From positions 1-47,230 of IMG/VR virus record IMGVR_UViG_3300042900_000560: a DNA stretch of 47,230 nucleotides. The stretch is one strand, 5' to 3'. The DNA is from a virus. The translations under genes were made by a program, and so were the position numbers. The notes below the pieces were generated by a model. That model was not told the origin of the DNA and searched no databases. It was given only the letters and a program-made list of their open reading frames with translations. Positions within the stretch are counted from its first letter, which is position 1. Each line of letters starts with the position of its first letter. This document shows, in pieces, positions 1 through 47,230 of the stretch.

Positions 1-3000
1 TTGTTAGCAGGAATCTCAATACCAAGGCTAAAATCAAATGTGCCTGCTGTGTCATTGGCAACACCTGGATAATCATATCCAGTACTATCGTAAGGTTCAA
101 CAAGTGTGAGTCCAGTGGTCACTGGACCAACAAATACCAAAGTTAGTGGATCTTGTTGTGATGTGTCGTTCCAGCTGGTAATTGCAATTTGATCTCCTAT
201 GTTTAACGTAGGAACTACTAGCAATCTGTTAGGCGATCCTATTGCCACAGTGTATTGTGCAATAGTACTAACTGATATTAAAATTTGTGCGCCGTCAGCT
301 GGTGCTGTAAAAAATACAACTTGTCGTCCTGGGGTATTACTACCGTCATAGTTGGTAACATAATAATTGCCGGTCACACTACCATAGTTTTGCACTTGTA
401 AAACATTATCTACCCACACTTGAATATCGGTATAGGCGTTGATAACAGATTGTGGATACTTACCACGTTGCGGCAACCCAAAACTACTGCTAGTGCCATC
501 TCCAGTCCATTCAATTCCCTCAGGAGGTTGTAAACGTTTGCCATTTATTGTGACCACTAGATTGGCTACATTGGTACCTTGCATGCTGTTGTCAAGGTTA
601 ATGCTATTGGTTAATACATCAGACTGAGTTATAGTGCGATACTGTGTTGTTGCTGTGCTCCAACTATGTTGAGGATTTTCAAAGCCCATTGCAGTAATAG
701 ATATGCCGTCGCCTACACCGTAAGTGGCAGGTAATGCAACCAACGACTGTGTAGTAGGCACAAATTCATCCCAGTACAACACATCATCTATTAAAGTTCC
801 TGCTGGCACTGCTTGTAAGGCTCTATAATATGATCCTGAACTGTTTACAATAGTTTGTTGTGCGTAGGCAGTTTGATAACTCCAATCTTCACTTTCAATG
901 TACGCAGTCCAAGTTGCACCTGCAACATTTGTGCCATTTGCAAATAAAACTAATTCATAAATTTCATCAGCATTTACAGGAATTATTACGGAATTGCCTA
1001 CTTCTGGTCCAGTATAGTTGCCACGGAACAGCTGATTGCCGCCGCCCATTTCATAAGCAGCAATATTAATAACATTGTCCACAGCGATACCACCACCCGG
1101 CACAGCTATAAGAGTTTGATTTTCCCAGTCTACAACATAATCTATACCCGGGGTGAGATCTGTGTCTGTAGACTCATTGGATACTTCAATGTTGACAGGA
1201 TTTTGTACTAGATTGCTCCAATCCAATGCTGAATTATCATACACATAGTTGTATGAACCTATAGCAAATCCGTGGCCTTGGCCAAGCCAGTCTGCACCTG
1301 GACGAGTGTACACTCGGAAGTCCAATGTGTCATATTCTGATCCATTCACTAACTCTTCTGGAGCATGTCCCTCATATGGTCCAATAAATTCACCGCCATC
1401 AACATTGATATCTGTTGGACGTAATCCAAGATATTGGTCAGTAAAGCTGCTGGCATAGGTAGCATCTATCGGTTCTGGCACATCTGCAATCATGGTACCG
1501 GTAGCAGTAGTTAATGCAACAGTTAACCCATCAGGTGCAAGAGCAACAGTGAACTGTGTGGAATTAACAATACTGTTGACATAGTAAACTGTGCCAGCTA
1601 CAATACTTCCGAACACAGTGCCATAAAAACGTATGGGATCGCCAACAGCTAATCTTACTGTTTGAACACAGGTAATTTGATTTGTATTTGCAGTGGTAGC
1701 AGTACATACCAGAGTAGGGCTTGCTGGTGCGCTGCCTAGGAAGTAGTCACCCCACACTTGCACACCTGGATAGCTGGTGCCGTCAACTAGTAATTGCAAA
1801 TCTAAGCCAAGTTCGTTAACTCCTGGCACATAAAATCCCATGGTACGGTTTACACCACTTAGTGTGGCTGCATCAATTTCAATCCAGTCTTCGAGATTAA
1901 ATGTTGGACCAATTACAGCACTGCTGCCATCGGCGCTGTTGGCTTGCCACACACGATTGTCATAACGAACCAAAGTACCATTTTCGTATGTGCCATCTGC
2001 ACTCCACGTCAGCACAGATGTTTGATATTGATAACGATCGTATTTGATAACAGTACGGAAACTGCGCACAAGTCCGTTGGTCATCACAGGATAAGCTGCA
2101 ACACCTGTTCCATTACCACCAGTAAACATCACAGTCGGAGTTGATCGGTAGCCCTCGCCTGAATTGATCAATGTTATGGATACAATGTTACCCAATGAAT
2201 TAACAACTGCGGTAGCCACTGCGCCGGAACCAGTGTCACCATCTGCTGGCACAATTGTTATTGTGGGCGCAATGGTATATCCTGTGCCCGGGTTGGTCAC
2301 GGTAATAGAGTCTACATGTAACAAATAATTGTTAAACCATTGACTATATGGCCAATCTGCCCAAAGTGTAGCATTAGAAGCAGTGTCACTAAGTGTGTTA
2401 AACGCTTGGGCAGTAGCATGCTGATATGGTAACAAAATTGGACTTATATATTCAGGTATGGTCAAATTTGTGTTGTAGTATGCTGGCAAATCAAAGTCGT
2501 TGACACTGCCTAGATAATCATCTGCGCCGTCATATGTCAAATTGAACTCTCGAACTTGCACGTGATATGGTTTAACTTCTTGAAGATAATCACTCACAAA
2601 ATCTTGATTGTCGCGAATGTAATTTTGATACGGTACTAAATCTCTAACTTTATGTTGCACATCAATCAGGCTGGTCTTAATCAACCATTCTGGAGCCAGT
2701 AGTTCGCTTAGGATAAAGTTAAACATCAGTGTAAGCGATTTGTTTCGTTCAATCTTTAGCTCATCAACAAACAATTCTTCATTGATAGCTTGTATAATTT
2801 TGCGAGTTTCAATTATTGGTTCCTGGTCAAAGTATTGTGCATCAAAAACCTCAACGTCAAATCCAAATTTGCCCAAGGCATAATTATAAATTTCAGCAGA
2901 AATTTCAATGGTGCCATCTTCAAGCGCCACACGATCCCACCCTGTATCTGTGCGCAAGTAAATTTCAAATTTGCCTTGTGCATTGGCAGTTACCCTAACA

Positions 3001-6000
3001 CTTGATCCAATAGGCACAGTCAATGTAGCCAATGTAGCATAGTTTGGCACCTGCGTTGTAATAGGCGAACTGGGATTGTACCCTGGCTTGTACCAATTGA
3101 TATAACTCCAATATTGCCGTGTGTCATAATTTTGTACACGAGCCAATACCAGTTTTCTCACTATTGGCAAAACATTAGTGTCCTGCACTTCATTGATGGT
3201 CCATAGTCCACGATTCAATTCATTGGTGACCACAAGATATTTGTATCCCAATGGCACAGCGTCGATATTTTGGAACCCCAAAATTTCCAAATTGGCCACA
3301 CGCATGTTCCAATTTGTGTATGATGCTACACCAGTGCCAGAGCCGTTTCCTGTGGCAACAAACACCACACCCACTGTGTTGCTGGATGCCCCAATCAAAG
3401 TAAAATTAGTTGACCCAAGAGTGTTGATTGTGTATGTTTGTCCTACAGAAAACTCGCCAGCATTAACCAACTCAACCGATTCTGGTTCTGGTTCTGCACT
3501 GTTTAACAGTGTAAAACTTCTGCTTTCTGTAATAGGATATAGTGCAAACACAGCATTAGCACGTTGGATATAATTTTTTAGCGCAAGAAATCGATCCACA
3601 AACATACTTTGACGCGGTCGAAATTGCACGCCATAACGCTGAGCATAATTAAGACTTATATCAGGTACTTGATTACCAAATGTGTCTACTCCACATAAAC
3701 TGTCTTGTAGCTTGCGATATAAATTATCACTCAAGAAAGCATCTGGTTGACCTTGTGCAATTAACTCATACTCGGTGTGAACATTGGCATCTGTGAGCGA
3801 TTGATCAAACTCCACACTGATAATAGTGTCTGCGGCTGCAATATAATCTAACCCATTGTAGATTGCAATGGTACTGGAATTAATTGGAGCAATGTAACTG
3901 ATGCCGCTTGCTTTGGGCTCTTGAATGTACGAAGCCACGGTGGCAATGCTAAGAGTTTTACCCAATTGAGATGCAGTTACAGTTAGTCCTTGCACCCAGA
4001 AATAATACTCAGTTACAAAAGTTCCAGATTGATTTAATCGACTACTTACCACGTAACTATTGACACTGTATGGTGTGCCAGCCCCTGTATAGCTTCCAGG
4101 TGGCACTGAACTTGAGATCCATTGATAAACGTCAACTCTACTGCCCGGGAACACCTGTCCCCAACGACGGCTGGCGTAAGTTGGATTGTCTTGGTTGGGA
4201 TCAATGAATCTTACAGTGCTGATATCCCACCAAACTTCTCCAACGTGTGAAGTGCTCCAAGTGTCGCCACGATTGTTTACTGGACCAACGTTATAAGCAG
4301 CAGGATCAATTGCACTGATAAAATCTATGTTTTCTTGAGCAGCGCCTAATACTTTTCCTTGCAATGGATCAAAGAAATCAAAGAATTGGCTCTTGGCAGA
4401 AGAAATTCTATCATACATGTACACACTGGTCAACAGTCGTATGTCAACCACCGGTTGTTGAATAGCAATTGGTTGCCATGCAAGACGTCTTGAGGAATTT
4501 TCAAATATATAGGCAGCGCCAAAATTACCAAGTGTACTGTCTTCAAAATCTTCGCCTGGTGCTGTGGCAACAAGCACTCCAGAATTGTAACTTACTGCAT
4601 AACCATATTGATCTAAGTAACTTACTGCATCAGTTTCGACTTGTTGCCCGAATACAAATTTACCTGGATTGGCCACGCTGAGACTGTTGCTGGGCAAATA
4701 GTCATATGTATATACTGCACCTGATTGGACCAATGATCGTGTAACATAAGAACCGTTTATCAGCACCATTACCACAGTACTAAAGAAAGAAGTAGAGTTG
4801 CCATCAAACGTGGTGCTAGGTTTTGCTGTTGTGGTGTCGTAATCAAACACCATTGGCGAATACAATGTGCCTTTAGGTGATCCAACCACAAGATTTATGG
4901 CAGTGTCATCTACAGCTACAGAATAACCAAATTGTGCAAACTCTGTTGGGCGTGGGCTGGCAATAGTTTGTGTGTATACAAATGTACTAAAGCCAAGCGC
5001 AGAGAACACTGTACCAACAGAACCTGGTGCCACTTGTAATTTGTTGCCTTCGAGAGCAGCATCAGTATTGGTTACAAAAATAGTCAAATATCCATCAGTG
5101 GAAACTACTGCGGTGGCATTAGGGGCACCTGTATTTGTGCCGGCTTCGCCACCATTGATAGCAGCAGCAAGGCCTGCAATCGTGTTGTTTGGACTGGCCG
5201 GAACTGCAATGTCAACATTGTTTACTCGCAAAGTTTGTCCAGCAGTTAGGCTAGGATTGGCAATGGTAGAAGAAATTGTACCATAACTTCTGGCCTGATT
5301 CACACTGCGTTCAACCACGCCACCTTTCCATACTATGCTGGAATCTTGCGGCGCACCCACATACAAACTACAGTTGTATGGACACAGGTCTAAACTTTGA
5401 CCATAGTTGGTGTATTCAGCTACTGTGTTTTCTGTGATCAATTGCTGTTGAACAAACTGATTGATTTCAATTTCAATTACATCGCCCACAAACAAATCTT
5501 TGTTGATGGTAATGTTATTACCTGACACTGAGAATGTGTTGTCGGCGCCAACAATACTGTCTGTTTGATTGGTTAAGAATGCATTGTTGACTAACACACT
5601 AACCGGAGCTGACACTGTTCCTAACACAGTGTAAGTGTTAGAACTGTCATCCTGGCGAATGAATTTTTGTACGTTTCTGTCAACCACGTATACTGAACCA
5701 GCTTCAACTAATGTGTTGACTGTGTCATTAGAACATCCAATTATGACTTGACGCCCATCTGTGCTGCACTGAACGCTGGTACCAAATCTTGCACCAGCTA
5801 TAACTGCCACCGACGGGGTGATTGTTCCAGCAAGTTCATAATAATATTGTGATGTCACACCAATGTCCGCACCGCCACTGGGTACATTATAGAATGTTAG
5901 TGTGCCAGCAGAGTATGTGTAGTCAATGCTAGGACGTTGTAACACACCGTCGACAGTGACTGAGAACGAGTAAATGTTGTCTACTGTAAACAAGTACTGT

Positions 6001-9000
6001 GACAATGAATATGTTGCACCGCTGGCAACAAATGATTTAAAAAAGTTTCTGGTAATATTAATAACACTACCAGCAGTAGGTATTGTGGTAAATGTCACTG
6101 TGGTAAAACTGGCATTGACCGTGTAATCTGTTGTGAGAGTTAACAACGCACCGTTTTTTGTTACAGTTATTTGATTGGCATTGTTAATTTGTATACTGTT
6201 GCTGATGTCGGCTGTGTTGCTACTGCCATCGGCTCTGTATTGTAAAAATTGATTGTCCCATTGTACCTGGCCGTATGCATAAACTGTGTTTAGTCCTGGA
6301 GCGCCAACATACAACCAACGCTCGTCAAGGCTCATGGCCACACTATATCCAAATTCTCCAGCCCCTGGGGTCGTAGTAGTGGTAGTACCTGGCAATGTCA
6401 ACAACTGTGATTGTGTCCAAGGACTGGTATTAACTGCGCCTGCAGTTGGATCTCGCCACAGAACTACAGCATAACCATTGTCAGCTTGTGCGCCTGGACC
6501 AAGGCTGGCACTTGCTCCAGCAATTGCAAATGTTTGAGCACCAGCATCCACAGCATTACCGTACCCACGCAATCCTGTGGTATCCAATGTAAGAACAGTG
6601 TCTTGATCACTGATAGGACTGATTGGTATGTATTGATCACTATAATTTTTTACATACAGATAGACAGCACCTTTGGTAGTACCTGAACCAAAACCATAAC
6701 GTGGACTACCCACAAATAGTGCTGCTCGGTTTGTGGCCTGTGCTACAGATGCTCCATATTGTTCTGTGGCATCAAGTAATACCGGTGCTAGTATCAACCG
6801 ATCTGTAAATGGATTTTGTTTTTCCAATACTGCCCACAGTCCTTGACCATTGTGATCTACCCAAACTTTTGCACCTGGCAATATTTGTTGAGCGTACGGC
6901 AAATTTAATATGTCACTAGCTTGGTCCACCCGCATGGTTTTTAAAGTAAAGCCTATGCCTGTTCCGTCAACCACGGTGCGATCGCCTTCAAGATCCAATG
7001 CAACATTTACTGTGGTCAGGTTTGGTACACTTAATATTTTATAAACGCCATCAACTTCGGTATCAAAGAATCGTATGATCAAGTTATCACCAGTGGTTAA
7101 TCCATGTTGTCCGCTGAATATAACTCTACTGGTCCCATTGAGGTTGTCGCAAACGTGTTGAATTGCACCAGGTACAGATTCTGCACGATAGATGTTCCAA
7201 TCATAATTGTTTACTTTAGCAACCCAAACACTGGTTCCATCTATGATAGAATTAATATTGGCGCTAAGGCTTTCTGGATTAGATAAATCAAACACAGTGA
7301 TATCAACATCATCAATATTGACATATCCTGCTGATGGTAAAGAAATGTCTGTTGGTAATGTAGTTGTAGTTGGCAACAGTTCAGTAGTGGTCAATGGAAA
7401 ACTATTTTTCCACACATCTTGAAGTAAAATTTGTTGATCAGCAGTGCTTGACTCGCCTGGCACTACCACTTGTACCAAACTAGGATTGCTAGATAACAAT
7501 GCGCGATTCAATCGCAAATCAAAGAAACTTCGATTGGCATTGGCACCATATACTCCGCGTTGGATTGCCCAGTTTTCGTAAATTTTGTAGTCAGCAGCTT
7601 CTTTGTTGAATTTGGCTTGGCCAAATAAATCAGTGCTGTTTTTAGTTCCTTTGGTTCCAAGAAACTCTCTGTAAATGTTAAGCTGACTGACATCATCAAG
7701 ATTAAGCGCAGCCATATATTGTCTTGGTCTAAAGCCAATCAATCCATAACTCAACAAATCATTGTCAGCAATTAAATTGGCAGAATTAATGTTGTAGCTG
7801 TTGCTGAGTTGGTCAGCTTTGTTTGCCAAGTTGGCCAACAGCCCTTGTTCAATAAATGTGTAGTCACTTTGATTCCAATCATTATAATTGAACTTGGTGC
7901 TAGGTTGTACAATTGTGGCTGCGCTCCAGTATGCACCTTTGTATTTTACTATCTCGCCTTTGGCATAAGTTTTTAGGCCGGTCCAATTTGAGATATTGTT
8001 TTGATTTAATATAAAACCTGGTGCATTAACGCTACCGTCCCATTCTGTAGTGGTAGTTCCATTGATGTACAATCTACTTTGTCTAGATCCTGTAATGGGA
8101 TTAAAAATCAAATCGCCAAACAGGCTGGCGTTGTCCAACACAATCATACTTTCAAAGCTGGTGTAACGCATGTCAATGAAACTTAAACTTTGATTGGTTA
8201 ATGGTTGAACAGTAAAGGTATTATCAGCTCGCACAATGTTGAGATCACGTGTGGGAAAATCTTTGCGATTTTGATCTAGGATAACATTTTCCGCAGTTTG
8301 TGATGAAATGGTATCCACAACTGCTTGCTCTTTGAATACCGAAAGTCCCTGTGCCAATGGATTTAGATTAATCAAACTGCCAGTGCCCCAGCCCTGCTGA
8401 CTCCAATACATGAACTCGTACACCATCTGTGACCAGGTCATCAAGTAGCCGTTGGTTTGATTGTTAAATTCAAAACCTTGTGATTCTAAAAACTTTCCAT
8501 AACTCAATAAGAAGTTGGCCACAGCCGATTCGGTAGCAAACACAAATCCGTATGGGATCTGTGTGATATTTTGTGTGTAGTTTGCAGGCACCTGAATAGT
8601 CTTGCCGGCCACACTGTATGTTTCAAATTGTCCAACTGGAATGCTGGTAAATGTGTTAAAATATGGTCTAGCAGTGCTATATCCAAACACAGCCCATCCG
8701 CCATCCACAACTTGAATCACAACTGAACTGTAGATCAATCTGTCAAATGGTTGATTCTTGTATACCAACAGTTGATAACTCTCTGGCGGAATTTGCAAAG
8801 AAGCGTTGGTTGAATTGGGGCTGGACTTTTCAGTATAAATTTTCAAATACTGTTTGTCAGAGAACGAAGCCATTCTATAGCACAGTCGCACGTCAAGGTT
8901 TTGCAAATCTGTTTCTAATGCCACAGTGCTATTGGTACCTGTGATGCGATTGTAATCCACAATCCAGTTGATGTAACTGGCTTTACTAGTGCCGTCGCCA

Positions 9001-12000
9001 TACACCTGCACGCCGTTGGCATCTAGTCTGTAACGACCATTATACAAGTACTGATCAAATTCTGTACTGTATTTGTACAAGTCTCTATCAGCAAACAACG
9101 CAAAGAATTTTGCCGGGCGAGTGAGTGCCAGCAGGCGCATGGCAGCAAATGGATAGTCACTGGAATTCCACCACGAAGCTTCTACTGGGCCGCCATCGCC
9201 GGGGGTCCAGCTCTTTTGGAATGCTTGTGCATTGTATCCGCCCACCACTGAATCTATTGGTGGCAGCAATGCACCAGCGGCATCAGTTGGCAGTACAGAA
9301 GTCAGTCCAGGTCTTGCATAGGCTGGCAATATGTATGCGCCTACTGGATCTCTCACAAGACCAAGTTCTAAATCATCCCACAAATTCATGTTGTCTGATG
9401 TGTATGGCGCAGGACCGTATGTGATTTCCCACCACTCAGGTATGACTGAAAATCCCAACATCTCCCAAGGAGTCAGTTCTGGTTGTTGAGTATCGTAGAA
9501 GTAACGGTTGATACCACGCCATGCACCCAGTAGAGCATCTCCGTTGAGTTTGTTGGTTGCAGAACTATAGTTGTAGGTAAACGGATTGTTGACACTGTAA
9601 TTTTGTGCAGTGTAATCCAACTTGTTCCATCCCACATACGTCAAGAAACTTGTTTCAAGTATGGTATTGATTTCAGTAAAGCTATATCCAGTGTCTCTAA
9701 ACTGTCCTGGTATTGCATCCACTAGATCAAGAGGCACAGGGTTGTTGTCTAACTTGAGATTGTTATAAATTCTAGTTTCAAATTCCAACAGTACTTCGTC
9801 ACGAATATCACCAAAAATAGGAGTTTGGCTGCCATCATGCCCTAATATAACCAGTTGCTCACCCGAACTGGTCTTAACTGGAATAATAGCCGGGCGCCAT
9901 GCAGGATACAATCCCATCTTGCTGGGTGTATTGGGCACATAGGTACCATAGGTAGCACTGTATTCTTGAATGACGATTTTATCACCAATGACCAAATCAA
10001 TCAAAATGTTAATGCGCGGACCATCGGTAGCCACGGTGTATTCTAAGTCTCTAGTTAAAATTGCGTCATTTACATACACATTCATACCAAGATAGTTGGC
10101 TGACGTGTAGTTATAAATTTGCACAGTATCGAACACTTGGCTGGTTGTATAACTTACTGTATAGGTTGTATTTGTAAACACAGCAGTAGCCGGTAGCATG
10201 TCACTCCAATAGAATGGATTACTTGATGTGCGGCCCAAAGTAATATCAGTAATAACTATGTCAAGAATTTGTGATGCAGTTTCGTATTGAATAGTCTGTC
10301 TAGTCACTGCTTCTAGCATTTGATTTTTGTACTTTTGATATTCTCTGCTGTTGTATTCTAATGCACCAAAAATATTATACTGCTGAGATCTCATAAAGTA
10401 TCCAGCAAGAGTCAGTGGCGAACTTTGTTGTAAGATTATCTGACCATAAGGTATGATATCACCAAGATCTCTAGTGTTGTTAGCACCATTGATTGCGCCA
10501 GAGAATGTGGTTAAATTTTGGCAGATACTTTGATAATGAGTACGCAAGGTACCCAATGTAAAACTTGGGCTGTTGGCATTTAATGGATTGTTATTGAGAT
10601 TTAACGGAACTTGATAAAACGCTGCCCGACTAACTTGATCGCTTAGTGCTTCAACTTCAACAACATCTCCTACCACATGTGCAGTATTAAAGGTAATGGT
10701 TGTGGTATTGGCTGTAGTAGATACTGTGTATGTGCCTGGATCTTGAAAAATTGATCCTACAAAAATCTTCACACTAGGTACCAGTGTTACTGTGTCTGAT
10801 TGTACTGCGACATCAAGTCTCAATGGGGTAGTGTCATAGATAAATTTAAACTGCTGACTCATTAAAGTTGGCACAGCAGCCGTTTGCCATCCAATTGATC
10901 TCTTGTACACAGTTCTTGATGCATACTCATATACAAATCCTGTGCTGATTGGCAAAGTGACACTGGCATTATCCACCACGTACACAAATGTATCTGAATA
11001 CAAATTGTTATCAAACACAATATCTCCCACATTGGTCAATGTGAGATATTTGAGTACAAGCTGCAACACAGGATCGGCCAGGCCTGATCCAGTGGCATAG
11101 CTAAACAATTTTGTGCCTGTGAATGTTGAACTAGGGTATGTAGTTCTGCTAGACAAACTTATCCCATTGGCATCATATACATCAAACAATGGTGCTTGTT
11201 GCACTGCGGTTTTTTGTTGTGCTTCTAGCCAGTTTACCCCATCATACCAGAAAGTAACCCCAACTTGTGATCCACTAAGGCACACTGTATTCTGGTTGGC
11301 TAAAATTTCTCCGTCAACTGCTTCTACCAAATTTATAATTGGTTGTGTAATTAACGGCACTACGGTATCTGGTATAATAAAATTCACTACATAAATTTTA
11401 CTGCGTACAACTGGATCTTCGTCGGCTGCAAAAATTACACGGCTGCCATTGACAAATGTGTAATCATTTACTGAATATGCAGTGCTGCCTTCTATGTTGC
11501 TAAACGCATCAGTTTCAGTAAAGTCAATGGTATCCACTGGCTGTTTGGCTGCTGTTCCCATGTTATACAATTTAATGCCGCCACGGAATTGTATAATTGG
11601 TCGTTTGGCTTTGCGATCGTTGTCTATCACAACCGGTGTGTCATTGTATGTGCTTGTGGCGTTGAGAACATCAATATGGAACCAACGATTACTACGACTC
11701 CATGCGTTTAGGTCTGGACTGTCACGATTGATAGTAAGATAATCAACAGCATCAGCAGTGGCATATTCTTCTGGAGTGATGTAATTTTCTACAGGTAATA
11801 GTTCTATTGCAGTGCCTACTCCATTCACATAGTATTGTGGATTTTGACTAGCAATAGCAGTCATGGTGCCATTGGCAGAAGTCAGTGTTAGTGCTGCACC
11901 GTTTTTGGTTACACTTACTTTGAATTGACTGGTGCTAAAAATTGCCTGAACATAATAGGTTACACCTGTGCTTATGCCGCCAAATGGTGTGCCAGCAAAA

Positions 12001-13724
12001 ATAATTTCTTGTCCTACTGCCATTCCTGCTGTGGATTCTGTGGTAATAAGATTAATACCTGCCGCGGTGTTTGTGCAAATAAAAGCATTAGACCCAGTGG
12101 CATAACTGGCCGGCGACACATTGCCTAAGAACTGAACTTTTAGTCCATTGGTAAACACCACACCAGTTGAGCTGGTGTAGTTGGGCTTGCCCAAAATGTC
12201 ATCTATATAAACTGTGCTGTCATTTTCTTGCTCAATCAATCGTATGATGCCAAACATTTCTGGGTCAGTACCATCTTGGTAATACAATGTGTCCTGTTTG
12301 GCAGTAAGCACCGGAATTTCGACTATGTAACCAGCTTGATTTTTATACCATTGTGTGCTGGAGTAGTCTGTGCCATATCGTATGGTCCATTTTTCCAAGT
12401 TGTTTATGGTTTGTATGCTGATCAACGAAAGGTAGGTAAAGGCACCAACTGTGACATACTCTATGCGCCAGACATCATAGTAATCAGTAGCAGGATTGCC
12501 TGAGGCATTAACAAACACTAGTGTTCTTGTGTTAAGTTGAGTAATTCCATCAATGCCACCATATGTGGCAATAAACTGGTCTAGTCTAGCACCGTTGATG
12601 TCGTCAAAACTCAAATCAGTCACAAGATCCACAGTACCAATACTGGTAAGACTGTAGAAAAAATCTTGTGCTGTTTTTTGTGGCACGTTAAAATTGATTA
12701 TGCCAAGGTCAGTGCCATTGTCAGTAACACCATATACGGATCTAGAGCTTATGTTTGGAGTACTGGGATTTTCACCACTTATTCCTGGATCTGTTTGGAT
12801 CCAAAATCCCGGGCCATCGCCAGGCTGTGCGTCAATAATACTGATGGTGCCGCGCATGAGACTTTGACTTTGACAAGAGTAATATAGTGTGTCAGGTGCG
12901 TCTTGTGGCACAGTAAATGTTACTACACCAGTTGTTGAACCATTGCGTGTGACTCCTGAACTGTAGGCATCGCCTGTGCCAATGGTAGCAGCAGTTTTGA
13001 TCCAGAATGGAAAGTCACCTTGCAAAAACAAATTGAAAGTGTAGGTGTTACCACGTGTTAGAACAATAGTGGCGTTGGGGGCATTGTCAATGTTATAGCT
13101 AGTAACGTTAGTGCGTGTGACTTTGTAGTTAACAGTTTCTTTGTTGTTCTGTGCTACTTGGAACGTGTAGTTTCCGCCACGAACTAAATTTATTATAGGG
13201 TTGTTACCAGTTACTCCTGAAAACGTGTAAACTCCATTGGCTCTATTCACCACGAAGTTTTGACTCAGAGCAACGCCCGGAGACTGTACTGTTACCACAT
13301 CTGGTCCATTTGGAACCCAGTAGTACTGACTGAAGTTTACAAATGTGTCAAAGTCAATAAACGGATCAAATGTGTAGTAATCACTTGTGTACAGTCGACT
13401 GGGTTGTGTTGAAGGACTGCCTTGGTATACCAATGAATCAGTTATACCTGGATAGGTAATAGCATCTAATATCTTAGTGTTATCTGTAGGATCAACACTG
13501 ATCACACCTGGTTCAAGTTGATAGTCTGCGCGAGCTTTATTAGGCTCAAGAACATATTTGTCGTTGGGGTTCACTCCTGGACCAACTGTGCGGCCAATGT
13601 AGCCTTGTGTCTTTTTAAATTTTGGCTCTTGAATCAATTGATCCAATGTAGCAGCCAAAAATTGCTTGTTGGCATCGGTCTGAAAAATCTCAGGAAGAAA
13701 ATCTACGCTGCGTACTCGTGCCAT
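1..13724 (-). CDS. Giant T4-like tail/baseplate structural protein, C-terminus outside the window
   Basis: The frame opens with ATG at 13724 and stays open to the left edge: 4,574 complete codons, unfinished. I read it in translation over most of its length and met no stop. The ATG shares one base with the gp6 stop (TAATG) and has GGAG about 8 nt upstream, so it is translationally coupled to gp6. Visible parts: a conserved N-terminus (MARVRSVDFLPEIFQT); a cupredoxin-like sandwich at residues ~165-300 and a second degenerate one to ~360; a PEWWEITYGPAPYT motif near 1430; seven FG-GAP-like repeats at 2321-3075; a YELIAQGQPDAFLSDNLYRKL segment near 3315; a helical segment at ~3647-3731 ending in EVKPYHVQVREFNL; and G-x-GY-x(3)-PT repeats near 3804-3870. 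Similar very large proteins follow gp6 in marine T4-like phages. Position suggests a gp7-like wedge or an adsorption structure; the exact role is inferred. No catalytic site was recognised. Confidence 0.85.
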   Translation of the reverse strand, partial: MARVRSVDFLPEIFQTDANKQFLAATLDQLIQEPKFKKTQGYIGRTVGPGVNPNDKYVLEPNKARADYQLEPGVISVDPTDNTKILDAITYPGITDSLVYQGSPSTQPSRLYTSDYYTFDPFIDFDTFVNFSQYYWVPNGPDVVTVQSPGVALSQNFVVNRANGVYTFSGVTGNNPIINLVRGGNYTFQVAQNNKETVNYKVTRTNVTSYNIDNAPNATIVLTRGNTYTFNLFLQGDFPFWIKTAATIGTGDAYSSGVTRNGSTTGVVTFTVPQDAPDTLYYSCQSQSLMRGTISIIDAQPGDGPGFWIQTDPGISGENPSTPNISSRSVYGVTDNGTDLGIINFNVPQKTAQDFFYSLTSIGTVDLVTDLSFDDINGARLDQFIATYGGIDGITQLNTRTLVFVNASGNPATDYYDVWRIEYVTVGAFTYLSLISIQTINNLEKWTIRYGTDYSSTQWYKNQAGYIVEIPVLTAKQDTLYYQDGTDPEMFGIIRLIEQENDSTVYIDDILGKPNYTSSTGVVFTNGLKVQFLGNVSPASYATGSNAFICTNTAAGINLITTESTAGMAVGQEIIFAGTPFGGISTGVTYYVQAIFSTSQFKVSVTKNGAALTLTSANGTMTAIASQNPQYYVNGVGTAIELLPVENYITPEEYATADAVDYLTINRDSPDLNAWSRSNRWFHIDVLNATSTYNDTPVVIDNDRKAKRPIIQFRGGIKLYNMGTAAKQPVDTIDFTETDAFSNIEGSTAYSVNDYTFVNGSRVIFAADEDPVVRSKIYVVNFIIPDTVVPLITQPIINLVEAVDGEILANQNTVCLSGSQVGVTFWYDGVNWLEAQQKTAVQQAPLFDVYDANGISLSSRTTYPSSTFTGTKLFSYATGSGLADPVLQLVLKYLTLTNVGDIVFDNNLYSDTFVYVVDNASVTLPISTGFVYEYASRTVYKRSIGWQTAAVPTLMSQQFKFIYDTTPLRLDVAVQSDTVTLVPSVKIFVGSIFQDPGTYTVSTTANTTTITFNTAHVVGDVVEVEALSDQVSRAAFYQVPLNLNNNPLNANSPSFTLGTLRTHYQSICQNLTTFSGAINGANNTRDLGDIIPYGQIILQQSSPLTLAGYFMRSQQYNIFGALEYNSREYQKYKNQMLEAVTRQTIQYETASQILDIVITDITLGRTSSNPFYWSDMLPATAVFTNTTYTVSYTTSQVFDTVQIYNYTSANYLGMNVYVNDAILTRDLEYTVATDGPRINILIDLVIGDKIVIQEYSATYGTYVPNTPSKMGLYPAWRPAIIPVKTSSGEQLVILGHDGSQTPIFGDIRDEVLLEFETRIYNNLKLDNNPVPLDLVDAIPGQFRDTGYSFTEINTILETSFLTYVGWNKLDYTAQNYSVNNPFTYNYSSATNKLNGDALLGAWRGINRYFYDTQQPELTPWEMLGFSVIPEWWEITYGPAPYTSDNMNLWDDLELGLVRDPVGAYILPAYARPGLTSVLPTDAAGALLPPIDSVVGGYNAQAFQKSWTPGDGGPVEASWWNSSDYPFAAMRLLALTRPAKFFALFADRDLYKYSTEFDQYLYNGRYRLDANGVQVYGDGTSKASYINWIVDYNRITGTNSTVALETDLQNLDVRLCYRMASFSDKQYLKIYTEKSSPNSTNASLQIPPESYQLLVYKNQPFDRLIYSSVVIQVVDGGWAVFGYSTARPYFNTFTSIPVGQFETYSVAGKTIQVPANYTQNITQIPYGFVFATESAVANFLLSYGKFLESQGFEFNNQTNGYLMTWSQMVYEFMYWSQQGWGTGSLINLNPLAQGLSVFKEQAVVDTISSQTAENVILDQNRKDFPTRDLNIVRADNTFTVQPLTNQSLSFIDMRYTSFESMIVLDNASLFGDLIFNPITGSRQSRLYINGTTTTEWDGSVNAPGFILNQNNISNWTGLKTYAKGEIVKYKGAYWSAATIVQPSTKFNYNDWNQSDYTFIEQGLLANLANKADQLSNSYNINSANLIADNDLLSYGLIGFRPRQYMAALNLDDVSQLNIYREFLGTKGTKNSTDLFGQAKFNKEAADYKIYENWAIQRGVYGANANRSFFDLRLNRALLSSNPSLVQVVVPGESSTADQQILLQDVWKNSFPLTTTELLPTTTTLPTDISLPSAGYVNIDDVDITVFDLSNPESLSANINSIIDGTSVWVAKVNNYDWNIYRAESVPGAIQHVCDNLNGTSRVIFSGQHGLTTGDNLIIRFFDTEVDGVYKILSVPNLTTVNVALDLEGDRTVVDGTGIGFTLKTMRVDQASDILNLPYAQQILPGAKVWVDHNGQGLWAVLEKQNPFTDRLILAPVLLDATEQYGASVAQATNRAALFVGSPRYGFGSGTTKGAVYLYVKNYSDQYIPISPISDQDTVLTLDTTGLRGYGNAVDAGAQTFAIAGASASLGPGAQADNGYAVVLWRDPTAGAVNTSPWTQSQLLTLPGTTTTTTPGAGEFGYSVAMSLDERWLYVGAPGLNTVYAYGQVQWDNQFLQYRADGSSNTADISNSIQINNANQITVTKNGALLTLTTDYTVNASFTTVTFTTIPTAGSVINITRNFFKSFVASGATYSLSQYLFTVDNIYSFSVTVDGVLQRPSIDYTYSAGTLTFYNVPSGGADIGVTSQYYYELAGTITPSVAVIAGARFGTSVQCSTDGRQVIIGCSNDTVNTLVEAGSVYVVDRNVQKFIRQDDSSNTYTVLGTVSAPVSVLVNNAFLTNQTDSIVGADNTFSVSGNNITINKDLFVGDVIEIEINQFVQQQLITENTVAEYTNYGQSLDLCPYNCSLYVGAPQDSSIVWKGGVVERSVNQARSYGTISSTIANPSLTAGQTLRVNNVDIAVPASPNNTIAGLAAAINGGEAGTNTGAPNATAVVSTDGYLTIFVTNTDAALEGNKLQVAPGSVGTVFSALGFSTFVYTQTIASPRPTEFAQFGYSVAVDDTAINLVVGSPKGTLYSPMVFDYDTTTAKPSTTFDGNSTSFFSTVVMVLINGSYVTRSLVQSGAVYTYDYLPSNSLSVANPGKFVFGQQVETDAVSYLDQYGYAVSYNSGVLVATAPGEDFEDSTLGNFGAAYIFENSSRRLAWQPIAIQQPVVDIRLLTSVYMYDRISSAKSQFFDFFDPLQGKVLGAAQENIDFISAIDPAAYNVGPVNNRGDTWSTSHVGEVWWDISTVRFIDPNQDNPTYASRRWGQVFPGSRVDVYQWISSSVPPGSYTGAGTPYSVNSYVVSSRLNQSGTFVTEYYFWVQGLTVTASQLGKTLSIATVASYIQEPKASGISYIAPINSSTIAIYNGLDYIAAADTIISVEFDQSLTDANVHTEYELIAQGQPDAFLSDNLYRKLQDSLCGVDTFGNQVPDISLNYAQRYGVQFRPRQSMFVDRFLALKNYIQRANAVFALYPITESRSFTLLNSAEPEPESVELVNAGEFSVGQTYTINTLGSTNFTLIGASSNTVGVVFVATGNGSGTGVASYTNWNMRVANLEILGFQNIDAVPLGYKYLVVTNELNRGLWTINEVQDTNVLPIVRKLVLARVQNYDTRQYWSYINWYKPGYNPSSPITTQVPNYATLATLTVPIGSSVRVTANAQGKFEIYLRTDTGWDRVALEDGTIEISAEIYNYALGKFGFDVEVFDAQYFDQEPIIETRKIIQAINEELFVDELKIERNKSLTLMFNFILSELLAPEWLIKTSLIDVQHKVRDLVPYQNYIRDNQDFVSDYLQEVKPYHVQVREFNLTYDGADDYLGSVNDFDLPAYYNTNLTIPEYISPILLPYQHATAQAFNTLSDTASNATLWADWPYSQWFNNYLLHVDSITVTNPGTGYTIAPTITIVPADGDTGSGAVATAVVNSLGNIVSITLINSGEGYRSTPTVMFTGGNGTGVAAYPVMTNGLVRSFRTVIKYDRYQYQTSVLTWSADGTYENGTLVRYDNRVWQANSADGSSAVIGPTFNLEDWIEIDAATLSGVNRTMGFYVPGVNELGLDLQLLVDGTSYPGVQVWGDYFLGSAPASPTLVCTATTANTNQITCVQTVRLAVGDPIRFYGTVFGSIVAGTVYYVNSIVNSTQFTVALAPDGLTVALTTATGTMIADVPEPIDATYASSFTDQYLGLRPTDINVDGGEFIGPYEGHAPEELVNGSEYDTLDFRVYTRPGADWLGQGHGFAIGSYNYVYDNSALDWSNLVQNPVNIEVSNESTDTDLTPGIDYVVDWENQTLIAVPGGGIAVDNVINIAAYEMGGGNQLFRGNYTGPEVGNSVIIPVNADEIYELVLFANGTNVAGATWTAYIESEDWSYQTAYAQQTIVNSSGSYYRALQAVPAGTLIDDVLYWDEFVPTTQSLVALPATYGVGDGISITAMGFENPQHSWSTATTQYRTITQSDVLTNSINLDNSMQGTNVANLVVTINGKRLQPPEGIEWTGDGTSSSFGLPQRGKYPQSVINAYTDIQVWVDNVLQVQNYGSVTGNYYVTNYDGSNTPGRQVVFFTAPADGAQILISVSTIAQYTVAIGSPNRLLVVPTLNIGDQIAITSWNDTSQQDPLTLVFVGPVTTGLTLVEPYDSTGYDYPGVANDTAGTFDFSLGIEIPAN

Positions 13725-16700
13725 TAAATTACTCCGCTGCCAGGTGCAGTACGCAAGTTGGTACTGGTCAATGCATCAATCACAATAATATTGTCGATAG
13801 TGGCGCCGTTGACAAATATTTCACTGGGTTCTGCTCGTACTTCGTACATGTCGCCAAAGTATTTTTGTGTGTCTAGTGGCACTAGTACCACTGAACTGAT
13901 TATGGTTCCAAGATATCTGTGCAGGTATGCTGCTAGTTCTGAGAAATAAAATGTGTCGCCAAAACTCCATTTGTCAATGCTAAAGTACTCATTCATGGCT
14001 GCTAACACAGAACTTTGTATCTCACTGTTGCTGGCTGTGGAATTTTGAGCACGGATAACTTTGATAGTGGCTTGCAATGTTTTGGCAGCTTTGGGACCAA
14101 ACAAAGGTTTGAACACTACAGAATTTAAAACAATATTATCGCTCAGCATCTTGTATTCATTGAGATTTTGGTACTCTGTGCTGAGTTCATCAATAGTTGG
14201 AACATCTGGTTCTGTCACGGTACCAGTGGTATCTGTAATCCAATTTTGATAAGCAGTGTAGTAAGCCTGTGTCACAACATATAGGTCAATAATGTTGGTG
14301 GTGCCTGGATCAATTCTGTTGGTCAATGGCGAATTGTGGCGGTACTGGAAATACAACGCCTGTCGTCCTGTTCTAGCAATCCACTCACCCTCCGCGGCCT
14401 GAGTTATCACTCTTACGCCAGCGGTGTTGACTGTGAGTGTATAAAATAATTCATCACTGTACCCATAAAACACCTGTCCTGGGGAATACTGGAATTTTAC
14501 CAGTTCAATGGAATCATAGGTAGGATAGTCCGAATTGACCACTCCTGGTTCTGCCAACAAATATCGTTGCAAATTGTCAAAATCCACAGTTTGTTGCAGG
14601 AATACCAGTTTGAGATTGGGATTAACACTTGGAGCAACAATCTCATTGAAAAAATCTGGATTGTCAGGCACGCCATCTGAGTCTGAATCTCTATAGCTGA
14701 TCAATACCTGGAAGTCGTCAACGTATCCATCACTCTCTACTGGTTGGCCAATGATAGTGGTATAGATGTCGCCGGGCAATGAAGACGAGCTGTCTGGTTT
14801 GGTATTCACTGCCAGCACGTTAATAAAGTCTTTGATTGTGGTTCCTGTCCGACTGTCGTAAATCTTTTGATTGCCATAGAAGAAAAATCTTGTTTGAAGA
14901 ACAGAACCAAAGTAATATGCAAGTCCCCGGAATGTAATTGTGTATTTGTTATCCACTGCCACAAACTGTATCATCCAAGAAGCATCTAAATTTTGTCCAG
15001 ATGTATTGCCTGCATACGCTTGACTCCAAGTGGCATCAGCATCCAAGTTGGTACTGGTAATAACATACCATGTACCAGCGGTGCCTGTAACAGTTCCGTC
15101 ACTGTCATACCCAAGACCAAAATTTCTATACAACAAAATTTGCTGTGTTATTTCTTCACGAATGACAGTGCTAAGGTCAGTAAGGAATACAGGAATAATA
15201 CTGTCTACAATTGCTCCAGTGGGCACAAAATTATTAAGTGCCACTGGTCCTTGTCCATTGGTCAAATTGCCAACACCGCCATTGCTGCCATCACCTACCA
15301 CTGCAAGTGGGCTGGCCCAAATTTCCAAGTGGTCTTCAGGTCTAGTTGGCAGGCCAGGTTTTAATCTGTTGTTGGCATCAAAGTAATAGGGCTGACCGTC
15401 AATAACTGGAGGAACAAATTTAATCAAACTTTTTTGCACCACATACTTGAATGCAGTGCTACTGGAAGATCCAACCATGACTGGCGCACCCAATGCATTT
15501 TGAAAATACCCTGTGGTTTCGTTGGCCAATGTTGTGCTTTGGTGCCAGGTACTGAGTGCAGTGGTGCCAGTGTTTACAGTTATCCTTGGAAAATTTGCGT
15601 AATAAAATTGAGTAAACGTAGCACCAGCAATTGCAGGCTGTACTTGATTGGTAATAAGTTCAGCAATTTCGTTGCGGTTAGTCCAGGCAAATAGTGTAGC
15701 AGGCAAAATATTATTTTCCCATATGGCACCATCACTAGAGAATGTGTTGGTTGATGAATATTTGCCTGTGTTATCTACCAAGTCTAAGTATCGGCTGGTA
15801 CCAATTGAAGCACGGTTGACCGCTTTTGATTTGATAATTGAATTGTAAAGAGTAAACGGAAACAGGTTGTAGTCTTCGCCGTTGACCATGCGATTTTGTG
15901 TGTAGTATCTTGCTGGAGCACGTTGCTTGATAGCATCAATGCTTTCACGACTTTGTGCATTGCTTACAGGTTGTGTGATGCCGCAGGTGAATGTAATGGT
16001 TTGTAGGTTGCCATTTCGATCAACATAGCTGATTGGCAACACAACGTTTTGCATTTCTGCAGGATTAATAATGTATTGCAAGCCATTTGACGCACGAACA
16101 TACGCACGGAAGATACCAACTGGAATTTCTGAAAACACACCATCACCAAACACCATGGTAATCTGGTCATTGGTTCTACTGGTAGTGGAAAAAATTGGTC
16201 TTAGTGTTGCGGTTTGTTCTGCGGCCGATGAATAAATGTTTTCAGTAAATGTCCACTCTCGGCTGATACTGCCCACATTGTCCAGCTGGAACAACCATCG
16301 GTCTTCGTTATTCACACCATCAATGTTGATGTTTACTGTGCGATTGGCAATGCGTTCGGCCAAGTTAAAGTCTTGATTCTGCAATGTGCCTTGTTTGAAA
16401 AAGAAAAAGTATCCGTTGTTGGCTGACTGATATCCCAGTTGATCATTTCGATACAACAAATTAAATGTGCTGTTGGGTTTTGGACTGGGTTCGTAAATGT
16501 AGTCTCTTCCGGATGTGGATGAAGTTGTGGCTTCAAACGGCATGTTTACACCATCCACTGTGGCAGTATACGGCACCACTGGCAGGAACCCGGGTACCAA
16601 ATTAATACCATATTCATTAGTGTCGACACCTAGAATAGTCTGGCGATTTGCAGGTCGGCCAATCTTTTGACTGCTGACCAAGGATGAGTTTACAATGGCA

Positions 16701-17170
16701 TTCCACTGTTCCAACCAGTCAAAGTTTGTAGGATCTGCCCAGTTCACTGTGACGTTGGCCAGATTCACTCCGTTGTAATCCACAACATTTTCTGTTGTGG
16801 TCACTGAGAATGCTTTGAGCAAGCCCTGTGCGGCTGTGTTGCGTTTGGCAGTGTAACTGACCAAATTGGCCAATCGAGTGACTGAATCTCTGCGTTCGGC
16901 TGTGTCTAAATAATTTTCACGAGTGTTTAGGTCAGTGCGGAAGGCCAAGGCCTGCCCCATAAACGCAATAACGTCTAGTAAAGCAATGTATTCAGATGAC
17001 TCAATGTAGTCATTGAACGTTTCTGGATAGTACAAACGCAGATAATCAGTAAAACTCTTGCGTAGAGTTTCAAAATCATAACTTTGAAAGTCTGCTTCGC
17101 GATAGGTTTGATAGATCTGTTTCCAATCTTCTACACCAAATATCGCTGTTTGTCTAGTGGTTTTTGCCAT
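13724..17170 (-). CDS. 6: Baseplate wedge protein gp6
   Basis: This 1,148-residue protein is gp6-like, the wedge subunit that forms the inner ring of T4-type baseplates. The N-terminus (ADFQSYDFETLRKSFTDYL, then YPETFNDYIESSEYIALLD) is typical of gp6/gpJ proteins of marine T4-like phages. The C-terminus holds the dimerisation-type region ending in a VRAEPSEIFVNG segment. It is longer than T4 gp6 (660 residues), as is usual in cyanophages and pelagiphages. It lies 56 bp after gp25, the T4 wedge partner, and just before the giant protein, whose start codon overlaps its stop. A late-promoter-like box lies about 30 bp upstream of its ATG, so it may be transcribed separately from gp25. Family assignment is firm; residue-level function is not visible. 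Confidence 0.92.
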   Translation of the reverse strand: MAKTTRQTAIFGVEDWKQIYQTYREADFQSYDFETLRKSFTDYLRLYYPETFNDYIESSEYIALLDVIAFMGQALAFRTDLNTRENYLDTAERRDSVTRLANLVSYTAKRNTAAQGLLKAFSVTTTENVVDYNGVNLANVTVNWADPTNFDWLEQWNAIVNSSLVSSQKIGRPANRQTILGVDTNEYGINLVPGFLPVVPYTATVDGVNMPFEATTSSTSGRDYIYEPSPKPNSTFNLLYRNDQLGYQSANNGYFFFFKQGTLQNQDFNLAERIANRTVNINIDGVNNEDRWLFQLDNVGSISREWTFTENIYSSAAEQTATLRPIFSTTSRTNDQITMVFGDGVFSEIPVGIFRAYVRASNGLQYIINPAEMQNVVLPISYVDRNGNLQTITFTCGITQPVSNAQSRESIDAIKQRAPARYYTQNRMVNGEDYNLFPFTLYNSIIKSKAVNRASIGTSRYLDLVDNTGKYSSTNTFSSDGAIWENNILPATLFAWTNRNEIAELITNQVQPAIAGATFTQFYYANFPRITVNTGTTALSTWHQSTTLANETTGYFQNALGAPVMVGSSSSTAFKYVVQKSLIKFVPPVIDGQPYYFDANNRLKPGLPTRPEDHLEIWASPLAVVGDGSNGGVGNLTNGQGPVALNNFVPTGAIVDSIIPVFLTDLSTVIREEITQQILLYRNFGLGYDSDGTVTGTAGTWYVITSTNLDADATWSQAYAGNTSGQNLDASWMIQFVAVDNKYTITFRGLAYYFGSVLQTRFFFYGNQKIYDSRTGTTIKDFINVLAVNTKPDSSSSLPGDIYTTIIGQPVESDGYVDDFQVLISYRDSDSDGVPDNPDFFNEIVAPSVNPNLKLVFLQQTVDFDNLQRYLLAEPGVVNSDYPTYDSIELVKFQYSPGQVFYGYSDELFYTLTVNTAGVRVITQAAEGEWIARTGRQALYFQYRHNSPLTNRIDPGTTNIIDLYVVTQAYYTAYQNWITDTTGTVTEPDVPTIDELSTEYQNLNEYKMLSDNIVLNSVVFKPLFGPKAAKTLQATIKVIRAQNSTASNSEIQSSVLAAMNEYFSIDKWSFGDTFYFSELAAYLHRYLGTIISSVVLVPLDTQKYFGDMYEVRAEPSEIFVNGATIDNIIVIDALTSTNLRTAPGSGVI

Positions 17171-17197
17171 TATGTCCGGGCCTTGTATTCTTTATCT

Positions 17198-17207
17198 GTT
17201 ATTTATG
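17198..17207 (-). promoter_or_regulatory. Late-promoter-like box upstream of gp6
   Basis: The minus strand reads CATAAATAAC in the gp25-gp6 gap, matching the T4 late -10 element (TATAAATA) recognised by gp55. It is flanked by the perfect 7-bp inverted repeat TTTATCT / AGATAAA (17191-17197 and 17209-17215). It would give a leader of roughly 20-25 nt for gp6. The match and position are seen; activity is inferred. Confidence 0.5.
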
Positions 17208-17226
17208 TAGATAAAAAACGGCGTAG

Positions 17227-17601
17227 TTATACATAGCTGGCCGAGCGGCTGACTTGATTGAAGAATACGTTTAGTATTTCGGCATTTACTCCGCCCACCG
17301 TCTGTATTTCCAATTCAATCAGCATGCCATTTTCCTGGGGGTACACGTTGATGTTGCTGATGAATATTCTGGGATCGCCGCCAGCCACTCGTTGCACTTC
17401 ATTGACAATGCCTTGTTGCACTGCATCAACTTGATTTTCAAACAAGTAGTTCCACAGTATTGTGCCATACGCAGGGCGCCCGGGCAGTTGACCTTGCCGA
17501 ATGTTGAACGCATTCAAGAGATCGCGCTTGACCAATTCAAAGTCCACTAGTGTGAATTTTTTGTATTGATTCTGTGTGTTAAAGCCAACAAAGGTAGTCA
17601 T
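17227..17601 (-). CDS. 25: Baseplate wedge protein gp25
   Basis: A 124-residue protein of the gp25/GPW family (T4 gp25 is 132 residues), the small sheath-initiator-like wedge subunit conserved in contractile injection systems. Visible family features are the FTLVDFELVKRDLLNAFN helix, then the RPAYGTILWNYLFE segment (the conserved R-x(2)-G-T-x-L motif of the family), and a beta-rich C-terminus ending in an NVFFNQ segment. It sits immediately before gp6, the canonical wedge partner. There is no Shine-Dalgarno sequence before the ATG; a TAAATAAATA late-type box ends 5 nt upstream of the start, so the transcript may be leaderless. Confidence 0.95.
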   Translation of the reverse strand: MTTFVGFNTQNQYKKFTLVDFELVKRDLLNAFNIRQGQLPGRPAYGTILWNYLFENQVDAVQQGIVNEVQRVAGGDPRIFISNINVYPQENGMLIELEIQTVGGVNAEILNVFFNQVSRSASYV

Positions 17602-17606
17602 GACAA

Positions 17607-17618
17607 TATTTATTTAAA
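17607..17618 (-). promoter_or_regulatory. Late-promoter-like TAAATAAATA box, 5 nt from the gp25 start
   Basis: The minus strand reads TTTAAATAAATA followed by TTGTC and the gp25 ATG. Two overlapping TAAATA cores match the T4 late -10 element. Initiation about 6 nt downstream of the second core would place +1 at or beside the ATG. No ribosome binding site lies between. The sequence is seen; use as a promoter is inferred. Confidence 0.45.
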
Positions 17619-17619
17619 A

Positions 17620-19245
17620 TTAACCAGCACTATTGTAGTTATTACTGGTTGCTCTAACTGAAATTTTGAAAGCTAACTCTTTAAGTAATTGTCTAATTTC
17701 TTCACTAAGAGCAGTCATTGATTTTGCGTCTTCTAGTGTAAAATTGTATGTGTTGATAATATTGTTTCGAGTGTAAGTGCCTAGGTTAAGATTTTCTATA
17801 GCATCCAGTTCTTTAAGAGCAGCACTATTGAGATCGGTTAGCCTTGCTCTAACTGTAGCTCGTAGTGTAATAGCTTCACTGTTTAGAAGATTCCATTGCT
17901 CTTGAGTAATAGTTTGATACTCTTGGTTAATTGAATTAATTTTTGTTTTCAATGCAGAGAATGATGCACTTAGAGACTTTATAAAGTCTGCAAATGCAAA
18001 GACAGCAACAGAATTGGTTGAGTTATTGCCGCTAATTTGAGGCACTCGTTCATCACCTGTAACTCGGTTGGCTGCGGCATCAACTGTTGCACTGTTAACA
18101 GTATTGTCAGCAGCTACTGGTTTGGTTTCTTGCAACACAGGCTCATCCACTTTGGCCTGTGTTAAATTCACAGCAAATGCACCATTTACAGCCGTGGTAT
18201 CAAATTTGGCTTTGATGTCTGCGGGTAACCCTGGCGCATTCTTGGCCCAGTTAGCAGTGTCTGTCACACTCTTGGCAGCATTGGTGGCCAGGCCACTGAG
18301 TGCCTGTGGAGTCAATTTGTCTGTGGGTATGCCAATTGATTTTAAATCATTAAGTCCAGTTTTCATCAATCCCTGTTGCACTTTGTCTTGCAATCCACTA
18401 TTGCCTAACAAGCCGTCAAGTCCTTTTACACCATCTTTGCCAGTCCACACTGTGGGACTTTTTAACACACTAACAAGATCGTTGTCGCCTGCTGATAGGA
18501 AGGCTGCGGCAGTGCCTGGCTTCACAAGGCCAGCACGCTCAAGTTGACTGGCATCAAGCCCAAATTTTCCTGCACCTAATGCATTGCTGATTGTGCTGGC
18601 ACCTTGTCCTACCAACTTGCTGGCCTGTGCTAGAGCACCAGTTACATCAGGCAAACTCATGTTGCCAATACCACTTAATGCTGGACCTTGTTTGGCAAAG
18701 TCCGCTATGTTGATACCATTAGTGGGAGTTCCTTTGATCAACCCAGATAGTGTGCCAACTGCTGTGCTGGCCAAGCTACCTACCTGTGCGGCCGCACCAG
18801 TCAGCGCACCTGTGATTGCTGATGCTGACGGTAACGAAAATCCAGCACCAGCGCCTGACAGTGTTGAACTGATGGCAGCAGTAGCGGCGCTGGCTCCAGT
18901 GGTTAGTGAATTAAATGCAGCCGCACCACCTTTTAATGCGCTGGCTACTTGTGCGCCTGCACCTTGTCCTAGTGTTCCTATGCTGGCTGTGAGACTGCTT
19001 AGATTTGTACCAGCAGGCAATTTGCCGGTCAATGATGCCAGGCCTTGTGTTACTTGACTTTCAGCAGCTGCCAAGCCGGCAGCAGCTTGAGTAGCTGGAC
19101 TTAGCACATCTCCAACTCTAAATCCTGTAAGGCCGCCGCTGGCTGTTTGTTGATCAAACACTGCTTTGGCCTGTTCAAATGTAGTGCCAGTTGGGGCTTT
19201 GATTTCAAACTTTTGCCCATTAAAATCAAAATTAAATGTGCTCAT
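17620..19245 (-). CDS. Low-complexity Ala/Gly/Ser/Thr-rich tail-associated protein
   Basis: I do not recognise a named family for this 541-residue protein. Its first ~45 residues form a compact domain (FNFDFNGQKFEIKAPTGT, then FEQAKAVFDQQ). Residues ~50-370 are Ala/Gly/Ser/Thr-rich repeats with recurring ALxGAxA and LxGL patterns. Residues ~410-541 are predicted helical and charged (QEYQTITQEQWNLLNSEAI), suggesting a coiled coil. The start overlaps the gp5 stop by 4 nt (ATGA), so it is translated with the central spike. A role at the spike tip, as a spike-associated cargo, or as a baseplate assembly factor is possible, but this is inference from position only. Confidence 0.75.
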   Translation of the reverse strand: MSTFNFDFNGQKFEIKAPTGTTFEQAKAVFDQQTASGGLTGFRVGDVLSPATQAAAGLAAAESQVTQGLASLTGKLPAGTNLSSLTASIGTLGQGAGAQVASALKGGAAAFNSLTTGASAATAAISSTLSGAGAGFSLPSASAITGALTGAAAQVGSLASTAVGTLSGLIKGTPTNGINIADFAKQGPALSGIGNMSLPDVTGALAQASKLVGQGASTISNALGAGKFGLDASQLERAGLVKPGTAAAFLSAGDNDLVSVLKSPTVWTGKDGVKGLDGLLGNSGLQDKVQQGLMKTGLNDLKSIGIPTDKLTPQALSGLATNAAKSVTDTANWAKNAPGLPADIKAKFDTTAVNGAFAVNLTQAKVDEPVLQETKPVAADNTVNSATVDAAANRVTGDERVPQISGNNSTNSVAVFAFADFIKSLSASFSALKTKINSINQEYQTITQEQWNLLNSEAITLRATVRARLTDLNSAALKELDAIENLNLGTYTRNNIINTYNFTLEDAKSMTALSEEIRQLLKELAFKISVRATSNNYNSAG

Positions 19246-20747
19246 GCTTTTCTTGCTACCTCAAATCCAGCAGGCACTGGCACAGCACCTGGGTTAGGCG
19301 GCGGCTGTCCTGCTTCTAGTGGAATTTCAATATCCACACCTTTGTTGTGGTAAGGATATGGTTCGTGTGTGGGTGCTCGAGTCACAATGCTTTCTAATCC
19401 ATCTGTTTTGACTGTCCATCCGGTAGCACTACTGAATGTGGTGTCATCTAAAATAGTTGTGGTCAAGTTGTTGGGCGCAGATACTGCATCAGCAGCAGGG
19501 CCGTTGAGATCAATACCACCTGCTGTGAATTTCAATGCACTGCCACCGTCCCAGCTGCCGGTAGCACTTTGCAAAGCCAAACTGCCATCTGATTTTACAC
19601 CAATATAGCTCTTGCCATATAGTTTTAAATTTTGTTGAGATATCACAGTAAAGTCTGCATCAGCTTGCAAGGTAATATCTTCTATGGCTTTGGCTTTGAT
19701 ACTGCCGCCAGCATACATGTTGATATCTCTATCAGCATGCAAATTAATGTCGCCACGAGTGCGCAAGTTAATTGAGTTTGTGGCATACACATCTAGTGTG
19801 CCTTGTGAACCAAGTTCGAACCAAGCTAGGCCATTGGCATGAGTGATGTAGAAAAAGTCTCCGCTGTCGCTCATTGTGATTTGATGGCCAGAGGTGGTTC
19901 TAAAACGCAACAATCGATTGGAGCCGTTGGTATCACCATCATCCATTACCATGCTGTGTCCGCCCACACGGCCTATCACTTTGAGGTCTTGAGGTTTTAA
20001 TGTTCCAGCAGCAATTTTTTCTTGTATTTCACCAAACTTCATACCGCCTTGATACACAGCAGATCCTGGTGTGCTGATGCCGTACACAGCAGAAGGTGAC
20101 TCACGTTGACTTGAACTACCGATAGGGCCACGCTCAGGATCTTTAATCAGTCCCTGACGGAACATGGTTTCTGCAACCACGCCGTGTACAGGTTTGGGTT
20201 TGTCAAAAAACCGGCCAGACTCTTCCAACGCAAGATTATTAGTGTTGATTTCTACCACAGGCAATCGAACAGCGCCATTGAAATAAGCAGCTTGACTTTC
20301 ATTCTCAGTAACAAATGCTGTGCTGGCACCCACAGCAGGAACCATGTGTCCTATGCTTTGGTCAGGTGCTGTGCCAATATAATAACCTTGACTGCGGTCA
20401 CCGTTAACAAACACACATAAAACTGTGATGCCCACATCCGGTGGAGTAAACCACATGCCATAGCTGTTGGAGTTGCCGTCAATGTATGATCCCAATCCTG
20501 TCTTGGCAGGATTGTAAGGAGTTGATCCAAAAAACTGTGGCATGTAGCTTACTGTGATCCATTTTGACGATTCATTTTCGCCACCGTTGGAAAATGCTTC
20601 AATATAAACTTGTATGCGGCCAGATCTTATTGAGTCTGTGGTGTTTTTTACTATGCCATAAAATGGTCCAAACTCCGCAGGCACACCTCCACGATCAAAC
20701 TTGTAGTTTGTGGGGCGTCCTCTACTGCGTTGTACTTCTGTTGCCAT
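19242..20747 (-). CDS. 5: Baseplate central spike protein gp5, without lysozyme domain
   Basis: A 501-residue gp5/VgrG-type spike. The N-terminus (residues ~25-135) reads as the OB-fold (FGPFYGIVKNTTDSIRSGRI, with the GMWFTPPDVGITVLCVFVNGD core). The C-terminal half (~260-400) has the repetitive short-strand pattern of the triple-stranded beta-helix needle (TNSINLRTRGDINLHADRDI and similar). T4 gp5 carries a lysozyme domain between these parts; here the middle (~140-260) is Pro/Ser-rich linker with no lysozyme active-site pattern. The AAGG Shine-Dalgarno site is clear. The 9-bp gap to the upstream 947-residue protein and the overlap with the downstream gene point to one hub operon. Confidence 0.88.
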   Translation of the reverse strand: MATEVQRSRGRPTNYKFDRGGVPAEFGPFYGIVKNTTDSIRSGRIQVYIEAFSNGGENESSKWITVSYMPQFFGSTPYNPAKTGLGSYIDGNSNSYGMWFTPPDVGITVLCVFVNGDRSQGYYIGTAPDQSIGHMVPAVGASTAFVTENESQAAYFNGAVRLPVVEINTNNLALEESGRFFDKPKPVHGVVAETMFRQGLIKDPERGPIGSSSQRESPSAVYGISTPGSAVYQGGMKFGEIQEKIAAGTLKPQDLKVIGRVGGHSMVMDDGDTNGSNRLLRFRTTSGHQITMSDSGDFFYITHANGLAWFELGSQGTLDVYATNSINLRTRGDINLHADRDINMYAGGSIKAKAIEDITLQADADFTVISQQNLKLYGKSYIGVKSDGSLALQSATGSWDGGSALKFTAGGIDLNGPAADAVSAPNNLTTTILDDTTFSSATGWTVKTDGLESIVTRAPTHEPYPYHNKGVDIEIPLEAGQPPPNPGAVPVPAGFEVARKA

Positions 20748-20756
20748 GTGTTATCC

Positions 20757-23600
20757 TTAAAAGTCTCTTACTAGGTCTTGTGGCGCAGATGGCGAATTGT
20801 CAAGACCATCTGCTGTGACTCTACCACTCAGCGTGCCCGGTGGCACAAACGGATCTGGCACGTCTAAATTTTCTCCTGAGCCCGACGTTGGCGGCTGCGG
20901 CGGCTGTGCAGGAACTGTTGTGTCTTTTGGTCCCGGTGGCGCTGAATTTATTACATTTGGTGTGCCGCTACCTGGTCCAGTACTCAAGGCCGGCTCAGCC
21001 AGTGTTGTGGGTCTTCCGCTAGCGCCAGCTTCGGCTGCTGAAGCGTTAGCAGCACTAGGGTTGTCTGACGTTGTTGCATTGTCTATTCTTCTCACATCAG
21101 CTTGCGTTGCAGGAGGTGGTGCTGTGGCTGCTTTGTTAGAAGCATTGGGTTTCATAAAGAAGTACAGCTTGCCTTGAAGATTTTGATAAAAACTACCTTG
21201 CCGGAATTCACTGGTACACTGCATGGCAGTGTATACTCGGCTTTGCGCTGGTTGTCGTTTGCTAGATCCAGCATAAGGATCAGCTAGACCTGTATTGATG
21301 TCATAGTCTTGTGGTCGTTGCCATGCTATCTCAAACATGACTTCTCTAGCATCAAAATTTATAGTGCCGTCAGGTAAGAATGCATTGAAGTCAAATTCTT
21401 TTGCGCTGACTCCACCAGCAAAACTACCTTGCTGTATCCACGCAGGATCTCCTACAATTTTAAGATTACAGTTGGCCAGGCCAACTGGATCATACAAGCT
21501 CTCAGCCAAGTTAGCCTGTGGTTCGTTTTGTTTGCCATTGTCACCAGCACTGTTTTCTGTGCTGGCAGTTTGGAATGTTAAAAATGGCTGATCTCTCATG
21601 CTGCTGGTAAAGGCCTTGCGTTGTTGAAACGCAAGATTGCCTTTGGTTTGATCTCCACTGATGGTTAGATTGTAGAGATTGTTCATGGTTTCTTTGTAAT
21701 CAATCACCGCAGTATTTTTACCAGTAAACCAATAGTTGTATTGTTTGTGTAAGCCACGGAACTTGTTGATAGGATAGTAACTGCTGTTAAAGTTCATGGG
21801 AGTGTATGTGTTGATTATAAACGTTATTTTATGTGCAAAATCATTGCGTTTGTTATCATACTCTAATTGCACTGACTGAAAAGTAATGTTAAACCACACA
21901 ACGTCTTTTTTATTAACGTCATCTTTGACTTGCAATGCATCGTTTTCGTCAAAGAACAAAGTGTTTTGGCCTGTAACAAACGTGCTGTTTCTTATGGCAA
22001 GTTCAATGGCTTGAACCAATTGCATACCAGCAGTGATAGAGTAATTTCTACTTTTGATATCTTTGGAAATTCTCTCCATGGCAGCTGAATCTGGATCAGC
22101 GGTAGCAGGTTGCACCATTGCAGTTTGGCTTGCATTTGTTTTTTTCCCTGGCGGGATCAATCTAGCGTTTTTAATTGCGTTGCCGCCACCGCCTGGGCCG
22201 GGATTGGCAAACACAATCTCATACTGATCTGCTTGTTCATACACACCTTGCTTGACTAGGTCTTGTTGAAATTGATTCATTGCACCCATGAGTCCTTGAG
22301 TGATGCTCTTTTTTGTTGTGGGGGCTGCGTCAGCTTTTGGCGGGGCAGCAGCGGCCGCATCTACTGCTGCCGCATCATCACGTTCGGCCTGCGCTGATGA
22401 CACGCTAGTGGTTGCTGTGCCAGGAGCAGCCGTGGCTGCTTGAGTTGAGGAGTATATTACGTCTTGTCCCAACAACTGTCCAATGGTAGAAGCAGTCAAT
22501 TCAATGTTATAAGGTATGGTTCCACGACGAGTTCCAGCAGCAGATCCTTCACCCGGAGACAGTCCTTCAAAACTGTATGTGACCAACTTGCTGTCAATAG
22601 TCCAATCGCATTTGGAAATTTTAAATGGTATGAACTTTTCAATCACTGAATTGGGATCAGACTTGTTGCCGCCAATACGAGTGACCAAATTGCCCTGCTC
22701 GTCATAACCATAAAATCTTATGACCATGAGATACACTACAGAAGAATAGTTGATGCCATTTTTTTGACCACTTGCTGGCATGAAGTCCTGTACTGCTTCG
22801 TACAGTCTATCCAACAAGGTAATGCCGTTGTTTTCTATCACAGTAAATCTAATAGCTTTGTTTGCATGTGGTGCTCGGGTGCCGCCGCCTGTGAGAAAGT
22901 TTTCAATGGTAATACTGTCAATGTAAAAATCCAAAGGAAACGCTGGGTTGCGGCCCGCGTCAGCATCGTTGGCTCCTGGAACTTTGTTGGGTTCAACTGA
23001 TCCGTCAACAAATGCTTGTCCTTGTTGTGTGCCGGATGCACCTTTGAAGCCGCCTGAGTTTTGTGGTGCACCGCCACTTTGCACCAACAACATGTAACCG
23101 TTAACTGTTTTTTTCTTGCTGTACACCAGTTGCTTGTATTGTGCCGGTGTCATTAGATACCAACTGGCTCTGTAGGTATAACTGGAAAACTGGTCTAAAA
23201 CATTAGCTTGAGGCGTGATTATCTGATTGCTACCATCAGTAGCAATACTTCCAGTTTGTGTTCTTTGTTGAAGTAATGCTTGATTTAACGCATCATTTTC
23301 TGTTTGACTGGCACCACCATATGATGATCCAGCATCATCATCTGCGGTCTGATTGACATTGGTACCAGCACCACCTGTTGCGTCATCATATTGTCCAACA
23401 CCAGTACTAGTTGGCGGGATAGCTCCTTGACTAGCCCCACCGGTATCATCATTGGCACCAGGATCTTGCCTAATGCTGCCTTCAAACCCAGTTTCGTAAT
23501 CTGATGTTGATTGTGTTTGTGTGAATGATCGCGTAGGAGCATCAGTGCCTTGGTCACCGTCACCTGCATTGGTAGTAGGAGTAATTATTGGTTCAGCCAT
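20757..23600 (-). CDS. Large baseplate hub-like structural protein
   Basis: A 947-residue protein just upstream of gp5. The first ~140 residues are Gly/Thr/Asp-rich and likely disordered. Residues ~145-380 look like a hub domain (FPLDFYIDSITIENFL; YLMVIRFYGYDEQGNLV; KFIPFKISKCDWTIDSKLV), a pattern shared with gp27/gpD-type hub proteins that sit on top of the spike. A second folded region (~500-690) follows a Pro/Ala-rich linker and contains MNFNSSYYPINKFRGLHKQY. The C-terminal ~130 residues are again Pro/Gly/Ala-rich. I infer it takes the gp27-like hub role because it precedes gp5 and no other gp27 candidate is visible, but sequence alone does not prove it. Confidence 0.65.
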   Translation of the reverse strand: MAEPIITPTTNAGDGDQGTDAPTRSFTQTQSTSDYETGFEGSIRQDPGANDDTGGASQGAIPPTSTGVGQYDDATGGAGTNVNQTADDDAGSSYGGASQTENDALNQALLQQRTQTGSIATDGSNQIITPQANVLDQFSSYTYRASWYLMTPAQYKQLVYSKKKTVNGYMLLVQSGGAPQNSGGFKGASGTQQGQAFVDGSVEPNKVPGANDADAGRNPAFPLDFYIDSITIENFLTGGGTRAPHANKAIRFTVIENNGITLLDRLYEAVQDFMPASGQKNGINYSSVVYLMVIRFYGYDEQGNLVTRIGGNKSDPNSVIEKFIPFKISKCDWTIDSKLVTYSFEGLSPGEGSAAGTRRGTIPYNIELTASTIGQLLGQDVIYSSTQAATAAPGTATTSVSSAQAERDDAAAVDAAAAAPPKADAAPTTKKSITQGLMGAMNQFQQDLVKQGVYEQADQYEIVFANPGPGGGGNAIKNARLIPPGKKTNASQTAMVQPATADPDSAAMERISKDIKSRNYSITAGMQLVQAIELAIRNSTFVTGQNTLFFDENDALQVKDDVNKKDVVWFNITFQSVQLEYDNKRNDFAHKITFIINTYTPMNFNSSYYPINKFRGLHKQYNYWFTGKNTAVIDYKETMNNLYNLTISGDQTKGNLAFQQRKAFTSSMRDQPFLTFQTASTENSAGDNGKQNEPQANLAESLYDPVGLANCNLKIVGDPAWIQQGSFAGGVSAKEFDFNAFLPDGTINFDAREVMFEIAWQRPQDYDINTGLADPYAGSSKRQPAQSRVYTAMQCTSEFRQGSFYQNLQGKLYFFMKPNASNKAATAPPPATQADVRRIDNATTSDNPSAANASAAEAGASGRPTTLAEPALSTGPGSGTPNVINSAPPGPKDTTVPAQPPQPPTSGSGENLDVPDPFVPPGTLSGRVTADGLDNSPSAPQDLVRDF

Positions 23601-23603
23601 TGG

Positions 23604-23906
23604 TTAGAACCCCAGTACTGATTGAAGTGTGGTGATCTTTGGAATGTAAATTCTAGTGTCTGCTTTGAAATCCAACGGAGGTGCAGTAAGAGTGTTTGGA
23701 TTGCGTTGATAAAATACCCACCACAATCCAGCGTCACCATACAAGTCGTATGCCAACAAGTCTGGACGATATTGGTATGTGACATTTATAATCCATAGCT
23801 TGTCATCACTTTCTTTGGGAATAGGTCGATTGACCATGACATCCAAATAAAACTGATCGTAGCCAGTTTGAAAGTACGGACTGGTACTTGTGTAAGTTGC
23901 AGCCAT
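23604..23906 (-). CDS. Baseplate wedge gp53-like / LysM-type small protein
   Basis: A 100-residue protein. The core YQYRPDLLAYDLYGDAGLWW followed by a VFYQRNP segment and ending in TRIYIPK matches the pattern of gp53-family and LysM-like tail proteins (Y-R-x-D-x-(L/I)-A-x-x-x-Y-G-x-x-x-L-W-W-V ... IYIP). T4 gp53 is longer (196 residues), so this may be a reduced version or a gpX-like tail protein. Its ATG shares a base with the preceding stop (TAATG), and the next gene starts 3 bp after its stop, so it is translated within the hub operon. Confidence 0.7.
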   Translation of the reverse strand: MAATYTSTSPYFQTGYDQFYLDVMVNRPIPKESDDKLWIINVTYQYRPDLLAYDLYGDAGLWWVFYQRNPNTLTAPPLDFKADTRIYIPKITTLQSVLGF

Positions 23907-26077
23907 TACCAGAACCCTCCACCGGCCAATAACGAACCATTGGCAAATGATTTCAAACTGAACTGTTTGCTAACTTGATTGCGTGTTTGCATGGGCAACA
24001 GGGTCAATGAAATTTCCATTTTGGTAGGCACATATGTGCTGTTGATAGAAGTCTGATTGCTAACATTTTGATTTACCTGTCCTGGTGAGGGTCGGTTACT
24101 TAAACTACCGTTTTTCAATCCTGCATTAGACAGTCTGTCAATGATGGCAATAACAGTGCCTAAACTGCCGCCAGGAGCCGGACCTGATGATTGAGATCTG
24201 CGATTTTCCATGTTCAATCCAATGTTGTTAAATCCGTCGGCACGTATGTAATCCACATCATTGGGCAGGCTGTATCCAAAATTGGTTACCACACAAGGAC
24301 TTTCGTTAAACTGATATTTTCCAAATCCACTGAGATACACCAGCGGTGGTGGCGTGCCTGCTTGTGCATCTTGTCCGTAAAACATTTTTGTAACAGATTT
24401 AAAAAAGTGAATTACTGCCAACAAATATTGTGCTTCTTTGGTGTCTTGTGCAGTAAATGTTCCTTTGATACTGATATTCTCTACCATGCTGTTTTTGTAA
24501 AAATATCCACGATAGTTAGAATGTGTTAGATCATAACTGTCATACTTGGCTTGATAACTGGTTTCAATGGTTGGTGTGTAAGGAAATATCACACCATCAG
24601 TAGCAGCCAGGGGTGCAAGTATTCCTGGGTTGCCAGATACCTTGTACAAATAGTCAGCATTTGGTGCTAATCTCAATCGCACACGCCAATCAGCCGCAGC
24701 AGGTGCTGATTGGCGAGTTTGCAGTGTGCTTTGATTTTGTGCTCGATTTGTTGCGGCAGCAGTTCGTGAAGCTTCGGCACTGGCTGCTGTGGCTGGTTCC
24801 ACAAAGTCGCCGCCCACAAACACAGGATTGTTATCTTCATCTAATGTGTACCCAGGCATGAGATTGCCGTCATCATCATAGGCCACACCAATTGGACCTG
24901 CTTGACTTGGGGGTACAGGTGCTGGGCTAAAAATTGCACGACCTTCTGCTTCACGCAGTTGTGCCAGTTCAGCTTCGTTGGCTGCATCTAGTGCTTCATC
25001 GCCTGAGCCCAACACAGGATTAGGTGCAAATATTGCTGCACCTTCTGCTTCACGCAGTTGTGCTAGTTCAGCTTCGTTGGCTGCATCTATTGCTTCATCG
25101 CCTGAGCCCAATACAGGATTAGGTGCAAATATTGCTGCACCTTCTTCTTCACGTATTCGTGCCTGTTCTGCTTCTAATCTTGCATCAATCCCATCGGGAT
25201 CAAATACTGATTCTGCAACTTCAGTTGGCGGCGGAGTGCTTACGCTTTCATTGGTCTCAACATTGGCAGGCGCTGACCTAATGTTTGAAGCACCAACAGC
25301 AGTTCCAAGTTGTACTTCAGTCTGTTGATTTATAGCAGGATCTGCTCCGCCAGGTGATGGCACATCGGTATTTACTGCGGCAGTTCCTGTTGTGGTTGTG
25401 GTTGTGGTAGTTGTGGTGTTTGGAACTGTGGTGACTGTTCCTGGCGTTGCTCGTTCAGCATCAATTTGCTGATTTTTAAGTGCGCCGCGTTCTTTTGTAA
25501 GCTCAAGTAATTTGGCGTCTCTTTGATCTTTTTCTGCCTCTGACAATGGTGGTAAGCCTTTTCGTTCTCTAAGCCAGTCGCTGGGATTGTCTTTTTGGAA
25601 CTGATCGATTTCAGCTTGTTTTGCATTAAATGCTGTGCCAATCGCCTGGCTAGTTGCAGTAGGAACTCTGGGTCCGGACACTGTGGCAGTGGATCCGCCA
25701 CCACTCACAGTTTCTGTACTGGTAGTGTTGTAGTTAATTGGTGTTACTTTGCCAGGTGGATTTTTGGCTTCTACCTGAAAATCAACTTGTTCAAAGTTTG
25801 GTGAACTTTGAAGTCCTTGGTCAAACCTAGCACTTTCTGCCTGGTCGGCTGCGCTTATTACATCAAAATCACGACCGGCAACTTTGCCGGATCCTTGTAC
25901 GTCAGCGCCCATGGTACCAGGGTTTGGATTCCTTGTTCCGTCAGCATTAAATTTTCCACTGATTACATAATTTCCGTCTCCCAATGGTATTCCTGCCTGG
26001 GCGGCAGCGGCATCTTCGCTCAGTCCTTGTTGTCGAAGTTGATTGAATAGTGCTGCTTTTTTTGGATCGTAGGCCAT
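23906..26077 (-). CDS. Baseplate protein with tandem repeats, possible tail-tube cap (gp48/gp54 position)
   Basis: A 723-residue protein and the first gene of the leftward baseplate block. Residues 1-450 are hydrophilic with a Thr-rich run and a 33-residue tandem repeat (unit contains EGAAIFAPNPVLGSGDEA). Residues ~460-723 are folded: DGVIFPYTPTIETSYQAKY, NYRGYFYKNSMVENISIKG, PPLVYLSGFGKYQFNES and TYVPTKMEISLTLLPMQTR. This beta-rich tail domain resembles tube- or tube-initiator-like proteins, so I suggest a tube-cap role; this is inference. The ATG has AGGAAACAG upstream and a late-type box (GGTAAATAAGC) before that, giving a clear late transcription unit. Confidence 0.65.
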   Translation of the reverse strand: MAYDPKKAALFNQLRQQGLSEDAAAAQAGIPLGDGNYVISGKFNADGTRNPNPGTMGADVQGSGKVAGRDFDVISAADQAESARFDQGLQSSPNFEQVDFQVEAKNPPGKVTPINYNTTSTETVSGGGSTATVSGPRVPTATSQAIGTAFNAKQAEIDQFQKDNPSDWLRERKGLPPLSEAEKDQRDAKLLELTKERGALKNQQIDAERATPGTVTTVPNTTTTTTTTTTGTAAVNTDVPSPGGADPAINQQTEVQLGTAVGASNIRSAPANVETNESVSTPPPTEVAESVFDPDGIDARLEAEQARIREEEGAAIFAPNPVLGSGDEAIDAANEAELAQLREAEGAAIFAPNPVLGSGDEALDAANEAELAQLREAEGRAIFSPAPVPPSQAGPIGVAYDDDGNLMPGYTLDEDNNPVFVGGDFVEPATAASAEASRTAAATNRAQNQSTLQTRQSAPAAADWRVRLRLAPNADYLYKVSGNPGILAPLAATDGVIFPYTPTIETSYQAKYDSYDLTHSNYRGYFYKNSMVENISIKGTFTAQDTKEAQYLLAVIHFFKSVTKMFYGQDAQAGTPPPLVYLSGFGKYQFNESPCVVTNFGYSLPNDVDYIRADGFNNIGLNMENRRSQSSGPAPGGSLGTVIAIIDRLSNAGLKNGSLSNRPSPGQVNQNVSNQTSINSTYVPTKMEISLTLLPMQTRNQVSKQFSLKSFANGSLLAGGGFW
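24942..25200. repeat. 99-bp in-frame tandem repeat
   Basis: Two near-identical 99-bp units begin at 24942 and 25041, and a degenerate third begins at 25140. A shortened diverged copy also precedes them. The unit encodes 33 residues (ELAQLREAEG, then AAIFAPNPVLGSGDEA, then LDAAN). The copies differ at only a few, mostly synonymous, positions, which suggests recent duplication. The repeat lies in the disordered half of the 723-residue baseplate protein and keeps the frame. Confidence 0.9.
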
Positions 26078-26093
26078 ATCTGTTTCCTGTAGC

Positions 26094-26102
26094 TTATTTA
26101 CC
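26094..26102 (-). promoter_or_regulatory. Late-promoter-like box for the leftward baseplate operon
   Basis: The minus strand reads GCGGTAAATAAGC, a match to the TAAATA core of T4 late promoters, 17 nt upstream of the baseplate operon start codon with a Shine-Dalgarno (AGGA) in between. It faces away from the sigma70-type promoter of the gp55 gene 30 bp further on, so this intergenic region separates late leftward from early/middle rightward transcription. Confidence 0.5.
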
Positions 26103-26133
26103 GCTGATAAAAACGGCGCAGTTTAACAAGAGG

Positions 26134-26161
26134 TTGACAATTGTTGTAAATATGCTACAAT
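26134..26161 (+). promoter_or_regulatory. Sigma70-type promoter of the gp55 gene
   Basis: TTGACA (26134-26139, perfect -35) and TACAAT (26156-26161, 5/6 -10) are separated by 16 bp. A start about 7 nt downstream falls near 26168, at the AAGGAG (26168-26173) that would be the ribosome binding site, 13 nt before the ATG. This is host-type, so gp55 can be made before late transcription. Confidence 0.65.
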
Positions 26162-26186
26162 CCTAGTAAGGAGACCTTGTCATACT

Positions 26187-27083
26187 ATGACTCTATTACC
26201 AAAAGCGGCACCTCGTGTCAATTACCTCAACAACCGTGATATTTTGAAAGAAATACACCACAGCAAGAACACCTATTGCTGGTATCGCGATCCTGTGCAG
26301 GATCACCAATTTGATTTGATCCTGCCCAGCCTAGACAAAATCAATCAACGCACAGTGGTTGAAGCAAGAAAAAATCGTGCTGATCGTATCAAACGCGAAA
26401 CAGGCGAAGTGATTGATCAAAAGAAAATCCCCAACACTGATTTAGTTTTCCGCATCACCTGTTGGGATCACATTCCCAAAGCACCTAAAAAAATTACCAA
26501 GGCCGAAGCCAAGCGTAAAAAGCTAGAAGACATTTTTGAACTGGATGATGTGGCAGAAGATCCCTTGGCAGATATTGTAGACGTGCCTGTGCTGGATCTA
26601 AATCATGTGCGAGTGAACTTTCCACCGTTTGAACAGTATAGACTGGACGAAGAAAAGAAGCCGTACCTTGTGGGCCGTAGTCACTGGAAAGGTGATTTAG
26701 AAACTGGCGAGTTTTCAAAAGATCACGGCAACATGACTCGCAAGTTAGCCATGATGTTTATGAAATTATGCGAAAGATATGCTACAAGGAGTAACTGGCG
26801 TGGATACACATACAACGAAGAAATGCGGGGACAAGCCCTGTTACAACTCAGTCAAATTGGACTGCAATTTGACGAGTCAAAATCGCAGAACCCTTTTGCG
26901 TATTATACTGCCGCTATCACTAATAGCTTTACTCGTATCTTGAACATTGAAAAGAAAAATCAAAATATCAGAGATGACATCCTGGAGATGAACGGCTTGA
27001 ACCCATCATGGACTAGACAGAACTCCGGCAAAGCTGGCATGGCTGCCATGTCCGGACCGGTTGTGTCTAGCCTGGATGAGTAG
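26187..27083 (+). CDS. 55: Late-transcription sigma factor gp55
   Basis: A 298-residue protein whose last ~110 residues match T4 gp55, the sigma-like subunit that directs host RNA polymerase to late promoters. Key segments are RKLAMMFMKLCERYATRSNW, then EEMRGQALLQLSQIGLQFD and NPFAYYTAAITNSFTRILN followed by a basic KKNQ tail (sigma region-2-like). T4 gp55 is 185 residues; the extra ~180 residues at the N-terminus are charged and contain no domain I recognise, though similar extensions occur in cyanophage gp55. It is expressed from a strong sigma70-like promoter and is followed 12 bp later by gp47. TAAATA-type late boxes elsewhere in the window are its expected targets. Confidence 0.88.
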   Translation: MTLLPKAAPRVNYLNNRDILKEIHHSKNTYCWYRDPVQDHQFDLILPSLDKINQRTVVEARKNRADRIKRETGEVIDQKKIPNTDLVFRITCWDHIPKAPKKITKAEAKRKKLEDIFELDDVAEDPLADIVDVPVLDLNHVRVNFPPFEQYRLDEEKKPYLVGRSHWKGDLETGEFSKDHGNMTRKLAMMFMKLCERYATRSNWRGYTYNEEMRGQALLQLSQIGLQFDESKSQNPFAYYTAAITNSFTRILNIEKKNQNIRDDILEMNGLNPSWTRQNSGKAGMAAMSGPVVSSLDE

Positions 27084-27089
27084 TATACT
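27061..27089 (+). promoter_or_regulatory. Possible sigma70-type promoter immediately before gp47
   Basis: TTGTGT (27061-27066) and TATACT (27084-27089) have the ideal 17-bp spacer. The gp47 ATG is only 6 nt past the -10 box, so initiation would occur at or beside the ATG. The intervening AGCAGG could alternatively serve as a weak ribosome site for readthrough mRNA. The -35 is a partial match. Confidence 0.4.
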
Positions 27090-27095
27090 AGCAGG

Positions 27096-28112
27096 ATGAC
27101 TAATCTATTCCGCAAAGCCGCAATCTTCACTGACATACACTTTGGACTCAAATCCAATTCAACCTTGCACAATGAAGATTGTTTGGCTTTTGTAAAATGG
27201 GCCACTGCCAAAGCAAAAGAAGAGGGTTGCGAAACTGCCATGTTTCTTGGCGACTGGCACAACAATCGAGCCAGCCTAAACATTGTCACCCTAAACTACA
27301 GCCTTCGATCACTGGAGCACCTGAATGCTAATTTTGACCGCGTGTATTTTATACCTGGGAATCACGATCTTTATTATCGCGACAAGCGTGATATTCAAAG
27401 CGTGGAGTGGGCACGCCATCTCCCCAATGTGGAAATATGTAACGATTGGTTTAGTAGCGGTGACGTCGTTATTGCTCCTTGGCTTTGCGGGGATGATCAT
27501 AAGAGGATACCTAAACTGACTGGCAAGTACATGTTTGGGCACTTTGAACTGCCTGGCTACTTGATGAATGCCATGGTAGAAATGCCGGATCATGGAGAAG
27601 TACGAAGAGAAGACTTTGAGAATTTTGAACATGTATTCACCGGACACTTTCACAAGCGACAGACTAAGAAAAATATTACCTACATCGGTAATGCGTTCCC
27701 TCACAATTATGCAGATGCTGGTGACGACGAACGAGGACTTACTGTACTGGAGTGGGGAGCAGCGCCTGAGTTTCATGCTTGGCCTGCTCAACCGACCTAC
27801 AGGGTCTACGGACTCGCCAACCTTATTGATAACGCTCCAGCTCTTCTTAAGCCCAAGATGCATGTGCGTGTTGGACTAGACATTGAGATTTCATATGAAG
27901 AAGCCAATTTCATCAAAGAAACATTTGTGAAAGACTATGACCTGCGTGAGATGAGTCTGATACCAAACAAAAACTCAGATGTAGACACAGACATGGCGCC
28001 AGGTGAGATCAAATTTGAGTCAGTGGACCAAATTGTTACAGACCAACTCACAAACATTGAGTCAGAATTCTACGACAACAAACTACTGTTGAAGATTTAT
28101 CAAAACTTATGA
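27096..28112 (+). CDS. 47: Recombination endonuclease subunit gp47 (Mre11/SbcD-like)
   Basis: A 338-residue metallophosphoesterase; T4 gp47 is 339 residues. All Mre11-type metal-binding motifs are present: D13-x-H15 (FTDIHFG), GDWH (D53, H55), GNHD (N89-D91), a FGHFELPG segment, and GHFHK near residue 185. With gp46 it forms the phage Mre11-Rad50 nuclease that resects DNA ends for recombination-dependent replication and host DNA breakdown. In T4 the two genes are near neighbours; here 3.2 kb of unrelated genes separates them, and the first inserted gene overlaps gp47 by 4 nt. Confidence 0.96.
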   Translation: MTNLFRKAAIFTDIHFGLKSNSTLHNEDCLAFVKWATAKAKEEGCETAMFLGDWHNNRASLNIVTLNYSLRSLEHLNANFDRVYFIPGNHDLYYRDKRDIQSVEWARHLPNVEICNDWFSSGDVVIAPWLCGDDHKRIPKLTGKYMFGHFELPGYLMNAMVEMPDHGEVRREDFENFEHVFTGHFHKRQTKKNITYIGNAFPHNYADAGDDERGLTVLEWGAAPEFHAWPAQPTYRVYGLANLIDNAPALLKPKMHVRVGLDIEISYEEANFIKETFVKDYDLREMSLIPNKNSDVDTDMAPGEIKFESVDQIVTDQLTNIESEFYDNKLLLKIYQNL

Positions 28113-28825
28113 AATTGTATTTTAATGGATGTAGTCATACTTGGGGAGATGATCTGTCCGATCCAGTTTCTCAAGCATGGCCCATTTTGATTGCAAAACA
28201 GTTAGATTGTGAGTTGTTAAACCACAGCATTAGCGGCGGAACAAACGATCGAATCATGTATCAAACTGTAAAAAATATTCATGACTTTGACAAGTTTTAT
28301 ATTGCTTGGACTTATGTAACTCGTTTTACAAGATATCGAGCAGACAACAACCACGAAGTAAATTTCAATCTTGGCCTCAAACACAGCCTGTATGGAAACA
28401 GTCAAGAGTTTAAAAATTACAGTCGATTGCACTACACCTTCTGGCACAATGAACTGTATGCATTCAAAATTTGGTTGCAAAATATTGTTCTGTTGCAACG
28501 ATTATTTGAGTCAGAAAACAAATCTTACATCATGGTCAATGCAAATCACAACAATCTTGACCATTGGACTGTTCCCTGGCAGGATTTTAACTCTAGTGTA
28601 AAATCCTTATTGTGTTTTGATCTCATGAACGATCAACAACTGTATGATGAGCATGTTGAGATTCAAAACTTGATTCAAAAAATTAATTTTAAAAAATTTA
28701 TCGGATGGGGATCTTGGTGCATTACCAAACTCAATCAAGATTACCCAGTTGGTGCAACTGGACATTTACTAGATCAAGGACACCGGGCTATTGCAGATTA
28801 TATCTTAACACATGACACAAATTAA
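28109..28825 (+). CDS. SGNH/GDSL-family hydrolase-like protein
   Basis: A 238-residue protein with the full SGNH set: Ser9 in GCSHTWG (block I), Gly44/Asn46 in SGGTNDR (block III) and Asp222-x2-His225 in HLLDQGHRAIADYI (block V). SGNH enzymes hydrolyse esters or thioesters, often acetyl or acyl groups. There is no signal peptide, so it should act in the cytoplasm. The start overlaps the gp47 stop (ATGA), and the end overlaps the next gene by 14 nt, so it is firmly part of the phage operon. Related SGNH-like proteins with a GCS(H/Y)TWG start occur in marine phages, but the substrate is unknown. The catalytic residues are seen; activity is inferred. Confidence 0.75.
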   Translation: MKLYFNGCSHTWGDDLSDPVSQAWPILIAKQLDCELLNHSISGGTNDRIMYQTVKNIHDFDKFYIAWTYVTRFTRYRADNNHEVNFNLGLKHSLYGNSQEFKNYSRLHYTFWHNELYAFKIWLQNIVLLQRLFESENKSYIMVNANHNNLDHWTVPWQDFNSSVKSLLCFDLMNDQQLYDEHVEIQNLIQKINFKKFIGWGSWCITKLNQDYPVGATGHLLDQGHRAIADYILTHDTN

Positions 28826-30314
28826 AAATATTATTACCAGACATTGTCTCAACAAGGACTTGATAATTTATCAGCATAACGATGAGCAACAGCTTGACCA
28901 TGCTGTCAACTACGATCAGTTGTGCGACATGATCAATTACTGGAAAGTAATGCTGGTTGAAAAATATCAAGTTTCAGCTGGGCAAACTTGTTACATTGAT
29001 TTGGGAAAACAAGACATATACTATTACAGTTTGTTTTTTGCCATATGCGAATTGGGACTGGCAATAGTGATTGATTTACCAAACGTCACTACGTTTACCA
29101 ATATAAAGACCAATTATCGATTGAACATGCACGGCAAGATTGATTTTTGGTTTGCTAATTCACAACGTCAGGACGACCACTGGAATAAAATTCGGTTCAA
29201 TCATATTGCCACACATGTAATTAATCCTGCTGAAGAATTTGATCACTATACTGTCAAGGATCATAGTTCGTTTAACACAATTGCGAATGCCATATGGTGT
29301 ACTCCTGACATGCCGCTGATTTGCACAAGCAGTAGCGGTACAACCGGAATACCAAAAAAAGTCATTGAGTCACATTACAAAATTTATGGTATGAGTAAAC
29401 GGATGACTCAACTGTTAAATTTTGAAAAATCTGACCGAATTTGTCATACAAAAAATATCCATCATGGTTCTAGTGTTGTTCTGTTTTTTCTTCCGAGCTT
29501 TATGGCCTGCAACGATCATTTGACAAAGATATGGTCAGCAGCTGATCCAGCTGCCAGTATAGAAAATTTAGTCAAGTTTGCTGTTCGAGAGAAACCCAAC
29601 CAGTTGTTTCTTTACACAACTGAGTTTTTAACTGAGTTTTTACAACTGTTGCCACCGGTAGATTACAAACTTGAATTGTTAACTTTGTATCAAATCACTC
29701 CTGAAATTATAAAATTGCAAAAAGAAAAAAACGTTGCAGTAATACGATCAACCTATGGAGAGAGTACTATTGGATCAGCTATTCTTTTAAAAACTGTGTC
29801 TAAAGATGTAGACCTTGCCGCGTATGAGATCAATAATATGGGACCTCAGATGGATGACTTTTACAATCTTAGAATCACCGATGGTAAACTTGATGTGTCC
29901 ATTCCTAGTATAGATCAAGACTGGAAAAGCTCTGGTGACAACTTTACACTAGCGAACAACAATTACTATTTCCATGGTCGAGCAGATTTGTATAGAATTG
30001 GATACACTTGGATAGAGATACAAGCTCTTGAAAAAGAAGTCAATGAGCATTTTGGCATCAGTAACGGAAGAGTCAATGCCACTGCTGTAATTGACTCTGA
30101 AATGCAAAAATTATATTTGGCAGTTTGGCTGCCAAACCCTGACGCTACTCAGAAGTTTATCAAACATCTAAAAAACAAATATGATGGCCTAACACCTTCG
30201 TACATAATTACAAATCGCGACTACACTATGTTTTTTGGTGCAAGAAAAATTGACCAGGACCTGCTCAGAGACTACTGTCGCAAAACACTTAACTTAAACG
30301 GAGATTCAAAATGA
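28812..30314 (+). CDS. AMP-dependent synthetase/ligase (ANL adenylate-forming enzyme)
   Basis: A 500-residue ANL-superfamily enzyme, the family of acyl/aryl-CoA synthetases and NRPS adenylation domains that activate a carboxylate with ATP. Motif A3 is TSSSGTTGIPKK (residues 172-183); A5 is YGESTIG; A7 is SGD near 374; A8 is GRADLYRIGYTWIEIQALE; and a C-terminal A10-like ARKID places the candidate catalytic lysine at Lys479. All key motifs look intact, so an active enzyme is likely. It carries no fused carrier-protein or reductase domain. It overlaps the SGNH gene by 14 nt and the Bug-receptor gene by 4 nt. This family is very unusual in T4-like phages. Substrate is unknown; a CoA ligase or an adenylate-transferring enzyme are both possible. 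Confidence 0.88.
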   Translation: MTQIKNIITRHCLNKDLIIYQHNDEQQLDHAVNYDQLCDMINYWKVMLVEKYQVSAGQTCYIDLGKQDIYYYSLFFAICELGLAIVIDLPNVTTFTNIKTNYRLNMHGKIDFWFANSQRQDDHWNKIRFNHIATHVINPAEEFDHYTVKDHSSFNTIANAIWCTPDMPLICTSSSGTTGIPKKVIESHYKIYGMSKRMTQLLNFEKSDRICHTKNIHHGSSVVLFFLPSFMACNDHLTKIWSAADPAASIENLVKFAVREKPNQLFLYTTEFLTEFLQLLPPVDYKLELLTLYQITPEIIKLQKEKNVAVIRSTYGESTIGSAILLKTVSKDVDLAAYEINNMGPQMDDFYNLRITDGKLDVSIPSIDQDWKSSGDNFTLANNNYYFHGRADLYRIGYTWIEIQALEKEVNEHFGISNGRVNATAVIDSEMQKLYLAVWLPNPDATQKFIKHLKNKYDGLTPSYIITNRDYTMFFGARKIDQDLLRDYCRKTLNLNGDSK

Positions 30315-31255
30315 AAAAAATTGTCGCAGCCATAATGGTTGCAATGTTGTTTGCTAGTAATGCATTTGCTAATTTTCCAAACAAAACTGTTAGAATAATC
30401 ACGTCATTGCCTGTTGGGTCTGGACCAGACACCACTGCTAGGAAACTGGCCGAAGTATTGAGTGAAAAATGGAAAGTTCCAGTTATAATCGAAAACCGGC
30501 CAGGTGGATCTGGTGGTATTGCACTTGATGTTTATAATAGAGAAGCTGCCGACGGTCATGCCATTGGTTACTTTGATGCTGGGTCGATTGTGGGCTATCC
30601 TATTATGTATAACAAACCAGACAGCGTTGCAACCATTGAACCAGTTCTTCCTTTTTGGACAGTGTACTTAACATTGTTTGCTTCAACACAGATCAAAGAT
30701 TTTGCAGCACTCAAAGAAGAAATTGCTAAAAATCCAACTTATGGATCCTGGGCAAATGGGTCTGCCGGGCATCTTGCCGGTGCTTCATTCAGCAGTTTGT
30801 TTGATGTAAACATGACTCACATTGTGTACAAAGAGTACGGTGCTTGGTTGGTTGATACCTCTAACAAAATTGTTACCTATGGGTTTGGATCAATTGGTTC
30901 TACCAAAGGCCTAGTACAGTTAGGCAAACTACAGTATATGGGGATTATCGCTGCTCGTCGTGATCCTGGATATCCATCCGTTCCCACAATCAAAGAGCTC
31001 ACCGGCAAAGATTTGCCAGAACCGCCCAGTTGGTTGGCATTTTTTATTCACAAAAATGTTCCAGCCAATGTGAAAAAACAAATTGAATTGGACATGCGAG
31101 ATGCTGCTGCTGATCCCAGAGTCAAAGAAGTATTGTCAAGATTAGACTACACTTCATATGGTAATATGAGTTTGAATGACTTCAATCTGCAAATCAATCG
31201 GCAAGTGAAAGAGTTCAATCAAATGTCACAAAAATTCAATATCACTGTCAAATGA
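30311..31255 (+). CDS. Bug/TctC-family periplasmic tricarboxylate-type binding protein
   Basis: A 314-residue secreted protein. Residues 1-20 form a classic signal peptide (KK, hydrophobic core, AFA cleavage motif). The mature start FPNKTVRIITSLPVGSGPDT and the following VPVIIENRPGGSGGIA are the signature of Bug/TctC receptors, which bind organic acids such as di- and tricarboxylates for TTT transporters. The YPSVPTIKELTGKDLPEPPS segment near the end is also typical. Length is normal. No TctA/TctB membrane subunits are visible, so it would have to use host transporters or act alone. It overlaps the ligase gene by ATGA and ends 47 bp before gp46. This family is expanded in Betaproteobacteria and points to host-derived DNA. 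Confidence 0.9.
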   Translation: MKKIVAAIMVAMLFASNAFANFPNKTVRIITSLPVGSGPDTTARKLAEVLSEKWKVPVIIENRPGGSGGIALDVYNREAADGHAIGYFDAGSIVGYPIMYNKPDSVATIEPVLPFWTVYLTLFASTQIKDFAALKEEIAKNPTYGSWANGSAGHLAGASFSSLFDVNMTHIVYKEYGAWLVDTSNKIVTYGFGSIGSTKGLVQLGKLQYMGIIAARRDPGYPSVPTIKELTGKDLPEPPSWLAFFIHKNVPANVKKQIELDMRDAAADPRVKEVLSRLDYTSYGNMSLNDFNLQINRQVKEFNQMSQKFNITVK

Positions 31256-31267
31256 ACAATGACCACA

Positions 31268-31296
31268 TTGTAAATTCAACAACAAAATGTTATAAT
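31268..31296 (+). promoter_or_regulatory. Sigma70-type promoter before gp46, leaderless geometry
   Basis: TTGTAA (31268-31273) and a perfect TATAAT (31291-31296) are separated by exactly 17 bp. The gp46 ATG begins 6 nt after the -10 box and there is no Shine-Dalgarno sequence, so the predicted transcript starts at or beside the ATG. This separates gp46 from the upstream metabolic cassette. Confidence 0.65.
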
Positions 31297-31302
31297 CACT
31301 GA

Positions 31303-33384
31303 ATGATTCAAATACGCAACCTCACTGTTAAAAACTTCATGAGTGTGGGCGCAGCCACACAGGCCATTGACTTCAATCGCAATGACCTTACTTTGGTTCT
31401 GGGAGAAAACTTGGATCTAGGCGGTGATGGCTCGCGCAACGGTACAGGCAAGACCACAATCATCAATGCACTGAGTTATGCCCTGTACGGACAAGCACTG
31501 TCAAACATCCGCAAAGATAACCTGGTAAACAAGACCAATGCCAAAGGCATGTTGGTCAGTCTAGACTTCCACATCAACGGCACAGACTATAAAATTGAGC
31601 GTGGACGCAAACCCAATGTGCTCAAGTTCTATGTGAACAATGAACACAAGGCCGCAGAGGATGAGGCACAAGGGGATTCAAGAGAAACACAAGACGCTGT
31701 AGAGCGCATCATTGGCATGAGCCACGACATGTTCAAACATGTGCTGGCTTTAAACACATATACAGAACCGTTCCTAAGTTTAAAAGCCAACGACCAACGC
31801 ACTATCATTGAACAGTTACTGGGCATTACCTTGTTGAGTGAACGAGCTGACCGGATCAAAGAACTCAACAGACAAACCAAAGATGCTATTCAGGCAGAAG
31901 AGTTTAGAATTCGTGCTGTGCAAGAAGCCAACAAACGCATTGAAGAACAAATTGAAAGTCTAAAGCGTAGACAAGTGCTTTGGCAAAAAAAGTACGACAG
32001 TGATGTGGCTTATCTAGTTGGTCAATACGACGATCTAACAAAAATTGATATTGAACTAGAACTGCTGGCTCACAAAGATCTAGCTGTGTGGTCTGCAAGA
32101 AAACAACAACAAGATGCATATACTGCTCTTGTGAGTCGGCAAACTGCTTGGCGACAAAAACAACACCGAGACATCGGTGAGTTAGAATCAACCTACAACA
32201 AACTCAGCCACATTGACATTGTGGCAGAACTTCAGGCGCACACAGACTTGGCTGCTTACACCCAGCGAGCCAAAGACATTGCAGACTTAGAAAAATACAT
32301 TGCTAGATGTGTGGCAGACGAAACCAAAGAACAAAAAGTCATTGATAAACTTCGAGCCGAAATTGAAGAATTAAAAGATCACAAGTGCTATGCGTGTGGG
32401 CAAGACTTCCACGATACCAATCACGAAACAGTATTGGCTGCAAAAGAAAAAGCCTTGCAAGAGGCAGCACTACAAGCGTTGAGCACCAACACTCAGTGGA
32501 TAGAAAATACCAATGCACTGAGCGCACTAGGCAAGTTGGGCACCAAACCCACCACACACTACCAAACAGAAACAGAAGCAATTCGGCATTCTAGTGAGTT
32601 GGAAAATATTCAGCACAAGATTGATGCCAAACGTGCAGAAACAGATCCCTATGCTGAACAACTGGCAGAACACACACCTGTGGAGGTTGGCACACAACCT
32701 GTCACACACTATGATACTGAAACACAAGCAATTGATCATCGTAGTCGCATGAACACCATGCTCATACAGGTCAATAATAAAGCACAAGAGACTGATCCGT
32801 ACACAGAACAAATTACTGAAATGCAGCAACAGGCGTTACAGACAGTAAGCTACGATCACTTGAACGAACTCACCAGAGTGCAAGATCATCAGGACTTCTT
32901 GCTCAAACTACTAACCTCAAAAGATTCATTTGTGCGTAAGAAGATTATTGAACAAAACTTGAGCTACTTGAATCAACGTCTTACACATTACTTAGACAGA
33001 ATTGGACTACCACACACAGTGAAGTTCATGAATGACTTGACAGTGAGCATTGAAGAATTAGGTCGTGAACTGGACTTTGACAATCTGAGTCGTGGAGAAC
33101 GCAATCGACTAATCCTAAGCATGAGCTGGGCATTCCGTGATGTGTGGGAAAGTTTGTACTCGCCAATCAACTTGTTGTTTATTGACGAGATGATCGACAA
33201 CGGGCTAGACACACAAGGCGTGGAGAATGCGCTAGGCCTGTTGAAGAAGATGAGTCGTGAACGCCACAAGTCAATTTGGCTTGTGAGTCACAGAGATGAA
33301 CTAACCAGCAGGGTAGAGAACATTCTCAAAGTGATCAAAGAAAATGGCTTTACCAGTTACAACACAGATATAGAAATTGCATGA
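31303..33384 (+). CDS. 46: Recombination endonuclease ATPase gp46 (Rad50/SbcC-like)
   Basis: A 693-residue SMC-like ATPase; T4 gp46 is 560. Walker A is NGTGKTT with Lys50, preceded by a Gly-rich stretch; the coiled-coil arms run from ~190 to 570; the zinc hook is CYACG (Cys362, Cys365); the ABC signature is LSRGERNR; and Walker B is LLFIDE near residue 625, followed by a VSHRDE switch region. It pairs with gp47 in DNA end resection. The arms contain a repeated motif, with TKPTTHYQTETEAI and TQPVTHYDTETQAI about 55 residues apart, which points to an internal duplication of the coiled coil. The 3' end overlaps the radical SAM gene by 4 nt. Confidence 0.96.
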   Translation: MIQIRNLTVKNFMSVGAATQAIDFNRNDLTLVLGENLDLGGDGSRNGTGKTTIINALSYALYGQALSNIRKDNLVNKTNAKGMLVSLDFHINGTDYKIERGRKPNVLKFYVNNEHKAAEDEAQGDSRETQDAVERIIGMSHDMFKHVLALNTYTEPFLSLKANDQRTIIEQLLGITLLSERADRIKELNRQTKDAIQAEEFRIRAVQEANKRIEEQIESLKRRQVLWQKKYDSDVAYLVGQYDDLTKIDIELELLAHKDLAVWSARKQQQDAYTALVSRQTAWRQKQHRDIGELESTYNKLSHIDIVAELQAHTDLAAYTQRAKDIADLEKYIARCVADETKEQKVIDKLRAEIEELKDHKCYACGQDFHDTNHETVLAAKEKALQEAALQALSTNTQWIENTNALSALGKLGTKPTTHYQTETEAIRHSSELENIQHKIDAKRAETDPYAEQLAEHTPVEVGTQPVTHYDTETQAIDHRSRMNTMLIQVNNKAQETDPYTEQITEMQQQALQTVSYDHLNELTRVQDHQDFLLKLLTSKDSFVRKKIIEQNLSYLNQRLTHYLDRIGLPHTVKFMNDLTVSIEELGRELDFDNLSRGERNRLILSMSWAFRDVWESLYSPINLLFIDEMIDNGLDTQGVENALGLLKKMSRERHKSIWLVSHRDELTSRVENILKVIKENGFTSYNTDIEIA

Positions 33385-34394
33385 CTTTAGCTACCTGGCA
33401 TTTTCATATTGAGATATCTAGCAAGTGTACTTTGCGGTGTCCTCGATGTGCTCGTCAAGAAGTACCAGACAGCCTTGTTAATACAGAATTGGATTTAGAA
33501 TTTTTCAAACGCAACTTCACTCCTGAGTTTGTGAAAGCAAATGTAGAGAAGATTACATTTTGCGGCGACGACGGAGATCCCATCTATGCACACGACTTGA
33601 TACCTGTAATTAGCTATCTTAAAAATATAAAACCTGTTGAGATTGTGATTGTCACTAACGGATCACACAAAAAATTAACCTGGTGGACTCAATTGGGTAC
33701 TTTGTTGGACTCAAAAGATAGTGTTCACTTTAGCATAGATGGATACAATAACGCCAGCAACAATCAATATCGTGTAAACAGCGATTACAACAGCATTATT
33801 GATGGGTTACAAATACTGCGTAGCATAAGTGATTGCCAAATTGTGTGGGCTGCCATTGCATTCAAGTTTAACGAACATCATATAGACACAATGAAAAAAG
33901 TTGCCCGACAACTTGGTGTAGACAGATTTCAATTGACCAAGAGCACAAAGTTTGGCAGTGTGTATCCATCATATGGCGTGGATGATCCGTTACAACCCAG
34001 CGTAAAATTTGTCAGCAGTTCACATCGCTTTGAACGTGAAGTTACCCCTTTAACAGAAGCAGGCAAATGTACTGCGATTCCGCTCACAAACAACCGACTA
34101 TTCAATCAAACTCAAAGTCGTAACGGTGTTACTCCGTTATGCGAGATAGGCAACAAAGGATTGTACATTGATGCCCGAGGCAGGTTATTTCCTTGCTGTT
34201 GGGTAGCCAATAGATACAATCACAATTCAGACTGGCAACAACTAGCAAACAACTTCAATCTAAACACAAAAACATTAACAGACGTATTAGCGGATAGTTT
34301 TTGGACCAACAAGTTTCAAACTTTCAAGTGGCAAGAATGTCAAACCAAATGCTCAAGTGCATTAGTTGACGAAAACTACGCCACTTCTTGGTAA
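33381..34394 (+). CDS. Radical SAM/SPASM-type enzyme
   Basis: A 337-residue radical SAM protein. The iron-sulfur motif C16-x3-C20-x2-C23 (SSKCTLRCPRCAR) is followed by a GGE-type SAM-binding segment, FCGDDGDP, and by VTNGS and HFSIDGYN strands of the TIM-barrel. The C-terminal ~90 residues have a SPASM/twitch-like Cys set (PLCEIG, FPCCW, QECQTKC) that usually binds extra clusters in peptide-modifying enzymes. It starts inside the gp46 stop (ATGA), so it is co-expressed with gp46. Such proteins recur in marine T4-like phages without a known substrate. No small precursor peptide gene is obvious nearby. Confidence 0.85.
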   Translation: MTLATWHFHIEISSKCTLRCPRCARQEVPDSLVNTELDLEFFKRNFTPEFVKANVEKITFCGDDGDPIYAHDLIPVISYLKNIKPVEIVIVTNGSHKKLTWWTQLGTLLDSKDSVHFSIDGYNNASNNQYRVNSDYNSIIDGLQILRSISDCQIVWAAIAFKFNEHHIDTMKKVARQLGVDRFQLTKSTKFGSVYPSYGVDDPLQPSVKFVSSSHRFEREVTPLTEAGKCTAIPLTNNRLFNQTQSRNGVTPLCEIGNKGLYIDARGRLFPCCWVANRYNHNSDWQQLANNFNLNTKTLTDVLADSFWTNKFQTFKWQECQTKCSSALVDENYATSW

Positions 34395-34428
34395 AAGGAC
34401 TAACTATAGCACATAATCAAATTTGCAC

Positions 34429-34857
34429 ATGACATGGCTTTATCAAGATACCCCAATTGAGACACTGCCCGAAGAATGTGTAGGTTTTGTTTATCTAATC
34501 ACAAATAATCTATCTGGACGCAAGTACATAGGCAAAAAATTAGCAAAATTTTCAAAGACAACATACAAAACAGTCACTCAAAAGAACGGCACAAAGAAGC
34601 GGAAGAAGATACGATCAAAGATCGATTCAGATTGGAGAGAGTACTATGGGTCAAGCCCAGAATTAACCGCAGACGTAATCAAACTAGGCACCGAAAACTT
34701 TACCAGAGAAGTACTTTACTATTGTAAATCAAAATCAGAATGTTCGTACATTGAAGCAAGAGAACAGTTCACAAGAAAAGTATTAGAATCAACAGATTAT
34801 TATAACGGCCATATTCAAGTTCGTGTGCATGGCTCACACATTATAAACAAAATTTAA
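34429..34857 (+). CDS. GIY-YIG nuclease-domain protein
   Basis: A 142-residue protein from the ATG at 34429; a TTG two codons upstream is a weaker alternative. It has a GIY-YIG fold with the variant pair G-F-V-Y (residues 19-22) and Y-I-G (33-35), a basic stretch (KKRKKIRSK), the DWREYYGSS segment and a late Glu in an EAREQFTRKVL helix. These resemble free-standing Seg-type or repair-like nucleases of T4-like phages. No DNA-binding tail is present. It is followed directly by a 475-bp structured non-coding region, which is unusual. No split exons flank it, so it is not in an obvious intron. Confidence 0.82.
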   Translation: MTWLYQDTPIETLPEECVGFVYLITNNLSGRKYIGKKLAKFSKTTYKTVTQKNGTKKRKKIRSKIDSDWREYYGSSPELTADVIKLGTENFTREVLYYCKSKSECSYIEAREQFTRKVLESTDYYNGHIQVRVHGSHIINKI

Positions 34858-35332
34858 AATCAACTAACACCTAAGGTTGGCGGGCCAGTTTGTAATACCG
34901 CTGTGGAAAAACCGGGGAATAACCGGACACGTGACATATTGAGGCACTCCCGTCAGTAAATCTGACTATCCTGAAAAATTGGAAGTGAGTCTGAGGCTAG
35001 AACAATAAGGCCGACGCATTGATATAGTATGAATGTTAGCATACAAGAACACCGGCTATAAAAATCTAAACACTAGGAACGAGGTTTAGAGCACATGTTA
35101 ATATGTGTATCGTGGTAGGAAGGAAAAGCACAGAGTCCTTTAGCATACGGTGTATAATAAATTACCTACTTCCAATGTCTTGGCTAGTGATACTCACATG
35201 AAGACAACAGCGGAACCGCGCAAAACGGTTCCGTCTGACTAGATCAATCTACATGAATACTTAATCGCTTCGCTCTTGAAATCAATCACATTAACGAGCG
35301 CAAGCGAAGTTAATAGACTTGCGTAGCAAGTC
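34858..35332 (+). ncRNA. Candidate structured non-coding RNA region
   Basis: A 475-bp gap without a gene on either strand, in a window where other gaps are mostly under 110 bp. It is dense in inverted repeats: GTCAG/CTGAC (34952-34966), GTATG/CATAC near 35027-35044, TCTAAAC/GTTTAGA around 35065-35090, GCACAT/ATGTGT near 35091-35108, AAGGA/TCCTT near 35120-35140, and CGGAACCG/CGGTTCCG (35211-35233). A long-range pair ATTGGAAGT (34978-34986) with ACTTCCAAT (35168-35176) encloses several of these, and ACACCG (35049-35054) can pair with CGGTGT (35148-35153). This nested design suggests a folded RNA of ~350 nt read rightward. The family is unknown; large phage RNAs such as GOLLD or ROOL types are candidates to test. 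Strand is inferred. Confidence 0.5.
35211..35233 (+). terminator. Strong hairpin near the end of the non-coding region
   Basis: A perfect 8-bp inverted repeat, CGGAACCG / CGGTTCCG, with a 7-nt loop (CGCAAAA). No U-tract follows, so it may be an RNA-domain stem rather than a simple terminator. Confidence 0.4.
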
Positions 35333-35333
35333 T
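35315..35333. terminator. Hairpin between convergent units
   Basis: A perfect 8-bp stem AGACTTGC / GCAAGTCT with a 3-nt loop lies at the junction of the rightward GIY-YIG/RNA unit and the leftward nucleosidase operon, touching the nucleosidase stop codon. Flanking sequence is AU-rich on the plus-strand side (TTATATTA). It may be a bidirectional terminator; the U-tract is weak. Confidence 0.4.
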
Positions 35334-35875
35334 TATATTAAGTTAAACTCTTTGAGTTTGTTGACATAGTGTGATTGTCCCTGAGCAACTTGTTGTTGCC
35401 AATCACTATGTGCGTTCTGATTGGCTTGATCACTAATGTATTTCCAACACACAAACTCAACTCCATATTTCTTACATGCTTTGGCAATGGCATAGGCTTC
35501 CATGTCTACTACATCTGCTGGAATTGTGAGTGCAGGATTCATCACAAAATTATCGCCGGTACTGCAAGTTAGGCCAGAGGTGTTGCCGATATGCACAGCA
35601 GTTTCAAAAGGAGTTTGTCCTGGGGTACACCCTAATGCTTCACAAGTCATGTCTCTTTGCACAAACCGAGTGCATTGATAGAATCCTGGTGCGACTGTTA
35701 TGCCGCCGGCTGTGCCAAAGTTAATCACACGCTTGGGACGATACTTTGTGATAACTTCGCTGGCAGTCATAGCAGCATTGACCTTGCCTACACCTGTGTA
35801 AAACAAGTTCATCATGTGACCAAGATCCGGTGCTTCTGCTCGAATAGCAATTAAAACAATGTCATTCATCGACAT
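35333..35875 (-). CDS. MTA/SAH-type nucleosidase or purine nucleoside phosphorylase
   Basis: A 180-residue PNP/UDP-phosphorylase-family protein, shorter than the usual ~230. Family motifs are present: YTGVGKVNAAM, RVINFGTAGG, STGDNFV, the ribose-binding VDMEAYAIA and the catalytic-Asp ISDQAN segment, equivalent to ISD-x-A in MTA/SAH nucleosidase. The N-terminal Glu in IRAEAPDL may supply the second catalytic acid. It would release adenine (or another base) from a nucleoside. The start ATG has AAGGGATGG upstream and lies inside the end of the APRT gene (14-nt overlap), coupling the two. Nucleosidase and phosphorylase cannot be separated from sequence alone. Confidence 0.78.
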   Translation of the reverse strand: MSMNDIVLIAIRAEAPDLGHMMNLFYTGVGKVNAAMTASEVITKYRPKRVINFGTAGGITVAPGFYQCTRFVQRDMTCEALGCTPGQTPFETAVHIGNTSGLTCSTGDNFVMNPALTIPADVVDMEAYAIAKACKKYGVEFVCWKYISDQANQNAHSDWQQQVAQGQSHYVNKLKEFNLI

Positions 35876-36386
35876 TGACCATCCCTTCCCACATAATATT
35901 GTGCTGAGTCAATGCTGTACCTCCAGGCAAGTTTTGCAAGTTTATGATCACAGCAGCAGAAATTTTTGTGTCAGTCCAATGACTGCGAATTAGATCTGCT
36001 GTGGCCATTATGGTGCCGCCGGTGGCCAACAAGTCATCCACAATCAATGGATGTGTGCCTACTGGAGCGTGTGGGTGCATTTCAATGGTATCAGTGCTGT
36101 ATTCAGTTTGATAGCTGTGTTGTATTGTGGTGCCGGGCAGTTTGCCACGTTTACGTACCAGTATCAATGGAAGTCCTAACTGTCTTGCTACAGGTGCCGC
36201 AAACACAAAGCCACGGCTTTCCACAGCCACAAGACTGGAAGCATTGTACCAATGTGCTTGATGCTTTAACCATCCACAGCAGTAATCAAATGCCGCTGGT
36301 GCAGCAAGAATGCCAGTTATGTCAAAGAAGTTAATACCTGGTTTGGGCCAATCAGGTACTACAGGTACATGATCGAGAATGTTCAT
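35862..36386 (-). CDS. apt: Adenine phosphoribosyltransferase
   Basis: From the ATG at 36386, a 174-residue APRT, close to the usual ~175-180. I prefer this ATG over a TTG 18 nt upstream because it overlaps the previous stop as ATGA. Motifs are WPKPGINFFDITGIL at the N-terminus, VAVESRGFVFAAPVA, and the PRPP-binding loop LIVDDLLATGGT. It converts adenine and PRPP to AMP. The gene is followed, with overlap, by a nucleosidase that can supply adenine, so the two could form a salvage route from MTA, SAH or adenosine to AMP in the infected cell. Confidence 0.92.
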   Translation of the reverse strand: MNILDHVPVVPDWPKPGINFFDITGILAAPAAFDYCCGWLKHQAHWYNASSLVAVESRGFVFAAPVARQLGLPLILVRKRGKLPGTTIQHSYQTEYSTDTIEMHPHAPVGTHPLIVDDLLATGGTIMATADLIRSHWTDTKISAAVIINLQNLPGGTALTQHNIMWEGMVNVDE

Positions 36387-36718
36387 AAGTTTTGATCCGG
36401 CCAATCTCTAAACAAGGCATGTTGAATGTTGCCTGACACAAATTGATTGAATGACTTGTGCTTGACTTCCAGTTCGCCTTCAAGTGGCGCCACTCGTTTG
36501 AAAGCTGAGTCCATTTGCCCCATGTCCTTAAACTCCATTATGATCATCCATTCGGGCATGTCTGCAATTGACCGGAACCCCATCTTGCATCTAGTGATTC
36601 TGTATGTTTCCATCTTGCCTTCGGAAATCAAATGATCAAAGAAACTTTTCATTCCGTTAACCCAGTCAAGGTCCGAGATGTCGCCTTCTTTGTCTGCCCA
36701 AATTGTGTATAAATCCAT
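36383..36718 (-). CDS. Small dimeric alpha-beta barrel-like protein (DUF6614-like)
   Basis: A 111-residue protein starting MDLYTIWADKEG, with TYRITRCKMGF, WMIIMEFKDMGQMDSAF and HALFRDWPD segments. The pattern resembles the bacterial DUF6614/stress-responsive barrel group, whose function is not established. It lies 2 bp after the upstream gene and overlaps the APRT start by 4 nt, so it belongs to the late gp26 operon. The family call is from memory of its pattern and is moderate. Confidence 0.65.
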   Translation of the reverse strand: MDLYTIWADKEGDISDLDWVNGMKSFFDHLISEGKMETYRITRCKMGFRSIADMPEWMIIMEFKDMGQMDSAFKRVAPLEGELEVKHKSFNQFVSGNIQHALFRDWPDQNL

Positions 36719-36720
36719 AA

Positions 36721-37155
36721 TTACTCCAGTGGTCCTAGTATTTCAAATCCCGCCATGCTAGATTTGTATAAGTGTGCTTGCTCAAGGTACAGATATCGGA
36801 ATCCCCGAGCCTTGTAGATAGCACACTCTGCTTTCATTGTTTCAATTCCCAATCTCAACTTAGGATTGTTGTAGTTCCATGCAAATTGATCGCACAGTGC
36901 GTTATGATCATCATATCGTCGGATCAAACTGAATGCAACCAACCGATCTTGATCGTAGTATCCTATTACATCTGTCATTGGGTCTGTGTAACGACAGTCA
37001 AATATAGGCATCACTGACGCAAAATGTTTGTATTTGCAATAGTCTCGATAGATAGAGTTTAGCTGTTTGATGTTGGGCTCATGCAAGTACTCCCACTTCA
37101 CACTTGGCGTGTAGTTGGTTTGGCTGAGATCAATTCTGGCAAACTGGTAACTCAT
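36721..37155 (-). CDS. GNAT-like acyltransferase-type protein
   Basis: A 144-residue protein. The order of segments (a DVIGYYDQDRLVAFSLIRRY beta-hairpin, then LGIETMKAECAIYKARGF and YLYLEQAHLYKSS) resembles the core of GNAT N-acyltransferases, in which a strand, an acyl-CoA-binding helix and a further strand follow each other. The usual Q/R-x-x-G-x-G/A loop is not clear, so activity is uncertain. It overlaps the upstream 166-residue gene by 4 nt. Confidence 0.55.
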   Translation of the reverse strand: MSYQFARIDLSQTNYTPSVKWEYLHEPNIKQLNSIYRDYCKYKHFASVMPIFDCRYTDPMTDVIGYYDQDRLVAFSLIRRYDDHNALCDQFAWNYNNPKLRLGIETMKAECAIYKARGFRYLYLEQAHLYKSSMAGFEILGPLE

Positions 37156-37652
37156 CTTGGATCTTCACGATGTTCAAACAGCCCTTGCAAGTATTCTTCT
37201 GGCCAGTTGTGATAGAAACCTTTTTCGGCCATGAGCTTGGCTTTAGTGTTTAGGTCGCTGAGACTTTGCACTAGCGCCAGCGCATACTTGCCTTGGTTCA
37301 TGCACACGCCGTTGACCATTTCGACGTCTGCGGGATGATCTTCTAGTGCAAGGATATTGTTGTGTAACAAATGTTCACGATTGGCATTTTTCAAACTGTC
37401 ACTGAATAATTCGTATGGCCATTCCACAGGATCGTAAGCATAGATAATAACTTCTTTGTTGCCCATGCCCCATCGTGCTCGATTTTTAAGATCAAAGTAG
37501 GGATCAACTCCAACATGCACATCGTAGCTTTTTTTCATTCTTGCTGACCGTGCGTATGGACACGGTGCCCAGCCGCCAAGAGCAGGATGTGGAACTTCTA
37601 CAAAGTTCACAATCCAGTTTTCAATATCTTGTTTGACTGTATCTAAGTCCAT
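37152..37652 (-). CDS. Conserved-looking hypothetical protein with GGWAPCPYAR motif
   Basis: I do not recognise a named family for this 166-residue protein. Residues ~18-38 contain a VEVPHPALGGWAPCPYAR stretch that looks like a binding or catalytic loop with a single Cys, followed by a VHVGVDPYFDL segment and a helical C-terminus with many Trp, Tyr and His. It starts on the gp51 stop (TAATG) and overlaps the next gene, so it is co-translated with the tail-chaperone genes. Confidence 0.6.
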   Translation of the reverse strand: MDLDTVKQDIENWIVNFVEVPHPALGGWAPCPYARSARMKKSYDVHVGVDPYFDLKNRARWGMGNKEVIIYAYDPVEWPYELFSDSLKNANREHLLHNNILALEDHPADVEMVNGVCMNQGKYALALVQSLSDLNTKAKLMAEKGFYHNWPEEYLQGLFEHREDPR

Positions 37653-37933
37653 TAGAAGAAAGGCAATCCAGATTTTTTAGTTGTTTCCATGTTGTCTTTG
37701 GCCAGTTCAGAAATCATTGAACGTTCGCTGCTGCTGAGCAACAGCACTTGATCGTAGGTTATACCGCCACGCATGTACCAAGCCAATTTGAAACTTTCTT
37801 CACGAATTGACTTGGCCTCCTGCTCCATACTCTCAATTATGTTAGCAATCTGTTCAGGGTCAGCGGTCAGGAGGCGTTGTCGAAAAAAGTCGCTGTATCC
37901 AATGTGAACTGTTGTTGATATACATGTTGGCAT
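37652..37933 (-). CDS. 51: Baseplate hub assembly protein gp51, likely made as a gp26-gp51 frameshift fusion
   Basis: The reading frame spans 93 residues and overlaps the end of gene 26 by 67 nt in the -1 frame. Its C-terminus (LAWYMRGGITYDQVLLLSSS and ending TTKKSGLPFF) matches the gp51 pattern of T4-like phages. The upstream ATG at 37933 has no Shine-Dalgarno, and the residues it would add before the slip site look unlike a domain. A second ATG at 37828 has only a weak GAGAG upstream. The overlap contains T TTT TTC in the gp26 frame, so the most likely product is a gp26-gp51 fusion reading FTLDTATFF-RQRLLTADPEQ. T4 has the same 26-51 order and gp51 is an assembly factor absent from the finished hub. 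Confidence 0.75.
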   Translation of the reverse strand: MPTCISTTVHIGYSDFFRQRLLTADPEQIANIIESMEQEAKSIREESFKLAWYMRGGITYDQVLLLSSSERSMISELAKDNMETTKKSGLPFF

Positions 37934-38709
37934 TCAGGGCATTGCATATCAATGGGTTTGAAGTCATCATTTACCCGCAGTTTGATTGCATGATCTCTAA
38001 TTTTTATATACAAGTTTCGATCACAATTTTTCAAAAATTCTTCAATAAACTCAGGCTCAGTGACCAGTGCCTGTGGAGTGCGTATGCTCTTGATGCTGTT
38101 TTTGATTGCTTTTATTGTGATTTCTGTAATGGCTGTCACTGCAAGATTCATGCGTTTGGATTTTTCTTCGTCAGACATGTCGGCATTGGGCAACTGATTG
38201 AGAATGCGCTGTTGCTCAAATTGCAGCAGGTTAACGTCAGTTTGGTTCTTGTAATCCATTGGGGTAAAATAAATTTCAAGATCGCCGTGTTTGACAGTTT
38301 CTGCATAGTCACTCATGCCAAGTTTTGATAGTACAGCCTGTAAATCTACTTCAACATCAGTGATTTCATTGCAAGCCGGACATTCAGTGGAAAGTGGCAT
38401 GGCCTTTCCGTAACTGGCAATGCGAATAGCAGTGAGGATGGCATTTAGATCGCAATTGGGTGTGTGCCAGGCATTCTTGATGTTTGGCATGCAACTTTGT
38501 ATCACAGTCACTATGGCTGCTCCGTTAAAAAGTGCATCAGGTGTGCGATAGGTAATTTCATCCATGGCAGTCATGGGCAACACTGGCAGTTCTCGATTGA
38601 CCGGAACGTCAACCGCTCCGTTGGGCCAAAATTGCCCGTCACTGGGCAGTCGAATGTAAATGGCAGGTTGTCGGAAAAAAGATTTTAACGGGTTCGCAGT
38701 TTGGGTCAT
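37867..38709 (-). CDS. 26: Baseplate hub assembly protein gp26 (T4_baseplate family)
   Basis: A 280-residue protein of the T4 gp26-type family (Pfam T4_baseplate). The N-terminus IYIRLPSDGQFWPNG and the PMTAMDEITYRTPDALFNG segment are signatures. Two CxxC pairs, ECPACNEI and CPECQHVY, suggest a zinc ribbon. The protein ends TATFFDNAS at a TGA, and the -1 frame continues into gp51 at the slippery TTTTTTC. The gene lies next to, but divergent from, the tape-measure gene, which fits a role as a tail-assembly chaperone like lambda gpG. The late-type box TATAAGTA and AGGTG lie upstream. Confidence 0.9.
   Translation of the reverse strand: MTQTANPLKSFFRQPAIYIRLPSDGQFWPNGAVDVPVNRELPVLPMTAMDEITYRTPDALFNGAAIVTVIQSCMPNIKNAWHTPNCDLNAILTAIRIASYGKAMPLSTECPACNEITDVEVDLQAVLSKLGMSDYAETVKHGDLEIYFTPMDYKNQTDVNLLQFEQQRILNQLPNADMSDEEKSKRMNLAVTAITEITIKAIKNSIKSIRTPQALVTEPEFIEEFLKNCDRNLYIKIRDHAIKLRVNDDFKPIDMQCPECQHVYQQQFTLDTATFFDNAS
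37882..37888 (-). promoter_or_regulatory. Candidate -1 ribosomal frameshift site T TTT TTC
   Basis: In the gp26 frame the codons are ACT TTT TTC GAC, giving the X XXY YYZ heptamer TTTTTTC. Slipping back one base after TTC leads straight into CGA CAA CGC of the gp51 frame, and zero-frame translation ends five codons later at TGA. I see no strong downstream stem by eye. Confidence 0.65.
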
Positions 38710-38718
38710 ATTTGCACC

Positions 38719-38726
38719 TATAAATA
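38719..38726 (+). promoter_or_regulatory. Late promoter box of the tape-measure/head unit
   Basis: A perfect TATAAATA, the T4 late -10 consensus, 25 nt before the tape-measure ATG. AGGTG (38740-38744) is the ribosome site. It overlaps a perfect 8-bp inverted repeat (ACCTATAA 38716-38723 / TTATAGGT 38736-38743). Confidence 0.65.
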
Positions 38727-38732
38727 TACTTC

Positions 38733-38740
38733 TACTTATA
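38733..38740 (-). promoter_or_regulatory. Late promoter box of the leftward gp26 operon
   Basis: The minus strand reads TATAAGTA, 7/8 match to the late -10 consensus, in the other arm of the same inverted repeat. The minus-strand AGGTG just before the gp26 ATG is its ribosome site. Together with the box at 38719 it makes a symmetrical divergent promoter in 42 bp. Confidence 0.5.
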
Positions 38741-38751
38741 GGTGATAACAG

Positions 38752-41685
38752 ATGGCTGCAACAGAAGAAGAATCAAGACGATTAGCCGAAGAATTAACCA
38801 ATGCTACAAATGCATTGAGTCAATTTTCTGGCATGCTTTACGGCCAAAGTGCAGAGCAACTCAAAGCGACCCAAGCGGACAAAGATGCCAAAGAAGCTGC
38901 TTCTAAATTTGCTGCCAAAATGGATGCAGCGTCTGAAGCAGCCAAAGCGTTAGCCGGAGTTTTTGTAAACTACCAGAAAGAAGTATACAAAGGTAGCAGT
39001 GCCAATAAAGCCGCTGCTGCTTCTATTGATGCCATGGGCGAAGCAGCCAAATATGCTGGCGTATTTTTGGCGCTGTTGGTACCAGGTGGTCCACTAGTCA
39101 AAGGTCTAGTTGCTGGTATAGGATTGCTAACCAGTGAGTTGATCAAGTCTGGTAAGTTGATTGCCGAACAAACTGACGAGATATACAAAGCCTATCAAGA
39201 CATGGCCAAGGCAGGTGCCGCAGGTGCAGGCGGCATGCAGGATGTGTTTGACAGCTTGCAAAAAGTTGGCATGGGCACAGAAAAGTTTGGTGCCTACATC
39301 AAACTTGTTAACGAAAATGCCAGTGATCTTGCCATGTTTGGAGGATCAGTAAACAAAGGCCGCAAGATCTTTGAAAACACAATGTCATCATTGAGCAAAG
39401 ATCAACGGGTTCAAATGGAGCAAATGGGCTTGGATAGAGAAGCGCAATCCCAAGCAGCCATGGCCTATATTAAACAACAAAGATTGCTCACAGCTGGCAC
39501 CAAAGCACAAATGGATACCAGCAGTACTGCGGTAATGAAATATGTGGCAGAAACTGATGCGCTCACACGTATCACTGGAGCCAATAGAGAAGAACAACAA
39601 AAAATTCTTGATGAAGCAATGGCCGAAGACATATTTGGCTCATTCTTGGACAACATGCGATCGCAAGGCGAAGAAGGTGTAAAAAAAGCAGAACAAATTC
39701 AAAATGCCATTATCATGCAACAAAAGATGTATGGCACACAATCTGCTAAAGGACTTAGAGACAGTTTGACTGGGTTTCTTGGAACATCAAGTGAAAATCA
39801 AAAGTTTTTCATGTCATACGGCGAAGGCGGCCAACAACTTGTAAACACATTAAGAGATGTAAACGGAACCAATGATGACATGTACGATGCCATGAAAGCA
39901 CAAGCTAAATCTGGCAAAGAACTCAATGAATCAATGGCAGGCATCACTGGAATGGGTGTTGCTGGTGATGTGTTTATAGCCTACAAAGAACGTAGATTGG
40001 CTGAACAAAATTTCAACAAAGATTTAGGAAAACTATTTGCCGAAGCAGCCAAAGAACGTGCGGACATGTTGAAAGATCCTACAACCAAGAAGGCCGCTGA
40101 AGCAGAAAACAATGTTAGAGAAACACAATTAAAACAGCAAAGACTGGTTAATCTTGGAATGGATACGTACATTTCAACTTCACATACAGCTAGTGAAGCC
40201 AATCTTGCATTGGCTGAAGCAGCATTGGCGGCGGCAAAATGGTTAGGAAAAATGACCGGAGATGCTGAACGGAAAAAAACACAAACCCTAGCTCAAGCAA
40301 AACAAACACACGGAGCTACAACTCAAACAGCATTAGAAGCAGCCGACAAAGCTCGAGCAACCGCAGCTGATGCAAACGCCACAAAAGAACAAAAAGCCGC
40401 AGCACAAAAAGCCGCAGATCTTGCAGCCGCCGAAAGTCAGCAAACTGCTAGAGAACAAAGAGAAGCACAGCTAAGAGAAACCAACGAACGTAGAAAAAAA
40501 CAAAAAGCAGAAAGAGCTGCTGCACTTATGAAACCATCTGCGGCAGCACCAGCATCAGGCAGTGCTGGTGGCGCAGCACCAGCAGCTGGTGGCGGGGGAG
40601 CAGCTAGTTCATCAGCACCTGCGCCTCAAGGAATGACTGGTCCGGAACCTCATGCAGCAGTTGGCAGTGGAGGCGGCAAGGAAGAAAAACCCAAATTAAC
40701 AAGAATAAGTAGTAAAAGTGGCCCAAGTACATCGGTCAATGAAAAATACGCACCAAGATTTCAAGGGTTAGTTGATTGGCTCGATGGTCAGGGATATGCA
40801 ATCAACTCTCTTGGCGGATACGTTGATCGTGACGTCCGGGGACAACCAGGAGTAAAAAGTGTTCATGCTCACGGTGCCGCCATTGATATTAATCCAAGTG
40901 CTAATCCTTTTGGTTCTAAACTGGTTACAGATATGCCAGCAAATGTTGCCAGTGTGGCAAAACAAATGGGATTGGGATGGGGAGGCAATTGGACTTCAGT
41001 AAAAGATGCTATGCACTTTAGTGTGGCCAAAAACGAAGGCGGCGATATTCAGTTAGCAGATGGAGGTATAGTACCGGCTAGACCAGGAGGTACCCGTGCA
41101 GTGATTGGCGAAGGTGGCCAGGATGAAGCAGTAATTCCACTTAAGGATGGAAAACTCCCAGTTCATATAAACAGTAAAGATATTGACAGTCTTGGTGGAG
41201 GATACAACGAGCTCAAAGGTTATACCATGGGTCCAATGTCCACTGATCTGGCAATATTGGAAAAAATTGCTGGCAAACTAGGAGCATACGACAAATCCAC
41301 ACAGATGATCACTGATCCAAAACTCTGGAAAGAAATTGTGCAATCAGGCATGTTGATGAACTATGATTTAGGCCAAGCTAAAATTGGAACAAGAGGAATG
41401 TCCGAGATGGTAGGTTCAGACACAGTAGCTGATGCACTTGCTGGACGAATCAAGGAACTGATTGACACCAAGAAAGACAGCAGCGAAGCAATTGCTCAAA
41501 CTAGAACTGAGTTTGCTGATATGATGAAAACATTCTACGAAGATTTCTTTGCTAAGATGATTGCTCAACAGCAAACAGAGAATCCATTGGACGCTGAAAT
41601 GCTGGCTACACTAAAAGAAATCAGCAGAACCAATGCTGCGGCTGCTGGGGCCAGCGAAAAAATGTTGCGTTACACACAGAACTAA
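38752..41685 (+). CDS. Tail tape-measure protein with M15-type peptidase domain
   Basis: A 977-residue protein. The N-terminus is helical, with a hydrophobic segment at ~100-130 (AKYAGVFLALLVPGGPLVKG and following), typical of tape measures. Residues ~470-590 are Ala/Lys/Gln-rich coiled coil and ~590-650 an Ala/Gly/Pro linker. Residues ~660-760 match VanY/M15 peptidases: SVHAHGAAID (zinc ligands His705 and Asp712) and DAMHFS (His755). The GGIVPARPGG...VIGEGGQDEAVIP motif common in tape measures follows. It should set tail length and deliver a peptidoglycan peptidase into the cell wall. It occupies the functional place of T4 gp29 (590 residues). Confidence 0.85.
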   Translation: MAATEEESRRLAEELTNATNALSQFSGMLYGQSAEQLKATQADKDAKEAASKFAAKMDAASEAAKALAGVFVNYQKEVYKGSSANKAAAASIDAMGEAAKYAGVFLALLVPGGPLVKGLVAGIGLLTSELIKSGKLIAEQTDEIYKAYQDMAKAGAAGAGGMQDVFDSLQKVGMGTEKFGAYIKLVNENASDLAMFGGSVNKGRKIFENTMSSLSKDQRVQMEQMGLDREAQSQAAMAYIKQQRLLTAGTKAQMDTSSTAVMKYVAETDALTRITGANREEQQKILDEAMAEDIFGSFLDNMRSQGEEGVKKAEQIQNAIIMQQKMYGTQSAKGLRDSLTGFLGTSSENQKFFMSYGEGGQQLVNTLRDVNGTNDDMYDAMKAQAKSGKELNESMAGITGMGVAGDVFIAYKERRLAEQNFNKDLGKLFAEAAKERADMLKDPTTKKAAEAENNVRETQLKQQRLVNLGMDTYISTSHTASEANLALAEAALAAAKWLGKMTGDAERKKTQTLAQAKQTHGATTQTALEAADKARATAADANATKEQKAAAQKAADLAAAESQQTAREQREAQLRETNERRKKQKAERAAALMKPSAAAPASGSAGGAAPAAGGGGAASSSAPAPQGMTGPEPHAAVGSGGGKEEKPKLTRISSKSGPSTSVNEKYAPRFQGLVDWLDGQGYAINSLGGYVDRDVRGQPGVKSVHAHGAAIDINPSANPFGSKLVTDMPANVASVAKQMGLGWGGNWTSVKDAMHFSVAKNEGGDIQLADGGIVPARPGGTRAVIGEGGQDEAVIPLKDGKLPVHINSKDIDSLGGGYNELKGYTMGPMSTDLAILEKIAGKLGAYDKSTQMITDPKLWKEIVQSGMLMNYDLGQAKIGTRGMSEMVGSDTVADALAGRIKELIDTKKDSSEAIAQTRTEFADMMKTFYEDFFAKMIAQQQTENPLDAEMLATLKEISRTNAAAAGASEKMLRYTQN

Positions 41686-41688
41686 CGG

Positions 41689-41694
41689 TAAATA
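41689..41694 (+). promoter_or_regulatory. Late-type TAAATA box 7 nt before the portal start
   Basis: CGGTAAATAAACAACC lies between the tape-measure stop and the portal ATG. No Shine-Dalgarno is visible in this 16-bp gap, so a transcript from here would be leaderless. Confidence 0.4.
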
Positions 41695-41701
41695 AACAAC
41701 C

Positions 41702-43483
41702 ATGGCAGAACAAAACAAACCCGGCTGGAAAAAATACTTCAAAGTAGCAGACACTTCTGGAGTGATGAGTCCTATATCAGGCACCAACCAGTTTGGATTT
41801 CCTGGATATGGCAAAAACGACGGCGGAACAGGCAACAACACAAACGATTTTGTGTTTCGAAATTATGCCAGCAGACTGCCTGAAGTTTACTCAGGACACC
41901 CCAATCGTATTGAGCGTTACAACCAGTATGAGAACATGGACATGGACTCAGAAATCAACGCCTGCTTGGACATTATTGCAGAGTTCTCCACACAGCTAAA
42001 CGAACAAAACGGCACGCCATTTGACATTGACTACCAAGACAAGCCTACCGATCACGAAATTGAAATCATCCGCAAGCAGATGAAGCAGTGGGTGAAACTG
42101 AACAAGTTAGACCAGCGCATATTCAAACTGTTCCGCAACACCATCAAGTATGGCGACCAAATCTTTGTGCGTGATCCAGAAACATTTGAAATGATGTGGG
42201 TGGACATGAGCAAGTTGGCCCGTGTGATTGTGAACGAATCAGAAGGCAAACGTCCTGAACAGTATGTGATCCGTGACATCAACCCCAACTTCCAAAACAT
42301 GACTGTGGCAGCAAAGACTACCACAGACTACATGACCAATCCTGTTACTGGGTCAATTTCTGGCAGCTCTAACTATACCATGCCCAACGGCGGCACAGGC
42401 GGCGGAACAGGAAATTCAAGGTTCATGACAGCCATGAACGAAGTTTGTTTGGACGCCAAGCATGTGGTGCATATGAGCTTGAATGAAGGCCTGGATGTGT
42501 TTTGGCCATTTGGCAAAAGCATATTGGAAAACATCTACATGGTGTTCAAACAAAAGCAATTGCTAGAAGATTCTATTTTGATCTATCGTGTGCAACGTGC
42601 TCCAGAGCGACGAATCTTCAAAATTGACGTGGGCAACATGCCTTCACACTTGGCCATGCAGTTTGTGGAACGTGTGAAAAACGAAATGCATCAACGCAGA
42701 ATCCCCACAGTAACAGGTGGCGGCAACAACATGATGGATGCATCTTACAACCCACTTTCAGTGGGTGAAGACTACTTCTTTCCGCAAGGTCAAGACGGTC
42801 GTGGCTCATCAGTTGAAACATTGCCAGGCGGTCAGAACCTAGGCGAAATTGACGATTTAAAGTACTTTAATAACAAAATGGCTCGTGGCTTGCGTGTGCC
42901 ATCCAGCTATTTGCCCACTGGTCCAGACGACTCAGACCGTGTAACAAGCGACGGAAAAGTAGGCACAGCCCTTATTCAAGAGTACAGATTCAACCAGTAT
43001 TGTGAGCGTTTGCAAGCACTAATTGTGCAGAAATTGGACGATGAATTCAAGATGTTCTTAAAATGGCGCGGGTTTAACATTGACTCTAGCCTGTTCAACA
43101 TCAAGTTTAATGCGCCACAAAACTTTGCAAGTTATCGTCAAAGCGAATTAGATAACACCAGAATAACGTCATTTACTGCACTAGAACAGTTGCCTTACAT
43201 GAGCAAGCGTTTTATGCTGGAACGTTTCTTGGGATTGACTGAAGATGAAATTCAGAAGAACGAAGAAATGTGGCGTGAAGAACATGATGACGTTGATGCA
43301 CCTCCTGTGGCCGGTAGCGACTTACGAGCTGTGGGCGTAACACCAGGTGGTATGGAATCTGACATTGCTATGGGAGACGAGATGGCAGCCATGAATCAAC
43401 CAGGCGCAGAAGGCGCAGCAGGCATGACAGGACCCGGAGCAGCGCCTCCAGCTGCTGGCCCCGGCGCACCAGGAACGTTATAA
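41702..43483 (+). CDS. 20: Portal protein gp20
   Basis: A 593-residue gp20 (T4: 524), the dodecameric head portal through which DNA is packaged and to which the neck binds. Characteristic segments are RLPEVYSGHPNRIERYNQYE, MDMDSEINACLDIIAEFSTQ, KYGDQIFVRDPE, DILLIYRVQRAPERR-type (seen as SILIYRVQRAPERRIFKID) and YLPTGPDDSDRVTSDG. The last ~50 residues are a Gly/Ala/Pro-rich tail. The tape-measure gene lies directly upstream and the prohead genes follow, matching the T4 order 20-67/68-21-22-23. Confidence 0.97.
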   Translation: MAEQNKPGWKKYFKVADTSGVMSPISGTNQFGFPGYGKNDGGTGNNTNDFVFRNYASRLPEVYSGHPNRIERYNQYENMDMDSEINACLDIIAEFSTQLNEQNGTPFDIDYQDKPTDHEIEIIRKQMKQWVKLNKLDQRIFKLFRNTIKYGDQIFVRDPETFEMMWVDMSKLARVIVNESEGKRPEQYVIRDINPNFQNMTVAAKTTTDYMTNPVTGSISGSSNYTMPNGGTGGGTGNSRFMTAMNEVCLDAKHVVHMSLNEGLDVFWPFGKSILENIYMVFKQKQLLEDSILIYRVQRAPERRIFKIDVGNMPSHLAMQFVERVKNEMHQRRIPTVTGGGNNMMDASYNPLSVGEDYFFPQGQDGRGSSVETLPGGQNLGEIDDLKYFNNKMARGLRVPSSYLPTGPDDSDRVTSDGKVGTALIQEYRFNQYCERLQALIVQKLDDEFKMFLKWRGFNIDSSLFNIKFNAPQNFASYRQSELDNTRITSFTALEQLPYMSKRFMLERFLGLTEDEIQKNEEMWREEHDDVDAPPVAGSDLRAVGVTPGGMESDIAMGDEMAAMNQPGAEGAAGMTGPGAAPPAAGPGAPGTL

Positions 43484-43486
43484 ATA
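43479..43486 (+). promoter_or_regulatory. Perfect TATAAATA late box 5 nt before a small prohead gene
   Basis: TATAAATA overlaps the gp20 stop codon and ends 5 nt before the next ATG, inside the small inverted repeat GTTAT-AA-ATAAC. No ribosome site is present, so a transcript starting here would be leaderless or serve the genes beyond. Confidence 0.5.
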
Positions 43487-43491
43487 ACAAC

Positions 43492-43710
43492 ATGCTACTG
43501 ACAGAAATCTACAATCAACAGCCTCAAGCCTATCAGGACCTGAGTCAAGACAACAGTCAATTGCAACTCAGCGACCTGCGCAAGACTCGTCTTACATTGC
43601 GTCAACTAAACAAACTGCGCAAAATGAACGACATTCGTTCGGTAGAATTCAAAGACAAACTCAAACTGATACGCAAACAGTATCAACCCCCAGCACAACC
43701 CTTAGCCTAA
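43492..43710 (+). CDS. Small basic protein, possible prohead core component
   Basis: A 72-residue basic, helical protein (LRKTRLTLRQLNKLRKMNDI, then EFKDKLKLIRKQY). It occupies the place of T4 genes 67/68, small prohead core proteins, between gp20 and gp21. Sequence similarity to these is not obvious to me; the call rests on position, size and composition. It starts 8 bp after the portal stop. Confidence 0.6.
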   Translation: MLLTEIYNQQPQAYQDLSQDNSQLQLSDLRKTRLTLRQLNKLRKMNDIRSVEFKDKLKLIRKQYQPPAQPLA

Positions 43711-43763
43711 TCAGTCGGCGAGAAAAAACAGCCGTTTTGAGGGTTAAACACTATAGTTTTTGA

Positions 43764-43782
43764 CTGTTATATTAAATAACAG
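43764..43782 (+). promoter_or_regulatory. Late-type box in a 7-bp inverted repeat before the acidic core gene
   Basis: CTGTTAT-ATTAA-ATAACAG is a perfect inverted repeat that includes the late-type core TTAAATA (43772-43778, with the trailing AAC). The following leader is about 30 nt with TATAGGAG just before the ATG at 43812. Confidence 0.45.
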
Positions 43783-43811
43783 CACACTTTACCTATAGGA
43801 GTTTACCCAAT

Positions 43812-44669
43812 ATGAACCGTTTCGAACAACTAATCGAATACGTCATTAATGACGAAGAACAAAAAGCCCGCGAACTTTTTCACGACATTGTTGTGGAAAA
43901 AAGTCGTGCTATCTATGAAAACTTAATGGCTGAAGAAGCCCAAGAAGAACTAGACGAAGCCGAAGAAGAAGAAGACCTTGAAGAAGGCATGATGGGCGCA
44001 GACGGCGGTGCAGCCGGAGACCTCATTGACAACGTCGAAACCGAAGAAGAAATGAGCATGGAAAGCGAAGATAACGCTGATGCTGAATTTGACGACGAAG
44101 CTGAAGAAGCTGGCGACGACCTAACTGGTGATTTAGAAGCTGATCACGACGAGTTTGGTGGTAGCGAAGGCGGCAGTGATGAAACTGCTACCAAAGACGA
44201 CATTATGAATTTAGAAGACAAACTGGACCAGTTGATGGCCGAGTTTGAAGCTGCCATGGGCGGTGACGACATGGGCATGGTCGACGGCGACGGTTTTGGT
44301 CCTGATGAAGGCGGCGACGCTATTGAAATGGACGACACTGGCGAAATGGAACCAGGCATGATGGAAGCTATCAGCTTGAAAGCTGCTCCAAAGCCAGTCA
44401 CTGCTGAACAAGGCAATGGCAAAGCAGGTCCTGTGGCATTTAACTCAGGCGCAACTGGTATGGCCAGCAAGCCAGTACACACAGGCGCAAGCGAAGGTGG
44501 TCATCATGACACCCCTGCTTATCGCAACTCAACCAAAGACTTGATTGGCAAAGTGGGCAACACACCTGCTCAGTCAACACAAGATCTCAAGCCTGCTACC
44601 AAGCCACATTTGGGCCAAGCATCAGGCGTGAACACAAAGAGCCCACTACCAAGCGGTCGTAAGGGTTAA
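43812..44669 (+). CDS. Acidic prohead core protein
   Basis: A 285-residue, strongly acidic protein. The N-terminus (ELFHDIVVEKSRAIYENLM) is a conserved-looking helix seen at this locus in T4-like phages. Residues ~40-190 are Asp/Glu/Gly-rich and residues ~190-285 Pro/Lys/Gly-rich and probably disordered. It lies between the small 72-residue protein and the gp21 protease, the usual place of prohead core proteins that are cleaved during maturation. The spacing to gp21 is 4 bp. The role is inferred from locus and composition. Confidence 0.75.
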   Translation: MNRFEQLIEYVINDEEQKARELFHDIVVEKSRAIYENLMAEEAQEELDEAEEEEDLEEGMMGADGGAAGDLIDNVETEEEMSMESEDNADAEFDDEAEEAGDDLTGDLEADHDEFGGSEGGSDETATKDDIMNLEDKLDQLMAEFEAAMGGDDMGMVDGDGFGPDEGGDAIEMDDTGEMEPGMMEAISLKAAPKPVTAEQGNGKAGPVAFNSGATGMASKPVHTGASEGGHHDTPAYRNSTKDLIGKVGNTPAQSTQDLKPATKPHLGQASGVNTKSPLPSGRKG

Positions 44670-44673
44670 TTAA

Positions 44674-45312
44674 ATGTCATCAAGATACCTAAGAGAAGAT
44701 CTTACTTTTAGCCAAGCCAACATCCAAGTTTTGGAAGAAGCTGATGTTGGCGGCAAGAAGCACCTCTATCTCAAAGGCATTTGCATTGAAGGCGACAAGA
44801 AAAATGCAAATGAGCGTATCTATCCTAGACACGAAATTATCAAGGCAGTTGAAACCATCAACGAACAGATCCGTAACGGTAACTCCGTTTTAGGTGAAGT
44901 GGACCATCCAGACGATCTCAAGATTAATTTAGATCGTGTGTGTCACACAGTTGAAGGCATGTGGATGGACGGACATGCTGGTTGCGGTAAGTTGAAAATT
45001 CTGCCAACCCCAATGGGTGAATTGATAAAGACACTGTTGACATCGGGCGTGAAGCTGGGTGTTAGCAGTCGTGGATCAGGTAATGTTGATGACAGAACCG
45101 GACATGTAAGTGACTTTGAAATCGTCACTATAGATGTGGTTGCCCAACCCAGTGCTCCTAATGCGTATCCTACAGCAATCTATGAAGGTCTCATGAACAT
45201 GAGAAACGGTCATAAGATCTTAGAGATGGCTAGAGAGTCTGGTCAGGACGACAAAGTGAAAAAGTATCTCGCAGGTGAGGTTAAACGCCTTATCCGAGAA
45301 CTTAAAATCTAA
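44674..45312 (+). CDS. 21: Prohead core scaffold protease gp21
   Basis: A 212-residue protein, the same length as T4 gp21. Family signatures are the His78 segment SVLGEVDHPDD and the Ser131/Ser132 segment KLGVSSRGSG with VVAQPSAPNA after it, which provide the Ser-His pair of the S80 serine protease. It degrades the scaffold and trims capsid proteins at (I/L)-x-E sites during head maturation. It sits between the core protein and gp22 as in T4. Confidence 0.97.
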   Translation: MSSRYLREDLTFSQANIQVLEEADVGGKKHLYLKGICIEGDKKNANERIYPRHEIIKAVETINEQIRNGNSVLGEVDHPDDLKINLDRVCHTVEGMWMDGHAGCGKLKILPTPMGELIKTLLTSGVKLGVSSRGSGNVDDRTGHVSDFEIVTIDVVAQPSAPNAYPTAIYEGLMNMRNGHKILEMARESGQDDKVKKYLAGEVKRLIRELKI

Positions 45313-45324
45313 GGAGAATAAAGC

Positions 45325-46419
45325 ATGTTTGATGCTATTAAACCATTGCTAGATAGCGGATTAATCAACGAAGATGTCAGTAAGGAACTCAACGAAGCTT
45401 GGGAATCTAAACTGACAGAAGCTCGTGAGATGGTTCGTGCTGAACTTCGTGAGGAGTTTGCACAACGCTATGAGCACGACAAGTCAGTGATGGTAGAAGC
45501 CCTAGATAAGATGGTAACAGAAGGTCTCGCAGGAGAACTGGTACAAGTTGCTGCTGAAAAGCGTAACTTGGCCGAAGACCGTGTGAAGTTTCAACACAAG
45601 ATGAAAGAATCAGCCACTAAGTTTAACAGCTTTATGGTTACAAAACTTTCTGAAGAAATTTCTGAACTGCGTAAAGACCGTAAGATGCATGCCGAAGGTG
45701 TCAACAAACTTGAAAACTTCGTAGTGCAGGCTCTAGCTAAAGAAATTACAGAGTTCGCCAAAGACAAACGTGATGTTGTAGAAACAAAAGTTCGTTTAGT
45801 ACGTGAAGCTCGTAGTCAGCTAGAAGGACTCAAGTCACGATTCATCAAAGAATCTGCACAAAAAATGAGTTCTGCTGTTAGCCGTCATCTGAAGGCTGAA
45901 CTGAACCAATTGCAAGAAGACATCAAAGTTGCTCGTGAGAACAATTTTGGTCGTCGTATCTTCGAAGCGTATGCTACTGAATTTGGCGCTACTCACTTAA
46001 ATGAGAAAGCCGAAGTTCGTAAGTTGCATAACACAATTGCGCACAAAGACAAGAAATTGTCTGAGGCAATTCGTCTCACCGAGAAAGCCAAAGTCTTGGT
46101 TGAGAATAAAGAGCGCGAACTGCGTATGATTAAAGAATCCAATGAGCGTGAAAGCACAATGGATGAATTGCTACGTCCCTTAAACAAGGAAAAGCAAGAA
46201 GTCATGCGTAATTTGCTTGAAAGCGTTCAAACTACCCGTTTGAAAAATGCTTTTGAAAAGTATCTACCAGCAGTGTTGGAAGACCGATCAGGTAAAGCCC
46301 GCAAGGTGATCTCTGAACAAGTATCCGCAGTTACCGGTGATAAGACAGTTCCACAAAAGTCAGAATCTGATGATAATCGCAGCAATGTGATTGACCTCAA
46401 GAGACTGGCTGGACTGTGA
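45325..46419 (+). CDS. 22: Prohead core scaffold protein gp22
   Basis: A 364-residue, highly charged and almost fully helical protein, typical of gp22 (T4: 269), which builds the inner core around which the capsid assembles and is then digested by gp21. The start (LLDSGLINEDVSKELNEAWE) and the ETKVRLVREARSQLEGLKS coiled-coil segment are characteristic. AGGAG lies before the ATG. It lies between gp21 and gp23 as expected. Confidence 0.95.
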   Translation: MFDAIKPLLDSGLINEDVSKELNEAWESKLTEAREMVRAELREEFAQRYEHDKSVMVEALDKMVTEGLAGELVQVAAEKRNLAEDRVKFQHKMKESATKFNSFMVTKLSEEISELRKDRKMHAEGVNKLENFVVQALAKEITEFAKDKRDVVETKVRLVREARSQLEGLKSRFIKESAQKMSSAVSRHLKAELNQLQEDIKVARENNFGRRIFEAYATEFGATHLNEKAEVRKLHNTIAHKDKKLSEAIRLTEKAKVLVENKERELRMIKESNERESTMDELLRPLNKEKQEVMRNLLESVQTTRLKNAFEKYLPAVLEDRSGKARKVISEQVSAVTGDKTVPQKSESDDNRSNVIDLKRLAGL

Positions 46420-46442
46420 TAATAAAAATTTAGGAGACTTAA

Positions 46443-47230
46443 ATGTCACAAGAACTTTTAGAAAGTCGCTGGGGCGAGACCAAAGAAGCTCTGCTTGAAG
46501 GTCTGAACGGCACCAAGCGCAACTCGATGAGTGTTATCCTTGAGAACACCCGTCGCTACTTGAAAGAAAATGCAAGTGCTGGTTCAACCGCTTCTGGCAA
46601 CATTGCTACACTTAACCGTGTTATTCTTCCAGTGATTCGACGTGTGATGCCAACCGTTATTGCTAACGAGTTGGTTGGCGTTCAGCCAATGACCGGCCCT
46701 GTTGGTCAAATCCACACTCTGCGTGTGCGTTATGCACAGAGCTTGACTGACTCTTCAGCTGCTGCTACTTCTGTAACAGCCGGCCAAGAAGCATTGAGCC
46801 CATTCACAATTGCTACAGCTTACTCTACTGTTCCCCAAGGAACAAGTACAGCTACATCCTACACTGGTGGTAACACAGCAGTGATGGAAGGTACTGGCGG
46901 TAAGCAAATCAGCGTTCAAATCTTGAAACAAGCTGTTGAAGCCAAGACCCGCAAGCTGCAAGCTCGTTGGACTTTTGAATCTGCACAAGACGCACAAGCC
47001 ATGCATGGTATTGACGTTGAAGCAGAAATCATGGCTGCTCTGGCACAAGAGATTACCGCTGAAATTGACCAAGAGATTCTTTTGAGCTTGCGCTCATTGG
47101 CTTCTACTGAGTTCACATACAACCAAGCTACCGTTTCAGGTACAGCTACATTCGTTGGTGACGAACACGCCGCATTGGCTGTTTTGATCAACCGTGTTGC
47201 TAACTTGATCGCCCAACGTACACGTCGTGG
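46443..47230 (+). CDS. 23: Major capsid protein gp23, 3' end outside the window
   Basis: The first 262 codons of gp23 are visible, from the ATG at 46443 with AGGAG upstream. Family signatures are the NTRRYLKEN stretch, then NRVILPVIRRVMPTVIANEL, VGVQPMTGPVGQI and LQARWTFESAQDAQAMHGID, all typical of T4-like capsids. gp23 forms the hexamers of the head and loses its N-terminus to gp21. Downstream coding continues beyond 47230. Confidence 0.98.
   Translation, partial: MSQELLESRWGETKEALLEGLNGTKRNSMSVILENTRRYLKENASAGSTASGNIATLNRVILPVIRRVMPTVIANELVGVQPMTGPVGQIHTLRVRYAQSLTDSSAAATSVTAGQEALSPFTIATAYSTVPQGTSTATSYTGGNTAVMEGTGGKQISVQILKQAVEAKTRKLQARWTFESAQDAQAMHGIDVEAEIMAALAQEITAEIDQEILLSLRSLASTEFTYNQATVSGTATFVGDEHAALAVLINRVANLIAQRTRR

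Follow-up and report, generated by a model that had tools for sequence, protein, structure and literature searches.

A predicted −1 ribosomal frameshift linking a gp26 homologue to a conserved C-terminal domain in a T4-like phage lineage

In phage lambda, the tail assembly chaperones gpG and gpGT are short and long forms with a common N-terminal domain; the slip site is G GGA AAG, and the tape-measure gene lies downstream on the same strand. Closer to the locus described here are gp26 and gp51 of T4-like phages, which Vladimirov, Gautam & Davidson (Virology 566:9-15, 2022) reportedly identified as −1-frameshifted tail assembly chaperones. Two later papers cite that work, for T4-like frameshifted chaperones (PMC10885494) and for poly-T slip sites (PMC12846349); a frameshifted chaperone pair in T4-like phages is an already published kind of system. 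PMC12846349 also describes a conserved −1 shift at the TAC-N end, on a poly-T motif (GTTTTT), in phage Adele and the Vandenendeviridae and Andersonviridae, phage families other than that of our locus, with a downstream ORF that is likewise routinely annotated as a separate hypothetical protein.

The DNA that we analysed is a 47,230-nt stretch of a giant-phage-like viral genome (the window). Its locus shares with the T4-like gp26/gp51 chaperones a gp26-family N-terminal domain, a C-terminal domain in the −1 frame and a poly-T slip site. T4 itself differs, as its long form is a separate gene on the opposite strand, gene 51, a gp26 paralogue carrying the C-terminal domain in frame. With lambda the window has in common the short and long forms built on one N-terminal domain (here as read from the reading frames alone) and an adjacent tape-measure gene (here a candidate); it differs in showing no detectable sequence relation to gpG/gpGT, in the 280-aa length of its N-terminal domain, and in the divergent orientation of the tape-measure candidate. 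The lambda-type placement upstream of the tape-measure gene on the same strand is therefore absent, and a long minus-strand ORF likewise occupies the neighbour position in 89/93 related loci. Given this divergent neighbour, the pair would work like that of lambda, yet we do not file it as lambda type.

Comparative sequence analysis makes it highly probable that a programmed −1 ribosomal frameshift yields a short and a long tail assembly chaperone in the window lineage. The features concerned are as follows.

37867–38709, minus strand: gp26 homologue, the predicted short chaperone form (TAC-N), 280 aa; ORF matching PF12322 and phrog_150, AlphaFold pLDDT 91
37882–37888, minus strand: slippery heptamer, read in phase with gp26 as T TTT TTC, from sequence and conservation
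37876–37881, minus strand: 6-nt spacer GACAAC from heptamer to hairpin, from the sequence and the hairpin start in relatives
37868–37875, minus strand: predicted stimulatory hairpin, 5′ arm GCCTCCTG; 8 perfect base pairs with 37815–37822, overlapping the gp26 stop codon
37815–37822, minus strand: predicted stimulatory hairpin, 3′ arm CAGGAGGC; 45-nt loop at 37823–37867, covariation in sister lineages
37655–37882, minus strand: C-terminal domain (TAC-C), 76 aa, RQRLL...GLPFF, in the post-slip −1 frame
38709–37882, then 37882–37655, minus strand: predicted long form TAC-NC, 276 + 76 = 352 aa
37652–37933, minus strand: mechanical −1 ORF, 93 aa, with ATG at 37931–37933 (“gene 51” of the preliminary description)
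38752–41685, plus strand: 977-aa divergent ORF containing an M15 peptidase domain (PF13539), probable tape measure protein

By profile comparison the window protein belongs to the T4 gp26 family, matching PF12322 (T4_baseplate) at E 3e-12 and 47.1 bits (curated cut-off 24.5) and phrog_150 (baseplate hub) at E 2.5e-15. Its gene ends ...GCG ACT TTT TTC GAC AAC GCC TCC TGA, with the heptamer phased AC[T TTT TTC] and four sense codons (GAC AAC GCC TCC) before the TGA at 37869–37867 (−). The arrangement given in the preliminary description was recovered throughout: the 67-nt overlap between gp26 and the −1 ORF (37867–37933), the in-frame T TTT TTC (37888–37882, −), the lack of a Shine-Dalgarno sequence for the small ORF (none within 30 nt before ATG 37933), and an adjoining tape-measure candidate on the opposite strand (38752–41685, +), whose identity is probable.

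Among ORFs of at least 150 codons in the window, in-frame X XXY YYZ heptamers occur at 0.39% of codons, corresponding to ~0.08 expected per 20-codon overlap (~0.005 for T TTT TTC specifically); because of the former figure, a heptamer in a single genome would be no more than suggestive. Conservation of the slip site in the sequences compared puts it far beyond chance. Scanning viral contigs with the gp26 query gave 80 loci, 79 with a readable gp26 end, and all 79 (37–100% protein identity) carry T TTT TTC in frame, four codons or one codon ahead of the gp26 stop; at each, the −1 frame runs open through the heptamer. Of twelve jumbo-phage isolates found by tblastn, eleven have the same heptamer (RaK2, 121Q, GAP32, CBB, Munch, MIJ3, SCTP-2, Vibrio 2.275.O, Atu_ph07, Phosso and XaC1) and the twelfth, XacN1, has T TTT TTT instead; hosts include Escherichia, Klebsiella, Salmonella, Pseudomonas, Agrobacterium, Xanthomonas and the halophile Salicola. 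The junction alignment proposed in the preliminary description thus finds the heptamer throughout this lineage. Of 99 further loci from cyanophages and other T4-like phages, 98 have either T TTT TTC or T TTT TTT. All 61 clusters formed at 70% identity have a T-ending codon (AAT, GAT, AGT, ACT, CAT, GTT, CGT, TAT or GCT) before Phe-Phe, followed by TTT and then TTC (TTT in one), a pattern that codon usage predicts at ~12% per cluster; we give no combined probability over the 61, because the clusters are related to one another. Two gp26-like matches lack the slip site, namely LR756508 (an uncultured record, L095 5001-5775) and L205. These span only residues 9–176 of the window gp26 and residues 6–199 of the L205 query, respectively, and may therefore be truncated or aberrant copies.

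The RNA 3′ of the heptamer folds into a predicted hairpin. In most relatives its 5′ arm starts near +13, equivalent to a 6-nt spacer and inside the 5–9 nt spacing used to recognize a downstream stimulator of −1 programmed ribosomal frameshifting. The window's own fold is unremarkable on dinucleotide shuffles alone (z −1.3). Against synonymous-codon controls, in which the first five −1 codons (the 5′ arm) were kept fixed, the mean folding z over the 61 clusters is −2.18, with p ≤0.05 in 67%, compared with a mean z of −0.34 for a control stretch 100 nt farther downstream. While the start of the 5′ arm is almost constant, the register of the 3′ arm differs by lineage (i+j = 33, 51/52, 64, 71/72 and 85 on a common scale). 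In two of the largest hairpin classes, standard pairs fill 94.6% and 91.7% of cells, versus 24–56% in slid structures; both sides have changed at 5 and 6 pairs, and the covariation scores, far above those of the slid structures, were matched by 0/500 shuffles. The arms also encode conserved residues (RLL in the 5′ arm), which the synonymous controls and slid structures address computationally only. The RaK2-like subset (L084, L088, L090 and L091) gave no significant hairpin.

A further putative stimulator, a Shine-Dalgarno-like GGAGG ~10 nt upstream of the heptamer, occurs in 25/29 cyanophage and 2/2 Aeromonas phage loci after deduplication. It was found in 0/59 jumbo-lineage clusters, and an upstream stimulator of this type was rejected for that lineage; the hairpin signal appears in both the cyanophage and jumbo groups. 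The covarying hairpin and the swap of stimulators seem to be new as far as we found, with Vladimirov et al. (2022) taken from citations of it.

Whether the post-slip reading frame encodes a fused domain or a small gene of its own bears directly on this interpretation. Initiation of the C-terminal domain at ATG 37933, by coupling or weak initiation and with no fusion, is helped by the presence in the window of a start codon at −15 codons, and the degenerate heptamers and TAATG overlaps of Cygsa01 and Vibrio K352 indicate that some distant relatives may initiate separately. We nevertheless regard an independent gene as very improbable here, and judge from the comparison of relatives that the ATG is not the real start: it lacks a Shine-Dalgarno sequence and is already missing in L006/L007, whose gp26 is 84% identical. 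No ATG, GTG or TTG lies between the preceding −1 stop and the heptamer in 81/94 loci, at most ten −1 codons are open upstream of the heptamer in 73/94, many loci having a −1 stop almost directly before it, and the MIJ3 extension contains no start codon anywhere. An own-start model for “gp51” was rejected on this lack of conserved or available starts; detection of only a short gp51 from its own start had been named as a finding that would count against frameshifting, and that start is not conserved and in most loci absent. The tblastn matches to the small ORF begin at its residues 14–16, which is the slip site, and the extension from there is 76 codons in nearly all close relatives and 58–79 in distant ones, with invariant FFR, W37, R40, G41, N66 and P76 across 34 loci (numbered from the first F). 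GenBank records leave it unannotated or show a separate, mostly truncated hypothetical protein, and Pfam and PHROG scans of the domain gave no consistent match in this lineage. An independent gene would, moreover, need neither the phase of T TTT TTC nor the hairpin.

The phase of the heptamer also argues against slippage by the polymerase, by which frame-shifted mRNAs would arise on the T6 run and the ribosome would not slip. Such a process could account for the conservation of six consecutive T (seven in XacN1 and phiM7), but six is short for transcriptional slippage, and polymerase slippage needs no phase, whereas here the order is fixed as a third-position T, then TTT, then TTC. A hairpin at a fixed spacer and the Shine-Dalgarno-like element of cyanophages are stimulators of ribosomes. 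We accord transcriptional slippage the same slight probability as the independent gene. A chance heptamer, an assembly error or a decaying gene has a negligible claim: although some in-frame heptamer would turn up in such an overlap at ~8% for a single genome, the same arrangement recurs in isolates from many sequencing groups and at ~190 loci, the C-terminal domain is conserved as a protein, and conservation already refutes this explanation.

Taken together, the conserved heptamer, the 76-aa extension, the missing starts and the hairpin make −1 ribosomal frameshifting by far the best explanation. Most ribosomes would reach the gp26 TGA and produce TAC-N, the 280-aa short form of the chaperone. 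A minority would meet the hairpin 6 nt downstream and pause at T TTT TTC, where the two Phe-tRNAs would re-pair one base back on TTT TTT; translation would then continue for 76 codons in the −1 frame to give the 352-aa TAC-NC. By analogy with lambda gpG/gpGT, both forms may coat the tape measure protein or act as its chaperones while the tail is assembled, with the C-terminal domain contacting it, and depart before the virion is complete. The comparative tests thus support the central proposal of the preliminary description, in which gp26 is joined to the next ORF by slippage at T TTT TTC to give tape-measure chaperones resembling lambda G/GT; we infer the slipping itself and how efficient it is, as well as the role as chaperone and the identity of the client.

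Turning to T4, the preliminary description had borrowed the gene order 26-51 from this phage. That comparison did not hold, as gene 26 of T4 lies on the minus strand and the series 51-27-28-29 on the plus strand, so that 26 and 51 are divergent and not co-oriented. ORF 37652–37933 was rejected as a literal T4 gp51, which is a 249-aa gp26 paralogue on the opposite strand. No heptamer was found in the −1 overlap at the end of T4 gene 26, and a frameshift within T4 gp26 was also rejected, the −1 frame there being gene 25. Locus L082 3980-4729 is T4 gene 51, a gp26 paralogue with the C-terminal domain fused in frame.

Profile comparisons relate these proteins to one another. Straboviridae gp26 matches gp51 at 99.2% (E 3e-19), and the cyanophage/Ah1 long form matches the gp51 profile at 98.5%, nearly end to end and including the C-terminal domain, which aligns onto the gp51 C-terminus with the slip-site FFR beside gp51 “VFKLL”. 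The jumbo long form in turn matches the cyanophage/Ah1 long-form profile at 97.1%, and T4 gp51 directly only weakly, at 24–44% probability (44% at E 2e-4), in the correct C-terminal register. The link from the jumbo C-terminal domain to the T4 gp51 C-terminus would therefore run through the cyanophages. By this route the label “gp51” would apply to the C-terminal domain of T4 gp51 only; the name stems from cyanophage-type proteins called “gp51” or “baseplate hub assembly catalyst”, which correspond to the C-terminal domain. On these comparisons, TAC-N and TAC-NC would be two genes in the T4 lineage and one frameshifted gene elsewhere, gene duplication replacing frameshifting in the Straboviridae examined (T4, DLP3, phiAS4, E26 and SJ_PmiM). 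Separation of the two genes in relatives had been named as evidence against a slip; it occurs only in these Straboviridae, where gp51 is itself a complete gp26-like protein with the C-terminal domain in frame.

Modelled separately with AlphaFold, gp26 and the C-terminal domain are helical (pLDDT 91 and 89). VIA-align superposed gp26 on the HK97 tail assembly chaperone 2ob9 (Z 5.8, rmsd 4.4, 101/107 residues), a match that is tied with many unrelated chains and is for that reason only suggestive; Foldseek against the PDB gave nothing below E 0.4, a PDB sequence search with gp26 gave no match, and a BFVD structure search returned gp26-family proteins, as expected. In virion mass spectrometry of phage CBB, CBB_251 was among the best covered proteins (29 peptides), and CBB_250 (gp26) and CBB_249 (the C-terminal domain) are not in the virion list, a single list in which absence is no proof (PMC5259590 Table 4). 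CBB_251 occupies the position of the 977-aa neighbour in the window, and this pattern suits a tape measure protein (CBB_251) with its chaperone (CBB_250/CBB_249). In the RaK2 study, however, the protein at the position of the tape-measure candidate went undetected (PMC3622015). Also counting against a chaperone role, GenBank labels CBB gp26 a “structural protein”, and some T4 genetics put gp26 in the hub (PMC3004832).

Neighbour homologues adjoin gp26 in 64/93 loci, and the 977-aa protein is probably the tape measure protein and client of the chaperone. PHROG scans of the neighbour in six jumbo isolates returned only “virion structural protein”, not “tape measure”, and no M15 match. In the window protein, the M15 (D-Ala-D-Ala carboxypeptidase-like) domain lies at residues 697–757.

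Three loci retain the −1 C-terminal domain with an altered junction: L106 5270-5330 (Cygsa01), L212 ~2223 (Vibrio K352) and L210 ~2241 (Klebsiella Magnus, Ackermannviridae). Ile or Leu replaces the first slip-site Phe (ATT TTC, CTT TTC), so no tandem heptamer is left, and Cygsa01 and Vibrio K352 have a TAATG stop/start overlap; these phages may slip on T TTC alone or initiate the domain separately. We lean modestly towards regarding the T4-like chaperone frameshift as a modular cassette that has yet to be described in those terms. Its parts would be the almost unvarying T TTT TTC, a hairpin with its 5′ arm anchored ~6 nt downstream and its 3′ arm at no fewer than five positions inside the C-terminal domain, and an optional Shine-Dalgarno-like element (in cyanophages and Aeromonas phages, not the jumbo lineage); the heptamer would have eroded to one T TTC slip or to TAATG in Ackermannviridae, Cygsa01 and Vibrio K352, and the whole been replaced by gene duplication in T4.

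For annotation, gp26 (“baseplate hub”) and the next small ORF, so far left without annotation or called “hypothetical” or “gp51 baseplate hub assembly catalyst”, would together count as a single chaperone gene encoding two products; this applies to giant phages, cyanophages and uncultured relatives. The conserved hairpin and the swap of stimulators would offer a natural series on how −1 frameshift signals evolve within coding sequence, and the T4 lineage a case of frameshifting replaced by duplication.

Downstream in the window, the stop codon of the C-terminal domain overlaps the ATG of the next gene, the 166-aa ORF 37152–37652, at 37650–37654 (TTCTTCTAATGG), an arrangement suggestive of translational coupling; a weak DUF6875 match was the only one found for this ORF. 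Farther along, at 35333–36404 (−), two adjoining ORFs resemble a nucleosidase and an adenine phosphoribosyltransferase when their translations are read by eye, and are possible purine salvage genes.
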